This document shows, piece by piece, positions 1 to 64,000 of a stretch of 64,000 nucleotides of DNA. Location of the stretch: NCBI RefSeq assembly GCF_010686655.1, contig NZ_JAAGVY010000001.1, positions 186,001 through 250,000 of the forward strand, given 5' to 3'. This DNA comes from Cryomorpha ignava (GTDB lineage: Bacteria > Bacteroidota > Bacteroidia > Flavobacteriales_D > Cryomorphaceae). The translations under genes were made by a program, and so were the position numbers. Every line of letters starts with the position of its first letter. Within the stretch, counting starts at the first letter, position 1. The notes below the pieces were generated by a model that worked only from the letters and a program-made list of their open reading frames with translations, had not been told where the DNA came from and did no database searches.

Positions 1-2
1 AG

Positions 3-1130
3 CGTGCCAGTGCCAAAATGGGTGGCGAAGAGGGAATAAACCTCGCCTTGCTTACCGATGGATTGCGTGCTGAGCGCGAGCAAGGAATTACTATCGACGT
101 GGCTTATAGATATTTCGCTACGCCAAAACGGAAGTTTATCATAGCCGATACACCGGGCCATATTCAATATACACGGAATATGGTGACAGGTGCTTCTACA
201 GCAAACCTGGCAATAATACTGGTCGATGCCCGCCACGGCCTCGTGGAGCAGACTTCCAGACACGCATTTATTGCATCGCTTCTTAAAATTCCACATATTG
301 TTTTCTGCATTAACAAGATGGACTTGGTGGACTATAAAGAAGACCGGTTTGAAGAAATTCGTGCCCAGCTTCAGGCATTTTGTTCTAAGCTCGAGGTAAA
401 TGATGTTCGTTTTATTCCAATATCAGCTCTTAAAGGCGATAATGTGGTAAATAAATCGAAGAAAATGAACTGGTATCAGGGAGGTACGCTGATGTACACC
501 CTTGAGAACGTGCATATTTCGGGTGATTACAATCATGTGGATTGCCGCTTTCCCGTACAATATGTTGTAAGACCTCAAACTGATGAGTTTCATGATTTTA
601 GAGGTTATGCCGGTCGAATTGCCAGTGGGGTTTATAAAAAGGGTGATGAAGTAATGTTGCTTCCATCCGGGTTTACGAGTAAAATATCGGCTATCCATAC
701 TTTCGATGGTGAAATTGAAGAAGCTTTTGCTCCAATGAGCGTTACAATTGAAATTGAAGACGATTTGGATTTGAGCCGGGGCGATATGATGGTACGTTCA
801 AACAACGCGCCTACTGTTAGTCAAGATTTAGACTTAATGGTATGCTGGATGAGCGAAAAGCCCCTGCAGCCTAATGGCAAATACTATGTAAAGCATACCA
901 CCAGAGATGTACGTTGTGTTGTGAAAGACATCAAGTATAAGGTGAATATTAACAACTTACACCGATTGGAGGACGATAAGGAAATTAAGCTCAATGATAT
1001 TGCACGGATCTCTATACGCACTACCAAACCTTTGTTTTATGATAGATATTCGCGAAACAGAATAACTGGAAGCCTTATTTTAATAGATGAGGGCACGAAT
1101 GAGACGGTAGGTGCCGGAATGATTATCTAA
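3..1130 (+). CDS. cysN: Sulfate adenylyltransferase subunit 1 (CysN), 5' end outside window
   Basis: This is the GTPase subunit of ATP sulfurylase. With CysD it makes adenosine 5'-phosphosulfate, the first step of sulfate assimilation. The gene is open from the window edge, so the start and the P-loop are missing. Visible GTPase signatures are AEREQGITIDVAYRYF, DTPGH (G3), NKMD (G4) and SAL (G5), followed by EF-Tu-like beta-barrel domains. It ends at GAGMII, the usual end of a stand-alone CysN, so no APS kinase (CysC) is fused. The residue after DTPGH is Ile, where many homologues have Glu. cysD would be expected upstream of the window. The identification is secure; only the 5' end is unknown. 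Confidence 0.96.
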   Translation, partial: RASAKMGGEEGINLALLTDGLRAEREQGITIDVAYRYFATPKRKFIIADTPGHIQYTRNMVTGASTANLAIILVDARHGLVEQTSRHAFIASLLKIPHIVFCINKMDLVDYKEDRFEEIRAQLQAFCSKLEVNDVRFIPISALKGDNVVNKSKKMNWYQGGTLMYTLENVHISGDYNHVDCRFPVQYVVRPQTDEFHDFRGYAGRIASGVYKKGDEVMLLPSGFTSKISAIHTFDGEIEEAFAPMSVTIEIEDDLDLSRGDMMVRSNNAPTVSQDLDLMVCWMSEKPLQPNGKYYVKHTTRDVRCVVKDIKYKVNINNLHRLEDDKEIKLNDIARISIRTTKPLFYDRYSRNRITGSLILIDEGTNETVGAGMII

Positions 1131-1176
1131 CCGGGTGTCATATTTACCTGACTAACAGGATCCATCAAAATACTAT

Positions 1177-1210
1177 AAAAAAAAGCACTCCCGAAAGAGT
1201 GCTTTTTTTT
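1177..1210. terminator. Bidirectional rho-independent terminator
   Basis: GCACTC at 1185-1190 and GAGTGC at 1197-1202 form a 6-bp stem with a 6-nt loop. A-run and T-run flanks extend the stem and give a U-tract on either strand. It lies between the convergent cysN and the small lipoprotein gene and can serve both. Confidence 0.85.
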
Positions 1211-1229
1211 ATTTTTCACAATGAAGAAA

Positions 1230-1466
1230 TTAATTTTCTTCCATGTTTTCTTTCATGTCCTCAGTACCTTCTTCGATGTCATTTTGAAGCGTGTCTGCTC
1301 CGTATTCAATTGCGTCTCCGGTATCTTCCAAATCTTCCATCATGTCGTCAGTCATCTCATCTGCTTTTTCCTGAGCATTTTCGGTGTTCTCTTCCATTTT
1401 GGATTCATTACCACAAGATGCCAATGCCAATGCTACTACTGCGAATGCTACAAACGTTTTTTTCAT
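1230..1466 (-). CDS. Small acidic lipoprotein
   Basis: The protein has 78 residues: a signal peptide starting MKKTFVAFAVVALALASC with a lipobox Cys at about residue 18, then a very acidic Glu/Asp/Met-rich tail likely to form one amphipathic helix. It should be a lipid-anchored periplasmic or outer-membrane peptide. I do not recognise a family; small acidic lipoproteins like this are common in Flavobacteriales. It has its own promoter (1501-1530) and terminator (1177-1210), so it looks monocistronic. The real start is supported by the promoter lying about 35 bases upstream and by the intact signal peptide. Confidence 0.75.
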   Translation of the reverse strand: MKKTFVAFAVVALALASCGNESKMEENTENAQEKADEMTDDMMEDLEDTGDAIEYGADTLQNDIEEGTEDMKENMEEN

Positions 1467-1500
1467 GTAATTTAGTTGTTATGTGTTGAAATTAAGGGCG

Positions 1501-1530
1501 CAAAGCTAATAAATTCTTTGTCATATACAA
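1501..1530 (-). promoter_or_regulatory. Bacteroidota-type promoter for the small lipoprotein
   Basis: Read on the minus strand this is TTG-N19-TAGCTTTG, matching the Bacteroidota -33/-7 consensus (TTG, 17-23 bases, TAnnTTTG). It precedes the lipoprotein ATG at 1466 by about 35 bases. Confidence 0.7.
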
Positions 1531-1542
1531 GATTTTTTCGTG

Positions 1543-3387
1543 TCATTCTACAGTTACAGATTTCGCTAGATTTCTAGGTTGATCTACATTACAACCGCGC
1601 ATAACAGCAATATGGTAACTCAATAACTGCAAGGGAATTACAGAAATCAGAGGCATTAAGCATTCTTCTGTATCAGGAATTTCAATTGTGTGATCTGCCA
1701 TTTCTTTTATTAGCTTTTCACCTTCTGTTACAATCGCAATAATTTTTCCTTTGCGGGCTTTTACTTCTTGAATATTGCTTACAATTTTATCGTACGCACC
1801 AGCACGTGGAGCAATAACAAAACAAGGCATCTCCTCATCTATCAACGCAATAGGTCCGTGCTTCATTTCTGCAGCAGGATAACCCTCGGCGTGGATGTAC
1901 GATATTTCTTTCAGCTTTAATGCACCCTCGAGGGCAACCGGAAAATTATACCCTCTGCCCAGATAGAGGGCATTATGCACATCTTTATATATTTCGGCGA
2001 TATACTTAATTTTCTCATTTTGATCGAGCACTTTTTGTACTTTATCTGGTATAGAGTCAAGCTCGATGAGCAACCTGTGTAAACGCTGGTTGGTAATTGA
2101 ACCTTTTTGATGCGCCACATGAAGTGCCATTAAGGTAAGTACTGTAACCTGAGCCGTAAACGCTTTGGTACTCGCTACACCTATTTCAGGGCCGGCGTGT
2201 GTGTATGAACCCGCATGGGTAGCACGTGGAATGGATGAGCCAATAACGTTACAAATACCGATAATGGTTGCTCCTTTTGACTTGGCAAGCTCAATAGCCG
2301 CAAGTGTATCAGCCGTTTCTCCAGATTGTGAAATGGCTATCACCACATCATCTTCATAAATTACCGGATTGCGGTATCTGAATTCTGATGCATACTCCAC
2401 TTCTACCGGTATTCTGGCAATATCTTCAAAAAGGTATTCGCCTACAAGACCCGCGTGCCAACTTGTACCACATCCAAGAATGATGATGCGCTTGGCATTT
2501 ACAAATTTCTTTATATAATCTCTTATTCCTCCCAGTTCTACCTGATCGCTATTTGGTCTAAGACGACCGCGCATACTGTCGCGTATAGATCTGGGCTGTT
2601 CGTATATTTCCTTGAGCATAAAATGCTCATAACCCCCTTTTTCGAGGGCTTCAAGTTTCATTTCCAATTCTTGAACATAAGGGGTTTTCTCTTGATTCTT
2701 TATGTTCATCAGCTTAAACCCATCTTCGCGGTCTATTATGGCTATCTCCTCATCATCAAGATAAACTACATTCTTGGTGTATTCAATAATTGGAGTAGCA
2801 TCTGACGCGATGTAAAATTCACCTTCGCCAATTCCCACAACTAGCGGACTGCCTTTTTTTGCAGCAATCAACTGATTGGGGTTGTCTTTTTCCATCACCA
2901 CAATGGCGTACGCTCCAATAACCTCATTTAGGGCAATTCTTACTGCTTCAAAAAGTGTTACATCTTCATTCTGACGGATATCACCAATTAAATGAATGAG
3001 TACTTCTGTATCAGTTTCGCTCTTAAAGTGATGACCTCGCTTAATAAGTTCCTCTCTCAATGGACTATAATTTTCAATTATTCCATTGTGGATTATAACC
3101 ATGTTGCCATCCTCAGAGCTATGCGGGTGTGCGTTCTCATCATTTGGTGGGCCATGAGTTGCCCATCGGGTATGGCCAATACCTATTGTGCCGATGAGCG
3201 GTTCAGATTTGGCAACCAAATTTTCAAGATTTGCCACCTTTCCCTGGCATTTATAAACTACGATATTTTCATTTTGCAAAACTGCCACCCCGGCACTATC
3301 GTAGCCACGATATTCAAGTCGTTTAAGGCCTTTAATTAAAACCGGATAGGCTTCTTTTGGGCCAATATATCCTACAATACCACACAT
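1543..3387 (-). CDS. glmS: Glutamine--fructose-6-phosphate aminotransferase (isomerizing)
   Basis: GlmS makes glucosamine-6-phosphate from fructose-6-phosphate and glutamine, the first step to UDP-GlcNAc for peptidoglycan and lipid A. The 614-residue length is standard. After Met removal, Cys1 of MCGIVGYIG is the N-terminal nucleophile of the glutaminase domain (about 1-220). Two SIS sugar-isomerase domains follow (GCGTSWHAG and SQSGETADTLAA in the first), and the end ...LAKSVTVE is canonical. It is the last gene of a minus-strand series with the DUF4270 lipoprotein (7-bp gap) and the glycogen-synthase-like gene. Confidence 0.98.
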   Translation of the reverse strand: MCGIVGYIGPKEAYPVLIKGLKRLEYRGYDSAGVAVLQNENIVVYKCQGKVANLENLVAKSEPLIGTIGIGHTRWATHGPPNDENAHPHSSEDGNMVIIHNGIIENYSPLREELIKRGHHFKSETDTEVLIHLIGDIRQNEDVTLFEAVRIALNEVIGAYAIVVMEKDNPNQLIAAKKGSPLVVGIGEGEFYIASDATPIIEYTKNVVYLDDEEIAIIDREDGFKLMNIKNQEKTPYVQELEMKLEALEKGGYEHFMLKEIYEQPRSIRDSMRGRLRPNSDQVELGGIRDYIKKFVNAKRIIILGCGTSWHAGLVGEYLFEDIARIPVEVEYASEFRYRNPVIYEDDVVIAISQSGETADTLAAIELAKSKGATIIGICNVIGSSIPRATHAGSYTHAGPEIGVASTKAFTAQVTVLTLMALHVAHQKGSITNQRLHRLLIELDSIPDKVQKVLDQNEKIKYIAEIYKDVHNALYLGRGYNFPVALEGALKLKEISYIHAEGYPAAEMKHGPIALIDEEMPCFVIAPRAGAYDKIVSNIQEVKARKGKIIAIVTEGEKLIKEMADHTIEIPDTEECLMPLISVIPLQLLSYHIAVMRGCNVDQPRNLAKSVTVE

Positions 3388-3394
3388 ATTATGA

Positions 3395-4783
3395 TCAGAA
3401 TTTAGTGAATGTTATTGCCAATTTAAGATTATTAGAGGGGCTTGCGGCGTTGGGATACTCTGCTCCGTTTAAAACCACCCTGTTCGGGCTGTTTCCAGCG
3501 GCGATACTTACTATTTCAAATCCGTAATGCTCGCGCTCACCAAGTAAAACCTGCTGTAAATAACGGGTAATATAAAATTCATAAACCCCATCTTCTTCGT
3601 TGTACTTTCCATAATCGAAAGGATTGTCAAACTGAAGGGTGTAAATCTTTCCCTCTTCATTTCGCGGAAAGATAAGCAGTTGCGTTGGAGGGGCAAAAGC
3701 TTCCAGATCTCCACCTCTAATAGGTAAAGTTATTTTAGCCTGATTAATGGCTATGCCCGACGAATCGCGCAGACTCTCAATATAAGGTAAGTCCAAAAAT
3801 ATTTTTGTTCCTGCCAGTGATTGTACATATACATCTTGCTGACCAAGTAGCGTATCGCCGCTTAGCTGTTGCAAAAGACTCGGAGCCGCCATAGAGTAAT
3901 CGTGCTCTATACGCTCATATTTGGGAGTCTGCCCCCTTAAGGCAAAGCTGTAAGCATACGACTCGGTAGTATCCGGAAGCTCATTTCGGTAATAGAGTCT
4001 AATGCGACTATTTCCCGTAAAGGTGTCAAACGATATCAATCCCGACTGGCTGGTATTGAATTTCGTTTCATCTACAGTAATGTAGATTCCTTTAAGAAGA
4101 GATACAAAAGTTTGATTATCAAGACCTCCACCATCACTTGCCTGAAAAAATCGGTCTGCAAAACTCTCATTCAACGGTATACGCATTTGTGGAGCCAGTA
4201 TGAGGTCGCCCACTACTACAGAATCAGTAGTATTAGGCGTTTGGTAATTGAAACCAGACTTTATCAAATCTTGAGCGATATAGTTTACAGGGGTATTCTC
4301 GTAGTAAAACGTGTCGGCTTGTAAGCTGTCTGTAATTTCAAACACTTCGAAATACTGCTCTCCCATATCACCATATACCGGACTTATAGGTTGATTTTGC
4401 ACATCTGTATTAATGTATTCCAAAATCAACACAACTGAATCTACAACAATATTATCGATTGAAGATCCTTCGGGAATAAGACTTGGGTTGTTGCTTGTAA
4501 GGCGTAATTCGCTAATATGGCCTGCCTTTGTAAACCCAAAAACAGGATCGTCAAAAGCGCCTATTATTGCCGGATTAAGCTTATCAGTTCGCACTGAATC
4601 GTCAATAACGGTATAAGCATTTATCGAAAATGTATCAACCATGTTGGCTTGCAAAAGATCGCTCCCGGGTTGTAGCTCAAGCCCAATTTCTTCTTCCGGT
4701 TTTTTACAACTTGTAGCAACCAATGCTATAGTTATAAAAAAGAGAGCGGCGCGCAATAGCGGCCGCTTCAATTTTTTATTCAT
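3395..4783 (-). CDS. DUF4270 family lipoprotein
   Basis: I place the start at 4783 (MNKKLKRPLL), which gives 462 residues, a signal peptide and a lipobox ending ATSC. A longer reading frame to 4900 would overlap the upstream gene by about 100 bases and bury the signal peptide, so I reject it. The body is a beta-rich secreted domain (EEIGLELQPGSDLL near the N-terminus) typical of DUF4270, a Bacteroidota outer-membrane lipoprotein family of unknown function. The position between a short glycogen-synthase-like gene and glmS is a recurrent arrangement in Flavobacteriales as I recall it; a link to surface glycan is inference only. Confidence 0.82.
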   Translation of the reverse strand: MNKKLKRPLLRAALFFITIALVATSCKKPEEEIGLELQPGSDLLQANMVDTFSINAYTVIDDSVRTDKLNPAIIGAFDDPVFGFTKAGHISELRLTSNNPSLIPEGSSIDNIVVDSVVLILEYINTDVQNQPISPVYGDMGEQYFEVFEITDSLQADTFYYENTPVNYIAQDLIKSGFNYQTPNTTDSVVVGDLILAPQMRIPLNESFADRFFQASDGGGLDNQTFVSLLKGIYITVDETKFNTSQSGLISFDTFTGNSRIRLYYRNELPDTTESYAYSFALRGQTPKYERIEHDYSMAAPSLLQQLSGDTLLGQQDVYVQSLAGTKIFLDLPYIESLRDSSGIAINQAKITLPIRGGDLEAFAPPTQLLIFPRNEEGKIYTLQFDNPFDYGKYNEEDGVYEFYITRYLQQVLLGEREHYGFEIVSIAAGNSPNRVVLNGAEYPNAASPSNNLKLAITFTKF

Positions 4784-4796
4784 AAGTGATTCATTC

Positions 4797-5624
4797 TTAA
4801 TCGGCAAGAACTGAATTCTCTTCCAAAATTTCATCATAAAATTCGCCATACGTTTTAACGCAGTTAGCAGGATCGCAGTATGATAATTTTGCTTTATCAA
4901 AAGAATTAACAGCCTTTGTGATTTCCTCAGGCAATTCTTTACTTCCCTCTACAACTGCATCAGAATATTTTAATGCAAGTTTAGTGAGATTCTCAAAATT
5001 AGGGTCAGTTAATTCAGAAAGATCTTTATCAGTAAAACCATCAAATTTTAATTTCTCGATAATTCCTGAATTCAAACTTCCCGTAAAGCCTTTATTATAA
5101 GCAGAGAACACGACTTTTGAATCGGCGAAGTGCGGATCATCGTTGTAAAACTTCTTAACATATAATGGCAGTAAAGATGTAAACCATCCATGGCAATGGA
5201 TAATATCCGGTGCCCAGCCCAACTTTCTTACAGTTTCCAGAACGCCACGACAAAAGAAAATGGAACGTTCATCATTGTCTTTAAAGTATTTTCCAGACTT
5301 ATCGCTAAGCACTGCTTTACGCTGAAAATAGTTTTCATTATCAATAAAGTACACTTGCATTCTGGCTGTAGGGATAGATGCAACCTTAATAATTAAAGGA
5401 TGATCTGTATCGTTTACTACCAGATTCATTCCTGAAAGTCTGATAACTTCGTGGAGCTGATGTCTTCTCTCGTTTATAGACCCATATTTAGGCATAAACA
5501 CCCTAATCTCTTTTCCTTTTTCGTGGATTCCTTGCGGAAGATTGCGCGACACTTCAGACAATTCGCTTTTTGGCAGGAAAGGTGTAATTTCCTGCGATAC
5601 GTACAAAACTCTCGGTTTCTTCAT
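4797..5624 (-). CDS. Short glycogen/starch synthase-like protein (GT5 N-terminal domain only)
   Basis: The 275 residues match the N-terminal Rossmann half of glycogen synthase: MKKPRVLYVSQEITPF at the start, then PDIIHCHGWFTSLLPLY, the usual sugar-binding helix region. The C-terminal nucleotide-sugar-binding half (normally another 200 or more residues) is absent, and the K-x-G-G-like loop reads KSELSEVSRN. Glycosyl transfer by this protein alone is therefore doubtful. Stand-alone N-terminal versions are common in this phylum. It is the first gene of the run towards glmS, with a good promoter at 5654-5684. Confidence 0.8.
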   Translation of the reverse strand: MKKPRVLYVSQEITPFLPKSELSEVSRNLPQGIHEKGKEIRVFMPKYGSINERRHQLHEVIRLSGMNLVVNDTDHPLIIKVASIPTARMQVYFIDNENYFQRKAVLSDKSGKYFKDNDERSIFFCRGVLETVRKLGWAPDIIHCHGWFTSLLPLYVKKFYNDDPHFADSKVVFSAYNKGFTGSLNSGIIEKLKFDGFTDKDLSELTDPNFENLTKLALKYSDAVVEGSKELPEEITKAVNSFDKAKLSYCDPANCVKTYGEFYDEILEENSVLAD

Positions 5625-5653
5625 AAAATTTGGGAATTGTTATAATACAGGTG

Positions 5654-5684
5654 CAAAATTACAACCTTTTTCCCATATTTTCAA
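5654..5684 (-). promoter_or_regulatory. Bacteroidota-type promoter for the glycogen-synthase-like/DUF4270/glmS run
   Basis: The minus strand reads TTG-N20-TAATTTTG, with the -7 box at 5654-5661, about 30 bases before the ATG at 5624. On the other strand TAGCTTTG at 5695-5702 is a candidate -7 box for the divergent panC, without a clear -33 partner. Confidence 0.7.
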
Positions 5685-5754
5685 CTTAAAGTTTTAGCTT
5701 TGGCGACTTTTGACATGTTCCAGCCTCATGTCAACACCATCGCATTACACTGAT

Positions 5755-6591
5755 ATGCAAGTACTTAAAACCGCGAGTGAGATACAGGAATACACGTCTA
5801 AACAGCGGTTAAATTCGTTGATAATTGGGTTTATTCCTACCATGGGAGCGCTTCACGCCGGACATGTCAGCTTAATAAACGCTTCAAAACGCGAAAATGA
5901 TCTTACTATTTGTTCGGTATTTGTAAACCCTACTCAGTTTAATGAACCAGTAGATTTTCAAAAATATCCCAGGCAGGTAGAAACTGATTTAAAAAAGCTT
6001 GAAGATGCCGGTTGTGATCTGGCATTTGTTCCTTCAGTAAAAGATATATATCCGGTGCCCGACACAACGAACTATGACCTCGGTTTAGTTGCATCCTTAA
6101 TCGAAGGTGCTCATCGACCCGGACATTTTAACGGTGTTGCTTCTGTTGTAAAACGTTTACTTGAACTAGTGCGTCCTCACAACGCATATTTTGGCCTAAA
6201 AGACTATCAACAATACCTAATTATTAAAAAACTTACAGAAGTATACAAGCTGGACGTGAATATTGTTGGCTGCCCTATTTTGCGTGAAGAATCTGGTTTG
6301 GCAATGAGTTCGCGCAACCAGTTGCTTTCAGAAAAAGGAAAAGAAACAGCGGGCAACTTGCACAAAAGCCTTGCTTTGGTGAAAAATGTAGCTAAACAAT
6401 ATCCTGTAGTTGAGCTTGAGAGGATTGGCATGGCCTACCTGGAGAGCAAAGAAGGAATTGAGCCGGAGTATTTTGTAGTAGTAGATAAGAACAATCTCAA
6501 CCCCGCTCAAAATCAAGATTCAAATGATTTGGTTGCTCTGCTCGCCGCACGTGTAGAAGGAGTTAGGCTAATTGATAATATGTTTTTGTAA
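5755..6591 (+). CDS. panC: Pantothenate synthetase
   Basis: PanC condenses pantoate and beta-alanine with ATP in vitamin B5 synthesis. From the ATG at 5755 (MQVLKTASEI) the protein has 278 residues, normal for the family. The adenylate-forming motif FIPTMGALHAGHVSL carries the HxGH signature; VNPTQF and SSRNQLL are also conserved. Upstream in-frame starts exist (TTG 5710, ATG 5728) but add residues not seen in the family. TAGCTTTG at 5695-5702 is a possible -7 box. The usual partner panD does not follow here. Confidence 0.95.
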   Translation: MQVLKTASEIQEYTSKQRLNSLIIGFIPTMGALHAGHVSLINASKRENDLTICSVFVNPTQFNEPVDFQKYPRQVETDLKKLEDAGCDLAFVPSVKDIYPVPDTTNYDLGLVASLIEGAHRPGHFNGVASVVKRLLELVRPHNAYFGLKDYQQYLIIKKLTEVYKLDVNIVGCPILREESGLAMSSRNQLLSEKGKETAGNLHKSLALVKNVAKQYPVVELERIGMAYLESKEGIEPEYFVVVDKNNLNPAQNQDSNDLVALLAARVEGVRLIDNMFL

Positions 6592-6682
6592 TGGATTATT
6601 TGCAGTTTAGTAGCAAATGTTTCTAGTCTTTAGTCGTGGCATGAAATGAACTAAAGCCTCTTGAGAAGGGAATTAATCCGTA

Positions 6683-7744
6683 TTGGTTTACTCCAAACCA
6701 ATTCAAGTTCTTAGATTTGACCCTCGAATAAAACCCCGCTTGAAGAAGAAAATCATCGGTCTGCTAAAAATACTTATTCCCATATCTTTGGGACTATTTT
6801 TGGTATATCACATTTACAACCAGCTAGATACGGGCCAGCGCATGGCCATGTTTGAATCTTTTAAAGAAGCCAATTATTTTTGGATTGTAGTTTCTTTAGC
6901 CATGGGTCTTACTAGTCATTACATACGCGGATACCGCTGGCGATTTCAAATGGAGGCAATGGGCTACCATACACGCACTGCAAATAATTTTATGGCCGTA
7001 ATGATTGGCTATATTGTTAATATGGTTTTACCGAGGGTGGGCGAAGTGAGCCGGGCTGCCGCCATTACCAAGTACGAAAAAGTACCTTTTCAGAAAAGCT
7101 TTGGTACCATACTCGCCGAGCGCGCAATAGATTTGATTGTGCTAATGATGATAGGAATAGCAACTGTAATACTTCAATATGAATTGCTGGAAGAGTTTGC
7201 CGACCAAATTTTTGCGGAAATAACGAAAGCGGCAAGTTCTCCAACATTATGGATTGGACTGGTCGTAGCTGTAATCCTTGTGTTTGTTTTGTTCTTCGTA
7301 TTCAGAAAGCTGCGTCACAATTCATTTTTTTCAAAGATAAATGCCTTGGTTGACGGACTCATTGAGGGACTGCGAAGTATTTTCAGAATGAAGAGACGCG
7401 TTGAATACGTGCTAGCCACCGTCGCCATTTGGGTACTTTACATTGGTATGTTTTGGGTTTGCTTTTTCTCGCTTGAGGCCACTTCGCATCTGGGGGCAAA
7501 TGCCATTTTTGCGGCTTTTGTACTCGGTAGTTTCGCCATTGTGCTTATCCCAGGTGGTATTGGCGCTTATCCCGTAGGAATTATGCAATGCCTGCTGTTG
7601 TATGGAATTGCCCAGGAAACCGGATTTGCCCTTGGCTGGATTATTTGGCTTTCGCAGACCATTATGATTGTCCTCTTCGGAGGATTGAGTATGCTTTATA
7701 TCCCTATTTACAATAAAAAACACCCTACCCATGTTGAGAGTTGA
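6683..7744 (+). CDS. Lysylphosphatidylglycerol synthase TM-region family membrane protein
   Basis: This multi-pass inner-membrane protein has the PF03706-type fold: about eight hydrophobic helices, the conserved R-G-x-R-W (YIRGYRWRF), NMVLPRVGEVSRA and LAERAIDL segments, and a PGGIGAYPVG loop near the end. No soluble lysyl-transferase domain is present, so lysyl-PG synthesis is not implied; the family is a flippase-like membrane domain. Every plausible start is a TTG (6683 or 6740); the first ATG (6842) would remove the first helix. I use 6683 with low certainty. The stop overlaps the rfaE2 start by 14 bases, suggesting translational coupling. Confidence 0.85.
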   Translation: MVYSKPIQVLRFDPRIKPRLKKKIIGLLKILIPISLGLFLVYHIYNQLDTGQRMAMFESFKEANYFWIVVSLAMGLTSHYIRGYRWRFQMEAMGYHTRTANNFMAVMIGYIVNMVLPRVGEVSRAAAITKYEKVPFQKSFGTILAERAIDLIVLMMIGIATVILQYELLEEFADQIFAEITKAASSPTLWIGLVVAVILVFVLFFVFRKLRHNSFFSKINALVDGLIEGLRSIFRMKRRVEYVLATVAIWVLYIGMFWVCFFSLEATSHLGANAIFAAFVLGSFAIVLIPGGIGAYPVGIMQCLLLYGIAQETGFALGWIIWLSQTIMIVLFGGLSMLYIPIYNKKHPTHVES

Positions 7745-8255
7745 ATCTATTGAAAGAAAAATTATTCCCATTGAAGAGCTGGATAAAGCTATTGGAAGAT
7801 GGGAACTGAAAGGTCAGCGTGTCGTTTTCACAAATGGCGTTTTTGATATTCTGCACCGCGGTCATGTCACTCTATTGGCGGAAGCCAAAGCAATGGGGCA
7901 TTTGCTCGTGCTGGGTTTAAATTCTGACGCATCGGTGCGCACGTTGGGCAAAGGCTCCGACCGACCTATAAACAAAGAGCAAGACAGAGCTTTCGTTCTC
8001 GGAGGACTTTCATCAGTAGATGCGATTGTGATTTTTGACGACTCAACTCCTTACAAAATAATAAGACAAATAGAGCCTGCTGTGCTTATAAAAGGTGGCG
8101 ATTACGACCCGAACCAAACAAATAGTCAAGCAAAGAACTATGTGGTAGGATCTGACTTGCAGCGGGAAGGCGGCAGAGATACGGTATGTGTTGATTTAGT
8201 AAATGGATATTCTACCACATCTATGGTAAAAAAGATGAGCGATGGCGAAGCTTAA
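7731..8255 (+). CDS. rfaE2: D-glycero-beta-D-manno-heptose 1-phosphate adenylyltransferase-like protein
   Basis: This is a nucleotidyltransferase of the RfaE2/HldE C-terminal type, 174 residues. The active site is seen in FTNGVFDILHRGHVTLL (HxGH), with LGLNSDASVR and LIKGGDYDP downstream. The family makes ADP-heptose for lipopolysaccharide inner core. The kinase half of HldE is not fused and is not in the window. The ATG lies inside the end of the upstream membrane-protein gene, and the stop overlaps radA by 14 bases, so the three genes are probably co-translated. Confidence 0.88.
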   Translation: MLRVESIERKIIPIEELDKAIGRWELKGQRVVFTNGVFDILHRGHVTLLAEAKAMGHLLVLGLNSDASVRTLGKGSDRPINKEQDRAFVLGGLSSVDAIVIFDDSTPYKIIRQIEPAVLIKGGDYDPNQTNSQAKNYVVGSDLQREGGRDTVCVDLVNGYSTTSMVKKMSDGEA

Positions 8256-9600
8256 AAGTGCCTTTTTTTGCAGCAATTGCGGATTTGAATCTGCAAAGTG
8301 GCAAGGAAAATGCCCTTCATGCAATGAATGGAATACTTTTGTAGAAGAAACAGTTAGAAAATCGACTGGCAGCAAAACCGTGCTCAGCAAACGGACGCAG
8401 CAAAAGCCGGTACGGATTACAGATGTAGAAGCAAAAACACACGAGCGCGGTGCCATAAGCGACTCAGAACTCAATCGCGTACTTGGTGGTGGCCTTGTTC
8501 CAGGATCAATGATTCTTGTTGCAGGAGAACCCGGAATTGGTAAATCAACCCTTATGCTACAAGTCGCAATGCGCCACCAGGGCGGCAAGGTTCTTTATGT
8601 ATCTGGAGAGGAGAGCAGCGAACAAATTACCCACCGCGCGAGAAGACTTGGCGGACTAAATGAAGAGTGTTTCATTATGACCGTTACCGATCCTGAGGCG
8701 ATTATCAACGAAGCAAATAATCTGCAACCCGAGTTTATTGTTGTTGACTCGGCTCAAACACTCAATGCTGAATGGCTTGAATCTTCGCCTGGATCTATCA
8801 GCCAAATTAAAGAAAGTACAGCTTCATTGATGCGTTTTGCAAAAGAATCAGGAACGAGTATTTTTCTGATTGGTCACATTACTAAAGATGGCGCCATTGC
8901 GGGGCCTAAAGTTTTGGAGCACATGGTTGATACCGTTATTATTTTCGAAGGCGACCAGCAACACCTTTTTAGATTATTGCGCTGCACCAAAAACAGGTTT
9001 GGCTCTACCAACGAATTGGGTATTTACCGCATGGAAAGCTCGGGACTAACTGTGGTTGACAATCCTTCAGAACTTCTTTTAAGCGGTCAAACTGGAAATC
9101 TTAGCGGCTCTGCAACTGCAGCTATTGTAGAAGGAATAAGACCCTTAATGATTGAAGTGCAGGCGCTTGTAAGCTCCGCTGTATATGGCACTCCGCAGCG
9201 ATCGGCTACTGGTTTTGATGTGCGCAGGCTTCACATGTTGCTTGCCGTTCTAGAAAAGAGGTGCGGTTTTAGACTAGGCGCCAAGGACGTATTTCTCAAT
9301 ATAGCCGGTGGCCTTAAAGTAAACGATCCCTCAATAGATTTGGCCGTTGTTGCCGCTGTACTTTCATCAAGCGAAGACCTAACTATTCCCGGCGATGTAT
9401 GCTTTTCAGCAGAAGTAGGTCTTTCGGGTGAAATAAGGCCTGTAACCCGTATTGAACAACGAATAAATGAGGCATCCAAGCTCGGTATTAAGCGTATTTT
9501 TATTTCGGAGCATCACCGCGATATCAAAAAAAACCTTACCGACATTGAAATTATTCAAGTAGGTAAGGTTCAAGATGTATTAAGAAATATGTTTGGCTAA
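8242..9600 (+). CDS. radA: DNA repair protein RadA
   Basis: RadA/Sms is a RecA-like ATPase that drives branch migration in recombination. Domains in order: C4 zinc finger (CSNCGFESAKWQGKCPSC, about residues 9-26), RecA core with Walker A GEPGIGKST, the RadA signature KNRFGS, and a C-terminal Lon-protease-like domain. The 452-residue length is standard. The start at 8242 overlaps rfaE2. Confidence 0.97.
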   Translation: MAKLKSAFFCSNCGFESAKWQGKCPSCNEWNTFVEETVRKSTGSKTVLSKRTQQKPVRITDVEAKTHERGAISDSELNRVLGGGLVPGSMILVAGEPGIGKSTLMLQVAMRHQGGKVLYVSGEESSEQITHRARRLGGLNEECFIMTVTDPEAIINEANNLQPEFIVVDSAQTLNAEWLESSPGSISQIKESTASLMRFAKESGTSIFLIGHITKDGAIAGPKVLEHMVDTVIIFEGDQQHLFRLLRCTKNRFGSTNELGIYRMESSGLTVVDNPSELLLSGQTGNLSGSATAAIVEGIRPLMIEVQALVSSAVYGTPQRSATGFDVRRLHMLLAVLEKRCGFRLGAKDVFLNIAGGLKVNDPSIDLAVVAAVLSSSEDLTIPGDVCFSAEVGLSGEIRPVTRIEQRINEASKLGIKRIFISEHHRDIKKNLTDIEIIQVGKVQDVLRNMFG

Positions 9601-9615
9601 GCCAAAACCGGTTTA

Positions 9616-10617
9616 TTACTTATTCTCTTCCGGTGCCACTTCATCGGCTTGAATTGCATCAAAAAGCTCATCAAGTTTCGGTGATAAAATAACTTCTATT
9701 CGTCGATTCTTAGCCTTATTTGCAGGATCTACTGGTTGGTACTGGCTTCGACCGGCTGCGGTGAGCAAACGCGGGTCGATATCTGAGTTTTCAGTCATTA
9801 GTTTTATAACCGAAGTAGCTCTAAGCACACTTAAATCCCAGTTATTTCGCGGATATGTAGTTCGGCTAAATTCATCTGTATCGGTATGACCTTCTACCAT
9901 GATATGCAAATCATCATTGCCTTGGATGGCTCTTGCCAAATCTATTACCGCCTGCTTCCCTTTTTGGTCTATTTCAGTACTTCCTGTTGCAAAAAGCAGC
10001 TGTGCTTCCATACTCACGTACACGCGGCCATTTCGTTTTTCTACAGTAATCCCTTTCCCTTCAAATCCAAGAAGCGCTTTTGACACACTCGCACGCAACG
10101 CCTGCATTGCAGAATCTTTACGCTGAATCATCTGTCGTAACTGAGTGAGTTTCTGCTCTCTGTCCTGCAGTTCTTCTTCTTTAGAATTTAAAGTACTTTC
10201 AAGTTCATTCAAGGCATCTTCCTTAGCCAGCAACCTCACTCTTAATTCTTCAAGTTCAGCCATCAGCGTGTTTTTTTCGCGCTCGGAACCTGCATTGAGA
10301 CTTGCTGATTTACTCAAAAGTTCGTCATTTAAAGCATTAATTTTGTCGTACTGCTTCCGCAAAATGCGCAGTGAATTACCCATTACGGCAGTATCGCTTT
10401 TCAAGGCTTCGATCTTTTTTTCGGCAACAGTATATTTCGAATCAAATTCGTTGAGCCTGGTCTCAAAGACCTCTGCATTAGCTCTTAATTGTTTATTCTC
10501 AGCTTCACACGCTTCCTGCTTGTTTTTAACATCAGTAAATTGACGATTGGGAACGCACGAATAAAGAACCGTTGCAACACAAGCCGCTGAGAGGAGAACT
10601 GTTATATTATTTTTCAT
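9616..10617 (-). CDS. OmpA-family peptidoglycan-binding lipoprotein with coiled coil
   Basis: The protein has 333 residues: signal peptide with lipobox ATVLYSC, a long predicted coiled coil (about 35-175) rich in Glu, Leu and Lys, then a C-terminal OmpA-like domain (about 195-315). The peptidoglycan-binding residues are visible in VEGHTDTDEF, the NNWDLSVLRA segment and AKNRRIEVIL. It should anchor the outer membrane to the cell wall. It converges on radA with a 15-base gap and no clear terminator. Confidence 0.9.
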   Translation of the reverse strand: MKNNITVLLSAACVATVLYSCVPNRQFTDVKNKQEACEAENKQLRANAEVFETRLNEFDSKYTVAEKKIEALKSDTAVMGNSLRILRKQYDKINALNDELLSKSASLNAGSEREKNTLMAELEELRVRLLAKEDALNELESTLNSKEEELQDREQKLTQLRQMIQRKDSAMQALRASVSKALLGFEGKGITVEKRNGRVYVSMEAQLLFATGSTEIDQKGKQAVIDLARAIQGNDDLHIMVEGHTDTDEFSRTTYPRNNWDLSVLRATSVIKLMTENSDIDPRLLTAAGRSQYQPVDPANKAKNRRIEVILSPKLDELFDAIQADEVAPEENK

Positions 10618-10720
10618 AATCTTTCAAATCATTTCATTTCTAACTACAAATTTGATACCTTTTGTCTTTAATACAATGAGTTAAGGTAACAATTTGTTCA
10701 CATAATAAGTATCATAACAT

Positions 10721-11428
10721 ATGGCAACACTAAATGACAATTGGTTTCTTGAGCCGGTGTTTGACTTTGAATACAAGTCTTACGAGGTGTTGGGGTACAC
10801 TCAGTTCTTAAACAATCACTTCTCTCAGTGGGAGTTTTATCCCTATATAGATAAGCTAATGAAGCGAATAGCCGAATTAAGCACATACAGCAAAGCAAAA
10901 GTTTCGCTGGAAGAAAAGCTTGAGAGAGATATCGATTCTATCGATCTAAAAAATCAGAAAATTGTAAAGCGCCCGGTAGAAGATAGAAAAGGTGTAATAG
11001 CAGAACTGCAGGAGATTATTCAATTTGCCGATATTCATCTCAACAAATGCTTTACACAAGCTCATAGTGAACTTGAAACAGCTATAAAAGAAATTGAAAT
11101 TACCCAACTTGGAATAAGCGATTCGCACGAGGATCATGGATTGCTTCTTTTTAGAAATTGCAATCAAACCAGAATATACTCATATGATTTACGTATGATC
11201 ATGCGTCCCGGAAATACAGATGTCTATAAAGATGTAAAAACAATTTTTTTAGATGAAGTCAATACCGGAATACTCACAAACTTCAATGATTTAAAGTGGA
11301 ATATAATAAGAAACTCCACGAGAGATCTAGGCACCAATGCCTTTTTAGTGGAGAGCAATACGGCTGTTCCTCATTTTGAAATGTTACTGCCAATAGTAAA
11401 AAACTACCTTATTGCGCGAGTCCGCTAG
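10721..11428 (+). CDS. Conserved hypothetical protein
   Basis: The 235-residue soluble protein (start MATLNDNWFLEPVFDFEYKS) has no signal peptide, no membrane helix and a helical, charged middle. I do not recognise a domain; the overall look is of a cytoplasmic Bacteroidota-specific family. It is divergent from the OmpA lipoprotein, and its 3' end overlaps the convergent peptide-binding lipoprotein gene by 20 bases. The codon use looks normal. Confidence 0.7.
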   Translation: MATLNDNWFLEPVFDFEYKSYEVLGYTQFLNNHFSQWEFYPYIDKLMKRIAELSTYSKAKVSLEEKLERDIDSIDLKNQKIVKRPVEDRKGVIAELQEIIQFADIHLNKCFTQAHSELETAIKEIEITQLGISDSHEDHGLLLFRNCNQTRIYSYDLRMIMRPGNTDVYKDVKTIFLDEVNTGILTNFNDLKWNIIRNSTRDLGTNAFLVESNTAVPHFEMLLPIVKNYLIARVR

Positions 11429-13166
11429 TTATATTTTTCGCAAAATAAACTTTGCTTAAGTCGAGCACTCCGATACCGCTATAATCCAAATTGCGCACCC
11501 TATTATTTACCAGCCACACCCATTTTTCATAATAGAGAGGTGCTACCACCGCCTGATTCATAAGCTCCTGATCAGCATGCCAATAGTCTGAATACCTCAC
11601 TTTTTCATCACGTTCACGTAGAGAAGCTTCAAAATATTTATCAAACTCGGGATCCTTAAAACGTACGGTATTCAAAAACGAAGCCTTTACAGAATCTTCA
11701 GGCACCAACTTACCGTGAAATAGACGAAGAAAATTTTCAGGATCTGCATAATCACCAATCCATCCATCACGCCAAAATCCTACTTGCCCGCTTTCTATCT
11801 GCTCATAGTGCAGGCTTCTAGGCAATACAGCAATCTCTACCGTTATATTAAGCACCCTAGTAAGCATTCGCTGTACAGCGTCTGCAACTTCTATTACAGT
11901 GCTGCTCCCATCGTTTATTTGTAGCGTCAACACCGGGAAGTCTTTGCCCCCTTCATATCCGGCTTCCGCAAAAAGAGATCGTGCCAAGTCGGGGTTATAA
12001 GAAAATCCCACTACACTATCTGAAGGATACGCCGGCATAGCCACTGGAATAAAACCATGCGTAGCAGGCTCTCCGTAACCGTGCAGAATGCTGTCAACCA
12101 AAAATTCGCGGTCAATGGCGTAATTGATTGCTTTTCGCACCTTTACATCTTCAAAAATATCACTTCTATGTTGAAACCCATAATACTCTACCCGAAGACC
12201 AGGAATGGTAATAATGTGATAGTTTACATCCTTGTTACTTTCTTCCATCCTGTTTTTAAGTCCCGCAATGCTTCTAAATGGAACTTCTAAAATCAGATCA
12301 AGGTTTCCTTCAAGCAATAAATTCAGCTGCTTTATTTCGTTTTCAATAAAATTACACCTGATAGCATCCAGATATGGAAGGGTATTGCCGCTTTCATCTT
12401 TTCGCCAGTACTTTTTATTGCGTTCCAGAATAACCACTTCGTTTATTTTAATGGAACGCGCCTTAAAAGGCCCGGTGCCAATGCACCACATGTCAATATC
12501 ATCTTTGTATTCATAAAACTCTTTTGGAAAAATCCAACCGCAAGGGTGAGTAAGAATAGATGAGAAAATAGGCGCAGGATATTCCAGTTCTATCTGTAGC
12601 GTGTAATCGTCTATAACTCTAAGACCTTCCACACTTCCAGGCTGCCCGGAATCATAATGGCTTCGTGCTCCTTTAATTAGGTCGACCACAAAGGCGTACA
12701 ATTGATTTCTAGGCGACGGCTCACAGAGCTTCGTAAAACAATAAATTACATCGGCAGCTAAAACCTCACGCCCTTTTCCCCCTTTAAATACTTCGTCGTC
12801 ATGAAAATATATCCCTTTGCGCAATTTAAAAGTATAAATTAGTCCATCAGGGCTTACTGTATAACTCTCTGCGAGTGCCGGTTCAATTTTTTTTGTCTCC
12901 GGGTCAAGGCACAGCAATCCCTCATACACCTGATTCATGAGATTTGTGGCAGATGCATCGACAATATTATGCGGAAAAATACTCCGCATATTATTTGTAA
13001 TATTCATTCTGAACAAGCCGCCAATCTCCATATCTGCACTGCTTGTGCGGACAGTCTTTTCGGGACGAGAGGTTCCGGTACAACCAGTTATGATTGTGCC
13101 AAAATAAGAAACGACAATAAAGATTGAGAATAAGCGAATATGTTTCAGAGTGAGATTGTGTTTCAT
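11409..13166 (-). CDS. ABC transporter peptide-binding lipoprotein (SBP family 5)
   Basis: This is an extracytoplasmic oligopeptide/nickel-type binding protein, 585 residues from the ATG at 13166 (MKHNLTLKHIRLF). That start gives a signal peptide with lipobox IITGC; the longer frame to 13262 would overlap xth by about 95 bases. Family hallmarks are PEKTVRTS-type linker, EPALAESYTVSPDGLIYTF, VRKAINYAIDREFLV and YADPENFLRLFHG. No permease or ATPase genes lie beside it. The ATG starts one base after the xth stop, so the pair is likely transcribed together. Confidence 0.9.
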   Translation of the reverse strand: MKHNLTLKHIRLFSIFIVVSYFGTIITGCTGTSRPEKTVRTSSADMEIGGLFRMNITNNMRSIFPHNIVDASATNLMNQVYEGLLCLDPETKKIEPALAESYTVSPDGLIYTFKLRKGIYFHDDEVFKGGKGREVLAADVIYCFTKLCEPSPRNQLYAFVVDLIKGARSHYDSGQPGSVEGLRVIDDYTLQIELEYPAPIFSSILTHPCGWIFPKEFYEYKDDIDMWCIGTGPFKARSIKINEVVILERNKKYWRKDESGNTLPYLDAIRCNFIENEIKQLNLLLEGNLDLILEVPFRSIAGLKNRMEESNKDVNYHIITIPGLRVEYYGFQHRSDIFEDVKVRKAINYAIDREFLVDSILHGYGEPATHGFIPVAMPAYPSDSVVGFSYNPDLARSLFAEAGYEGGKDFPVLTLQINDGSSTVIEVADAVQRMLTRVLNITVEIAVLPRSLHYEQIESGQVGFWRDGWIGDYADPENFLRLFHGKLVPEDSVKASFLNTVRFKDPEFDKYFEASLRERDEKVRYSDYWHADQELMNQAVVAPLYYEKWVWLVNNRVRNLDYSGIGVLDLSKVYFAKNITSGLAQ

Positions 13167-13167
13167 T

Positions 13168-13938
13168 TTAAATATTAAGCTCAAGTAATACGGGACAGTG
13201 ATCGCTATGAAATGCATCAGATAAAATAGATGCATTGGATAGAGACGATTTAAGGTCTTCACTAATTAAGTGGTAATCTATTCGCCATCCCAAATTCTTT
13301 TTTCTGGCACTAAAACGATAAGTCCACCATGTATATTTATGCGGCTCTTCATGCGAAACGCGGAACGAATCTACAAAACCCTTTTCAAGAAATTGCGATA
13401 CCCACGCTCTTTCTTCAGGTAAAAATCCGCTTGAGTTTTTATTAGACACAGGATTGTGAATATCTATTGCTTTATGACAAATATTGTAGTCGCCCGAAAT
13501 AACCAACTTAGGACGCTCACGGATTAATTCGTCGGCAAAAGTGTTGAAATCATTTAAAAATTCCATTTTAAATTCCTGACGGTGATCGCCGCTGCTACCG
13601 GAAGGAAAATACGTGCTTATTACCGTAAGGTTTCCAAAATCTGCTCTTAAAACCCGACCTTCGCTGTCATATTTTTCGATTCCGCAGCCCGCTTTGAGAA
13701 AATCTGCTTTCTGTTTTGAGAAAATAGCTACACCCGAATATCCCGGTTTTTCGGCACTGTGAAAATAACTATTGTAGCCCAAGGCCTCAAAAGCTGCCGA
13801 ATCTATTTGCTCTGGCTTGGCTTTGGTTTCCTGAACAAGAAATATATCTGGATTTTCTGCTTCTAGCCACTCCAAAAGACCCTTTTTAATGGCTGCTCTG
13901 ATGCCATTTACATTGTATGATATAATTTTAAGCTTCAA
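13168..13938 (-). CDS. xth: Exodeoxyribonuclease III
   Basis: ExoIII is an apurinic/apyrimidinic endonuclease and 3'-5' exonuclease of base-excision repair. The 256 residues contain IISYNVNGIRAAIKKG at the start, LVQETKAK (metal-binding Glu), VISGDYNICHKAIDIHNP and the terminal catalytic HSDHCPVLLEL. The only in-frame initiator at the right place is TTG at 13938; no ATG or GTG exists upstream before the frame ends. It directly precedes the binding-protein gene. Confidence 0.95.
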   Translation of the reverse strand: MKLKIISYNVNGIRAAIKKGLLEWLEAENPDIFLVQETKAKPEQIDSAAFEALGYNSYFHSAEKPGYSGVAIFSKQKADFLKAGCGIEKYDSEGRVLRADFGNLTVISTYFPSGSSGDHRQEFKMEFLNDFNTFADELIRERPKLVISGDYNICHKAIDIHNPVSNKNSSGFLPEERAWVSQFLEKGFVDSFRVSHEEPHKYTWWTYRFSARKKNLGWRIDYHLISEDLKSSLSNASILSDAFHSDHCPVLLELNI

Positions 13939-14020
13939 ATTACGTATTGTTACAGCGGCATTTCTATGTTACAGTTTATTTAAAGTGCATTGAAAGTAAA
14001 ACGCCACATGATTTAACAGT

Positions 14021-14051
14021 TTGAAAAGCTTCAAATTTAAAAGAATCTTTG
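14021..14051 (+). promoter_or_regulatory. Promoter of the large outer-membrane protein gene
   Basis: TTG (14021-14023), 20 bases, then AATCTTTG (14044-14051) resembles the -33/-7 pair with one mismatch. The likely ATG at 14060 lies only nine bases after the box, implying a very short leader. Confidence 0.5.
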
Positions 14052-14059
14052 CACCTCTC

Positions 14060-17000
14060 ATGCATATTCCCTCAAAAGGATGCGCAACCATAATTACATT
14101 GCTTATAGTGAGCGGTTTTGGTGCTGGAAAAACCGCTGCACAGGATTTGAGCTCGCTGAGAACCAAAACGTTTACGCTCGGTTCAGATACCGTCGTGCTC
14201 GACTCAATGATAATCGCAGAGGAGTCGTTTAGCTTGTACTATACAGATTCAACCATTGTGCATGCCGATGATTATTTTCTTGATCCCGTTTATGCACTCT
14301 TTTTCTGGAAAGGAGCCAATACGGATAAACCCGTAACTGCCACCTATCGCGTATTGGCCATAGACCTACTGAAACCTTACCGAAGGCGAACTGCTGATAT
14401 TATTCAGCCGGAATCTGACTACCTAATCAATCCACAAACCTATCGACCGCAAATTGGTCAGGAATCTGTTTTTGGCTCAACTAAACTCAATAAAACCGGA
14501 AGCATTTCGCGTGGTATCGGTTTTGGAAACAATCAGGACTTAACAGTAAACAGTACCTTAAGCTTGCAGCTAAATGGCCAGCTAACCGATAATATAAGTG
14601 TATTGGCTTCCGTAACGGACGATAATATTCCAATTCAACCCGAAGGAAACACAGCGCAACTACAGGAATTTGATCAGGTATTTATACAGCTGTATACTGA
14701 TAAGGCAAAATTGATTGTCGGTGATTTCATTCTTCAGAAACCACGCGGATATTTTACCAATTACTTCAAGAGAGCGCAGGGAGCCAGTTTTTCAACTGAA
14801 TTCCCGGTTCAAGAAAATGCTGATCTTAAAGTTTTTACGCAAACCAGCGCAGCGCTGTCAAAAGGGAAGTTTGCACGATATATTAAACAGGGTGAAGAGG
14901 GAAATCAAGGGCCATATCGCTTGCGCGGAAATAACGGCGAGAACTTTATTATCGTTCTGGCGGGTACAGAAAAGGTATATATAGATGGCCGCGAGATGCA
15001 ACGGGGTCAGGAAAATGATTATACGATAGACTATAATACAGCCGAGGTAACATTTACAGCCAATCAATTTATCAATAAAGACAAACGAATAGTGGTTGAG
15101 TTTCAGTATTCTGATGCGAATTACGTGCGCAGTATGATTCAAACCTCTTCGGGAGTAGAAACTGAAAAATATACAGCTTACGTGAATTTTTATTCAGAAC
15201 AAGATGCTAAAAATCAATCGCTTCAACAAGATTTAGATGAAGACGACAAGCGAATTCTCGATGCTGTAGGCGATAATATTAATGAAGCAGTGGCACCAAA
15301 TTATTTTGGCATCGATCAATTTAATAATGACCAGGTGTTGTATCAACTCCGTGACAGTCTTGGATACGACACGGTATTTGTTCGTGTAACCGAATCTGTG
15401 CCGAACATTTATCGTGTAAACTATAGCGAAGTAGGCGATGGAAACGGCGACTATATTCAAAATGGATTTGATGCTACCGGGCGTATTTTTTTGTGGGTTG
15501 CACCCGATACGCTTAGCGGAGAAATTATCAGGCAGGGAAATTACGCACCCGTTCGTTTGCTCGCTGCACCGCAAAAGAGCCAAATACTAATGGCCGGTGG
15601 AACGTATAAGTTTTCTGAACGGACAGATGCCATGGTAGAACTTGGATTTACTAACAATGACCTAAATACATTTTCTGAAAAAGGAAACGCCGATAATTAC
15701 AGTCATGGAATAACAGCTAGCGCAAGGCATGTGCAACCACTTTCAGAAAAGGAAAATCCGCTTTCACTCGTAGGAAGGGTCATGTTTGAATCGATCGGAA
15801 ACAATTTTCAACCTATTGAGCCCTATCGCTCAGTTGAGTTTAATAGAAATTGGAATCTCAATCCAATTCTGGCGGGCGAAGATCAAAATTTGGTTAGTGG
15901 TGGAATAGGGCTGGAAAAACCAACCCTTTACAAGGTAAACTACACCCTAAATCGTTTTGACGCGGGAAATACGTATACCGGAATAAAAAATGAACTGAAT
16001 GCCAATGCAGAATTAGAAGGTTTTAAAGTGCTTTTCGACGGAAGTATTCTAGAAACCTCCGGAATTGAAAAAACCAGATTTAGCAGACATAAAGCCTTGG
16101 TTGAAAAACGTGTTTGGATTACAAAAGTTGGATTTACAGATGAACGCGAAGACAATCAAAGATTTGTGGCAGAAACGGATAGCCTTTCGGTGAATTCGTA
16201 TAAATTTTACGACTGGCAATTTTACCTTACCAATCCGGATACTTCGAAAGTAGGATACCGGATTTATTACCGCGAAAGAGATGACTTTGCTTCTCAGAAT
16301 AATGACTTAAATCAAAGTACCCATGCCACTCAATACGGAGTGGATCTTTCACTTGTGCAAAATCCTAAAAATCAATTTAAGGCCACGGTATCAAACAGAG
16401 AGTTGACAATTGTTGATTCGGAACTAACTGCAGAGACGCCCGAAAGCACGCTACTAGGCAGACTGGAGCACAACCTTCGTATCTTTAAAAATACAATCGT
16501 TTCGAATATATACTACGAAATTGGTTCGGGACTTGAACGGCGTCAAGAATTTATTTACTTGCAAGACCCTACCGGGCAGGGGCCATACACATGGATTGAT
16601 TACAATGCCGATAATATAAAAGATCTCAACGAATTTGAATTGGCTAGACCCGAAGATGGCGATCGCTACATTCGCGTTTTTACACCTACAGACACCTATG
16701 TGCGCGCTTACTCCAATCAGTTTTCACAATCGCTCAACCTCAACCCGGTGGGGCTCTGGATTAATAAGGACGGCATTTTAAAAGTACTTGCACGATTTAG
16801 CAACCAAACGGCTTTTCGAATTCAGCGCAAAACCCGTTTGGAAGAAAGTGCAGATCGGTTTAATCCTTTTCTAAGCTCTTTTGGAGACTCCACACTAATA
16901 TCGCAATCTTCGAGTATTCGAAATACTTTTTTCTATAACCGCAGCAGCAGTAAGTTTGGTGTAGACTACACGTACAGCGATCAATTCAGCAAAAATCCGC

Positions 17001-17551
17001 TCACCTCCGGATTTGAAGAGCGCAAAAGTTTGGCGCATATTCTTCGTTTAAGGTATAATTTCAGTTCAAAATATGGAATAATTCTGGAGCAGGAAGTAGG
17101 CGATAAAGAAAGTGCAAGCGACATTATAGATGGAAGAAATTATGCTATAGACTATTTCAGTCTAAAGCAAACACTTACTTATCAGCCCGGTACAGCTTTT
17201 CGCGTAAGCCTTACCAATACGTTTTCACAAAAAAACAACAGTGTTGCTCTGGGTGGAGAAGAAGCAGAATTGCTAGACCTCGGGCTTGATTTCAGGCTTA
17301 GTAAAGTTGAATCTGGAACCATGTTTGCCCAAATAAATGTGATCTCGATAAATTATACGGGCGATGTAAACAACAGTATTTCTTACCAAATGCTCGACGG
17401 ATTGCAAGACGGCACAAACATAACCTGGGGTGCAGGCGTGCAGCGCAATCTGGGCAAAAATCTTCAGCTAAGCATCAGTTACAACGGCAGAAAGTCTGAA
17501 GAGGTGAAATCAATTCACACCGGCAATATGCAGGTGCGCGCATTTTTCTAA
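14060..17551 (+). CDS. Large predicted outer-membrane beta-barrel protein
   Basis: From the ATG at 14060 (MHIPSKGC) the protein has 1163 residues with an N-terminal signal peptide ending near AAQDLSS. A TTG at 14021 would add a charged stretch and overlaps the promoter. The chain is almost entirely beta-strand-like, with alternating polar and aromatic residues over the last 600 positions, and ends in Phe-Phe, as outer-membrane barrels often do. A conserved-looking segment GSISRGIGFGNNQDLTVNS is followed by strands that vaguely recall SprA-type translocon proteins, but I see no certain family. It stands alone, convergent with a coiled-coil membrane protein. Confidence 0.72.
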   Translation: MHIPSKGCATIITLLIVSGFGAGKTAAQDLSSLRTKTFTLGSDTVVLDSMIIAEESFSLYYTDSTIVHADDYFLDPVYALFFWKGANTDKPVTATYRVLAIDLLKPYRRRTADIIQPESDYLINPQTYRPQIGQESVFGSTKLNKTGSISRGIGFGNNQDLTVNSTLSLQLNGQLTDNISVLASVTDDNIPIQPEGNTAQLQEFDQVFIQLYTDKAKLIVGDFILQKPRGYFTNYFKRAQGASFSTEFPVQENADLKVFTQTSAALSKGKFARYIKQGEEGNQGPYRLRGNNGENFIIVLAGTEKVYIDGREMQRGQENDYTIDYNTAEVTFTANQFINKDKRIVVEFQYSDANYVRSMIQTSSGVETEKYTAYVNFYSEQDAKNQSLQQDLDEDDKRILDAVGDNINEAVAPNYFGIDQFNNDQVLYQLRDSLGYDTVFVRVTESVPNIYRVNYSEVGDGNGDYIQNGFDATGRIFLWVAPDTLSGEIIRQGNYAPVRLLAAPQKSQILMAGGTYKFSERTDAMVELGFTNNDLNTFSEKGNADNYSHGITASARHVQPLSEKENPLSLVGRVMFESIGNNFQPIEPYRSVEFNRNWNLNPILAGEDQNLVSGGIGLEKPTLYKVNYTLNRFDAGNTYTGIKNELNANAELEGFKVLFDGSILETSGIEKTRFSRHKALVEKRVWITKVGFTDEREDNQRFVAETDSLSVNSYKFYDWQFYLTNPDTSKVGYRIYYRERDDFASQNNDLNQSTHATQYGVDLSLVQNPKNQFKATVSNRELTIVDSELTAETPESTLLGRLEHNLRIFKNTIVSNIYYEIGSGLERRQEFIYLQDPTGQGPYTWIDYNADNIKDLNEFELARPEDGDRYIRVFTPTDTYVRAYSNQFSQSLNLNPVGLWINKDGILKVLARFSNQTAFRIQRKTRLEESADRFNPFLSSFGDSTLISQSSSIRNTFFYNRSSSKFGVDYTYSDQFSKNPLTSGFEERKSLAHILRLRYNFSSKYGIILEQEVGDKESASDIIDGRNYAIDYFSLKQTLTYQPGTAFRVSLTNTFSQKNNSVALGGEEAELLDLGLDFRLSKVESGTMFAQINVISINYTGDVNNSISYQMLDGLQDGTNITWGAGVQRNLGKNLQLSISYNGRKSEEVKSIHTGNMQVRAFF

Positions 17552-17552
17552 C

Positions 17553-18479
17553 CTATTTCAGGTCAAAATCTGCTTTCCCGATAAGGGTTCCAGCCTCGTA
17601 CATTTCTACAATATACTTTCCTGGTTGTAATTCGGCCTCCGCACTAACTGTGTAAAAAATGCAGAGCTCCATCGCCGCATTCTCATAATCAATTTGTCGT
17701 TTTACGCTGTATTTTCCACTTACACCGTTAAAGTCAAAGCGACTATCTTCTCCATCGTTGCTATCAAGCACAACGCCATCGGGAGATATAATCCGAAGAA
17801 AAATGTTCTTTTTGCCTTTCGGCGAAATGCGGTTCTCGCCTATTTCTGTACACGTTTTTATCAGTTCAGTTTTATTGGCACGGTTCACTTCAGTCTGGTT
17901 GCCATTATTTCGCACTCTTATACCCACACTGGTCATTCCATTGGCCTGAAGAATAGATCCTGTGGCAACAATTTGCTCCAAATCTTTCTTAGTTGTCTCA
18001 AGACTTTGAGCGCGCGTTTTGGTTTCAGAGAGCTCTTCGGCGAGAAACTGATTGTCTTTTTTAAGGTCGATATTCATCGTGTTTAGCGAATCTATCGTAA
18101 CCAGATAACCTTTCATGATATCACGTAAAGTACCAGCTTCCTTCTTCAATTTCGAAATAATGTAGGCATCGTCTTTATGCTTCTCCATTTGCTTAAGCAA
18201 TTCCTTAATCTGCTCTTGCTGACCCATAATCTCTGCGCTAAGGCGGTCGTTATTTACCGTTATCGTATCGTACTGAATCAGCATTTCCTGCAGATCGTTT
18301 TTAAGCTGCAACTGCTCTATTTCCAGACTGCTGATAGATTCTGTTTTTTCAACAACTTCGGTATGGCTGGTAAAATAAAGTATGCCAAACACTATGGTCA
18401 ACACAGCCAACACGGCAATAATTATAAGGTATTTCTTATTTGAATCTTTCTTTTCAGGAGTTACAGGCTTCTCAATCAT
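17553..18479 (-). CDS. Membrane-anchored coiled-coil protein
   Basis: The 308 residues comprise a short cytoplasmic Lys-rich head, one transmembrane helix (about 20-42), a long coiled coil (about 45-175) and a C-terminal beta-sandwich-like domain. The topology is that of an inner-membrane protein with a periplasmic coiled coil. I do not recognise the family; such proteins recur in Bacteroidota beside comF. It ends one base after the convergent outer-membrane protein gene, and its 5' end is divergent from comF. Confidence 0.7.
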   Translation of the reverse strand: MIEKPVTPEKKDSNKKYLIIIAVLAVLTIVFGILYFTSHTEVVEKTESISSLEIEQLQLKNDLQEMLIQYDTITVNNDRLSAEIMGQQEQIKELLKQMEKHKDDAYIISKLKKEAGTLRDIMKGYLVTIDSLNTMNIDLKKDNQFLAEELSETKTRAQSLETTKKDLEQIVATGSILQANGMTSVGIRVRNNGNQTEVNRANKTELIKTCTEIGENRISPKGKKNIFLRIISPDGVVLDSNDGEDSRFDFNGVSGKYSVKRQIDYENAAMELCIFYTVSAEAELQPGKYIVEMYEAGTLIGKADFDLK

Positions 18480-18545
18480 GCTAATTTTGTTTTATTAAAA
18501 TGGTTTCTTTCAACTAAAAGGGTAAATTTATGTAAATGCAATCAA

Positions 18546-19253
18546 ATGGCTAACTCTTGGCAAAAATACTATTTTGGATGGTTGTCTGCTATAGAAACAC
18601 TTTTGTTTCCAATAAATTGCGCTGCCTGCGGCAATAGCCTTAATAACCAAGAAGATACCGTGTGTATTGCCTGTCTTTATAAGCTCCCTCGAACCAATTT
18701 CCACCGGGTAAAAGACAACCCGGTAGCTCAAAAATTCGACGGTAGAATGCCAATAAACGCCGGTTTTTCATTTTTGTTTTTTCATAAGGGAAATTTGGCT
18801 CAAATTCTACTTCACCAATTAAAATACAAAGATCGGGAAGATTTAGGCGAGCGATTGGGCGCTATGTTTGCAAAAGATTTAAAAGCTGATAATTACGACC
18901 TTCCCGATTTACTGATACCATTACCGCTTCACCCAGCCAAACTCGCTTTGCGTGGTTACAATCAATGCCACTCTATAGCCCTAGGCATGACAAAACATTT
19001 AGATATTGAAGTAGGCTATAATACCGTGGCGCGTGTAGTTGCCAACCCTACCCAAACACGAAAAGCGCGTTTTGACCGGTGGCTCAATGTGGCTCATATT
19101 TTTGAAGTCGCCGAACCTGAGAAGGTTCTTGGGCGACATATTTTATTGCTTGACGATGTGATTACTACAGGCTCTACACTCGAAGCTTGCGGACGATGCC
19201 TGCTGGAAGCCGGAGCCAGAGAAATAAGCATTGCTACGATTGCATCGGCTTAA
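18546..19253 (+). CDS. comF: ComF family phosphoribosyltransferase
   Basis: The 235-residue protein has an N-terminal zinc-finger-like CAACGNSL/CIAC pair and a C-terminal phosphoribosyltransferase fold. The PRPP loop is LLLDDVITTGSTL, and RGYNQ with its following helix is also typical. ComF homologues help natural transformation, taking incoming single-stranded DNA. No other competence gene is nearby. The msrC promoter lies inside its last 15 codons. Confidence 0.88.
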   Translation: MANSWQKYYFGWLSAIETLLFPINCAACGNSLNNQEDTVCIACLYKLPRTNFHRVKDNPVAQKFDGRMPINAGFSFLFFHKGNLAQILLHQLKYKDREDLGERLGAMFAKDLKADNYDLPDLLIPLPLHPAKLALRGYNQCHSIALGMTKHLDIEVGYNTVARVVANPTQTRKARFDRWLNVAHIFEVAEPEKVLGRHILLLDDVITTGSTLEACGRCLLEAGAREISIATIASA

Positions 19254-19267
19254 AACCGCTATCTTTG
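19240..19267 (+). promoter_or_regulatory. Promoter of the free-methionine sulfoxide reductase gene
   Basis: TTG (19240-19242), 17 bases, then TATCTTTG (19260-19267) is a full match to the Bacteroidota consensus. It overlaps the comF 3' end, and only five bases separate the box from the ATG at 19273, so the mRNA would be nearly leaderless. Confidence 0.72.
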
Positions 19268-19272
19268 CACCT

Positions 19273-19734
19273 ATGAATCGCAATTACGAAGACGTATTAA
19301 AACACGTAAAAGGTGTATTAGAAGGTGAGACTGACCTTACAGCCAATCTGGCCAATGTGGCGGCTATTCTAAAAATCCTTCCGGGATATTTCTGGGTGGG
19401 GTTTTACATAGTAAAGAATGGTGTGCTGGTTCTCGGTCCGTTTCAAGGCCCGGTAGCCTGTACCCGTATTGCTTTTGGAAAAGGTGTTTGCGGCACTGCA
19501 TGGAAAGAGAAACAATCAATTTTGGTGCCCGATGTAAATGAGTTTCCTGGCCATATCGCCTGCAATGCTTCTTCGCAATCTGAGCTGGTTGTACCCATAT
19601 TTGATGCAGATGGAAACGTGTTTATAATTCTCGATGCCGACAGTGATTCGCTGAATGCGTTTAACGAAAACGACCGTGATGCGCTTGAGCAGATAGCCTC
19701 ATTAATTACTGATTCAATAAAAATAGCAGTCTGA
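19273..19734 (+). CDS. msrC: Free methionine-(R)-sulfoxide reductase (GAF domain)
   Basis: This single GAF domain protein, 153 residues, reduces free Met-R-sulfoxide. The three family Cys residues are visible in GPVACTRIAFGKGVCGTAWK and HIACNASSQSELVVPIF. I start at 19273 (MNRNYEDV) because it fits the family and the promoter; an earlier in-frame start at 19231 lies inside comF and upstream of the -7 box. The stop overlaps the presumed start of the next gene by four bases (CTGA). Confidence 0.92.
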   Translation: MNRNYEDVLKHVKGVLEGETDLTANLANVAAILKILPGYFWVGFYIVKNGVLVLGPFQGPVACTRIAFGKGVCGTAWKEKQSILVPDVNEFPGHIACNASSQSELVVPIFDADGNVFIILDADSDSLNAFNENDRDALEQIASLITDSIKIAV

Positions 19735-21365
19735 GAGCGGTCATTTTCATATTCCTGATCTTTTTGGGTATTGGTTGCGCCCGGCAATCATCTCCTTCGG
19801 GTGGCGATAAGGATGAACAACCCCCACAGATTGTGTACTATCAACCGCCCCTTTTTACTACAGAGTTTGACAGCTATGGCTTCGAAATGGAATTTGATGA
19901 ATATATAAGGGTGAACGGTTATAGCTCGCAACTAATAGTGTCGCCCCCACTAAAAAAATTGCCGGAGTACTCGCTGCGCGGAAAGAAACTGATTATTACT
20001 TGGACAGACACCCTTTTACCAAATACCACTTATCAGTTTAACTTCGGACAGTCAGTTGTAGATGTTAACGAAGGAAATGTAAATACCGATTTAATTTACG
20101 TTTTTTCTACAGGCGATTATATCGATTCCCTTTCTATTTCGGGAAAGGTAGTGAGCGCAAAAACCAATGTACCATTGCCAGCGGCGGCTGTACTCATTTA
20201 TCGTGCTGAAGCCGATAGCCTTCCAACCACTAGCCCTCCCGATTATTTTACCCTCACAGATGCAAGTGGCAATTTCAAAATCAAGTATTTGCCGGAAGGT
20301 GATTTTAAAATCTTTGCACTGAAAGAAGAAAACAGCAACTATATTTACAATGGCCCTCCTGAACAAATCGGGTTTTACGACGGAAGGGTTTTTAGCTCGC
20401 TAAACGATTCTACTGATATAATCTTGCTACCGGCATTTATTGAAAAAGATACAACGCAATATATTGCTTCTCAAAAATCAACAGATTACGGGTACTATGA
20501 AATTGCTTTTAATACCTCTACCATAAATCCCGACGTACAATTTTACGACGTAGAAACCGATAAAAAACTGGAAGCGGTGAGCCAAATCAACATTGCCAAA
20601 GACACTATAAAAAGTTGGGTCAGCCTTCCCGATCGCGACAATTTTGAAGAGGCTGTAGTTTATATTCGCGACGATACAACCTTTGCAGATACGGCATTTT
20701 GGTATTTCGAAACCAACCCGAAATACAAGGAAAAAGCCGAATTGAAAATTAGCTCAAATACTACTGCCAATAAGCTTGATCTCGAAAAATCGCTTACACT
20801 TGACTTTAGCAATCCGATTGTAGATTTAGATACATCGCTCGTTTACTTTATGGAAGATAGCGTTCAGATTTTTCCGACTGAATTTAAACGGTTGAACTTA
20901 AACCGACAAATTTCTGTTTCTTACCCTTATAAAGCTTCCTCCAAATATATTTTCAATGCCAAGCCGGGTGCTTTTGTAGATGTGTTTGGTATCTATAGCG
21001 ATACCGTTTCTATTTCGTTTAACCTCCGCGATTCGGAATTTTACGGAAGCTTATCAATAGCTATTTCGGCTGCGGAAAAAAACGATGAAAATGAAAATAA
21101 AATCCTTCAGGTTCTGGATGATCAAGGCAAAATTATTGCCGAAAGGACTTATACAAAAAATCTAGAAACTACCTTTCTGCGCATGATTCCCGGAAAATAT
21201 AAACTACAAGTGATTTTTGATGAAAATGACAACGGGAAATGGGATACAGGAGTTTACCGTAACAAAATACAGCCGGAGCGTTTGAGTTTTTATCCTGAAG
21301 AAATTGAAGTGCGCAGTAACTGGGAATTTGAAGTAGAGTGGACTCCCACTACACCGTTTGACTAA
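19731..21365 (+). CDS. Ig-like domain lipoprotein, probable CTG start
   Basis: The protein has about 544 residues. It begins with a short hydrophobic signal (AVIFIFLIFLGIGC) and lipobox, then an SbsA-type Ig-like domain (FDEYIRVNGYSSQLIVSPP, TTYQFNFGQSVVDVNEGN), a carboxypeptidase-regulatory-like segment (SISGKVVSAKTNVPLPAAAV) and a beta-rich remainder. No ATG, GTG or TTG precedes the signal peptide; TTG 19764 would delete it. CTG at 19731 overlaps the msrC stop as CTGA and restores a normal lipoprotein signal, so I take it as the start. Function unknown; it should be an outer-membrane lipoprotein. Confidence 0.78.
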   Translation: MRAVIFIFLIFLGIGCARQSSPSGGDKDEQPPQIVYYQPPLFTTEFDSYGFEMEFDEYIRVNGYSSQLIVSPPLKKLPEYSLRGKKLIITWTDTLLPNTTYQFNFGQSVVDVNEGNVNTDLIYVFSTGDYIDSLSISGKVVSAKTNVPLPAAAVLIYRAEADSLPTTSPPDYFTLTDASGNFKIKYLPEGDFKIFALKEENSNYIYNGPPEQIGFYDGRVFSSLNDSTDIILLPAFIEKDTTQYIASQKSTDYGYYEIAFNTSTINPDVQFYDVETDKKLEAVSQINIAKDTIKSWVSLPDRDNFEEAVVYIRDDTTFADTAFWYFETNPKYKEKAELKISSNTTANKLDLEKSLTLDFSNPIVDLDTSLVYFMEDSVQIFPTEFKRLNLNRQISVSYPYKASSKYIFNAKPGAFVDVFGIYSDTVSISFNLRDSEFYGSLSIAISAAEKNDENENKILQVLDDQGKIIAERTYTKNLETTFLRMIPGKYKLQVIFDENDNGKWDTGVYRNKIQPERLSFYPEEIEVRSNWEFEVEWTPTTPFD

Positions 21366-22141
21366 ATCTCGAGGTCGAAACGGTCTGAATCCATGAACAC
21401 CGGAAATTTCTTTCGGAAATCTTCTAGCGATTCCAGATTTAAGATTGCAGTAATCCATCCGTCACTCTCATCATTTTCCGCGGTAAGCGCATCCCCCTTA
21501 GGGTCTATTACTATTGAATGACCATTATAGGAAATTCCTTTTCCGTCACTTCCTATTCTGTTTACACCTATTACGTAGCACTGATTTTCAATAGCTCGGG
21601 CACGCAAAAGTTTATCCCATGCAGAAACGCGCGCTTCGGGCCAATTGGCCACATATATTTGCAAATCAAATTTATTGCTCCTACTCCATACCGGAAAACG
21701 CAGATCGTAGCATACACGCGGCATAATGCGCCAGCCTTTAAAATTAATTTCGGGGCGTTTTGTTCCGGGCGAAAAAGTATGGTGTTCCTCGGCCATTCTA
21801 AAAAGGTGCCGCTTGTCGTAATAGATTAAAACCTCTCCATTTTCAGCCCAGATAAACCGGTTGTAAAACCGATCTTTTTCTGTAATTATCAAGCTCGCAC
21901 AAATTGCAGATTCTATTTCAATTGATTTATTTTTCAGCCATTTTACGGATTCACCGCCCATCTCTTCGGCTACTTCTACAGCATTCATTGTAAAACCGGT
22001 ATTAAACATTTCGGGAAGCACTACAATATCAACCGGCATCGCTAACTTGGAAAACGCATTATCATAATTCTCCAAATTCTTCTGCGCGTTTTCCCACGCA
22101 ATTTCGGTTTGCAATACAGCAACTTTCAGCTCTGTAGTCAT
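21362..22141 (-). CDS. Omega-amidase / nitrilase family hydrolase (YafV-like)
   Basis: The 259-residue C-N hydrolase has the catalytic triad visible: Glu in VVLPEMFNTGF, Lys in YDKRHLF and Cys in MPRVCYDLRFPVW. YafV-type enzymes hydrolyse alpha-ketoglutaramate or alpha-ketosuccinamate. The gene overlaps the upstream aminotransferase by four bases. The pair fits a transamination/omega-amidase route in methionine salvage, where the aminotransferase uses glutamine as donor. Convergent with the Ig-like lipoprotein (four-base overlap). Confidence 0.9.
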   Translation of the reverse strand: MTTELKVAVLQTEIAWENAQKNLENYDNAFSKLAMPVDIVVLPEMFNTGFTMNAVEVAEEMGGESVKWLKNKSIEIESAICASLIITEKDRFYNRFIWAENGEVLIYYDKRHLFRMAEEHHTFSPGTKRPEINFKGWRIMPRVCYDLRFPVWSRSNKFDLQIYVANWPEARVSAWDKLLRARAIENQCYVIGVNRIGSDGKGISYNGHSIVIDPKGDALTAENDESDGWITAILNLESLEDFRKKFPVFMDSDRFDLEI

Positions 22142-23295
22142 ATTTTATTGAGTAATTCCGCAGCCTTTAGCAGGGTATCATCGCTCTTAGCGAAACAAAA
22201 ACGCAACACTTGCTGGTCAAGCGGTTGGTGATAAAAAACCGATACAGGAATTGAGGCTACTCCATGCTTTTTGGTAACCAGCTCTGCAAATTGAACCTCT
22301 TTCTTTTTAGAAATTGCGGTATAGCTCAAAAGCTGAAAATATGTGCCCTGCGCTTTTGGAATTGCCGAAAACCGTGAAGGTGCAATCGCCTCTAGAAACA
22401 AATCACGCTTTTGCTGATATATTGCCGCCAGATTCTGATAACGCGTCGGATTTTCGAGATAATCTGCCAGCGCATATTGTATTGGCGTATTCACAGAAAA
22501 CACCAGATATTGATGAACTTTTCTAAACTCAGTCATTAAGTTTTCAGGGCCGTATATATAGCCCATTTTCCAACCCGTAGCGTGAAATGTCTTTCCAAAA
22601 CTCGCAACAATAAGCGACCTTTTGGCAAGCTCGTTATATCGCGCTGCACTGTAATGAGTGGCGTCATCAAAAACAATATGTTCGTACACCTCATCGCTTA
22701 ATACCAGCGCATCACTGTCCACTGCAAGCTTTTCCAGTTCGCGCATATCTGAGTCGCTCCAAATTGTACCCGATGGGTTATGCGGTGTATTTATGATTAT
22801 CAACTTCGTTTTACGCGTTACTAGCTTTCTTACTTCCTCCCAGTTTACTTTGTAATTAGGTCCCTTCATTTGTACATAAACCGGCTTTCCGTGGTTTAGC
22901 AAAATAGGTGGCACATAGCAATCATAAGCTGGTGTAAACACGATTACTTCATCTTCATCTTTAACAAGGGCGGTAATTGCTGTATAAATGGCCTGTGTGG
23001 CTCCTGCCGTAACCGTAATTTCTGTATCGGGATTGTATTTGCGCCCGTAAGTATTTTCAATTTTTTGAGCAATAGCATTTCTCAAAGCCGGCACACCCTG
23101 CATAGGTGCATACTGGTTATTACCCGCCTGCATATGTTTCGTAACCAACCTAATTATCTCAGGATCAATAGCAAAATCAGGAAAACCCTGCGCCAGATTA
23201 ATGGCATTAAAGTCGGTCGCCATTTTACTCATAATGGTGAAAATGGTCGTACCGACTTGCGGTAATTTAGAAGATATAGCTACAGGAGAAATCAT
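22138..23295 (-). CDS. Methionine/glutamine-type PLP aminotransferase (YbdL-like)
   Basis: This fold-type I PLP aminotransferase has 385 residues. NLAQGFPDF, the ITVTAGATQAIYTA loop, NTPHNPSGTIW, and the PLP lysine in SFGKTFHATGWKMGY are clear. It is closest in style to YbdL/kynurenine-glutamine transaminase enzymes acting on methionine and its keto acid. Translational coupling to the omega-amidase supports a role in recycling 4-methylthio-2-oxobutanoate. Confidence 0.92.
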   Translation of the reverse strand: MISPVAISSKLPQVGTTIFTIMSKMATDFNAINLAQGFPDFAIDPEIIRLVTKHMQAGNNQYAPMQGVPALRNAIAQKIENTYGRKYNPDTEITVTAGATQAIYTAITALVKDEDEVIVFTPAYDCYVPPILLNHGKPVYVQMKGPNYKVNWEEVRKLVTRKTKLIIINTPHNPSGTIWSDSDMRELEKLAVDSDALVLSDEVYEHIVFDDATHYSAARYNELAKRSLIVASFGKTFHATGWKMGYIYGPENLMTEFRKVHQYLVFSVNTPIQYALADYLENPTRYQNLAAIYQQKRDLFLEAIAPSRFSAIPKAQGTYFQLLSYTAISKKKEVQFAELVTKKHGVASIPVSVFYHQPLDQQVLRFCFAKSDDTLLKAAELLNKI

Positions 23296-23348
23296 TTATA
23301 AAGATTAAAGCTCGGCAAAAATAGAAAAGACCGATTGAATAGCGCAGT

Positions 23349-26300
23349 TTAATTTGATAATCTGCCAGCCACTATGCATGGTAATTTGATAGTTTCGGTG
23401 TTGCCTTCCAAATTGAACAGCGTGATGACATAAATATGTGGCCCAATTCGGGCTTTCATGCCATCGTCTGTTACCCCGTTCCATGAGATAGTGCCCGAGG
23501 TAGCGAGCAGCAGATTGTTTTCTAATGTTTTTAAAAGCCGTCCCCTGCGATCGTAAATTTCTATTGTAGCCACGTATCCGGGAGCTTCCAGCTTATAATT
23601 CAAATTCAGGATGTCCTGATAGCCATCATTATCGGGTGAAAATATTTCGTTATCAAATTCAAAATTGGTTCGTGCCGTCCCTTCGACGCTATACTGAGAA
23701 TTGAGATACCCTGGCGTCGCAAAACCCACTGTTTCAGCCGCTGATGTCCAGTTACCTGAATCGTTCGTTGGACTGGAAAAATTCATCCGCTCAAGCGACA
23801 CGCCTTTAAATGTGTTGAGTAACGAAAAATGATACGATTCCAGATAGTCGAATTGGTCTATCACATTTTCATCAGCGTCAAGAAGAATTACCGATCCCGA
23901 GCCGTTGTTGTAGGATGGCACATCCATTTTGAAGTAATTTTCCGGTTTCCCGAAAGGGTATTCCTGAGCAATATTTGAAGGGCTCGCGGTAAAGACAATG
24001 TATTCGTCAGGGAATATTAGCACAGGATTTGGGGTGATCTCGCGGGTTGTGGCGCTTTGATTTTGAAGTGCCCAGTTTTGCAAACTGATAATTTTATCGC
24101 TCACATTTACAACTTCCACAAAGTCAGAACCGCCTGTTTGCGGATAAAAAAGAACTTCATTAATCAAGAGATCTCCCGGGGTGGCTTCTTGCGGAAGTCC
24201 GAAATACAAAGTTTCCGTTTCCATGCTTTCATTGCTCACACAATCTGCAATACCCGATAGGGAAACAGAGTAGGTAATAGCGGCTTGTATATTTTCGGCC
24301 AGTTGAATGTTTATTGCATTATAGTCGGGAGCTATCGCCTCGACCGATAAAATTGACAATTCGGGAATTATTGAAATTGCAGCCATAATTACACTCAACT
24401 CGTCGATGGTTTCTGAAAAGCGTATTTGAATTTGGGTAGAATCCTGCACAAAAATCGTGATTGCCTTGGGTGGTGATGTATCTGGCGTATTGTCGATAAC
24501 TGAATTTTCTGCTTCCGGAGTTCCGCCCTGCGGGTCGATCGATGCCTTCCAATTAGCGCCAGCTCTGCACGGTTCCTCTAAGTTTATTCGCTCTAAGCTA
24601 TAACCGCCGTCTTGCTTATCTGTATCTCGATACCAATCCATGCGGTAGTTTGCGCGGTCTATTTCTTCATTATTTGCATTATAAAGCGACAAATCCCTTC
24701 CTCCATTAGTGAAATAAGTTGTTCCCAAATCAGTCAATATATACGCATCGGGATAGTTAATAAAGTCGAGAGCCAAATCTTCGTCAATACAGAGCAAATA
24801 CGCACCCGGCAAGAGAATACGCGATTCAGAAAAGACTTTATCATTCAACCTAATACCTGCAATTTCAAGTATTTTGTCGCTGGCGTTGTAAAGCTCAAAA
24901 TATTCGCCTTCCGGCAAACCGACAGAGGGACTTGGATCTGCCATTATTTCTGAAATCAGCAGGTCATATTCTTCGGGCTGCTGGCCAAGGAAAATTTCAA
25001 TGGTGGTGTTTTGAGCAATTAAGTTTCCGCTGCAATCAGTGATGTTACTAATCGACAAAATGTAAGAAACGCCTGTTTCAAGAGGCATATTCAATTCAAC
25101 TTGAACCGCTTCAAAATTTGGCAAAACGGTAATTCCGGCATTTTCAATTCCTTCATTCCATGAGTAAGAACCATTTACAAGACTTGTGGCGTCCATGCTT
25201 TCGCTGAAATTGATCTGAAGCACCTGATTTGTAATAAGTTGAAACGATGAAATTGATGGAGAGCTTGTATCGGGCGTTTCGTCAAAAATAGAGTTTTGGG
25301 CCCCGGGTGTACCTCCGGTTTCATTATTAGAACCGCTCCAATTGTTTTTTCCCGAGCACTCTGTATATGGATTAATCAATTCGATGGAATAGCCGCCATC
25401 TTTTTTAACCGGATCGTTATACCACGAATCGGTGTAAGACACAATGTCGATTATCACGCCCTGTGGATTGAGCAAAGTCAGGCTGTCTGCAGCATTTGAT
25501 AAAGCAGTAAAAGAAGGAATTCCAATAACTGTTCCGTACTGTTCAAACAGTTCTGCATTTGCGGCATCGCAAAGAATTACAAATTCGCCTGGAAATAATA
25601 CTGCAGAAGTAAGAGTTTTAGCTGTTGTGGAGTTGACTAAAGTCCAATTGGCAAGATCAAAAATACCATCGCTGGCATTAAAAATTTCTAGATATTCCCC
25701 ATCCGGCAAGCCGATAACCGGAGTTGGATCTGCAAATAATTCATTGAAAACAACATCTTTATAATTTGAAGCATCGGGAGTGAAATAAAGAATGTCGATG
25801 GTTTGGGTGCCCATGGGATTGCCCGCGAGATCTTCTACATTGGTAACATGTACAGGGACAACAGTTCCGTTTGGAATGGGATTATCGATCGTAAGGGTAA
25901 CAATTGTGGGATCGGTGCCGCTCAGCTCCGCAGCAGAAACAGTAGAAAAAACACCGTTAAGCTGATAATTCCCGGCGTCTTCGGCTGTGGTTTGATCTAG
26001 CGCTTCGCTAAAAGAGAGTTCAAATTCTGTAGAAGAATTTGCTACTCCCCCGATTATTACAGGTGGAGTTTCGTCTACCGGAATAGGTGCGACGCTGAAA
26101 TTATCGAAAAAATGTTTGTTCACAAAGGTGGGAGAGCTCGCCTGCTCGATAAAAACACCAAAATCCGTTGTTGAAGTAATCTCATTGTCAACAACAGTTC
26201 CGCCAGAAACAAAAGTTCCGGTTTGATTCTTATCATAAAAAACACTCCATTCCCCATCGGATGTGCGCGTAACCCGTAAATCGAAAATATTGTTTGAGCT

Positions 26301-26735
26301 GCTATTCACAATTCCATCTTCACCATCAATTATAATTGTGTTAGCCCCAGCACTTCTCTTAAAAAGTGAAATTTCATCAGGTGTTCCACCAATGCGAATA
26401 AAATAACCATTTTGTACCGCAGTTAAATCGCTATTGTCGGCTACAAGATAGACATCTGCGTAATTTGACCCTGATGTGGAAAAAGCCAGTTTGATATAAA
26501 ACTCCCACTGCACATCATCCATAAAGGCATTGGGCGTACTTAAATAATAATCTGCAGCTCCAGGGCTATTGCTCCTTAAAACTTCATCTTCGATAACAAA
26601 AACTGCTACATTGCCAGTCCAGGTAGGACTATTTGTAAAATCGCCATCTGAGAAATCATCAAATACCTGACTGTATCCGGCTAAATGAGCTAAAATTATA
26701 GTGGCAAATAGAAAAATAAACTTACTTGACTTCAT
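23349..26735 (-). CDS. Secreted lamin-tail domain protein with gliding-type C-terminal domain
   Basis: The protein has 1128 residues: signal peptide, an N-terminal concanavalin-like region (DDFSDGDFTN...), then alternating SbsA-like Ig domains and three lamin-tail (LTD) domains. The LTD starts read VVFNELFADPTP, LLISEIMADPSPS and LLINEVLFYPQTG, at about residues 335, 600 and 850. The C-terminal domain begins FSPDNDGYQDILNLNYKL and resembles the CHU_C/FlgD-type domain used for type IX secretion. It is probably exported to the cell surface. Repeats of GLPDGEYLEIFNASD/GLPEGEYFELYNASD show internal duplication. No operon partner. Confidence 0.85.
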   Translation of the reverse strand: MKSSKFIFLFATIILAHLAGYSQVFDDFSDGDFTNSPTWTGNVAVFVIEDEVLRSNSPGAADYYLSTPNAFMDDVQWEFYIKLAFSTSGSNYADVYLVADNSDLTAVQNGYFIRIGGTPDEISLFKRSAGANTIIIDGEDGIVNSSSNNIFDLRVTRTSDGEWSVFYDKNQTGTFVSGGTVVDNEITSTTDFGVFIEQASSPTFVNKHFFDNFSVAPIPVDETPPVIIGGVANSSTEFELSFSEALDQTTAEDAGNYQLNGVFSTVSAAELSGTDPTIVTLTIDNPIPNGTVVPVHVTNVEDLAGNPMGTQTIDILYFTPDASNYKDVVFNELFADPTPVIGLPDGEYLEIFNASDGIFDLANWTLVNSTTAKTLTSAVLFPGEFVILCDAANAELFEQYGTVIGIPSFTALSNAADSLTLLNPQGVIIDIVSYTDSWYNDPVKKDGGYSIELINPYTECSGKNNWSGSNNETGGTPGAQNSIFDETPDTSSPSISSFQLITNQVLQINFSESMDATSLVNGSYSWNEGIENAGITVLPNFEAVQVELNMPLETGVSYILSISNITDCSGNLIAQNTTIEIFLGQQPEEYDLLISEIMADPSPSVGLPEGEYFELYNASDKILEIAGIRLNDKVFSESRILLPGAYLLCIDEDLALDFINYPDAYILTDLGTTYFTNGGRDLSLYNANNEEIDRANYRMDWYRDTDKQDGGYSLERINLEEPCRAGANWKASIDPQGGTPEAENSVIDNTPDTSPPKAITIFVQDSTQIQIRFSETIDELSVIMAAISIIPELSILSVEAIAPDYNAINIQLAENIQAAITYSVSLSGIADCVSNESMETETLYFGLPQEATPGDLLINEVLFYPQTGGSDFVEVVNVSDKIISLQNWALQNQSATTREITPNPVLIFPDEYIVFTASPSNIAQEYPFGKPENYFKMDVPSYNNGSGSVILLDADENVIDQFDYLESYHFSLLNTFKGVSLERMNFSSPTNDSGNWTSAAETVGFATPGYLNSQYSVEGTARTNFEFDNEIFSPDNDGYQDILNLNYKLEAPGYVATIEIYDRRGRLLKTLENNLLLATSGTISWNGVTDDGMKARIGPHIYVITLFNLEGNTETIKLPCIVAGRLSN

Positions 26736-26803
26736 TCATTTATTAAGCTTGGTTCGAAATATAGTATTTTTGCCCCGAACTGATTTATTTCAAAATAAAA
26801 ATT

Positions 26804-27784
26804 ATGCGCGTAGCGGTAATCGGCGCCACCGGAATGGTTGGCAATATAATGCTAAAAGTATTAAAAGAACGCAAATTTCCGGCAGATGAAATCATTGCGG
26901 TCGCTTCCGAGCGATCGGCTGGGCTGGAAAAAGAGATAAACGGCAAGGTTTATAAGATTATGGGAATGGCAGAAGCTATCGCTCAAAAGCCGGATATTGC
27001 TCTTTTTTCGGCAGGTGGTGCGACCAGTTTGGAATTCGCTCCACAATTTGCCGCGGTGGGCACCACGGTTATAGACAACTCTTCCGCTTGGCGCATGTCG
27101 CCTGACCACAAACTAATCGTTCCCGAAATTAACGGCAATACGCTTACCAAGGACGATAAGATTATTGCCAATCCAAATTGCTCAACCATTCAGCTGGTAG
27201 TGACATTGGCACCACTTCACCGCAAATATGGAATTAAAAGGGTGGTTGTTTCCACATACCAATCTGTATCAGGAACCGGAGTAAATGCTGTAAGACAAAT
27301 GCTTGCAGAGCGAAGAGGCGAGCAAGCCGAGATGGTTTATCCCTACCCGATTGATCTAAACTGCATTCCGCATTGCGATGTATTTGAAGAAAACGGGTAT
27401 ACCAAAGAAGAAATGAAACTTACCAACGAGACAAAGAAAATTCTTGATAGGGCGATTGATGTTACCGCAACTGCAGTGCGTGTACCGGTGGTTGGTGGCC
27501 ATTCTGAATCGGTTAATATTTCCTTCGAAAACGATTTTGATTTGGGAGAGTTGCGCAAGCTATTGCACGATACACCGGGCATTGTACTTCAAGATAATCC
27601 AGATGTAAACAGCTACCCCATGCCGCGCTATGCACATGAGCGAGATGAGGTTTTTGTGGGTAGAATCAGACGTGACTTTTCGCAACCCAAGAGTGTGAAT
27701 TTGTGGATTGTTGCGGATAATTTGAGAAAAGGAGCTGCTACAAATGCAGTGCAGATTGCTGAGATTGTGGCGGGGTTGAAGTGA
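26804..27784 (+). CDS. asd: Aspartate-semialdehyde dehydrogenase
   Basis: Asd reduces aspartyl phosphate to the semialdehyde for lysine, threonine, methionine and diaminopimelate. The 326 residues show the NADP loop VIGATGMVG, the catalytic Cys in ANPNCSTIQLVV, and the conserved VPVVGGHSESVN with its His. The ending DNLRKGAATNAVQIAEIVAGLK is canonical. A diverged second copy of this 3' tail sits about 1 kb downstream (28798-28869), which marks an insertion or exchange at the asd end. TATTTTTG about 30 bases upstream of the ATG may be the -7 box. Confidence 0.97.
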   Translation: MRVAVIGATGMVGNIMLKVLKERKFPADEIIAVASERSAGLEKEINGKVYKIMGMAEAIAQKPDIALFSAGGATSLEFAPQFAAVGTTVIDNSSAWRMSPDHKLIVPEINGNTLTKDDKIIANPNCSTIQLVVTLAPLHRKYGIKRVVVSTYQSVSGTGVNAVRQMLAERRGEQAEMVYPYPIDLNCIPHCDVFEENGYTKEEMKLTNETKKILDRAIDVTATAVRVPVVGGHSESVNISFENDFDLGELRKLLHDTPGIVLQDNPDVNSYPMPRYAHERDEVFVGRIRRDFSQPKSVNLWIVADNLRKGAATNAVQIAEIVAGLK

Positions 27785-27841
27785 TGATCACAAATACATT
27801 TTAAAATCCGATCACTCTATAATTTCAAGCTCTTCAATTCT

Positions 27842-28201
27842 TTACTTTTTATCCCGACCCTTCTTATACACATCGAGTGGTTCATTTGCAATGATCTCCA
27901 GATTACTGAAAAGTACCTCATGTAAAGCTTCAATATTTCGGTGAAAACTGTCAGGCAGCCTTGCCCAGTCAAACAGTTCAACTACAATAGGGATATTGCT
28001 AAACTGAATTTTTTCTTTCAAATCCATAAAGTCCTCTACAGGCAATTTTTCGAGTTGCGGAGTTCGGATTACTAAATCTAAATCGCTTCCCTCATGGGCG
28101 GTACCGTTTACACGACTCCCATGCGCCCACACTTCAATGGGGATATTAATCGATGAAAATATCTCTATTAAGGCTTGTCTATCTTTATCTCTTAGAAGCA
28201 T
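27842..28201 (-). CDS. mntA: MntA-type nucleotidyltransferase antitoxin
   Basis: The 119-residue protein is a minimal nucleotidyltransferase. The motif GS-x10-DxD is seen in AHGSRVNGTAHEGSDLDLVI. In MntA/HepT pairs this enzyme AMPylates the HEPN toxin to silence it. I start at 28201 (MLLRDKDRQA), which overlaps the HEPN gene end by 17 bases; a longer frame to 28345 lies wholly within the HEPN gene. The antitoxin looks intact even though the upstream toxin frame is broken. Confidence 0.87.
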   Translation of the reverse strand: MLLRDKDRQALIEIFSSINIPIEVWAHGSRVNGTAHEGSDLDLVIRTPQLEKLPVEDFMDLKEKIQFSNIPIVVELFDWARLPDSFHRNIEALHEVLFSNLEIIANEPLDVYKKGRDKK

Positions 28202-28617
28202 CGTTTTGATGATTAATAATTTCTGACAATTCAGTGGCATCTGCAATAAATTGTTGAAGCAAGATGAGCGTTTCTTCGGCGAAGTTAACACCGTAGTCGT
28301 GAGCTGTGTTGTTTCGATTGTCCCTGTATTGCAGCCAACGATCACAGCTTTCGACAGAGATGATGCTTCGCAAAACTGCCTGTCTGAATATATCCTTAAA
28401 ATAAAGCTTATCTGCCTCTCTGGAGGAGTGAAAATATGGCTTTAATACTTTGCGCAGCAGCTTACCACTTTGTTCTAAAATAATTTCAAATTCTTTGATG
28501 CACGCAGATCGATACATGTCATGTGCAATATCATGTGTATCACTTTTTTTGCAACAGACCATAAGCCATTTCCAGCGTACGAATGCACCTGTCAAAGTAT
28601 GTGGTCTCGATTTTCAT
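28185..28617 (-). pseudogene. hepT: HepT-type HEPN toxin, frameshifted in a 7-base A-run
   Basis: The HEPN RNase partner of mntA. The main frame carries RNNTAHDY, a match to the R-x4-H-x-Y motif with the Tyr that MntA modifies. The N-terminus is in another frame: an ATG at 28617 reads MKIETTYFDR...LLQKK and stops at TGA 28540. The frames meet at seven A's (T's at 28544-28550). Removing one A joins them into a family-like protein of about 143 residues. Alternatives are a sequencing error, phase variation, slippage during transcription, or true decay. Confidence 0.82.
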
Positions 28618-28797
28618 ATTTCAATATCGTTTCAATCAAATTAAAAAATTTCTATACTGGTGTTTTGAAGCCTTAAGTGACATGTTATAGTCTCTGTCTT
28701 TATTTACTAAAGATATGAATTATTATGAAAAGGTAGGGTTGTAGTACACTTTACAAGAAGATTTTAGATAATCGCATATCCCAAATACCTCACATCA

Positions 28798-28869
28798 GAT
28801 AATTTGAGAAATGCAGCGGCTACCATTGCTGTGGAAATTGCCGAGATTGTGGCGGGATTTAAAAACTGA
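28798..28869 (+). pseudogene. Displaced 3' tail of an asd gene
   Basis: The stretch reads DNLRNAAATIAVEIAEIVAG then FKN and a stop, against DNLRKGAATNAVQIAEIVAG at the end of the intact asd. By eye 54 of 66 aligned bases agree, many differences being silent. Homology begins sharply near 28795 and nothing asd-like precedes it. It is a remnant, not a gene. Confidence 0.85.
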
Positions 28870-28955
28870 TTTCTATGAACTCTTTCACCTATTAGGCCGT
28901 TGTACATTACCAAAGCACAATTCATTTGTATCCGAATTTACCTTAAATTTATCCT

Positions 28956-29444
28956 GTGAAAAAAATTACACTTATATTCTCCCTCATCCTTCTTGGGCTT
29001 CTTGCGTCACAAACTTCCAATGCCCAATGGGCGGTCTACCGAGGTGACGGACACATCCTTTCTGAGCAGGTACTGCATTTTGCTAATAACAGAGTTTATC
29101 CAGGCTACAGTTTTAATTTTAACGATGTATTATATACCGTAATCGGCAATGAAATCATGACCGGAGGTACCGGCTCTGAATTTGATTTACTCTACACATA
29201 CAGAGACGGTAAGCTATTTAAAGACACGGCGATGTACACCTCTCAAATAGCTTATACCTTTAGGGATGGAAAAATCTATAAAGGCGATTCAAGCTTTCTG
29301 TTAGACATTCTATACACCATTAAAAACGGTGTTATTTATGAAGGCGACCAGGCTTTTGCAATGGATGCTTTATACGCAATAGATGGAAAGTATGGCGATA
29401 CCGATATTTTTGCGATTTTATTGAGCTTGGGGTTGATTACTTAG
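28956..29444 (+). CDS. Secreted protein made of ~20-residue tandem repeats
   Basis: The 162-residue protein starts at GTG and has a signal peptide (MKKITLIFSLILLGLLASQ, cleavage near NAQ). Most of the mature part is a degenerate repeat of about 20 residues: LLYTYRDGKLFKDTAMYTSQ, IAYTFRDGKIYKGDSSFLLD, ILYTIKNGVIYEGDQAFAMD, with weaker units before. The pattern (aliphatic-Tyr-Thr-x-x-x-[DN]-Gly-x-[IL]-[YF]-x-Gly-Asp) suggests a repeated beta-hairpin. Similar repeat proteins occur in other Bacteroidota, function unknown to me. It sits alone in the accessory zone. Confidence 0.72.
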   Translation: MKKITLIFSLILLGLLASQTSNAQWAVYRGDGHILSEQVLHFANNRVYPGYSFNFNDVLYTVIGNEIMTGGTGSEFDLLYTYRDGKLFKDTAMYTSQIAYTFRDGKIYKGDSSFLLDILYTIKNGVIYEGDQAFAMDALYAIDGKYGDTDIFAILLSLGLIT

Positions 29445-29633
29445 ACAATTCAAAAGGGGAAATGTATTTGACGAATCATTGCTAATGTTGCCGAGTAGAG
29501 TTTTCAAGTATAAGAATGATACCTGTCTCAGAAATTCCCATAATAGGCTATTGTTTGCATGAAAATCAACAAATGAGTAATTGAGTTAATACGTTTTTTA
29601 GGTAACTTTAGTAACAATACAAACTTTTAAAAT

Positions 29634-29852
29634 ATGAAAACGCTGACTATAAAAATACCTAATTCGGTTGATGAGAAGGATATTAAAATGCAACTCGCAG
29701 CCTACCTATACGATAAAGGAATCTTGACGTCAGGACAGGCGGCAGAGATGGTGGGAATTTCTAAAAGAGAATTTATAGAAACTGTAGGGCAATACGGCGT
29801 ATCAATATTTGGAGAAACTCCTGACGATTTAGAAAAAATAATTAATGGATAG
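29634..29852 (+). CDS. UPF0175 family protein (putative antitoxin)
   Basis: The 72-residue protein matches UPF0175: LTSGQAAEMVGISKREFIET followed by GVSIFGETPDDLEK. The family is usually paired with a DUF3368 PIN-like protein. TTG-N19-TAACTTTA upstream is a one-mismatch promoter. The four-residue end overlaps the ATG of a broken DUF3368 gene, so the partner is lost. Confidence 0.88.
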   Translation: MKTLTIKIPNSVDEKDIKMQLAAYLYDKGILTSGQAAEMVGISKREFIETVGQYGVSIFGETPDDLEKIING

Positions 29853-29966
29853 GGTAATTATTTCTGATACCCGTTGCTAATCGCGTTGTCTAAAATTAAT
29901 AAGCTTAGTTTCTTAGGTGACTGTATTGCATTAGAAAGCGGCTGCCTTTTGCCATTTTCTTCCTAA
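29845..29966 (+). pseudogene. Truncated, frameshifted DUF3368 (PIN-like) gene
   Basis: An ATG at 29845 overlaps the UPF0175 stop and reads MDRVIISDTRC then TAA at 29878. One frame over, from 29880, the text continues IALSKINKLSFLGDC and runs to a stop at 29964-29966. Together they match the N-terminus of DUF3368 (VISDTSCLIALSKI...). A one-base deletion and loss of the C-terminal three quarters explain this. The acidic metal site beyond Asp8 is gone. Confidence 0.75.
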
Positions 29967-29970
29967 AAAA

Positions 29971-30022
29971 CCCGGCGGGACGCCGGACAGTAAGTCCCTC
30001 GCGAAACGCGAAGCGACGGCAG
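29971..30022 (+). repeat. REP-like GC-rich repeat, copy 1
   Basis: Two small hairpins (CCGGCG-gga-CGCCGG and CGCG-aaa-CGCG) joined by TAAGTCCCT. A diverged second copy lies at 37941-38000. The element is just 3' of lspA and much richer in G+C than its flanks. Confidence 0.65.
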
Positions 30023-30025
30023 CAT

Positions 30026-30736
30026 CTAAACTTTTACCCCTTCTTCTGATTCTGATTCTGCAACCTCTCCTATTTTCTCTTCAGATGCAAAAAACCGCTT
30101 CTGATTGAACAAAATAAGAATCATCCCAACAGAAATAGCCGAATCAGCAATATTGAAAATAGGTCGGAAAAACTGAAGTCGGTCTCCCCCAACCAGTGGC
30201 AACCAGCTTGGCCAGTAGGTATCAATAATGGGAAAATAGAGCATGTCAACAACATGGCCGTGTAGAAATGATGAATAACCACCGTCGGGTGGAAACATAA
30301 GCGCGGTTTGGGGCGAAAATGGAGGACTCTCACTAAAAATCACCCCGTAAAAAGCGCTGTCGATTATGTTGCCGGCAGCACCGGCGAGTACAAGCGAAAC
30401 GCATATTATTAATCCACGGTTGGCCTCCTGCTTTATCAGCTTCCGTAGATAAATAGCAATAAATACGATGGCAACAATGCGAAACAAACTCAAAGCGAGC
30501 TTGCCCATTTCGCCACCAAATTCAAATCCGAAAGCCATGCCCGGATTTTCGATAAAATGGATAAAAAACCAATCACCAAATACAGAGATAGACTCGTCGA
30601 GATACATTTGAGTCTTTACCCAGATTTTTGAAGCCTGGTCAATAAACAACACGCCCGCAACTGTGAAAATTGCAAGGCGTGCCAGTTTTTTTCTAATTTC
30701 GATATTAGCGTCGATCTTGCTGCTGTTTTGCTTCAA
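30026..30736 (-). CDS. lspA: Lipoprotein signal peptidase (signal peptidase II)
   Basis: LspA cleaves prolipoproteins in the inner membrane. The 236-residue protein has four transmembrane helices; the catalytic aspartates are in AGAAGNIIDS and FNIADSAISVG, and ENPGMAFG is conserved. The long loop between helices (FSPQTALMFPPDGGYSSF region) and acidic C-terminal tail are typical of Bacteroidota. Its start overlaps the upstream DksA/TraR-like gene by about 30 bases. The many lipoproteins in this window are its substrates. Confidence 0.95.
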   Translation of the reverse strand: MKQNSSKIDANIEIRKKLARLAIFTVAGVLFIDQASKIWVKTQMYLDESISVFGDWFFIHFIENPGMAFGFEFGGEMGKLALSLFRIVAIVFIAIYLRKLIKQEANRGLIICVSLVLAGAAGNIIDSAFYGVIFSESPPFSPQTALMFPPDGGYSSFLHGHVVDMLYFPIIDTYWPSWLPLVGGDRLQFFRPIFNIADSAISVGMILILFNQKRFFASEEKIGEVAESESEEGVKV

Positions 30737-31091
30737 TACTCAATGTAGCATGCGGAACAAGTCTTAGGCGTTCTTTTTTAATCAACTTACCCGTTTCGCG
30801 GCAAATACCGTAGGTTTTGTTCTCAATACGGCGCATAGCGCTTTCTAAGTGGCCTATAAACTTCTCTTGACGTGAAGCAAGCTGCGCAGTTTCCTCGCGC
30901 GACATGGTTTCTGAACCATCTTCCATCATTTTAAAGCTTGATGCAGTATCGTTTGTACTGTTATCATCCGCATACGAAAGCGATTGCTTTAGCTGGCGCA
31001 AATCTTCGCGCGCATCAGTTAATTTCTTGTCAATCAACTCTCTAAATTCCTTCAGATCTTCGTCTGTAAATCTATTTTTCTCTTCTGCCAT
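30705..31091 (-). CDS. DksA/TraR family protein lacking the full zinc site
   Basis: The 128-residue protein has a coiled-coil N-terminal half and the C-terminal signature YGICRETGKLIKKERLRLVP. DksA/TraR proteins bind in the RNA polymerase secondary channel. Here only one of the four usual zinc Cys residues remains, as in other Bacteroidota members, so zinc binding is unlikely. It lies between ileS (13-bp gap) and lspA, a recurrent order in this phylum. Confidence 0.88.
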   Translation of the reverse strand: MAEEKNRFTDEDLKEFRELIDKKLTDAREDLRQLKQSLSYADDNSTNDTASSFKMMEDGSETMSREETAQLASRQEKFIGHLESAMRRIENKTYGICRETGKLIKKERLRLVPHATLSIEAKQQQDRR

Positions 31092-31104
31092 AATGCAATG
31101 TTTT

Positions 31105-34100
31105 TTAAATCTTTTCTAATGCAATTCGCGTTTCGATGCCGGTTTCAACTTCTACCTCCAGCGAATTGCCTCCATTTACTTTGGAGACCAACTCCAAAGA
31201 ATCTGCTAGCGTTTCGGCGCAAATATAATCCAAATTATTCTTAATTGCTTGTTCTATCGAAGCACGAGATTCTATTTTCACAGCTATCTTATCTGTAACG
31301 TCAAGACCACTGTCTTTTCTCAAATTTTGAATGCGATTTACGAACTCACGCGCTATTCCCTCTTCTCTCAGTTGTTCAGAAATTGTGATGTCCATAGCAA
31401 CGGTGAGTTCACCTTCAGATGCTACTAACCAGCCGGGAATATCTTTTGTTGTAATCAAAACTTCATCGCGAATAATTTCTTCTCGCGATGCGTCTCCCAT
31501 CTCTATCTCAATTTTGCCATTACGCTCCAAATCTGCTATTTCGGCTTGACCGAAAGCATTAATCCGCGCAGCAACATCTTTCATTTGCTTTCCAAAGCGA
31601 GGGCCGAGCTTTTTAAAATCGGCTTTTATCTCTTTAACGAGAATACCCTCTGTTTCGTTCAAAAACTCAATTTCCTTTACATTAACTTCCCGTAGTATCA
31701 TGTCTGAAACTTCGGTAACCTGACGAACAAAATCTTTATCGATTACCGGAATCATCAGTTTTTGCAATGGCTGTCGCACACGAATTTTCTCAAGCTTGCG
31801 CAACCCAAGCGTCATAGAAGTAATACGTTGTGCAAGGCTCATTCTGCGCTCCAGGTCGAGATCAATTTTAGAGCTATCCGATTCGGGAAACTCGGCCAAG
31901 TGAACCGATTCTGCCGTATTTTTGTCAGCTACCACATTCAAATCGCGGAAGAGCTGATCCATATAAAACGGCGCAATGGGTGCCGATAGAATAGAAACAG
32001 TCTCAAGGCAAGTATAAAGCGTTTGGTATGCCGCAACCTTATCTGTTTCGTAATCTCCTTTCCAGAAGCGGCGGCGGCAAAGGCGTACATACCAGTTACT
32101 CAACTCTTCGGTTACAAAATTCTGAATCAATCTACCCGCTTTTGTTGGCTCATAATCTGCATAAGCCGCATCAACATCGATAATCAATGAATTTAACCGA
32201 CTGATAACCCAACGGTCTATTTCAGGTTTTTCAGAAAGTGGAACATCATTTTCAGAATAGTCAAATCCATCAACATTCGCGTAAAGCGCAAAGAAGGAGT
32301 AGGTATTGTAAAGCGTTCCGAAAAATTTACGTTGAACCTCGACAATGCCAGATTCGTCAAAACGCAGATTGTCCCATGGTTGTGCATTGGTAATCATATA
32401 CCAACGGGTAGCATCGGCGCCGTATTTATTGAGCATCAAAAACGGATCGACAGCATTGCCGAGACGTTTACTCATTTTCTGGCCGTTTTTATCAAGCACC
32501 AGCCCGTTTGAAATTACGCTTTTGTACGCTATGCTATCAAAGGCCATAGTGGCAATAGCGTGAAGGGTAAAAAACCAACCTCGGGTTTGATCCACCCCTT
32601 CGGCTATAAAATCGGCCGGAAAAGCCTTGCCATCATCAATTTTATCTTTGTTTTCAAAAGGGTAATGCCATTGTGCATAAGGCATTGAGCCCGAGTCGAA
32701 CCACACATCAATCAAATCTTGCTCGCGGTGCATGGGTTTGCCTTTCGGCGAAACGAGCACCACATTGTCCATGTAATTTTTGTGCAGATCAAACGTATTG
32801 TAATTTGCCTCAGACATATCGCCTGGCACAAAATCAGCAAGCGGATTTTCTTTCATTATTCCCGCATTTAAAGAGGCTACAATTGCAGATTTAAGCTCTT
32901 CTACGCTTCCAATACAAAGTTCTTCAGTTCCGTCTTCTGTGCGCCAGATCGGGATGGGTACTCCCCAAAAACGCGAGCGTGAAAGGTTCCAATCGTTCAA
33001 GTTTTCCAGCCAGTTTCCAAAACGACCTGTTCCGGTGCTTTCCGGTTTCCAGTTTATGGTTTTATTGAGCGCTATAAGGCGGTCTTTGGCAGCGGTACTT
33101 TTTATAAACCAGCTATCAAGCGGGTAGTAAAGTATAGGCTTATCTGTTCGCCAGCAATGCGGATAGCTATGCTCGTATTTCTCAATTTTAAAGGCTTTGT
33201 TTTCTTCTTTCAGTTTTATTGAAATAAGAACATCTACCGATTTATCAGGCTCATTTTCTGTGTAATACTCGTTCTTCACATACATGCCGCCAAGCTCATC
33301 GCCCATGGCATCTACAAATCTTCCCTGCAAATCTACAAGTGGAATCGGATTGCCCTGCGCGTCTGCTATTAACATAGGCGGCACACCGGCTGCTTTTGCC
33401 ACCTGGGCATCATCTGCACCAAAAGTTGGCGCAATGTGTACCACACCCGTACCATCTTCGGTGGTTACAAAATCGCCCGCTATTATGCAAAAAGCTTTCT
33501 CCGGAGTTTCCATTGGCAATACATAAGGCAGCAATTGCTCGTAGTAATATCCTACGAGGTCAGTGCCTTTCAAAGTTCCAATTATTCTGTAGGGAATTTT
33601 CTTATCGCCGAGATTGAATTCGTGGTATGCAGAATCATCTTCATTGGTTTCGTACTTTCCGGAAAACTGGTAGCTCACCAAATCTTTAGCAAGCACCACA
33701 GCCATTGGGCTGCCAGTGTATTGATTAAACGACTCAACCACCACATAATCCACTTTCTTATTTACTGCCAGAGCCGTATTCGATGGTAGCGTCCAAGGTG
33801 TAGTAGTCCATGCCACCATGGTGTATGTCAGGTCATTATTTCCCGTAAGGGTGGCCAACATTTTTTGACCATCTTCTTTAAGTTTAAACAGCGCAGTTGC
33901 CGAAGTGTCTTTAACCATGCGATAGCTGCCCGGCTGATTAATTTCGTGAGAGCTAAGCCCCGTACCTGCGGCGGGAGAATACGGCTGAATGGTGTAGCCC
34001 TTGTACATCAGGCCCTTGTCGTAAAGTCTGCGCAATATCCACCACACCGACTCCATGTACTTGTTTTCATAAGTTACATACGGGTCGTCCATATCTACCC

Positions 34101-34524
34101 AGTAACCCATTTTTTCGGTCAGGTCGTTCCACACATCGGTGTATTTCATTACCGCTTTTCGGCAGGCTTCGTTATACGCCTCAACGCTTATTGTTTTGCC
34201 AATATCTTCTTTGGTAATGCCCAGTTCTTTTTCTACTCCAAGCTCTACCGGCAGTCCATGCGTATCCCAGCCGGCCTTGCGCTCTACGCGATAGCCTTTA
34301 TTGGTTTTATAGCGGCAAAAAATATCTTTTATGGCGCGGCCCATTACGTGGTGAATACCGGGAAGACCATTGGCAGAAGGCGGGCCTTCGTAAAACACAA
34401 ACGGCTTGTTTTCAGGGCGCGATGAAACACTTTTTTCAAAGGTATTTTCGCGCTTCCAGCGTTCAAGCATTTCGTTGGCCACGACGGGAAGGTCAAGACC
34501 TTTATACTCACGATATTTAGACAT
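31105..34524 (-). CDS. ileS: Isoleucyl-tRNA synthetase (type 2, long form)
   Basis: IleRS of 1139 residues. The HIGH-equivalent is GLPGIHHVMGR, the KMSKS-equivalent QKMSKRLGN; a CP1 editing domain lies between (TTTPWTLPSNTAL), and a long C-terminal anticodon/ABE-like region follows. The length and HIHH variation match the type 2 (eukaryote-like) IleRS found in Bacteroidota, a class often less sensitive to mupirocin; resistance here is inference. I start at MSKYREYKGL (34524); an upstream frame start at 34551 lies beyond the -7 box. Confidence 0.97.
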   Translation of the reverse strand: MSKYREYKGLDLPVVANEMLERWKRENTFEKSVSSRPENKPFVFYEGPPSANGLPGIHHVMGRAIKDIFCRYKTNKGYRVERKAGWDTHGLPVELGVEKELGITKEDIGKTISVEAYNEACRKAVMKYTDVWNDLTEKMGYWVDMDDPYVTYENKYMESVWWILRRLYDKGLMYKGYTIQPYSPAAGTGLSSHEINQPGSYRMVKDTSATALFKLKEDGQKMLATLTGNNDLTYTMVAWTTTPWTLPSNTALAVNKKVDYVVVESFNQYTGSPMAVVLAKDLVSYQFSGKYETNEDDSAYHEFNLGDKKIPYRIIGTLKGTDLVGYYYEQLLPYVLPMETPEKAFCIIAGDFVTTEDGTGVVHIAPTFGADDAQVAKAAGVPPMLIADAQGNPIPLVDLQGRFVDAMGDELGGMYVKNEYYTENEPDKSVDVLISIKLKEENKAFKIEKYEHSYPHCWRTDKPILYYPLDSWFIKSTAAKDRLIALNKTINWKPESTGTGRFGNWLENLNDWNLSRSRFWGVPIPIWRTEDGTEELCIGSVEELKSAIVASLNAGIMKENPLADFVPGDMSEANYNTFDLHKNYMDNVVLVSPKGKPMHREQDLIDVWFDSGSMPYAQWHYPFENKDKIDDGKAFPADFIAEGVDQTRGWFFTLHAIATMAFDSIAYKSVISNGLVLDKNGQKMSKRLGNAVDPFLMLNKYGADATRWYMITNAQPWDNLRFDESGIVEVQRKFFGTLYNTYSFFALYANVDGFDYSENDVPLSEKPEIDRWVISRLNSLIIDVDAAYADYEPTKAGRLIQNFVTEELSNWYVRLCRRRFWKGDYETDKVAAYQTLYTCLETVSILSAPIAPFYMDQLFRDLNVVADKNTAESVHLAEFPESDSSKIDLDLERRMSLAQRITSMTLGLRKLEKIRVRQPLQKLMIPVIDKDFVRQVTEVSDMILREVNVKEIEFLNETEGILVKEIKADFKKLGPRFGKQMKDVAARINAFGQAEIADLERNGKIEIEMGDASREEIIRDEVLITTKDIPGWLVASEGELTVAMDITISEQLREEGIAREFVNRIQNLRKDSGLDVTDKIAVKIESRASIEQAIKNNLDYICAETLADSLELVSKVNGGNSLEVEVETGIETRIALEKI

Positions 34525-34548
34525 AGGGCAGTCTTTTTTTAAGACGTG

Positions 34549-34579
34549 CAAAGGTATAAAAACCGAGGGCTATTTACAA
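34549..34579 (-). promoter_or_regulatory. Promoter of ileS
   Basis: The minus strand reads TTG-N20-TACCTTTG, a full match to the Bacteroidota consensus, about 25 bases before the ileS ATG. It decides the start: transcripts would begin just downstream of 34551. Confidence 0.7.
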
Positions 34580-34628
34580 CGTCAATATTTTGGGGAGCCC
34601 TTACGGGAAATGAGGTCAGCGAATCGGC

Positions 34629-35351
34629 TTAATTTGCGGGCACGGCAGTTGCCACGTAGCTTTGCGAATCAATCGCGTAGTCGTCATCAACATTAACCTG
34701 ATTTACAGCGACTTTCGTCAACTCTCCAGAATTAAGTTCCTTTGCTTCCATCAGAAGAATGTAGCCTGTTTGGGTTTCGTCAATCAAAACAGAAAGTCCC
34801 AGCCCTGAAAACAGTTTTTCAAGGCTGCTGTCAACGGTGGCCGCAATCCAAACTGTGCCTTTAGCAGATTCGTTTTCAAAACGATACGCGGTGCAATTGT
34901 AGCCGAGAATTAATTTTGATTTTTCTGTTGGCCTAAGCCCGCTGCAATCAGTTTTCAAAATTCTCACGTCTTTTTTTGATTCGGTGAGTGTGTGAATCAA
35001 CGCCATTTTGGTATGCGAAAAACACATGAAGTTTATAATTCTTTCGGTTTCAAAGTCAACGACAATTTCGGGATTTTTCTCTCTACTTTCTTCCGCCTGG
35101 CCGGTAATAGTCATAGCCATATAAGCTTGGTTTTCAGGATATCTGAACTTGTATTGAAGAACAGAAAGGTTTGACTTGGTACCCGACGAAAAAGTAATGT
35201 CTAAAGATTTATCAAAAACAAAACTTTCGGGTAAACTTATCCGTTCGCTGCCGGTTATATCTGCCAGAAGATTTGCGGAATCTTTAGTTTGCGCTTTGCC
35301 GGGAAATTGAAAAATCAGTAAAAAGAGGACAGTAGAAATTGCAATTTTCAT
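34629..35351 (-). CDS. Secreted protein, DUF4412-like
   Basis: The 240 residues start with a signal peptide (MKIAISTVLFLLIFQFPGKAQ), then a mostly beta domain. The layout resembles DUF4412/GLPGLI-type periplasmic proteins, with ILGYNCTAYRFENES close to the family's G-Y-x-C-x-x-Y motif. It would be periplasmic. Upstream of ileS on the same strand; the ileS promoter separates them. Confidence 0.7.
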   Translation of the reverse strand: MKIAISTVLFLLIFQFPGKAQTKDSANLLADITGSERISLPESFVFDKSLDITFSSGTKSNLSVLQYKFRYPENQAYMAMTITGQAEESREKNPEIVVDFETERIINFMCFSHTKMALIHTLTESKKDVRILKTDCSGLRPTEKSKLILGYNCTAYRFENESAKGTVWIAATVDSSLEKLFSGLGLSVLIDETQTGYILLMEAKELNSGELTKVAVNQVNVDDDYAIDSQSYVATAVPAN

Positions 35352-35472
35352 AGAATTAAGGTTTCCGTTAAAACATCTTAAAGCATGGTTTTTGGCTATA
35401 ATGCTACTTCAAATAATTGATGTAAGCCCATAAATGTAATTGTTTTAATGACACTAACTAATTTTTTCAAGA

Positions 35473-35865
35473 ATGATTAGAGATGAAAGAGACAGAGCCG
35501 TGAAAGGCATCAGACCTGTACTATCTATAAACAGTGCTGATAGCACTTTGCCCGAGCAGTTTCAAACCGAGACGCTGCGCCCAATTTTAAAGCTACAAAA
35601 CAGCATACTTCTCGCACAATTTACCAAATACGTTCAAAAATTTAAGCCAGCATTTAATGCGTACAATCAAAATACCCAGCGAAACTATATTGACGAAGTT
35701 CTAAAACGCGATCCGCGGATTAAAAACTCGCTGATCGCCTCGGTGGTAAGTATGATGACTCTCGAAGAATACGATTATTATTGTGAAAATAAGATAGAGG
35801 CAAATAAGCGGATTGTAACTATGCTGGTGGGTAGATTGCAATCGCATTTGGAGATGCTTTATTGA
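35473..35865 (+). CDS. Small conserved protein (annotated 'glyoxalase' in some Bacteroidota)
   Basis: The 130-residue helical protein contains TLRPILKLQNSILLAQF and MTLEEYDYYCENKIEANKRI. I recall close relatives being labelled glyoxalase, but no VOC fold or metal-ligand pattern is visible, so I treat the function as unknown. It stands alone on the plus strand. Confidence 0.65.
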   Translation: MIRDERDRAVKGIRPVLSINSADSTLPEQFQTETLRPILKLQNSILLAQFTKYVQKFKPAFNAYNQNTQRNYIDEVLKRDPRIKNSLIASVVSMMTLEEYDYYCENKIEANKRIVTMLVGRLQSHLEMLY

Positions 35866-36063
35866 ATTTATAGTGTTGAATGTCTTGTTTTAAGGACGTT
35901 TCTAAGTAAAAAATATTAAGCCTTCATTTTCTGAATTCCTTCATGGTTCAAAAAATTAAACCATTAAGAGATTAAGGGTTAAAAATTACTGGTGCTGATG
36001 GTGGAAGTATTCCGTAGAATTTTTTCAATGAGTGAGATAAATAGAAAATTATTATCGTGTAAA

Positions 36064-36094
36064 GACCTCAAAGGTTTTGGAAACCTTTGAGGTC
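36064..36094. repeat. Perfect 14-bp inverted repeat with 3-nt loop
   Basis: GACCTCAAAGGTTT, TGG, then its exact complement. No U-tract follows on either strand, so it is not a classical terminator. I recall very similar palindromes dispersed in Bacteroidota genomes. It lies between the small 'glyoxalase' gene and the photolyase gene, which converge here. Confidence 0.75.
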
Positions 36095-36133
36095 TCAATC
36101 ACCTTAAGCTTAAATACTTAATCGATATTAAAA

Positions 36134-37672
36134 CTAAAGTTCATCTATATTTTCTAAGTACGCATGAGCTTGTAACAAGATTTCTTCTACTTTCCCTTTA
36201 TCCATCTTGTCAAGCGTAGGATATACAAAACCTAACCTGGGGTTGTTCTGGAGTTTTTGTCTGTGACGGTGGTAAAAGTCCCAGTACAAACTATTAAACG
36301 GACAAGCTTTTTCTCCTACCTTTTTCTTTTTATCGTAATGGCAGCCCGAGCAGTAATCGCTCATCTTGTCAATATAATTTGCTGATGATACATAAGGCTT
36401 GGTTCCCACAATTCCACCATCGGCAAACTGGCTCATGCCGCGTGTATTTGTTATCTCCACCCATTCTATTGCATCTATGTAGATACCTAAATACCAAGCA
36501 TCCACTTCGTCAGGATTTATGCCGGCGAGGAGAGCAAAGTTTCCGGTTATCATCAGGCGTTGTATATGGTGTGCGTATGAATAATCAAGCGATTGACCAA
36601 CAGCTTGCGACAGGCAATTCATTTTGGTTTTCCCATCCCAAAACCACGAAGGCAACTTACGCTTATGATCAAAATAATTGAGGCCGGCATAGTCTGGCAT
36701 TTTGGCCCAGTAAATTCCGCGCATGTATTCGCGCCAACCGAGAATCTGTCTTATAAATCCTTCCACGGCTGGCAAGTTGTATTTCTTTTTATCATTGTGG
36801 TAGGCCTCTTCTACTCTATTTATTACCTCCTTGGGATTGAGAAGTTTAGCATTCATGCAAAAGCTCAAGCGCGAGTGGTACATGCTCCATTCATCGCGCT
36901 TCATAGCGTCCTGATAATCGCCAAAATTGCTCAGGCATTCATCAATGAAAAAGCGAAGCATCGCCAATCCCTCGCTTCGGGTTACAGGCCACAGAAAGTT
37001 TTTTGGATCAATTCTGCCTATCGTTTCAATTTTTTCTGCCTTCAGCAAATCTACCAGCTCTGAAACATCTCGCTTAAAACGCTTAGCATCAACAACTTTA
37101 TGCTCTTTGGGCAAGCTTTTTCTATTTTGCTTGTCGTAATTCCATTTTCCGCCTTCCGGCGAATCGCCATCCATGAGAATTCCATGTTTCTTTCGCATCT
37201 TTTGGTAAAAAGATTCCATCAGGAAAGTCTTCTTGCCTTCAAACATTTCAGCTACATCAGTTCTCGAAGTATAAAAATGCTCTGTATCAAATGTTTCTAC
37301 CGGCAATTCAATAGAATCAGCTAATTTTTTCAAACTCTCGTCAAGTCTGTATTCATCTGGTAGCAGATAGTGAAATGCAGTATAGCGATCTGTTTTTAGC
37401 TCTGCTCGCACATTATCTGCAATGCTGCCAGCGTTTTTCTTATCGTTAAGTGCAACGTATTTTACATCAAAATCTTTTGATTCCAACCATTCGGCAAAGT
37501 TGCGCATCGCTAAGAAAAATGCTATTACTTTTTGAATATGATGTGTTACGTAAGTCGCTTCGTCTTTTGATTCTACGATTAACACTGTAAACGATTTTGG
37601 ATCTTCTTTCCACCACGAATGAAAGTGATTTAGCTGATCTCCAAGAATTAGTCTTAAGGCAGGTTTTGACAT
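36134..37672 (-). CDS. phrB: FeS-containing bacterial cryptochrome/photolyase (FeS-BCP, PhrB-type)
   Basis: PhrB-type enzymes repair (6-4) photoproducts with FAD, a [4Fe-4S] cluster and a lumazine antenna. The 512 residues begin MSKPALRLILGDQLN. The four cluster Cys are present: one in KMNCLSQAVG and three in YCSGCHYDKKKKVGEKACPF. The active-site pair HH lies in YAHHIQRLMITGN. A TTG at 37681 adds three residues and is unlikely. TACGTTTG upstream is a possible -7 box. It opens the light-response block. Confidence 0.94.
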   Translation of the reverse strand: MSKPALRLILGDQLNHFHSWWKEDPKSFTVLIVESKDEATYVTHHIQKVIAFFLAMRNFAEWLESKDFDVKYVALNDKKNAGSIADNVRAELKTDRYTAFHYLLPDEYRLDESLKKLADSIELPVETFDTEHFYTSRTDVAEMFEGKKTFLMESFYQKMRKKHGILMDGDSPEGGKWNYDKQNRKSLPKEHKVVDAKRFKRDVSELVDLLKAEKIETIGRIDPKNFLWPVTRSEGLAMLRFFIDECLSNFGDYQDAMKRDEWSMYHSRLSFCMNAKLLNPKEVINRVEEAYHNDKKKYNLPAVEGFIRQILGWREYMRGIYWAKMPDYAGLNYFDHKRKLPSWFWDGKTKMNCLSQAVGQSLDYSYAHHIQRLMITGNFALLAGINPDEVDAWYLGIYIDAIEWVEITNTRGMSQFADGGIVGTKPYVSSANYIDKMSDYCSGCHYDKKKKVGEKACPFNSLYWDFYHRHRQKLQNNPRLGFVYPTLDKMDKGKVEEILLQAHAYLENIDEL

Positions 37673-38033
37673 AGGAGTCAAACGTATGAGGAAAAGAATG
37701 GTTTAGGAGAACGTATTTGGGTTTGTGGAGAAAAGGACAATATATTTCGTGTCAATCATTTTGATCTTCTAACCATTACGATTGTGATGTTTCAAAAGTA
37801 GAATTTTGCAAAGGTTTAGTTGATAATGTGAATTTCTGCTAAGGAAAAGTCTAAACTTCCTATTTCACACTTATGCCGAAGCATTGTAAATACAGGGGAG
37901 GGCATAGAGATGAATCTCTTACGGTAATCCAACTATAGGTTCCGGGCGAGACGCCCAAGTAACAAGTCCCTCGCGAGACGCGAGCGACTGCGGCGGCAAA
38001 TTACACAAAAATTTATTCGTGTATTAGTGGCTA
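37673..38033. other. Intergenic region, 361 bp
   Basis: This gap between phrB and the AarF-like gene holds no open frame worth calling. It contains the possible phrB -7 box (TACGTTTG just upstream of the ATG) and the REP-like repeat at 37941-38000. I see nothing else. Confidence 0.6.
37941..38000 (+). repeat. REP-like GC-rich repeat, copy 2
   Basis: GGGCG-aga-CGCCC and CTCGCG-aga-CGCGAG hairpins joined by AAGTAACAAGTCC, related to copy 1 at 29971-30022. Between copies the stems change on both sides together, so base pairing is kept. Confidence 0.65.
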
Positions 38034-39374
38034 TTATTTTTTCAAATCCAATTCCGAAAAATCAATACGCGAGTTAACTACAGCCCCAATTTGGTGCAAA
38101 ATATTGTAGAGCCCAAAATAGGTTCTGTTCACGTAAATTGCATGGCGCGAACCGCGTGCGGCATTGCTTTTACGAAATTGTTTGTCGTTAGCAATTTCAT
38201 CAGCAAGTCCATAAACCTGCTCAAAGTATTTTTTATCGCTAAAGTCGAATGATGCTGAATCAAACGGCTTGCCGAGTAAATCGACCATGCGGGTAAATAT
38301 GCCGGTAAAATAGGTTTTCTCTTTTTCAGAATCGCCGGGAAGGAAAAACTCCAGCTCGGCGAGAAGGTTTAGAAAATATTCTTTTCGGGCGGTAATTCCC
38401 GGCTCCATTAATCGAAAATATTCTTTGTAAAAATCTTCAGGAATTTCTTTTACACAGCCAAAATCAATGATTCCAAGAAGATTATCATCGGTAATAATAA
38501 AGTTTCCGGGGTGCGGATCAGCGTGTACAGCTCGGAGCGTGTGGATTTGAAAATCGTAAAAATCCCAGAGCGCCTGCCCAATTTTGTTTCGGGTTTCCTG
38601 ATCGGGATTGGTGTTAACCCATTCCATCAAATGCTTCCCTTCTATCCAATCCATTGTAATGATGCGTGGCGTTGAAAATTCGGGGTAATATTTCGGGAAC
38701 TTGACGTTTTTCAGTCCATTGCACTTTTCAGTGATCTCAATAGAACGTTTTAATTCCAGTTCATAATCTGTTTCTTCAAGCAGCCTCGCTTCCACCTCTT
38801 CGAGGTATTTCTCCAAATCTTTGGCCTTGATATTCATCAGGCTCAAAGCAATAGGTCGCGCTAAACGCAAATCGCTCGATACGCTATCTGCCACACCGGG
38901 ATACTGCACTTTTACTGCGAGCGTTTTTCCGTTTAGCTCTGCTTTGTGAACCTGGCCTATTGAAGCGGCATTAACAGCACGTTGAGAAAAGGTATCAAAA
39001 ACTTGATCGGGCGTTTTTCCCAATTGCTTTCTAAACGTATTCACCACAAGTGGATAAGAAAGTGGAGGAGCATTGTACTGCGCCATCTGAAATTTTTGGG
39101 CATACGCTTTCGGAAGCAAATTCTCGTCCATAGAAATCATCTGCGCCACTTTTAGTGCGCTGCCCTTAAGCTGGCTCAGCGAATTGTATATGTCTTCGGC
39201 ATTTGCCTCATCGAGTTCATCGCGACCGGTATCGCCCTCTACAAGACGCTTTGCGTAATACTTCAAATAATTTTTTCCCATCTTGGCACCCGTACCCACA
39301 AACTTTGAGGCACGCTGCATTTTAGATGTTGGTATGGAATCTTGCTCTTTGGTATGGCTCATTTTGATTGCCAT
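38034..39374 (-). CDS. ABC1/AarF (UbiB-like) atypical kinase
   Basis: The 446 residues show the atypical kinase fold: a K-rich motif near LKGSALKVAQMIS (the KxGQ-like region), AASIGQVHKAEL, the ATP-binding AVKVQYPG, and HADPHPGNF plus IIDFGCVKEIP for catalysis and metal. UbiB/AarF proteins aid ubiquinone or other isoprenoid-lipid handling. Its start overlaps the TetR gene. In this context (crtY, crtZ) a role in isoprenoid lipid metabolism is plausible, not shown. Confidence 0.9.
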   Translation of the reverse strand: MAIKMSHTKEQDSIPTSKMQRASKFVGTGAKMGKNYLKYYAKRLVEGDTGRDELDEANAEDIYNSLSQLKGSALKVAQMISMDENLLPKAYAQKFQMAQYNAPPLSYPLVVNTFRKQLGKTPDQVFDTFSQRAVNAASIGQVHKAELNGKTLAVKVQYPGVADSVSSDLRLARPIALSLMNIKAKDLEKYLEEVEARLLEETDYELELKRSIEITEKCNGLKNVKFPKYYPEFSTPRIITMDWIEGKHLMEWVNTNPDQETRNKIGQALWDFYDFQIHTLRAVHADPHPGNFIITDDNLLGIIDFGCVKEIPEDFYKEYFRLMEPGITARKEYFLNLLAELEFFLPGDSEKEKTYFTGIFTRMVDLLGKPFDSASFDFSDKKYFEQVYGLADEIANDKQFRKSNAARGSRHAIYVNRTYFGLYNILHQIGAVVNSRIDFSELDLKK

Positions 39375-40024
39375 AAAAATTTTGCAAAGTCGATTATACT
39401 ATCAATCGTAGTATCGCCAAGCAGTTGAAATGAAAGATTAACCGCTTTTTCGATGGCCGCATCTGTTCTTTCAAAATCGGCGCTGGTATCTTTTGTCCAA
39501 TAATCGACTACAAACATAAGCTGAAGCCAAAATGCCTTATCGTATTTATCAGAGATGAATGGTCGTTCCTTAATCTCATCGCCTTGAATGGCATCGCCTA
39601 CTACAGAACGAGCGTAATTGAGAAAAGCTTCTTTATAGCCTTTCAACCAATCTGGCGTAGTAGCACGTTTTTTAAGCTCAGGCCACTTAATGGTTACAAA
39701 ACTTCTTTTCGCCAAAAGCACTTGCAAATGTGCGTAGTAGAAAGTAAGCAGTTTTTCCTGGGCTGAAAATTCGGCGTAAGCCTTATCGCTCTGTACAGAT
39801 TTGATGGTCTCTGCCATCATCTCTTTAAAAACATCATTTTCTATGGCATCAAATGAACTGTAAAAAGTGTAAAATTCACTTTCGGGCATTCCCAAATCAT
39901 CAGTAAATTTGAATACAGAATTGGGTTGTTTGCCTTCCAGCAAAAGGGTTTTAATATACGCGTCGCGCACTTTCTCTTTTGTCCACTTTGCTGATGTTGT
40001 TTTTGCTTTAGTTTTTGCCGGCAT
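39359..40024 (-). CDS. TetR-like regulator
   Basis: The 221 residues from the ATG at 40024 (MPAKTKAKTT) have an N-terminal helix-turn-helix-like segment (FTDDLGMPESEFYTFYSSFDA) and an all-helical C-terminal domain. The match to TetR is in architecture rather than strong motif. A longer frame to 40117 lies inside the hydrolase gene and I reject it. It overlaps the hydrolase stop and the AarF start, so the three genes are coupled. Confidence 0.75.
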   Translation of the reverse strand: MPAKTKAKTTSAKWTKEKVRDAYIKTLLLEGKQPNSVFKFTDDLGMPESEFYTFYSSFDAIENDVFKEMMAETIKSVQSDKAYAEFSAQEKLLTFYYAHLQVLLAKRSFVTIKWPELKKRATTPDWLKGYKEAFLNYARSVVGDAIQGDEIKERPFISDKYDKAFWLQLMFVVDYWTKDTSADFERTDAAIEKAVNLSFQLLGDTTIDSIIDFAKFLWQSK

Positions 40025-40844
40025 AACTATGTGTTTTTTGGGAGCCTTGCTCCAATAAATTAATGAAGTTGAGGCATTTATTATTAAACTCTCCGGCTCT
40101 TTCAATATTGCATACATGGCCGCATCTTTCTATCACTTCCAGAAATACTTCGCCATATTTTGCCACGTACTCTTTTGCCGGTTCGAGAAATACGTGATCT
40201 TGCGCTCCCATTACAACTAAGCAGGGTGCGTGTATCTTTTCTTTAAACATCTCAGTGAGCGTTCTGTTCAGCTTTCCGATCAATCCAAGCCACTTTCTGG
40301 CTTCTTTATTTTTAAGTTTTTGTGCTTCGCGAATAAAGACTCTGCGCGATGCTGCATGATTGTTTCTCGGAAGCAAAACGAAGGCAAATAATTGATAGAG
40401 CAATTGAAAAGGCAATATCCGCGTAAGCGTTGTAGCCACAGTAGTTAACACCTTTATTTTCTTACTCATTTTAAATATTCCTCCGGCAAGTACGACTGAT
40501 GCCACACGGCTTTGTTGTACTTTCTCAATATGACGAATAATGATACTCCCCATTGAAACGCCAATAAAATGTGCTTCCGGAATTTGCAATTCGTCCATTA
40601 CGTGAATCACATCATCAGAAATGGTGTCAAACCCAAATCCGTGAATGCCTTCAGCAATATCTTTTGACTCGCCGTGGTCGCGTAAATCTACAAGCAGAAG
40701 ATTAAATTTATCCTTAAAAAAGGCAACTTGTTTTTGCCAGGTTTTTACGCTTCCGCCTGCCCCGTGCACAAAAACCATCCATGGCTTTTCCGGACTTAAC
40801 CGATATACATCGTAATGCAATAAATCACGCAATACAGCATTCAT
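40008..40844 (-). CDS. Alpha/beta hydrolase
   Basis: The 278-residue protein has the oxyanion loop VFVHGAGGS, nucleophile elbow GVSMGS, an acidic residue in MGAQDHVF and the catalytic His in ERCGHVCN. The substrate is unknown. The start overlaps the DUF2805 gene stop by four bases. Confidence 0.9.
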   Translation of the reverse strand: MNAVLRDLLHYDVYRLSPEKPWMVFVHGAGGSVKTWQKQVAFFKDKFNLLLVDLRDHGESKDIAEGIHGFGFDTISDDVIHVMDELQIPEAHFIGVSMGSIIIRHIEKVQQSRVASVVLAGGIFKMSKKIKVLTTVATTLTRILPFQLLYQLFAFVLLPRNNHAASRRVFIREAQKLKNKEARKWLGLIGKLNRTLTEMFKEKIHAPCLVVMGAQDHVFLEPAKEYVAKYGEVFLEVIERCGHVCNIERAGEFNNKCLNFINLLEQGSQKTHSYAGKN

Positions 40845-41134
40845 CGTTTCGAAATTTTATTCATTGTAATATCCCTTTGTCTTGTACATTTAAAACGGTC
40901 ATTACCCTCCGAAAGAGACTCGTGTTTTGTAGCCCTATTTTGCACGCGTTTACGCCAGCGTCTAAAAGCACCCGGTGAAATATTGCGACGCATTAGATCA
41001 ATAACCGTTTGCTCGGCAATACCAAACTGTCTAAAAATTGCATCAAAGGAGGTTCTGTCTTCCCATGCCATCTCTACCACTCTATCCAGATCGCGATCTG
41101 AAAGATTTGATTCAACTTCTCTTATTTTCTTCAT
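40841..41134 (-). CDS. DUF2805 / TIGR03643 family small protein
   Basis: The 97 residues contain the family's core VVEMAWEDRTSFDAIFRQFG and LMRRNISPGAFRRWRKRV. The family is helix-turn-helix-like and basic at its C-terminus and is often found near photolyase and cryptochrome genes. Function unknown. Here it lies between crtY-like and hydrolase genes, in the same transcription direction. Confidence 0.88.
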   Translation of the reverse strand: MKKIREVESNLSDRDLDRVVEMAWEDRTSFDAIFRQFGIAEQTVIDLMRRNISPGAFRRWRKRVQNRATKHESLSEGNDRFKCTRQRDITMNKISKR

Positions 41135-41146
41135 GATTTTTTAAAG

Positions 41147-41857
41147 CTATGTAACTTTAAGTGCTCCGGTAAGGATGCGCACTTTAAACATTTCAAGCAC
41201 CGTAATAACAATCAAAAGCATTAACATGTTGTAGCCCACATCATCTACCGGAATGGTAATTAAACGTATGCCCATATTCTCTGCATTGTTATACCATACA
41301 ATGGGCTCGTCAGTAAACATCCCCGTAAGGGCGCCATTAACAAAGAAAAACGGAATCTGGACAAACACGAACAATAGATAGAACTGACCTAAAAAATTGC
41401 TGCGATTGATGAGCAGATGCCAGATTAAAAAAAGGCTTAAAAGTGAAAAGGTGGTAAACGTATAAATTCGATCTACAAAAACGATGGAAAGGACGAAACT
41501 CACGAAAATAAGGATAGCCGTAATCTTATCTTGTATGCCGGCAAGCGGCGATTTTGGAAGGTAATAATTCAGTGTTTCATACAGAAATGTGCAGGCGTAA
41601 GGAACTGTAATAAAGAATAGCCACTCTTCTATAGGCAGGTTGGCAATTTTTATTCCCGTAATGTACCGCTCATTAAAGCCCCATACTTGCATAGATGTAA
41701 ACCACACATCCCAGGGAACAAAAACAAGAATCATTACGGCAATTCCCAAAAACAGACCCCGCCAATATCTAACAAAGAAAATTTTTTTCTCAAAGCTCCA
41801 AAAAAACGGAAGTGCAATGGTCAATATATTGAGAAGCAAATAGGTATATTTCTCCAC
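41147..41857 (-). CDS. crtY: Lycopene cyclase, CrtYcd-type membrane protein
   Basis: The 236-residue multi-pass membrane protein is of the heterodimer-type lycopene beta-cyclase (CrtYc/CrtYd fused). The motifs LPIEEWLFF in the first half and IPVDDVGYNM in the second are visible. It would cyclise lycopene to beta-carotene. Its neighbour crtZ completes the route to zeaxanthin. The gap to crtZ is 26 bases. Confidence 0.92.
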   Translation of the reverse strand: MEKYTYLLLNILTIALPFFWSFEKKIFFVRYWRGLFLGIAVMILVFVPWDVWFTSMQVWGFNERYITGIKIANLPIEEWLFFITVPYACTFLYETLNYYLPKSPLAGIQDKITAILIFVSFVLSIVFVDRIYTFTTFSLLSLFLIWHLLINRSNFLGQFYLLFVFVQIPFFFVNGALTGMFTDEPIVWYNNAENMGIRLITIPVDDVGYNMLMLLIVITVLEMFKVRILTGALKVT

Positions 41858-41883
41858 TCAGCCTGTTTAAAAATTATTTTCTT

Positions 41884-42345
41884 TCAGGCAATTGCCTTTT
41901 TTGCTGCACGGAAATATTCTATAGGTACAAGCAGCATTCCAAAGCATTCGCCCTCTTCTTTGCCCAGGTGTTTATGGTGCACTTTGTGGGCTTTTCTAAT
42001 CGCCCTCAAATATACATTATCCGTTCGTTTAAGCCATGGCAATCGCTGATGAATAAATACATCGTGAATCAGAAAATAGGATGCCCCGTAAAGTGCGATG
42101 CCTATGCCCATGAAGAGTCGCCAGTCGTTTCCGGCCAATACCCCAAAGAGGATAAGCAGCATGGAAGGGATAGCAAAAATGAGAAAGAAAACATCGTTTT
42201 TTTCAAAGAAGCCCGGTTTGTGCTGATGGTGATCTTTGTGAAAATACCACCCAATGCCATGCATCACATATTTATGTGTAAACCAAGCCATGAACTCCAT
42301 AAAGAAGAAGGTGCTAAAGATTAAAAGTACATATATCCAATCCAT
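41884..42345 (-). CDS. crtZ: Beta-carotene hydroxylase
   Basis: The 153-residue integral membrane di-iron enzyme has the four His motifs HKYVMH, HKDHHQHK, HDVFIHQR and HKVHHKH. It hydroxylates beta-carotene rings to give zeaxanthin. Its ATG overlaps the stop of the redox-protein gene by one base. Confidence 0.95.
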   Translation of the reverse strand: MDWIYVLLIFSTFFFMEFMAWFTHKYVMHGIGWYFHKDHHQHKPGFFEKNDVFFLIFAIPSMLLILFGVLAGNDWRLFMGIGIALYGASYFLIHDVFIHQRLPWLKRTDNVYLRAIRKAHKVHHKHLGKEEGECFGMLLVPIEYFRAAKKAIA

Positions 42346-42839
42346 TATGCTAAGGTAGTTAATTTCAGAAAGTCGGGCATATCTGAAACATATTTGTAGG
42401 TGAATTTATTTAAAATTTGCTTTTTGTGAAACAGGAAAACACCCGGCATTTGAAATACATCGCCGGCAGGTTTTCCTATCAAATGACCTTTTAAAACGCC
42501 GTGGGTGAACGCCCGCCACCAGTTTTTTGGATTAAAATATTGATTCATTTCGGCGTTTTTCAATCCAAAATAATGATAGAGCTCTTTTTCAGGGTCTGAT
42601 ATATGGCTCACTCCCTTAAGATCGTATAAATTTAAAAGCCGATCAGCAATTTTTGATGAGACCATGTGTACGACTACAATTTTGGTGTTTTGAGATTCTA
42701 GCTCGTCTTTTGCTTCAGCCAATCTCGTCATCGTTTCGCGACAGAAAGTGCAGCCAAAGTGACGCAGGAAAACCAAAAGAACTTTCTTGTTCTCGGCCAG
42801 TCTAATTAAATCTTCATGTTTGTTAGTGCTTGCGGTCAT
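42345..42839 (-). CDS. Peroxiredoxin-like / SelL-related redox protein
   Basis: The 164-residue thioredoxin-fold protein has CTFC in LRHFGCTFCRETM. It resembles AhpC/TSA-type SelL-related proteins. Being first in the crtZ-crtY series, it could protect or keep reduced something involved in light stress. No signal peptide. Confidence 0.8.
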   Translation of the reverse strand: MTASTNKHEDLIRLAENKKVLLVFLRHFGCTFCRETMTRLAEAKDELESQNTKIVVVHMVSSKIADRLLNLYDLKGVSHISDPEKELYHYFGLKNAEMNQYFNPKNWWRAFTHGVLKGHLIGKPAGDVFQMPGVFLFHKKQILNKFTYKYVSDMPDFLKLTTLA

Positions 42840-42892
42840 TTCGATATACTCTGATTAATAAACAAGGTGTTTTATTGATTGTTTATTACGCA

Positions 42893-43450
42893 ATGGGTAA
42901 AAATAAGTTGATAGTTTGGTTTTCAGCATGGCTTGCATTCATGATTTTAGTTGTTTTTCTTACCCAGCCGGATTCTCGGCCGTCTAAATTTGACGAGGTA
43001 AGTTTCCAAACAACCGAGTCTGCAGAACTCTACTTTCGAAACGTACGGTCTTTTTATTACAACTTTCGTGAGGAGGGTGGGGGCGCTTTTGATGCCTATC
43101 GCTTCTCTGCGCTTTATGAAGATACGCTGTCATTCGGCGTTCGATTTGTAATCTATAACAGCTGGCGGCAAAATATGGCCTTTGTGCGGGTTGATACGAA
43201 TTATACAAAGTTTGCTGCCACTGATTATTTGGTTTCCGCTTCCGCGAATGGGGACATAGATTCAATTCGCCCACCAGATCAATACAACGAATCTCATTAC
43301 GATTTTGCAAAAAATGTTTTTCTCGCTGCCCGAGCGAAAAATCGGATTGGGATTCCCCAAAAAACGGATACCTTGTGGGTGTCGGAATCTGATATGGCAA
43401 ATATTCGACAAACATTACGCGATTATTTTAAATTGATTGGGAAAATCTGA
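42893..43450 (+). CDS. Membrane-anchored hypothetical protein
   Basis: The 185 residues from the ATG at 42893 (MGKNKLIVWFSAWLAFM) have one N-terminal transmembrane helix or uncleaved signal and a soluble domain. I do not recognise it. A frame start at 42830 lies inside the divergent redox gene and is rejected. Its stop abuts the Cry-DASH stop (43451), convergent. Confidence 0.65.
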   Translation: MGKNKLIVWFSAWLAFMILVVFLTQPDSRPSKFDEVSFQTTESAELYFRNVRSFYYNFREEGGGAFDAYRFSALYEDTLSFGVRFVIYNSWRQNMAFVRVDTNYTKFAATDYLVSASANGDIDSIRPPDQYNESHYDFAKNVFLAARAKNRIGIPQKTDTLWVSESDMANIRQTLRDYFKLIGKI

Positions 43451-44857
43451 TTACCAAGTAGGGGAAATAAAGATGGGATGCGTGTATATGGAATTTTCCA
43501 ACTTATTGATTATCCTTTTATCAGCACTCAATTTCCAAGGTTCGTGAACATCCTCCTCGATAAGGCCTTTCAGTTCTGGAAGCCAGCGCTTTACAAACTC
43601 ACCAATTGGGTCGTATCTTTTCGCCTGACTTATCACATTAAAATGTCTGTTTGGCCTCGGGTCATTGCCCACACCAGCCAGGTAAGCCCAGTTTCCCCAA
43701 TTACTCGCCATATCGTAATCAATTAAGCGCTGCTCAAAGTAGGCAGCACCTTCACGCCAATCTTGCTTTAAATCGTCCACAAAAAATCCGGCAACATTTT
43801 GTCGTCCCCTATTGCTCATAAAACCTGTCTCGTTTAGCTCGCGCATATTTGCATCAATAAATGGAATCCCGGTCTTTCCCTGTTTCCAAGCTTCCGCTTT
43901 TGCAGTATCTGGTTTTACATCGGGCTTTCTTTCATTTGTTCCTGCTTTCGCAAATAGCTTTTTACCGTATTTAAAGGCTACAAACTTGAAGAAATCACGC
44001 CACAGCAATTCAAATATAAGCCAGTATGTCGCGTCATTTGCTTCTATTTCATTTTCAAATTTTTTGATTTCGCAATAAATCTTTCGTGGTGACACACAAC
44101 CTTGTGCGAGGTATGGAGAAAATTTAGATGAGTAATTCTCTCCCAATAACTGATTTCGGGTTTGCTTGTAATCCAAAATATGATGTGATTCCCAAAGATA
44201 ATTCTCAATGCGTTTTGAACCGGCTGATTCACCTCCTTCAAAGGTAAAAGTGGTGAATTCTGATTGTGGAACTTCCTCAAACCCAAGTTGAGCCAAAGTG
44301 GGAATTTCGCCATTAAGCCCTTCACAAAGTACAATATCTTCTGGTGTCTTAATTACATCGCGGACATACCATTGCTTCTCAATTATTTTACGAAAATCAG
44401 TAAAAACATGGGGTAGATCATTTAGCTTGAATGGCAAATCGTTTATATGAACCAGTGTTTGATTCCACGAGTATATTATTTTGACCTCTACGGGCAAATT
44501 ATGCTCCAAGGACTCTTCAAATTTGATCTCTTCGGGCCCTATTTCCTTATGAAGATAAATGGATGAAGGGTGATAATCGTCAATTATTTTTAAAAGTTCG
44601 TCAAGTGGTTTTCCAATTAAGACATGCAGCTTTCCACCTGCATTTACAAACGATTGATTTAAATCACTCAATGCTTCTAAAATGAACTTCAGCCGATGGT
44701 AACCCAATCTATTAGAACTGAAAGCCTCTCCCTTAAGCCACTCTCTATCAAAAATATATACCGGTATAATTTCATTAAAATTTTCAGCGGCTTTCCTCAT
44801 CGGTTCGTGATCTTCAAACCTCAAATCATTTCTGAATAGTACAATGGCTCTGCGCAT
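43451..44857 (-). CDS. DASH-family cryptochrome
   Basis: The 468-residue photolyase/cryptochrome has the N-terminal antenna domain (MRRAIVLFRNDLRFEDHEP) and the FAD domain with TGFMSNRGRQNVAGFFV, DMASNWGNWAYLAGVGNDPR. These are DASH signatures. DASH proteins repair CPDs mainly in single-stranded DNA and may signal. The DUF2256 gene sits immediately upstream in the same operon. Confidence 0.94.
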   Translation of the reverse strand: MRRAIVLFRNDLRFEDHEPMRKAAENFNEIIPVYIFDREWLKGEAFSSNRLGYHRLKFILEALSDLNQSFVNAGGKLHVLIGKPLDELLKIIDDYHPSSIYLHKEIGPEEIKFEESLEHNLPVEVKIIYSWNQTLVHINDLPFKLNDLPHVFTDFRKIIEKQWYVRDVIKTPEDIVLCEGLNGEIPTLAQLGFEEVPQSEFTTFTFEGGESAGSKRIENYLWESHHILDYKQTRNQLLGENYSSKFSPYLAQGCVSPRKIYCEIKKFENEIEANDATYWLIFELLWRDFFKFVAFKYGKKLFAKAGTNERKPDVKPDTAKAEAWKQGKTGIPFIDANMRELNETGFMSNRGRQNVAGFFVDDLKQDWREGAAYFEQRLIDYDMASNWGNWAYLAGVGNDPRPNRHFNVISQAKRYDPIGEFVKRWLPELKGLIEEDVHEPWKLSADKRIINKLENSIYTHPIFISPTW

Positions 44858-44858
44858 A

Positions 44859-44993
44859 TTAATTCATTTTATTCAGCCTACATTTTTGGCTACAATATTT
44901 TACGGTGTCCCAATTCTTCTCCCATTTTTTACGCCATGAAAATGGTCTCTTACAAACAGGACAAGTTTTAAGAGGCAATTCTGATTTTTTCAT
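44859..44993 (-). CDS. DUF2256 zinc-ribbon-like peptide
   Basis: The 44-residue protein starts at 44993 ([18 protein letters not shown]) and has a C4 pattern, CPVC then YCSQKC, with FSWRKKW between. DUF2256 is a tiny family typically beside cryptochrome/photolyase genes. It ends one base before the Cry-DASH ATG. A longer frame to 45053 runs through the terminator of the next gene and is rejected. Confidence 0.9.
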
Positions 44994-45007
44994 AAAACGA
45001 AGTCTCC

Positions 45008-45045
45008 TAAAAAACGCCGCACCCCAACAAGGGTGCAGCGCTTTT
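45008..45045 (-). terminator. Terminator of the fasciclin-domain gene
   Basis: On the minus strand GCTGCACCC, a loop, then GGGTGCGGCG and TTTTTT follow the fasciclin gene stop (45077) by about 30 bases. Confidence 0.8.
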
Positions 45046-45076
45046 CTAACCACCTATTCAAACAAAAAGATTTAAT

Positions 45077-46228
45077 TTATTTTACAACTTGTAATTTGCT
45101 TGTAGCTTGCTTATTACCTACAGTGATATTAACCATGTAAATTCCAGACTGAAGTTTGCTCACATCAAGTGTTTGCAAGCTTTGGCCAGCGCTGAGTTTT
45201 CCAAGACTTTGTGAGAAAACTACTTTACCGGTTATATCTAAAACGTCGATCGTTACATTTTCGCTTTGAGCCATGTCCAATGCTATCGAAAATTTATCTA
45301 TTGCCGGATTTGGAAATATTTCAAGTGAATTTAGTGATGGGATTTCGTCCACACTCAGCGTTGTTGGAACCAAGACTGCATCTATAACATGTACAACCCC
45401 ATTTATGGTAACAATATCTGCGACGGTAACAGTTGCACCGTTGATCATTACCGTAGATCCATCTATTGTAACAGTGACATCCTCACCAAATAAGGTAGGA
45501 ACCATGGCGCCAGTTGAAAGATTAGATGACAAAGCAATTGACCCAACAGCGTGGTATAACAACACGTCGGTAAGTAATCCTTGTGGATCTGCCAATAATG
45601 CGCTTAAAGTAGCAGGGTCAACAGCAGCAAAGGCAGCATCTGTCGGGGCCAAGAGCGTAAAAGTACCCGCGCCTGACAATGTTCCATCAAGACCAGCTAA
45701 ATCTATCGCTGTTTCAAGCGTTGTGTGGTCTGGGCTGTTTACAACAACATCATAAATCGTAGTGGTTTGCGGAACAAGTACCGCATCAATTACATGAACA
45801 ATTCCGTTGTCGGCTATAATATCTGCCACAGTAACCATCGCACCATTTACCATCACATTCCCACCAGAAATGGTAACAGTGACATCCTGACCATTTGCTG
45901 TTGCCACCATCAGGCCATCTGATAAAGCCGACGACGGTGCTGCACCGGCAACCACGTGGTAGAGGAGCACATCGGTCAATACCCCGAATGGGTCTGTTAG
46001 TAATGCTTCCACCAATCCGTCCGGTAGGTTAGCAAAGGCTGCATCGGTAGGTGCAAAAAGGGTGTATTCATCTGTACCGTCAAGCACTGATGTAAGTTCT
46101 GCAGCGCCAAGTGCTGCTTCAAGTGTATTGTGGTCTGGACTATCCGCCACAATATCTGCAATTGTCTGCGCATTTACACCTAAACTTAGTGTAGTAGCTG
46201 CTAAAACTGAAAGTAGAAACTTTTTCAT
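45077..46228 (-). CDS. Two-FAS1-domain protein with type IX sorting signal
   Basis: The 383-residue secreted protein has a signal peptide (cleavage near VNAQ), two fasciclin domains (about 23-155 and 160-290; TLFAPTDAAFANLP and TLLAPTDAAFAAVD, each ending GIVHVIDAVLVP/GVVHVIDAVLVP), and a C-terminal type A sorting domain (LEIFPNPAIDKFSIAL ... GIYMVNI ... KLQVVK). It is probably surface-bound and adhesive. The two domains are alike enough to be a recent duplication. It interrupts the light-response block. Confidence 0.93.
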   Translation of the reverse strand: MKKFLLSVLAATTLSLGVNAQTIADIVADSPDHNTLEAALGAAELTSVLDGTDEYTLFAPTDAAFANLPDGLVEALLTDPFGVLTDVLLYHVVAGAAPSSALSDGLMVATANGQDVTVTISGGNVMVNGAMVTVADIIADNGIVHVIDAVLVPQTTTIYDVVVNSPDHTTLETAIDLAGLDGTLSGAGTFTLLAPTDAAFAAVDPATLSALLADPQGLLTDVLLYHAVGSIALSSNLSTGAMVPTLFGEDVTVTIDGSTVMINGATVTVADIVTINGVVHVIDAVLVPTTLSVDEIPSLNSLEIFPNPAIDKFSIALDMAQSENVTIDVLDITGKVVFSQSLGKLSAGQSLQTLDVSKLQSGIYMVNITVGNKQATSKLQVVK

Positions 46229-46758
46229 AATTTCCTATTCTTGGGTTAAGATTTTTGAATCAGAAAGGGAACATGATAAAACCTATTTTGTTTAATGTTT
46301 TGTCTTTTTTATTAAACATTTTGAATTGATTTACCTCTGTGTATTGAAGTACGTAGTTGATTATAATATTAATACGAATTTGTTAAAAAAAGCCAAGCGT
46401 TAGATTGAGACACTAATACTTCTAATGACGGGCATATAGAAAACAATAAATAAATGAGGCTTTAACCTATATTTTTTAGGCAGTTTGGAGATGAAATCAT
46501 GCATTATTCATACGTTGCTACAATTATTAACCTATGCCGTACATCACTTCCACCCCTTCGTTTTGGCCGCACTTTCTTTTCGGCATTAAATAGGTGTCTT
46601 TATAAGTCTAGAAATGCGTAGATCTGGCAGATAAAAAATTAGATAGAGTCTGTCAATACACTCAAGTGGCTGGATCATGAAGTTCAATAGCAAGGCGCAC
46701 GCAGCATTGAACACTTAGCGAAGCGGTCTCCTATGTTTGTATTCAATCAAAATATGCC

Positions 46759-46791
46759 TTTGCTTAGATTGATTTAGGTGAGGTATATTTG
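46759..46791 (+). promoter_or_regulatory. Promoter upstream of a structured RNA candidate
   Basis: TTTG at 46759-46762, 21 bases, then TATATTTG (46784-46791) is a full consensus match in a region with no gene downstream. Transcription would start about 15 bases before a strong stem-loop. Confidence 0.6.
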
Positions 46792-46795
46792 ACGA

Positions 46796-46885
46796 CAATA
46801 AAGTGAAAAAGGATGAGAGCGAAGAAGCGGCCAAACAGCTCTTGAAGTATGTTCTTTGTGAGATAATGCCTCATCCTTTTTTATC
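46796..46885 (+). ncRNA. Candidate structured small RNA
   Basis: AAAAAGGATGAG (46806-46817) and CTCATCCTTTTT (46870-46881) pair perfectly over 12 bp around a 52-nt loop with smaller pairings (GAGC/GCTC). The distal arm ends in T's, so it could also terminate transcription. It follows a consensus promoter and precedes an IS110-type transposase scrap; an IS110 bridge RNA is one possibility, an unrelated sRNA another. Confidence 0.4.
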
Positions 46886-47015
46886 TCTTAGAGTTTGAAC
46901 AGAATGTAAGGAATAATGCATGTCGTTATATCCAGAATATCCAATTAGGAGAAAAGACGTAAGGGGGATTTTTCACTTTAGAATTATTTATTATTCATCC
47001 ATTAATCATTTCTAA

Positions 47016-47081
47016 AAGAAAACAGTACTTAGACAAGTAGTAGGTATAGACGTGGCTCAAGATGAGTTAGTTACTACCTCA
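47016..47081 (+). mobile_element. N-terminal fragment of an IS110-family transposase
   Basis: The frame reads KKTVLRQVVGIDVAQDELVT, the start of the DEDD domain of IS110-type transposases (G-I-D-V-A-Q with the first catalytic Asp). It is preceded by a stop instead of an initiator, and similarity ends at once. It is a scrap, not a working element. Confidence 0.6.
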
Positions 47082-47089
47082 CAACCGCA

Positions 47090-47275
47090 GGGCGTAATCA
47101 AGAAGTTCCGCTGGGGCGGGATGCGATGTGCTGAGCGGTGGTTATCAAGCGTAGCCGAGATGAGTCTAAGTGACTGTCATGCCGAAATGGCTTGATCTTC
47201 GATTTTCAAGACAAGGCTTCAGACCAAGCCAACGGCATGGTGCTACGCCGGTATAGGACTTTATGGACAGATACT
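47090..47275 (+). other. Structured stretch resembling group II intron domain I
   Basis: Nested perfect stems: GCGTAGC (47149) with GCTACGC (47242), CATGCCG (47178) with CGGCATG (47233), TGGCTTG (47188) with CAAGCCA (47225), plus a separate TTCCGC/GCGGGA hairpin at 47106-47121. The wording (GGGATGCGATG, GAGCGGTGGTTATC, CTAAGTGAC) recalls domain I of bacterial group II introns. No reverse transcriptase or domain V is visible, so it would be a fragment. Confidence 0.45.
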
Positions 47276-47568
47276 AGATAAACGGCTGTTGACTTAAGAG
47301 CAAAGCACGAACAGATGAATGTTTTGAATTAACTGAAATCACTTACAATAAATGATTAATCATCCAACAAAAGGCTTTTGGATTTTGCTGGCAAAATACG
47401 TGTAGAAGATTTATAGGTGATGGAAGAATCAATTAAAGAAGCTCGCGAAAAAATAGATAAAGATATATGGAAATCGTCTTTTGTATACAAACCTAAGTAA
47501 TGCTCTTTTCAAGAGGAGTCGAAAATAATGAAAGAAATAGCGGCTTATAAAATGTTTGTGCCTTGCTC

Positions 47569-48873
47569 TTAATTCAAAGCCTTTTTATAAGTATCCAAAG
47601 CTCTTTCCCGTGCAGCTTTATGCTCAACCATCGGCTCAGGATACTTATTTGTATCAAGTTCAGGAATCCATTCTTTTATAAACTTATTATCCGGATCGAA
47701 TTTTTTTGTTTGAAGGTAGGGATTGAAAATTCGGAAATAGGGCGCCGCATCTACTCCGCTTCCTGCCGCCCACTGCCAGCCGCCATTGTTTGATGCTAAA
47801 TCGAAATCAAGTAATTTTTGTGCAAAGTAAGCCTCACCCCAGCGCCAGTCGATAAGGAGATGCTTGGTGAGAAAACTCGCCGTAACCATTCGCAGCCTGT
47901 TGTGCATAAAGCCGGTTGCATTGAGCTGTCGCATTCCGGCATCAACAATTGGGTAACCGGTCATTCCATCGCACCATTTCTTAAAATCTGTTTCGGCATC
48001 GCGCCAGGGAATACGATCGTACTTTTCTTTAAATGCATTTTCCACTCTGTCTGGGAAATGCCAGATTATTATCTGATAAAAATTCCGCCAAATCAATTCA
48101 TTGAGCCAGGTTTTATTGTGCTTCTGCGCTATCCGCGAAAGCGCACGAATGCTTACCGTACCAAAACGCAAGTGGAGACTTAAATGAGATGTCGCATCTT
48201 TTGCCGGATAATCCCGAAGCTTGTCATATTGTTTTACTTTTTCGACATCTACCTCGCGTGAAGGATATGAAAATTCAAAACTCTTAAAACCCATTGATTT
48301 AAGCGAAGGCATCTTCTTAGCTTCAAACTTATGGAAATTTTTCTGGTGCTTTTCGGTGTCGTATGATTGTAAATCAGCGTTTTCCACCTTTTCCAGCCAC
48401 TTTTTGCTGTACGGGGTATAAACCACATAAGGGTCTCCATCATCTTTTACGACTTGTGCACGATCAAAAATTACCTGATCTTTAAATGCGCGAAATGGAA
48501 TCTTTTTTTCTTCGAGGAAATCGTAAATCTTTCTGTCTCGCTCACGGGCATAAGGCTCGTAGTCGCGGTTGGCAAAAACGGCCTGAACATTATAATCGCT
48601 TAGCAGTTCCTTCCATATTTTTTCCGGGCTGCCATATCGCACATCGAGATCTGAACCCAAATTTCGCAAATTGGACTTTATCTTTTCCAGTTCTTGATAA
48701 ATAAACTGAACCCGCGCATCTTTTTTTTCTTCGAGTTTGTCAAGAATTTCTGAATCAAAAATAAAAACGGGAACAACCGGAAATTTTGAATTCAGTGCTT
48801 TTGAAAGTCCTGCATTATCAAATAAGCGGAGATCTCGCCTGAACCAAAAAATTGATACCGCCTTTTTCTCCAT
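47569..48873 (-). CDS. phr: Class I CPD photolyase
   Basis: The 434-residue photolyase has an N-terminal antenna domain (AVSIFWFRRDLRLFDNAGL) and FAD domain with LNELIWRNFYQIIIWHFP, NATGFMHNRLRMVTASFL and DLASNNGGWQWAAGSG. The last two are class I CPD photolyase signatures. It repairs cyclobutane dimers in light. It is the final gene of the nine-gene series that begins with the ECF sigma factor. Confidence 0.95.
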   Translation of the reverse strand: MEKKAVSIFWFRRDLRLFDNAGLSKALNSKFPVVPVFIFDSEILDKLEEKKDARVQFIYQELEKIKSNLRNLGSDLDVRYGSPEKIWKELLSDYNVQAVFANRDYEPYARERDRKIYDFLEEKKIPFRAFKDQVIFDRAQVVKDDGDPYVVYTPYSKKWLEKVENADLQSYDTEKHQKNFHKFEAKKMPSLKSMGFKSFEFSYPSREVDVEKVKQYDKLRDYPAKDATSHLSLHLRFGTVSIRALSRIAQKHNKTWLNELIWRNFYQIIIWHFPDRVENAFKEKYDRIPWRDAETDFKKWCDGMTGYPIVDAGMRQLNATGFMHNRLRMVTASFLTKHLLIDWRWGEAYFAQKLLDFDLASNNGGWQWAAGSGVDAAPYFRIFNPYLQTKKFDPDNKFIKEWIPELDTNKYPEPMVEHKAARERALDTYKKALN

Positions 48874-48885
48874 CGTTTTAAAATT

Positions 48886-49587
48886 CTAAATATTCTGTAT
48901 CGTTCCCATTCCACCATCTACTCCTATTACCTGTCCGGTAATCCAATCAGCATCGGCCGAGAGCAAAAAAGCTCCGATAGAAGCAGCATCATTTGGTTTT
49001 CCATAACGTTTCAATGGGTGTCGGTCGTTTGACGACTCCTTTTTCTTGTCGGTACTCAAAAGATTTTGCGCAAGTGGCGTATCTGTAAGAGAGAGGGCAA
49101 GAGCGTTTACACGAATATCGGGTGCCAGCTCGGCACTAAGTGCGCGGGTAAGACCTTCTATTGCACCCTTGGCCGCAGCCACAGAGGCATGGAATGTAAG
49201 TCCTCGCTGGGCGGCCACCGAGCTAAAAAGCAAAATCGAACCGCCATTTCCCTTTTTAAGGGCAGGCAAAGCGGCCTGAATGGTATTTACAGCACCGATT
49301 AAATTTACGTCAAAATCCTTCTTAAAATCTTCGGGCTTTAACCGTTTAAAGGGTTTTAAATTAATGGTCCCAGCACAATAAGCCACACCATCCAGTTCCT
49401 CGGGCAGGAAAGACCAATCAGTATCTGAATCAACAGCATCGAGATCATTTACAACCAAATTTGAATCCTCCTCCAAATTGGCTTTCGCGTTTCTAGAGGC
49501 TACATGCACTTTGTGCCCTTTTTCTAAAAGAATCTCTGTAAGCCTTTTACCGATTCCTGTTGCACCGCCAATGACTAAATAGTTCAT
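48886..49587 (-). CDS. SDR-family protein without the catalytic Tyr
   Basis: The 233-residue Rossmann protein has the NAD(P) loop VIGGATGIGKR, FSSVAAQRG with the Ser, and a C-terminal GQVIGVDGGMG. The Y-x3-K motif reads VAAAK: Tyr is replaced by Val while Lys remains. Either it belongs to a divergent subfamily with another acid, or it is not an oxidoreductase. It overlaps the Lacal_2735 gene by four bases and precedes phr. SDR genes often accompany photolyases in light-induced operons. Confidence 0.85.
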   Translation of the reverse strand: MNYLVIGGATGIGKRLTEILLEKGHKVHVASRNAKANLEEDSNLVVNDLDAVDSDTDWSFLPEELDGVAYCAGTINLKPFKRLKPEDFKKDFDVNLIGAVNTIQAALPALKKGNGGSILLFSSVAAQRGLTFHASVAAAKGAIEGLTRALSAELAPDIRVNALALSLTDTPLAQNLLSTDKKKESSNDRHPLKRYGKPNDAASIGAFLLSADADWITGQVIGVDGGMGTIQNI

Positions 49588-49760
49588 TTTCCTGATTTTT
49601 CAAGTTCTTCAATTTGCTTAATTACCTCTTCTGCCTCGGCACGCACCTTGTCAGACTTTGCCCGATCAATGGTAGAAAGCCGATGAGACTCCTCAAGTAA
49701 TTTTTTATATTGCTTTTCAAGTTTTGCTTTGGGGTTACTTTTCCCGAATAGTCCAAACAT
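49584..49760 (-). CDS. Lacal_2735 family small protein
   Basis: The 58-residue protein begins MFGLFGKSNPKAKLEKQY and continues with a Glu/Lys-rich helix (LLEESHRLSTIDRAKSD, EEVIKQIEEL). This matches Lacal_2735-type proteins, a Flavobacteriia family of unknown function. It fits exactly between folE (2-base gap) and the SDR gene (ATGA overlap). Confidence 0.85.
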   Translation of the reverse strand: MFGLFGKSNPKAKLEKQYKKLLEESHRLSTIDRAKSDKVRAEAEEVIKQIEELEKSGK

Positions 49761-49762
49761 AA

Positions 49763-50443
49763 TTATAGGTGTTTTAAAAATTCATTTCTATCGTTCTGAT
49801 TTCTAAACCGTCCGTGGTAAGAACTTGTTACAGTGCTGCTCGCTTCATCTTCTACACCGCGCAGTGATACACATTTATGGCTGGCATCAATTACTACCGC
49901 CACATCATCCGTTCTCAATACACGCTTTAATTCTTCGGCAATTTGAATGCTCAATCTCTCTTGTACTTGTGGACGCTTGCCAAAGTATTGAACGATTCGG
50001 TTCATCTTTGAGAGACCGATTACATATCCATTTGAAATATAACCAATATGCACCACCCCTTCAATAGGCACAAAATGGTGCTCGCACATAGATTTTAAGG
50101 TGATATTTTTTTGAACCAGCATTTGGTTGTAGCCAAATTTATTTTCAAAAAGTGTAGCCGCCGGTTTATTTTCAGGATTTAAACCACTAAAAATTTCCTT
50201 CACGTACATTTTTGCAACACGGGCGGGTGTACCTTTTAGCGAGTCGTCAGTTAAGTCGAGGCCAAGAGTATCCATTATTTCACGAAAGTGGTGAGAAATA
50301 CGTTCCATCTTATCTTCATCGCTTAGCGCGAATGCATCTGCTCTCATTGGAGTTTCGGCATTGGTAAAGATATGTTCGTCAGTATCAGAATTCACTACTT
50401 TGAGTTCATCCTTCATATTCGACAAAGTTCCGTTCAGTTTCAT
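49763..50443 (-). CDS. folE: GTP cyclohydrolase I
   Basis: FolE converts GTP to dihydroneopterin triphosphate. The 226 residues include the zinc ligands in SMCEHHFVPIEG and SHKCVSLRGV. The start may be 50443 or 50416 (MKDELKVVN); both lie in the end of the queD-like gene. Placed in a carotenoid/photolyase operon, it could feed folate or a pterin antenna for the photolyases; that is inference. Confidence 0.96.
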   Translation of the reverse strand: MKLNGTLSNMKDELKVVNSDTDEHIFTNAETPMRADAFALSDEDKMERISHHFREIMDTLGLDLTDDSLKGTPARVAKMYVKEIFSGLNPENKPAATLFENKFGYNQMLVQKNITLKSMCEHHFVPIEGVVHIGYISNGYVIGLSKMNRIVQYFGKRPQVQERLSIQIAEELKRVLRTDDVAVVIDASHKCVSLRGVEDEASSTVTSSYHGRFRNQNDRNEFLKHL

Positions 50444-50813
50444 ATAATGTTACTTTGAGTTTAAAATCGGTATTGATGCGCTTGCGCAATAAGTCCCAGA
50501 TTACAACAGCAATGTTTTCTGCAGTGGGGTTTAGGTTTTTAAATTCAGCTGTGTCCAGATTCAAATTTTTATGATCAAATCTATCTACCACTTCTTCATT
50601 AATAATATCATTTAACACCTTCATATCCATCACGTAACCTGTGTCAGGATCAATCGATCCAAGCACGGTCGATATTAAAACATAGTTGTGTCCATGATAA
50701 TTTGGAAGATTACATTTCCCAAATATTTCATCGTTCTTTTCACTACTCCAATTGGGGTTATTCAGCCTGTGAGCCGCATTAAAATGCGCTCTTCTGGAAA
50801 CAGAAACTTTCAT
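50406..50813 (-). CDS. queD: 6-pyruvoyl-tetrahydropterin / 6-carboxytetrahydropterin synthase family
   Basis: The 135-residue T-fold enzyme has zinc His residues in FNAAHRL and NYHGHNYVL, and the catalytic Cys in GKCNLPNYHGH. It acts on dihydroneopterin triphosphate, the product of FolE. QueD (queuosine) or PTPS (tetrahydropterin) activity cannot be told apart here; no other queuosine gene is present. It overlaps folE by 38 bases or 11 bases depending on the folE start. Confidence 0.88.
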   Translation of the reverse strand: MKVSVSRRAHFNAAHRLNNPNWSSEKNDEIFGKCNLPNYHGHNYVLISTVLGSIDPDTGYVMDMKVLNDIINEEVVDRFDHKNLNLDTAEFKNLNPTAENIAVVIWDLLRKRINTDFKLKVTLYETERNFVEYEG

Positions 50814-50855
50814 AATTAATTCTTTAAACTATTTGATAGACTTAATAGCGATAGG

Positions 50856-51392
50856 TTACGCCGTCATCATCTTTTTATAATGTCCATGCACCTTATCCAG
50901 CACCAGTTTGAACCAGGGAGTAAAATTGCTTTCATCTTTTGCGATTTCCGCTTTAATTTTTTCATAAGAGCTGTACTTCCAAGCTTGAATTTCCTCAGGA
51001 TTCGGATTTGGCTCCTCGTTATATTCACCGAAATAAACATGATCTACCTCGTTTTCAACTAAACCATTATCAAAATCTGCCCGGTATGCAAAGTCAAATA
51101 CTTTCTCGACTTGGGAATAAATGCCCATTTCCTGAAAGAGTTTTCTTTGCAAGGCTTCTTCCATTTCCTCGTCGGGACGAGGGTGCGAACAGCAGGTGTT
51201 GCTCCACAATCCGGGAGTATGATATTTTTCATCGGCACGTTGCTGAATCAAAAATTCACCCTCTTTATTAAACAGGAATATTGAAAAAGCACGGTGCATC
51301 AATCCTTTTTGGTGTGCTTCAAGCTTTTCACAAGTTCCGGTTTTGCGATCGTTCTCATCTACCAGAATAACATATTCTTTCTCCATGACCAT
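50856..51392 (-). CDS. idi: Isopentenyl-diphosphate delta-isomerase (type 1)
   Basis: The Nudix-fold enzyme of 178 residues interconverts IPP and DMAPP. The catalytic Cys lies in LWSNTCCSHPRPDE and the Glu in VENEVDHVYFGEY. It supplies isoprene units for the carotenoid genes next to it; the start overlaps the crtB stop by one base. Confidence 0.96.
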   Translation of the reverse strand: MVMEKEYVILVDENDRKTGTCEKLEAHQKGLMHRAFSIFLFNKEGEFLIQQRADEKYHTPGLWSNTCCSHPRPDEEMEEALQRKLFQEMGIYSQVEKVFDFAYRADFDNGLVENEVDHVYFGEYNEEPNPNPEEIQAWKYSSYEKIKAEIAKDESNFTPWFKLVLDKVHGHYKKMMTA

Positions 51393-52228
51393 TATAATAA
51401 ATTGAAGCTATGGCGTACATAACTTCCAAAAAGAAGAGCAAATTTTCTTCTATCGCTAATGCGTACTCTTCTACTCAATATATCATGGGTATGCTGATTC
51501 TTTATTTTTCTAAATAACTTGTAGTAATAAACATAAGCTACAAAAACACCAAATCGGGCATCTTTAGGCAGCTGCTTAATACCTTCATAACCCATTTGAA
51601 AATCCTTTTCAATGTCGGCCTCTATTTCTTTTTTTACGTCTTCGCTAAAAGCGTTTAAATCCACTCCGGGAAAGTAAGTCCTGCCCAAGTTTTTATAATC
51701 AGCATGGAGATCGCGTAAAAAATTAATCTTCTGAAATGCCGATCCCAGCTTCATCGCAAACGGCTTAAGTGTTTCATATTTTTCAGCATCTCCCCGCAAA
51801 AACACACGCAGGCACATAAGGCCAACTACTTCTGCAGATCCCAGGATATATTTTTCATATTCTTCGGGCGTATATTCGCTTTGGAATAAATCCATCCGCA
51901 TACTTTCCAAAAATGTCTCAATACATTCACGATCGATACCGTATTTGTTTACCGCTTTTTGAAAACTCTGCAAAATGGGGTTTAAACTTATTCCATTGTC
52001 AATGGCGTGGCAGGTGTCTTCTTTGAATTTCTCCAACAAAATTCCCTTATCAAATCCATGAAAGGTGTCAACGATTTCATCTGCAAAACGCACAAACCCG
52101 TAAACGGAGTAAATAGGGTCGCGCATGTCTTTTGCCAGAAAACGAATTCCAAGTGAAAAAGACGTGCTATACGCTTTTGTGGTAAGGCGGCTACATCTAA
52201 TCGAAACATTTTCGTATAAGTCCATCAT
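51392..52228 (-). CDS. crtB: Phytoene synthase
   Basis: CrtB joins two geranylgeranyl diphosphates to phytoene. The 278 residues have both aspartate-rich motifs: RFADEIVDTFHG and FLRDLHADYKNLGR. It overlaps crtI by four bases. Confidence 0.97.
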   Translation of the reverse strand: MMDLYENVSIRCSRLTTKAYSTSFSLGIRFLAKDMRDPIYSVYGFVRFADEIVDTFHGFDKGILLEKFKEDTCHAIDNGISLNPILQSFQKAVNKYGIDRECIETFLESMRMDLFQSEYTPEEYEKYILGSAEVVGLMCLRVFLRGDAEKYETLKPFAMKLGSAFQKINFLRDLHADYKNLGRTYFPGVDLNAFSEDVKKEIEADIEKDFQMGYEGIKQLPKDARFGVFVAYVYYYKLFRKIKNQHTHDILSRRVRISDRRKFALLFGSYVRHSFNLL

Positions 52229-53703
52229 AAGGCGTAATTTTTTTGCACTTCACGCGCCACAATTCTTCCGGAAATTAGTGAAGGAGGTACTCCCGGACCT
52301 GGCACCGTTAATTGACCTGTATAATACAAATTATTTACTTTTTTACTCTTTAACTTCGGTTTTAAAACAGCTGTTTGGCGTAAAGTGTTCGCAAGCCCGT
52401 ATGCATTTCCTTTAAACGAATTGTACTCATTAATGAAATCACTGCAGGCAAAGTTGCGTTTATAAACGATATGTTCGCGCACATTTTGACATGTAAGCCG
52501 CTCTAAACGTTCAATTACCATATCAAAATATTCCTCTTGAATAGCTTCTGTCTCTATCAAACCTGGAGCAGTTGGGATTAGAATGAACAGATTTTCGCAA
52601 CCATCTGGTGCAACGGAATTATCCGTTTTGGAAGTTGCAGAAACATAAAACAAAGGTTTCTGCGGCCACTTTGGATCGTCGTATATCTCCTCCGCATGAC
52701 GATTAAAATCGGCGTCAAAAAATAAGTTGTGATGCTCAAGGCCCACAAGCTTTTTGTCGATCCCCAGAAAATAGATTAAGCTCGACGGCGCCATAGTGCG
52801 GGTATCCCAGTATGATTCAGAGTAGTTACGATATTTGGGCTTCAGCAGTTTTGAATCGGTGTGGTGATAATCTGCAGAAGAAACTACAACATCTGCTTCA
52901 TGCAATATGTCATTAACAACAATTCCGAGTGCCACACCATTTTCTACGCGAATAGAAGTAACGGGGGAATTAGTGTGAAATTTTACCCCCAGTTCATTTG
53001 CCAATGACACCATTCCATCTATAATTTTTATCATCCCCCCTTTGGGATACCAGGTACCGAGCATAATGTCCGCATAGTTCATCATACTATACATGGCCGG
53101 CGTTTTGGAAGGTTTGGCACCTAAAAACAAAACTGGAAATTCGAGAAGTTCTAATAAATATTTATTGGAAAAGTATTTTCTAACATGCTTTGAAAGGGGG
53201 GTAAGCAATTGAAGACGCATAGCTCCTGAAATAACGCGCCAATCCATAAATTCAGTTATGCTTTGACCCGGTTTGTAAACCATGTCGCGCATACCAACTT
53301 CGTACTTGTACTTGGCTTCGTTGAGAAATTTTTTTAATCCGGAGCTACTTCCTTCTTCATATTTGTCAAAGAGATTACAAAGTTCATCAAAAGAGGCTGG
53401 GATATCCATTCGGTGATTTTCATCAAAGAACACTGAATAGGAAGGATCTAAGCGAATAAGATCGTAATAATCGGAAACCTGCTTTCCGAAATGGGCGAAA
53501 TAAGATTCAAAAACATCGGGCATCCAGTACCAACTGGGACCCATATCGAACGTAAACCCATTTGAAGAAAAACTTCTGGCTCGTCCACCTAGCGTGTCGT
53601 TTTTTTCAAATACTGAAACGTCATATCCTTCCTTAGCAAGATTTGAGGCAACAGAAAGTCCGGAAAATCCGGACCCTATGACTACAACACTTTTATTCTT
53701 CAT
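52225..53703 (-). CDS. crtI: Phytoene desaturase
   Basis: CrtI dehydrogenates phytoene to lycopene. The 492 residues have the FAD-binding start VVVIGSGFSGLSVASNLAKE, the family motif TLGGRARSF and the C-terminal signature YYTGQLTVPGPGVPPSLISG. It follows the sigma factor gene by 22 bases. Confidence 0.97.
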   Translation of the reverse strand: MKNKSVVVIGSGFSGLSVASNLAKEGYDVSVFEKNDTLGGRARSFSSNGFTFDMGPSWYWMPDVFESYFAHFGKQVSDYYDLIRLDPSYSVFFDENHRMDIPASFDELCNLFDKYEEGSSSGLKKFLNEAKYKYEVGMRDMVYKPGQSITEFMDWRVISGAMRLQLLTPLSKHVRKYFSNKYLLELLEFPVLFLGAKPSKTPAMYSMMNYADIMLGTWYPKGGMIKIIDGMVSLANELGVKFHTNSPVTSIRVENGVALGIVVNDILHEADVVVSSADYHHTDSKLLKPKYRNYSESYWDTRTMAPSSLIYFLGIDKKLVGLEHHNLFFDADFNRHAEEIYDDPKWPQKPLFYVSATSKTDNSVAPDGCENLFILIPTAPGLIETEAIQEEYFDMVIERLERLTCQNVREHIVYKRNFACSDFINEYNSFKGNAYGLANTLRQTAVLKPKLKSKKVNNLYYTGQLTVPGPGVPPSLISGRIVAREVQKNYAL

Positions 53704-53725
53704 GTAGGTTTTAACACATCACGCA

Positions 53726-54235
53726 CTATACTCTGTAATCAGAGAGTGATGACATTAGTTTTTTTCTGGCAAGAAAGATGCGACTTTTTATGGTACCAAT
53801 CGGCAAATCCAGTTTCGCAGCTATTTCTTTATATTTAAATCCATTGTTATACATTTCAAACGGCACTCTGTAGTCTTCTTCCAATCTGTCAACAACTTTA
53901 ACAATTTGGGCATGAGAGAAAACGCTATCCGGATCAGCAAAACCTTTACCCGTGGAAGCCGAATTTATGAAATACTGTTCATCTGTTCTGTCGATGATCG
54001 TATTCGCACGCATGGCTTTTCGGTAATTATTGATAAAGGTGTTTCTCATTATCGTATAAAGCCAACCTTTCAAATTAGTTTGCGCTTTAAACTTACTGCG
54101 ATAAGTCAGGGCTTTTAGAAACGTTTCCTGCAATAGGTCGTTTGCCTCTTCTTCATTATTCGTAAAACCATAAGCAAATGATTTAAGGGGTCTCTCGAAT
54201 GCGATCAATTCTTCGTTAAAGTTGTAAGTGCTCAT
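53726..54235 (-). CDS. ECF-type RNA polymerase sigma factor
   Basis: The 169-residue sigma factor has region 2 (DLLQETFLKALTYRSKF, LKGWLYTIMRNTFINNYRK) and region 4 (GFKYKEIAAKLDLPIGTIKSRI). There is no obvious anti-sigma gene. As head of the crtI-crtB-idi-queD-folE-Lacal-SDR-phr series and next to a B12 regulator, it likely controls light-response genes. Upstream are two direct repeats, one overlapping the -7 box. Confidence 0.9.
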   Translation of the reverse strand: MSTYNFNEELIAFERPLKSFAYGFTNNEEEANDLLQETFLKALTYRSKFKAQTNLKGWLYTIMRNTFINNYRKAMRANTIIDRTDEQYFINSASTGKGFADPDSVFSHAQIVKVVDRLEEDYRVPFEMYNNGFKYKEIAAKLDLPIGTIKSRIFLARKKLMSSLSDYRV

Positions 54236-54255
54236 CTTAAAGTGGCTTTAGTTTT

Positions 54256-54286
54256 GTTCAACAAATGTATGTATTAGTTAAACAAA
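54256..54286 (-). promoter_or_regulatory. Promoter/operator candidate of the sigma-carotenoid operon
   Basis: On the minus strand TTTGTTTAAC and TTTGTTGAAC are repeated 21 bases apart. TACATTTG (54262-54269) is a -7 box and overlaps the proximal repeat by four bases. No TTG stands at a proper distance upstream. A regulator bound at both repeats would cover the promoter. Confidence 0.45.
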
Positions 54287-54399
54287 GATTGATAAAATTA
54301 TTGTTAAATCTTCCAATCGATCTTATCCGGGCACCCTTAACACGTCATTATCAACATAATATAAATCGTTGCGTTTTCTTCATTCGAACAAAACGCATT

Positions 54400-55293
54400 T
54401 CATTTCGTTGTTTTATCAGTATTCAGCATTTCGTTAAATGCTTCGGGGCTAAGATTAACATATAGTTGATCGATAGTCGAGCTACTAATATCAAATTCTA
54501 TGCGGTTTGTAAGAATAACCGGAATATGAGGTAATTCCTCTCCAATACTATTGAGCCTTTTCATAAAATCTTCTTGTAAAAAAGAGCTATGGATTGATGT
54601 AACAAGGTAGCTGACAGTAAATTGGCTGGCAGTTGTAACAACGTTTTCTAAGGGCACACTTTGCCCGAGGTACATCACCTTGTGCCCGGCCTTTAGAATA
54701 AGATAGTTGTAGAACAATAACCCCAATTCGTGCAATTCCCCTTCTTGTAAGAAGAGTAAAAAGGTTTTGGCACCAGATTTTGCATTGCCACTCAACCCAT
54801 CAATAGCCACGATAATTTTCTGGCGTATGATGTTTGAGATATAATGTTCCTGAGCGGGATTGATAGAATCTAACTGCCAAAGAAGACCCACCTTTTTGAA
54901 AAACGGATATATCACTTTTATAACTGTATCTTCAAATCCCATTCGAATGGTACAATTTGTCAATACAGATTCAAAACGTTTATCGTCAAATTCAATCATC
55001 GAAATTAAAAGTGATTCTATTTGAGCTTCTTCACTGGAGTCAGTGGTGCCTACTTCAAGAACCTTTTCAGTTAACTCGTCGCTGCTCAACTTTGCAATTT
55101 TGGAAATTTTGATTCCACTTCGGTTTAAAATTGCAATATTTAAAACTTGTTTCAAGTCTTCGCCATCGTAATAACGAATGTTTGTGGCAGTGCGCTTCGG
55201 AAATATCAATTCATACCGTTTCTCCCAAATTCGGATAGTATGCGCCTTGATTCCGGATAAACGCTCCAGATCTTTAATCGAATATGTTATCAT
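54400..55293 (-). CDS. CarH/LitR-like MerR regulator with B12-binding photosensor domain
   Basis: From the ATG at 55293 (MITYSIKDLERL) the protein has 297 residues: MerR helix-turn-helix (IKAHTIRIWEKRYELIFPKR), a four-helix bundle with W-x9-EH (WQLDSINPAQEH), and a cobalamin domain with E-x-H-x2-G (EGELHELGL). Both motifs are the light-sensing hallmarks of CarH: adenosylcobalamin binds in the dark and the tetramer falls apart in light. A frame start at 55323 adds ten residues and is not needed. It should repress the adjacent sigma-carotenoid operon in the dark. Confidence 0.9.
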   Translation of the reverse strand: MITYSIKDLERLSGIKAHTIRIWEKRYELIFPKRTATNIRYYDGEDLKQVLNIAILNRSGIKISKIAKLSSDELTEKVLEVGTTDSSEEAQIESLLISMIEFDDKRFESVLTNCTIRMGFEDTVIKVIYPFFKKVGLLWQLDSINPAQEHYISNIIRQKIIVAIDGLSGNAKSGAKTFLLFLQEGELHELGLLFYNYLILKAGHKVMYLGQSVPLENVVTTASQFTVSYLVTSIHSSFLQEDFMKRLNSIGEELPHIPVILTNRIEFDISSSTIDQLYVNLSPEAFNEMLNTDKTTK

Positions 55294-55398
55294 GCAAATT
55301 AAATTATTGAAAGAACGCCACAAACTTACTATTGTTTAGTTTTGATTCCAAACACTTAGACATTCCATTATTTATATTCTTCACTCAAAAAGCCTTTG

Positions 55399-55406
55399 TA
55401 AATTTG
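55399..55406 (+). promoter_or_regulatory. -7 box of uvrC
   Basis: TAAATTTG stands four bases before the uvrC ATG (55411). No clear -33 TTG is found. The position implies a nearly leaderless mRNA. Confidence 0.45.
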
Positions 55407-55410
55407 TACC

Positions 55411-57207
55411 ATGGACTTATCAGAAAAGATAAAATTACTCCCATCAAATCCGGGTGTTTACCAGTTCAGAGACGAGAATAACAAAATAATCTATATTGGA
55501 AAAGCCAAGAGTCTGCGCAACCGCGTACGATCTTATTTTCTCAAAAACGGAGGTCATTCAGGGCGCACACGTGTAATGGTAAAGCGCATTAAGGATTTTA
55601 GTTTTATCGTTGTAGAATCTGAACTTGATGCATTGCTGCTTGAAAATAATCTTATCAAGCAGTACCAGCCCCGCTATAATGTAATGCTCAAAGATGATAA
55701 GACCTATCCATGGATTTGCATTAAACATGAGCGTTTCCCCCGCATATTCGCCACGCGTACCAAGATAAATGACGGATCTGAATACTTTGGGCCTTATGCG
55801 TCTGTGGGAATGATGAAAACTCTGTTGAATCTCATTAGGCAACTCTACAAGATTCGCACATGCAAGTACGATCTAAGTGAAAAAAACATTGCACTTGGAA
55901 AATTTAAGGTGTGTCTGGAATACCATATTGGAAACTGTAAGGGGCCATGCGAAGGTTTGCAAAGCCTCGAAGATTATATGCTGCAGATTGCCGACATTAA
56001 GGAAATCATTAAAGGAAATATTGGCTCGGTAATCACCATTCTGGAAAACAGAATGAATGCATATTCCGAAAAAATGGAATACGAATCGGCTTTCGAAATC
56101 AAGGAGAACATAGATATTCTACACCGATATAAAAGTAAGAGCACTATCGTGAACCCCGCTATTGGCGACGTAGATGTACTCTCAGTAATTTCAGATTTAC
56201 ACAATGGCTACGTAAATTATTTAAAAGTAGTAGATGGTGCTGTAATTCAAAGCCATACCATGGCATATAAGAAAAAGCTCGAAGAATCTGATGCTGATTT
56301 ACTTCAGCTTGGTATCGCCGAAGTACGTGTGCAGTTTAACGCTCTGGCAAAGGAAATTTTGATTCCTGAGGCGATTGATATGGAGATGGAAAACCACCAT
56401 TTTACTATTCCCCAGCGTGGCGATAAGAAGAAGCTGCTTGAGCTTTCAACTCGAAATGCGAAGTACTTTATGCTCGATAAGCAAAAGCAGACCCGCTTTG
56501 CAGATCCTGAAAAGCATACCGAAAGGATTATGGTACAAATGCAAAAAGACTTGCGCCTATCTGAAAAACCGGCTCATATTGAGTGTTTTGACAACTCAAA
56601 CTTTCAGGGAACAAATGCCGTAGCGGCATGTGTGGTTTTTCGGGATGGAAAACCAAGCAAAAAAGAATACCGACATTTTAATATCAAAACGGTAGTGGGG
56701 CCCGACGATTTTGCCAGTATGAAAGAAGTGGTATTTCGGCGGTATAGAAGAATGATTGACGAAGGGGAATCGCTACCCCAGCTTATAGTTGTTGATGGTG
56801 GAAAAGGGCAATTGAGCTCTGCCCTGGAAAGTCTTGATGAACTGGGTATCCGCGGAAAAGTTGCCATAATTGGAATAGCCAAACGGCTTGAAGAGATTTT
56901 CTACCCCGGTGATTCTGCTCCTCTCTACATCGACAAAAAGTCGGAAACGCTGAAAATATTGCAAAATGCACGCAACGAAGCACACCGTTTTGGGATAACC
57001 CATCACAGAAACAAGCGAAGTAAAAACACTTTTAAAACCGAGCTTACTGACATTCCCGGTATTGGAAAAGGTACGGCAGAAGACTTGCTCAAAAAATTTC
57101 AGTCGGTTACGCGCGTGAAAAAAGCAACCCTCGCCGAAATAAGCGAAGCCATTGGCCCGTCAAAAGCACAAGCTGTGCGTACTTGGTTTAATTTGGATAG
57201 TAAGTGA
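55411..57207 (+). CDS. uvrC: Excinuclease ABC subunit C
   Basis: UvrC makes both incisions in nucleotide-excision repair. The 598 residues show the GIY-YIG domain (GVYQFRDENNKIIYIGKAKS), a UVR motif near 205-240, the RNase H-like domain with ECFDNSNFQGTNAVAACVVF and VVDGGKGQLSSAL, and C-terminal helix-hairpin-helix (DIPGIGKGTAEDLLKKF). It stands divergently beside the CarH-like gene and adds to the UV-repair content of the block. Confidence 0.97.
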   Translation: MDLSEKIKLLPSNPGVYQFRDENNKIIYIGKAKSLRNRVRSYFLKNGGHSGRTRVMVKRIKDFSFIVVESELDALLLENNLIKQYQPRYNVMLKDDKTYPWICIKHERFPRIFATRTKINDGSEYFGPYASVGMMKTLLNLIRQLYKIRTCKYDLSEKNIALGKFKVCLEYHIGNCKGPCEGLQSLEDYMLQIADIKEIIKGNIGSVITILENRMNAYSEKMEYESAFEIKENIDILHRYKSKSTIVNPAIGDVDVLSVISDLHNGYVNYLKVVDGAVIQSHTMAYKKKLEESDADLLQLGIAEVRVQFNALAKEILIPEAIDMEMENHHFTIPQRGDKKKLLELSTRNAKYFMLDKQKQTRFADPEKHTERIMVQMQKDLRLSEKPAHIECFDNSNFQGTNAVAACVVFRDGKPSKKEYRHFNIKTVVGPDDFASMKEVVFRRYRRMIDEGESLPQLIVVDGGKGQLSSALESLDELGIRGKVAIIGIAKRLEEIFYPGDSAPLYIDKKSETLKILQNARNEAHRFGITHHRNKRSKNTFKTELTDIPGIGKGTAEDLLKKFQSVTRVKKATLAEISEAIGPSKAQAVRTWFNLDSK

Positions 57208-57234
57208 GGGGTGAGCTTTTAGCTTCAGGCTTCA

Positions 57235-57360
57235 AGAGAGCTACAAGCCTTTAGCGGAAAGCTTCAAGATGAGCAATAAGCTTCAGGCTTTGAGAGAGCT
57301 ACAAGCTTTTAGCTGCAAGCTTCAAGATGAGCAATAAGCTGCAAGCTTCAAGAGAGCGAC
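57235..57360 (+). repeat. 58-bp tandem repeat, two full units and a partial
   Basis: Units start at 57235, 57293 and 57351 with AGAGAGCTAC or AGAGAGCGAC and contain AAGCTTCAAGATGAGCAATA. The period is exactly 58 bases. It is part of the AGCTT-rich region downstream of uvrC; no gene is here. Confidence 0.8.
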
Positions 57361-57502
57361 AAATTGGAAACGGCTGCAGGCTTCAAGCTCTTTGATCAAT
57401 CCTACCAAAGGAAGTTGTGCGCATGTCACGCTTCGCTTTGGCACATCTTGCAGTCATGCCTGCCGCTTGATTTATGGGCTTGTGGCTTGTAGCTTATAGC
57501 TA
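57355..57502 (+). repeat. Long direct repeat, left copy
   Basis: The stretch with ATCAATCCTACCA at 57395, GGAAGT, GCGCATGT, TTTGGCACATCTT and GCAGTC recurs at about 63730-63870 in the same orientation with moderate divergence. The two copies flank the pair of secreted-protein genes. Confidence 0.75.
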
Positions 57503-57518
57503 CCAAAAACTTCCAAAA

Positions 57519-57555
57519 CCAAAAGCGCACCGGAAACTCCCGATGCGCTTTTGTA
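57519..57555. terminator. Bidirectional terminator
   Basis: AAAAGCGCA (57521-57529) and TGCGCTTTT (57544-57552) form a 9-bp stem with A- and T-rich ends. It can serve the convergent secreted-protein gene at 57734 and readthrough from uvrC. Confidence 0.75.
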
Positions 57556-57565
57556 ATTTAAGATT

Positions 57566-57707
57566 GAGTCCACTCCGATAAGTAAGTTGTCTTAGAATTC
57601 ACTATTTGGAGTGTTTAGGAATTCACTGATTTTCAACAGGTTCCCCTTTAGGGGTTAGGGGCGAAAAAGGTGAAAATCATGGAATTCTGGGTTGTCGGAG
57701 TGGACTC
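57566..57707. mobile_element. MITE, 142 bp, with 6-bp target duplication
   Basis: Perfect 13-bp terminal inverted repeats GAGTCCACTCCGA and TCGGAGTGGACTC bound a non-coding 142-bp element. AAGATT flanks it on both sides (57560-57565, 57708-57713). Inner sequences GAATTC-x3-GATTTTCA and TGAAAATC-x3-GAATTC extend the palindrome. No transposase is encoded. Confidence 0.82.
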
Positions 57708-57733
57708 AAGATTGGTAAACTAACTTATTGAGT

Positions 57734-60700
57734 TTATTTCATACTGATTATTTTACCGGTTTCAACTTCTGTATTATTCATGTAGAGTTTATAGATGACA
57801 ATACCCGTGGGTAAATCTGCGCTTTGTACAGTGAGGTTAATCTGTTTTTCAGCAATTTGTGTTTCAAACACTTTTTTACCTAGAAGATCGTAAAACACGA
57901 TACGGTTATCATTCCCTTCAAATTGATAAGCAGATAAATCGAATGTGGTGTATGTTTTAAACGGATTTGGGTGTACCACAAGTTTATTTTTTGTGTTGTC
58001 GTCAACCAATTCTTTATCCGTTTTATTGCTTTTACCTTCTTCTGAACTGCTTAATTCAGGTAATGGGAAATAGGGATTGTAGATTGCTTCATTTTCAATA
58101 TACAAACTATTCAGTGCAGCAATATTTGAGGCTGACGCGAAGAATTCGCCGGCAAACCATTCCGGAATATCGCTTGGTAATTCTTCTCCAACCATCGACG
58201 GCAGCGCCGCTTCAGCCATATCTGTAACGCCATAAGCATTGCTCTGACCAATCCATTCCTGGTTTCCGGATGCAAGAAGCGCAGAAGCAAAACGCTGAAT
58301 ATTTCTAGGCTCATAGGTAGAAAGCAAAAGCTCCATTTCTTCTTTTGAAATGGCTCCTGTAGTATCAGCCATATAAAAACTGGAAATCTCATGCCAGAAT
58401 TCATCGTTCTCTCTACGAATCTGTTTGAATTCTGCTCCATTATCTGAATCTTCAGTGGTTTCTGAACTGCTAGAATTGAGCGCCGCCATTTGTTCTGCAT
58501 ATTCTGTTGCTTGTGCAGATACAGATGCGTAAGAAGGCATAGTGCTCTGAATACCCGGTGGCAGATCAATTCCGGGTGGTAAACCTGATTTTTCCACAGG
58601 GCAAGAATTTGATGAATAGGTTTGATTTAAACATTCAGATATTTGATAATGAGAGGTATTCCACACCAGAGGCTCTAATTTAGGAGGAGCTCCAGCTAAT
58701 TTATGGTGAGAGTAAACAATATTGTCGGTAGAACCGATTGTGGCCTGAAGGTCTTTGTGATTGCTGTACGAACCACCTAACTGACTACTCCAGCTAAATA
58801 AATTACCGGCAGCAGTGCCACCATTGCACAATCCTTGATTATCACTCATCCCGCCATCGAGATAAATATCTGCTGCCGTGATGGGTTTTTTGAATTCATT
58901 ACACACCCAGTGCAAGCCGATATCGTGATCATTGGGATCTACATTGGTATTGGCAGCATAGCCTGCGAGATACAGTTTAGAAAAAGTGTTTTTGTAAATT
59001 TCATTTTCCTCCTCACCTGAATCTGACACAGTTACTCCAATATTGAAATACATTTGAGAACCGGGCGTGGTAAAGTTATTATTTTGAACATAGTAACCTG
59101 TAGAACCAATTAAATAGAGCCCACCTGCAAAATGTGCTCTTTCTACATTAAATTCGTTATCAAGCACCAACGCATTTGTAAAACCGCTTAACTGAGCCCC
59201 ATAATAGGTATCGTTAAATATATTATAGTTGCAATAGAGTGTACGCGTCGTGGTTCCATCGTTAAGTCCGTAAATGCCATATTGCAGCCCATTAAATTCT
59301 GACCTCGTTAAGGCGCTGCCAGAACACGGGAAACCGGTACAGTTATACCCGATGTCCACCCGCGAATTTGATATTTTTACGCCTATCCCACGTTTCGTTG
59401 GGTTTGATCCAAGCGTAGTATTTTCGTTGGCATATACATTACCCAATAGATAAATACCACTAGACTCGTTAATTACCACATGAGCATTTGGAAAATAATC
59501 TTCAAGCCAATCTTCAGTTGTAGCAAAAGAAGTTCGCTCAACACGACTTAAATTATAGATTTCCGTACTTCCGCTAGTGCGGTAATAGGGATCAAACTTA
59601 ACTCCGGTTATATTGTCTTTCAGAAAACTGTCTTTAATGGTTATTTTACCACCCCCATAATCAGCAAAATCTTTATGCCCAACATGAATTCCTGTCAATG
59701 CATACTCTATCATTGAGCCGGTGGACATTGTAAAAGTAGCCTGATTGGCCGTTGATTGTGAATGATCTGATGCCAGACCCTCCACACGCACTCCCTGCCA
59801 AACTTTCAGTGTATCGCATCCTTTATCTGGATCATAGCAGCCATATTTATTGCGCGAACATCTAAAATCGGCAGTAAAAACAGCTCTATTTTTCATGTGA
59901 AGCCGTGCGCCCGGACTTCCACCACTGCCGCGCTCAACAATAACGCGGGCATCAGGGCCAAACTTAAAAATCATATTATCAATTGTTACACTTACACCTG
60001 GTTTAATTTTGAGATAATCGCGAATAAAAATGGTATCGCCAGATTCGGCTTGCCAAGGGTTGTTCGCTAAGCCATAAGACCATGTTTCTGAAGTGAAAGC
60101 ATTATAAATAGTGTCTTTTCCTTCTCCCGCATACGCATACTTTTCACAGCAATCGCAGGAGGCTTTGATCATTGTTTCAGCATAATCTTCATAATCTATC
60201 TGGTCAGGAACCAATCGCTTTCGGTCTCCAATAGAAAAGTTACTTATTCCACCATTATTAATAGGGTAGATATTTAGTGAAATAGCCGTGGCGTTCCAAT
60301 TTCCATCATCTGGGATATTCGGATCCCAAAGTGAACCGATATAATTTTCACTAGCCAAGTTTAGTGTGTAGTTTGCACTATCTCCCGACACCTGTAATTG
60401 AGAATATTTAAAATTGGTAATACCCGGATAGTCTATTGGGCTTAGATTTGTAAGCGTTTGTGTTGCAATATCATAAAAGCTAAGTGGGCTCGCGAAGTTG
60501 ATATTTATCTCATGACTAATATAAAGCCCCCTCCCATCAGGTGTAAACTCCAACCCATGGACCCAAGTAGGCAACTGGCCACCCGTTGAATTATCATTAG
60601 GTAGTTCTATAGTTTTACGACTACCGGGAACAAAATTTCCTGTTATAGAATCTAAATCAAAAATCGCAACTTTAATATAACCGTTAATTGTGTTTTCTTG

Positions 60701-61426
60701 ATAAGGTACCGCAATCCGAATTACATTGTTTGCAGTATCTTCGTAGAGTTCTAGTTCGCTTCTGTTGCCCTCATCCAATTCGCTAAATCCAAATTGATAT
60801 GACCAAGAGCTACCGTATAAGCTATCGCAGGTGAGATGCATGCGATATAAAGACTGGTTACTATTCGTAAAAATTAACCGAGTATTATCCGGTCTTTCTT
60901 TAGTCGCTGCAAAGTGGATATTTTTTATTCTAAAATTAGAAACATAGTACCAAGGATCAGTATATACTCCATCTATTCGATGCGCAGTTGTGTATCCGGT
61001 TCCAATTGTTTCAAGCTGGTGCATATCATGATTATAGACAGAATAAAAAGGTACACGATCGTTACTCGTCGGTCCAACTAGACCGGCTTGGAAAATGTAA
61101 TAACGTTCGCAACTACCAGGTTGTGGAACAATCAGCGATTCACTATAGCCTCCTATAGGATTATAAATATCTTGGAAAACTCCATTTTCCAAACCAAACT
61201 TGTCATATACGCGATCATCGAGTACATAGAACTTAATTTCTCCATAAGGATCCTGAATACCCGCGTGTACGTAATCAGAAGGCGACGAGTTTGGGAGGTT
61301 TTGTGGAAAACTGAATCCTGGATTCCAATACTGATCAGGGAACGTCCAAAAATTGTTTTGTGCCTCCAGTTTCATAAAACCGAAAACAATCAATAATACT
61401 GTTAAAAATAAGTAAATCTTCTTCAT
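57734..61426 (-). CDS. Large type IX-secreted protein, beta-propeller/beta-helix
   Basis: The 1230 residues comprise a signal peptide (cleavage near LEAQ), an N-terminal region resembling a beta-propeller (to about 400), a Cys-rich link (SCDCCEKYAY), a right-handed beta-helix-like part (about 450-880, IKDSFLKDNITGVKF, LTRSEFNGLQYGIYGLN), a low-complexity section and a C-terminal type A sorting domain (VVHPNPFKTYTTFDLSAY ... GKIISMK). It is presumably a surface or released protein of unknown target. Divergent from the next secreted protein. Confidence 0.88.
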   Translation of the reverse strand: MKKIYLFLTVLLIVFGFMKLEAQNNFWTFPDQYWNPGFSFPQNLPNSSPSDYVHAGIQDPYGEIKFYVLDDRVYDKFGLENGVFQDIYNPIGGYSESLIVPQPGSCERYYIFQAGLVGPTSNDRVPFYSVYNHDMHQLETIGTGYTTAHRIDGVYTDPWYYVSNFRIKNIHFAATKERPDNTRLIFTNSNQSLYRMHLTCDSLYGSSWSYQFGFSELDEGNRSELELYEDTANNVIRIAVPYQENTINGYIKVAIFDLDSITGNFVPGSRKTIELPNDNSTGGQLPTWVHGLEFTPDGRGLYISHEININFASPLSFYDIATQTLTNLSPIDYPGITNFKYSQLQVSGDSANYTLNLASENYIGSLWDPNIPDDGNWNATAISLNIYPINNGGISNFSIGDRKRLVPDQIDYEDYAETMIKASCDCCEKYAYAGEGKDTIYNAFTSETWSYGLANNPWQAESGDTIFIRDYLKIKPGVSVTIDNMIFKFGPDARVIVERGSGGSPGARLHMKNRAVFTADFRCSRNKYGCYDPDKGCDTLKVWQGVRVEGLASDHSQSTANQATFTMSTGSMIEYALTGIHVGHKDFADYGGGKITIKDSFLKDNITGVKFDPYYRTSGSTEIYNLSRVERTSFATTEDWLEDYFPNAHVVINESSGIYLLGNVYANENTTLGSNPTKRGIGVKISNSRVDIGYNCTGFPCSGSALTRSEFNGLQYGIYGLNDGTTTRTLYCNYNIFNDTYYGAQLSGFTNALVLDNEFNVERAHFAGGLYLIGSTGYYVQNNNFTTPGSQMYFNIGVTVSDSGEEENEIYKNTFSKLYLAGYAANTNVDPNDHDIGLHWVCNEFKKPITAADIYLDGGMSDNQGLCNGGTAAGNLFSWSSQLGGSYSNHKDLQATIGSTDNIVYSHHKLAGAPPKLEPLVWNTSHYQISECLNQTYSSNSCPVEKSGLPPGIDLPPGIQSTMPSYASVSAQATEYAEQMAALNSSSSETTEDSDNGAEFKQIRRENDEFWHEISSFYMADTTGAISKEEMELLLSTYEPRNIQRFASALLASGNQEWIGQSNAYGVTDMAEAALPSMVGEELPSDIPEWFAGEFFASASNIAALNSLYIENEAIYNPYFPLPELSSSEEGKSNKTDKELVDDNTKNKLVVHPNPFKTYTTFDLSAYQFEGNDNRIVFYDLLGKKVFETQIAEKQINLTVQSADLPTGIVIYKLYMNNTEVETGKIISMK

Positions 61427-61504
61427 AATGTAAAGTTTTAAAGGATTTACTTGCGATGCTAAAAAAAAAAAACCAATTTAGCAAGCATTATGTAAATTAT
61501 TTTT

Positions 61505-63436
61505 ATGAAATGGATTCTTTTTTTAGGCGCAACATTTTTTATTCAAATACAAGTTTCGAGTCAAAATCTTTTTCTTGAAGAATGTTTTGTTGGCGGCGTC
61601 ACAGCTTCGGGAAGAACATCCTTATCCATTACCGATGGTTTCTTTAAATTCAAATGGGAAACGCAGTACACTCTAAAAGATGCCTACGTATTAACCTATC
61701 GATACGGTAGACCCTCGCAAATACCTTTTGCTATTGACGGTAATGAATTTCAGTGGGACGAAACTAGTATTATAGGCGAAGAACTCTATGATACTGAATT
61801 AATTAAGTTTTTTGCCGTACATGGAAAAAGAGTAACCGACATGGTGAACATTCAGAAGGATTCAGTTTATGTCTATATGGATGGACATGCTCCATTAGGA
61901 CAACAATTCACTGGATGGTACAGTCTACAATTTCTATTTCTTTACACATCTTCTTCTATAACTGACACGACATGCATTAACATATACACAGCATCTCAAA
62001 AGCAAACAGCTATGCAGAAGTATAAATTTGAAAAACCCAATTATCGAGCGAATACTGATGTAGGATTCTCTATTTATTCAGACCGTTTAAACATATATTA
62101 TGAAGACCGAACGCAAATAGGAATAAATAATGACATTTTGGGAGAAATATGGGGATTTGATGAAACCAATCCTGGAGCCGGAGGTGTAAGAGGTCATTTT
62201 TATTATGAAAATGGAGAGTTATTCGGTTTAGATGATGATACAGCCAATACTCAAGTTTACCGCAGTGATGGAATTGCAGTTATCAATGATTATCTAAACG
62301 ATCAAGAAGAACAAAGCCTTTACTTAAATCCTGTGAATGTTGATAATCCTATATGGGGTGCCAATCCCCACCCAGCCTTTTTCATCGTCTACACTCCAAA
62401 TTGCAGTCTTCCGCAGGGAGATATGCCCCGCTCTCAATCAACCTGCCGCCGCCAGTCCAGTACTACCGGCCAACCTGATTACACAGAACCCATAGAATTC
62501 AGCGCCATACCCGGCTACGACCACTACGCCTGGACACCTGCCGCAGGGCTTAGCGATTCTACAATTGCAAATCCCATTTGCAATGCAGATAGCAGCGGTT
62601 GGTACCGAGTCAGGATGTGGAATGATGATGAGAATGGAGCTTGCGCTCAAACAATCCCTGTTTTTCTAACGGTTGGCAAAGTGCCGCGCCCAAGAGGTCT
62701 CCAGATAATAGCCAGCACCTGCCCGGCCAACACAGGCAAGATTGTTTTTGGAGGAATGGATGGAAAGGCACCTTTTCAGTACTCTGTCAATAGTGAAACT
62801 AAAAACAGTTCCACTTTTGAGAATCTTTCGCCCGGATCATACAACGTTTCTGTGCAAGATGCTTTGGGGTGTAGGTGGGACAGTACGGTAGTGCTTGATG
62901 TAAATCCGTTTCAAACAGCGGCTTTTACTGCAAATCCAGATTCAGGTTACTCGCCTCTTAAAGTCGTTTTTCACAACCAAAGTACCAATGCCACAAGCTT
63001 TGTCTGGCTTATGGATGGCGAGTCTTTTAGCACTTCACCTAATTATGCCGGCTATACCTTTTCCGATACGGGCACCTTTACCGTCGCACTTATTGCGTAT
63101 CGCATAGACGCCACATGTACTGATACTGCCTTTGCCACCATTCGGGTAGCAGAAGGACTGAAAATGATTATTCCCAATATCATTACACCCAATAACGATG
63201 GCCGCAACGATGCCCTCGTGGTACAAACCGGAGGCGTAGCCATTATGCGCTGGGAAGTGCGCAACCGCTGGGGAAACCTTCTTCAAAGTGGCGAAGCAAC
63301 TAACCCGCCACCGGCGCTGACTCTCTGGAGCCCTGAAGATAACCAATACCCCGATGGAGTTTATACTGTAATTATTACTGCCAGAGGAAATAGTGGGGAG
63401 GTTAAGGATTTTGGGGTGCAGGTTGTTTTGAAATAG
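61505..63436 (+). CDS. Secreted PKD-domain protein with CHU_C-type C-terminal domain
   Basis: The 643-residue protein has a signal peptide (WILFLGATFFIQIQVSSQ), an N-terminal unknown beta-rich half, two adhesion-like segments (FSAIPGYDHYAWTPAAGLSD; a SprB-like repeat FGGMDGKAPFQYSVN), a PKD domain (PLKVVFHNQSTNATSFVW) and a gliding-type C-terminal domain (PNIITPNNDGRNDALVVQTG). This is the type B route of type IX secretion. It pairs with the divergent type A protein. Confidence 0.88.
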   Translation: MKWILFLGATFFIQIQVSSQNLFLEECFVGGVTASGRTSLSITDGFFKFKWETQYTLKDAYVLTYRYGRPSQIPFAIDGNEFQWDETSIIGEELYDTELIKFFAVHGKRVTDMVNIQKDSVYVYMDGHAPLGQQFTGWYSLQFLFLYTSSSITDTTCINIYTASQKQTAMQKYKFEKPNYRANTDVGFSIYSDRLNIYYEDRTQIGINNDILGEIWGFDETNPGAGGVRGHFYYENGELFGLDDDTANTQVYRSDGIAVINDYLNDQEEQSLYLNPVNVDNPIWGANPHPAFFIVYTPNCSLPQGDMPRSQSTCRRQSSTTGQPDYTEPIEFSAIPGYDHYAWTPAAGLSDSTIANPICNADSSGWYRVRMWNDDENGACAQTIPVFLTVGKVPRPRGLQIIASTCPANTGKIVFGGMDGKAPFQYSVNSETKNSSTFENLSPGSYNVSVQDALGCRWDSTVVLDVNPFQTAAFTANPDSGYSPLKVVFHNQSTNATSFVWLMDGESFSTSPNYAGYTFSDTGTFTVALIAYRIDATCTDTAFATIRVAEGLKMIIPNIITPNNDGRNDALVVQTGGVAIMRWEVRNRWGNLLQSGEATNPPPALTLWSPEDNQYPDGVYTVIITARGNSGEVKDFGVQVVLK

Positions 63437-63969
63437 TCTCGAGTCGCTAGTCTCTAGTCGTGAGGGAGAATTTTGGGGAGAGAATTGTCTCGAGGGACAT
63501 TTGTCTTTAGCTCTAAGCCGCAAGCGGTAAGCCACAAGCTTCAAGATGAGCGACATCCTTGAATGAGGCCGCACGAATAGTTTTATGCTAAAGGCTGAAT
63601 TTGAGCCGAAAGCTATAAGCAGTAAGCCACAAGCTTCAAGATTTGGTTGTAATTCATATCTAAAGTTCAATAACGGAGACCTCTTCCAGCTTCAGGCTTG
63701 CAGCTATTCAAACAGCTTCAGGCTTTAAGGGAACAACAAATGGGAAACAACTGCACGGCTTCAGAATTCAAGCTCGTAGATCAATCCTACCACAGGAAGT
63801 AATGCGCATGTTACTCTTTGGCACATCTTACAGTCTTGCCTGGGGCTTATGGACTTAAAGCTTGCAGCTAAAAGCTTATAGCTTATAGCTTGCGGCTAGA
63901 TTTCCTGTCTTCATTCAATTTTTTACAAGTCTTCGCGCCAAACCCTTATATTCGCAGCAAAGGAATAGA
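63437..63969. other. Gene-free AGCTT-rich region, 533 bp
   Basis: No gene is evident. The stretch is full of degenerate AAGCTT/AGCTTCAAG/GCTTATAGC words like those at 57.2-57.5 kb. It opens with AGTCTCGAGTCGCTAGTCTCTAGTCGT, split here as AGTCTCGAGTC and GCTAGTCTCTAGTCGT, a word pair echoed near 6620. A promoter-like TATATTCG stands about 20 bases before the last gene. Confidence 0.7.
63730..63870 (+). repeat. Long direct repeat, right copy
   Basis: ATCAATCCTACCA (63779), GGAAGT, GCGCATGT, TTTGGCACATCTT and CAGTC appear in the same order and direction as in 57355-57502, with small indels. Confidence 0.75.
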
Positions 63970-64000
63970 ATGAAAAAAATTCTCTTGACCGGCGGTGCCG
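63970..64000 (+). CDS. Start of a Rossmann-fold (NAD-dependent epimerase/dehydratase-like) gene
   Basis: Ten codons are visible: MKKILLTGGA, the typical first strand and glycine loop of extended SDR sugar epimerases or dehydratases. The rest lies beyond the window, so the substrate cannot be named. Confidence 0.6.
   Translation, partial: MKKILLTGGA

Follow-up and report, generated by a model that had tools for sequence, protein, structure and literature searches.

The class I pairs of HEPN and MNT proteins include combinations of PF08780 with PF01909, and the motifs RX4HXY and GSX10DXD are their signatures (PMC7641770). In the HepT/MntA pair of Shewanella oneidensis (SO_3166/SO_3165), MntA silences the RNase by placing three AMPs on the RX4HXY tyrosine (PMC7641770). 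The locus described here, two overlapping genes on the minus strand of a 64-kb stretch of DNA (the window, meaning the whole stretch that was analysed), resembles the Shewanella pair in that the two genes are small and neighbouring and that the HEPN protein carries RX4HXY and the MNT protein GSX10DXD. Unlike that pair, its toxin gene is frameshifted, belongs to PF08780 instead of PF01934, and lies upstream of the antitoxin gene with an overlap of 17 nt; the antitoxin falls below the cut-off of the MntA model NF047752. A second point of comparison is HI0074/HI0073 of Haemophilus influenzae (TIGR01987, PDB 1jog). Of the relatives with a solved structure, HI0074 gives the best match to the toxin (6e-12), and it has the NTase substrate-binding type of HEPN fold, but the window toxin is split, and its 3' part reaches 49.7 bits (3.5e-13) against the TIGR01987 cut-off of 55.8. 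A third is the group of genes made phase-variable by homopolymer tracts, with which the toxin gene shares a frame broken by a one-base change in a homopolymer; unlike in those genes, the tract in the window is short and unconserved, a single allele was seen, and the lesions in related toxins are scattered. We consider it probable that the locus is a class I HepT/MntA-type module whose toxin was recently disabled by a one-base frameshift in a run of A's and whose antitoxin gene is still open.

Family and motifs of the pair

What kind of toxin-antitoxin pair does the locus encode? The mntA-like gene (27842-28201, minus strand) codes for a whole nucleotidyltransferase of 119 aa that matches PF01909 and PF18765 above cut-off and carries GSX10DXD as GSRVNGTAHEGSDLD; the preliminary description had called the antitoxin gene whole, and this is borne out. 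The second reading frame of the toxin matches PF08780 (NTase_sub_bind; 6e-16, residues 19-125), and its match to PF01934 (HepT-like; 3e-4) is below cut-off. The RX4HXY motif is present in this frame as RNNTAHDY, but in the DNA it is not joined to the start codon. A HEPN gene of PF08780 thus lies next to, and overlaps, an MNT gene of PF01909, and because RX4HXY and GSX10DXD are both present, the two genes are predicted to form a HepT/MntA pair of class I (type VII) within the PF08780 (HI0074) branch; its toxin gene is interrupted close to where helix 1 ends. The earlier naming of the toxin as HepT therefore stands as far as a HEPN toxin gene is concerned; more exactly, the protein is of the PF08780/HI0074 type, which is counted as class I in PMC7641770. 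The toxin is present as a single copy in the genome, and PADLOC returned no match for it.

A toxin gene split at a run of seven A's

Where is the toxin gene broken? On the minus strand, a frame that begins with ATG (28617-28540) encodes 25 codons, MKIETTYFDRCIRTLEMAYGLLQKK, aligning with residues 1-24 of intact relatives, and ends at a TGA (28542-28540) directly 3' of seven A's (28550-28544, read as T7 on the plus strand). The second frame is open from a TTG at 28595 down to a stop at 28185, and its part from the run onward (28544-28185, minus strand), identified by the open frame and the PF08780 match, comprises 119 codons, SDTHDI...ASKR, plus the stop. A single base separates the two frames, which amounts to a frame change of +1/-2. 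Intact relatives, aligned with the window sequence, read without interruption across this exact junction, for example as MKIDTTYYERCVHTLAKAYGLLLK followed immediately by SDPENIDYDMYR: their N-terminus, MKIDTTYYERC...LLLK, runs directly on into SDPENIDYDMYR. In the window, the first frame gives MKIETTYFDRC...LLQK and the second gives SDTHDIAHDMYR; since the relatives are continuous here, the A-run is where the gene is broken. A chance neighbourhood of two ORFs can be dismissed, as each half aligns with the same protein family. The frame positions and the continuity of the relatives together confirm the earlier observation of a toxin split by one base, with frames that meet at the A7 run. The toxin ORF is incomplete, with its stop after 25 codons, and the HepT/MntA pair is therefore classed as inactivated rather than active.

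The structural consequence can be judged from the modelled toxin of L009 (Dyadobacter arcticus DSM 102865), an intact relative (pLDDT 91.7), in which helix 1 spans residues 6-24, so that the break falls between helix 1 and helix 2. On this model, the break is predicted to take away core helix 1 and to part it from the active site. A truncated toxin initiated at the TTG at 28595 is possible as an ORF but was set aside: residues from the wrong frame would stand in place of helix 1, and that frame is used by none of the relatives. We propose that one extra A in the run near the end of helix 1 knocks out the toxin, that translation would mainly yield a peptide of 25 residues lacking the active site, and that the module is presumably non-toxic, leaving mntA as an orphan antitoxin. 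By analogy, an unbroken toxin would act as an RNase that is kept inactive through MntA-catalysed AMPylation of the RX4HXY tyrosine, a chemistry that we carry over to the PF08780 clade from the Shewanella pair.

Could some full-length toxin nevertheless be made from the A7 DNA by slippage of the ribosome or RNA polymerase at the run? The run reads CAA AAA AAG TGA in context. The heptamer A AAA AAG is a -1 slip site in dnaX, and its placement here, right before the stop, resembles the dnaX shift site. However, the -1 shift favoured by this heptamer leads into the third frame, where a stop soon follows, while the toxin frame requires +1 or -2, and the downstream RNA is no more structured than shuffled sequences (z = 0.41). 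A programmed -1 frameshift of the dnaX type was rejected on these two counts, the wrong frame entered and no stimulatory structure. Slippage by the polymerase has a precedent, in that transcriptional slippage on A-runs rescues broken genes, such as tssM with 11 A's (PMC4256274), but selection against runs prone to transcriptional slippage acts mostly at nine bases (PMC1088944), and the run in the window is not conserved in relatives. We regard recoding as very unlikely.

Age and reality of the lesion

How old is the break? The 119 codons 3' of the A-run contain no further stop. Of the alignment columns that 90% or more of the relatives conserve, 39 in all, the window toxin is changed at one (Y32H), and intact relatives of the L004-L040 group carry 0-4 changes at the same columns; the mean identity of the window toxin to distant relatives is mid-range. 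Likewise, the antitoxin is changed at one of its 21 conserved columns (Y27H). As a side observation, the change is Tyr to His in both proteins (toxin residue 32, window 28520-28530; antitoxin residue 27, in the region of 28121-28123), at positions where every aligned relative has Tyr or Phe. The well-kept remainder of the toxin and its lack of a second stop indicate either that function was lost only recently or that the break is not real.

The second of these possibilities, an assembly or sequencing error in a continuous gene that would make the pair an intact, ordinary HepT/MntA module, is the main rival to recent loss of the toxin. The state of the DNA is known from one draft assembly (149 contigs) with platform and coverage not stated, the lesion is a single base in a homopolymer, and the rest of the toxin looks as conserved as in intact relatives, all of which speaks for an error. 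On the other hand, all 24 runs of 7-8 bases inside window ORFs of at least 180 aa stay in frame, which places the 95% upper bound on error per run at about 12%, for what is a selected set in that the runs lie inside intact long ORFs. Moreover, the gaps examined contain no other split gene. We judge an error unlikely, and infer that the lesion is real and fixed.

Toxin lesions among relatives

Do related loci suggest ordinary loss of the toxin or a dedicated switch? Eighty loci coding for relatives were taken from genome_contigs, with a best amino-acid identity of 79%, and a wider sample of 395 genomes in the phylum added only 8 further loci. No toxin relative was matched in viral_contigs. Gene-breaking lesions are found in the toxins of 6 of 88 relatives and comprise frameshifts, nonsense codons and a repeat insertion. 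For example, L016 has a one-base frameshift, CTTT instead of the CTT of its 94%-identical neighbour L018, in the same codon as the window break; this is the only one of the six at the window's junction. Similarly, L041 has a one-base frameshift caused by an extra T in AATAGAG, and L042 combines a frameshift near the start with an early C-terminal stop. The toxins of L017 and L035 contain nonsense codons, and that of L099 (genome G447) is interrupted beside the RX4H motif by an insert of about 200 bp (L099 1795-2010). We note that the L099 insert is a multicopy repeat: several of its copies in G447 are near-full and many are partial. In the related toxins of L100 and L102 the frame is open and the His and Tyr of RX4HXY are lost, and their MNT partners keep GSX10DXD.

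By comparison, none of the 87 complete antitoxin frames is broken. The difference from the toxins (6 of 88) is modest (Fisher one-sided p = 0.015; p = 0.034 by gene-length share), and the broken relatives are mostly MAGs. Nor are the antitoxins untouched, since the GS motif of L033 is substituted to CS; in L073 the motif spacing differs.

The preliminary description had raised a phase-variable toxin-antitoxin pair, with a slippery run that turns the toxin on or off. In this reading, slippage of the A-run during replication would toggle a HEPN RNase toxin within the population while the AMPylating antitoxin is always made. Such a switch would account for a break whose position coincides with the longest homopolymer at the junction, for a remaining toxin gene that is well kept, and for a whole mntA. 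Were this the case, the locus would encode an RNase toxin subject to phase variation, and the literature searched named no phase-variable toxin-antitoxin pair. The tract itself argues otherwise. Phase-variable genes carry a hypermutable tract that is long or conserved, but A7 is short, the window contains 38 homopolymer runs of at least seven bases, and the tract ranges from A1 to A7 among the 80 relatives, of which L076 and L081 carry A7 within an open frame. In 31 of the 80 relatives the toxin gene contains a run of 7 or 8 at some position. The A7 run itself is unremarkable. Furthermore, no A6 allele was seen, the toxin being absent from all 7 same-family genomes checked for a second allele, and the lesions of the other broken relatives (L016, L041, L017, L035 and L099) lie outside long runs. 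The claim of phase variation is accordingly not upheld, and we consider the switch highly improbable.

Ordinary inactivation is favoured over a switch because the toxins of relatives are broken in other ways and the antitoxin genes are open; judged from these sequences, the pattern of lesions most likely reflects toxin loss by whatever mutation arises. A broken HepT/MntA pair is in itself ordinary, and the window locus adds to a family pattern, in which toxin frames are broken and antitoxin frames are not, that matches in the PF08780 branch the asymmetry expected of a toxin-antitoxin pair. We suggest that the orphan antitoxin could neutralise a related incoming toxin.

Flanking repeats and possible movement of the module

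The module lies between asd and a gene for a small secreted protein. It is flanked by a 65-bp direct repeat: the left member (27716-27780, plus strand) is the 3' end of asd, which is whole (26804-27784), and the right member (28798-28862, plus strand) is a left-over asd tail, 83% identical; a third copy was found nowhere in the genome. In the same-family genome G006 (L088), the neighbouring gene lies downstream of asd and the module is absent. Among 73 relatives, 6 have direct repeats of 35 bp or longer on the two sides of the module, no more than 500 bp away; of 479 control intervals, 1 does (p = 3e-5), and the same test of the flanks for inverted repeats gave 0. The long direct repeats often duplicate the end of a host gene. 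With L014 and L034 left out, the count is 4 of 73 (p = 0.001); the repeats of L014, L032 and L034 look dispersed or tandem intergenic rather than like traces of insertion.

In L037 the repeats (3615-3730 and 4718-4833) are 116 bp long and 97% identical, with just two copies in the genome. Those of L043 (617-717 and 1604-1712) are accompanied by a partial third copy in its genome, and those of L018 lie at 3765-3825 and 4769-4824. In L063 (3769-3885 and 4685-4802) the repeat is the 3' end of an upstream gene. Taken with the asd tail in the window, these repeats suggest that the toxin and antitoxin genes travel together as a segment of about 1 kb, leaving duplicated gene ends behind, and they may do so without a recombinase of their own. 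For the L063 arrangement, homologous recombination with donor flanks is an equally good explanation as insertion.

The module of L058 is 99.4% identical to that of L063 and sits about 1.4 kb away behind another gene. Integron cassettes, considered as the source of the repeats from this comparison, are not supported, as the repeats of L063 and of the window are gene 3' ends. We also observed that in the related genomes of L063, L058 and L067 the module is 97-99% identical, with the same LOG-family gene ahead of it and a differing order relative to a glycosyltransferase gene, and that tail fragments of the LOG gene mark the junctions. Finally, we note that elsewhere in the window a 1.3-kb stretch (46229-47568) holds no ORF of at least 80 aa, amid surroundings that are densely coding.
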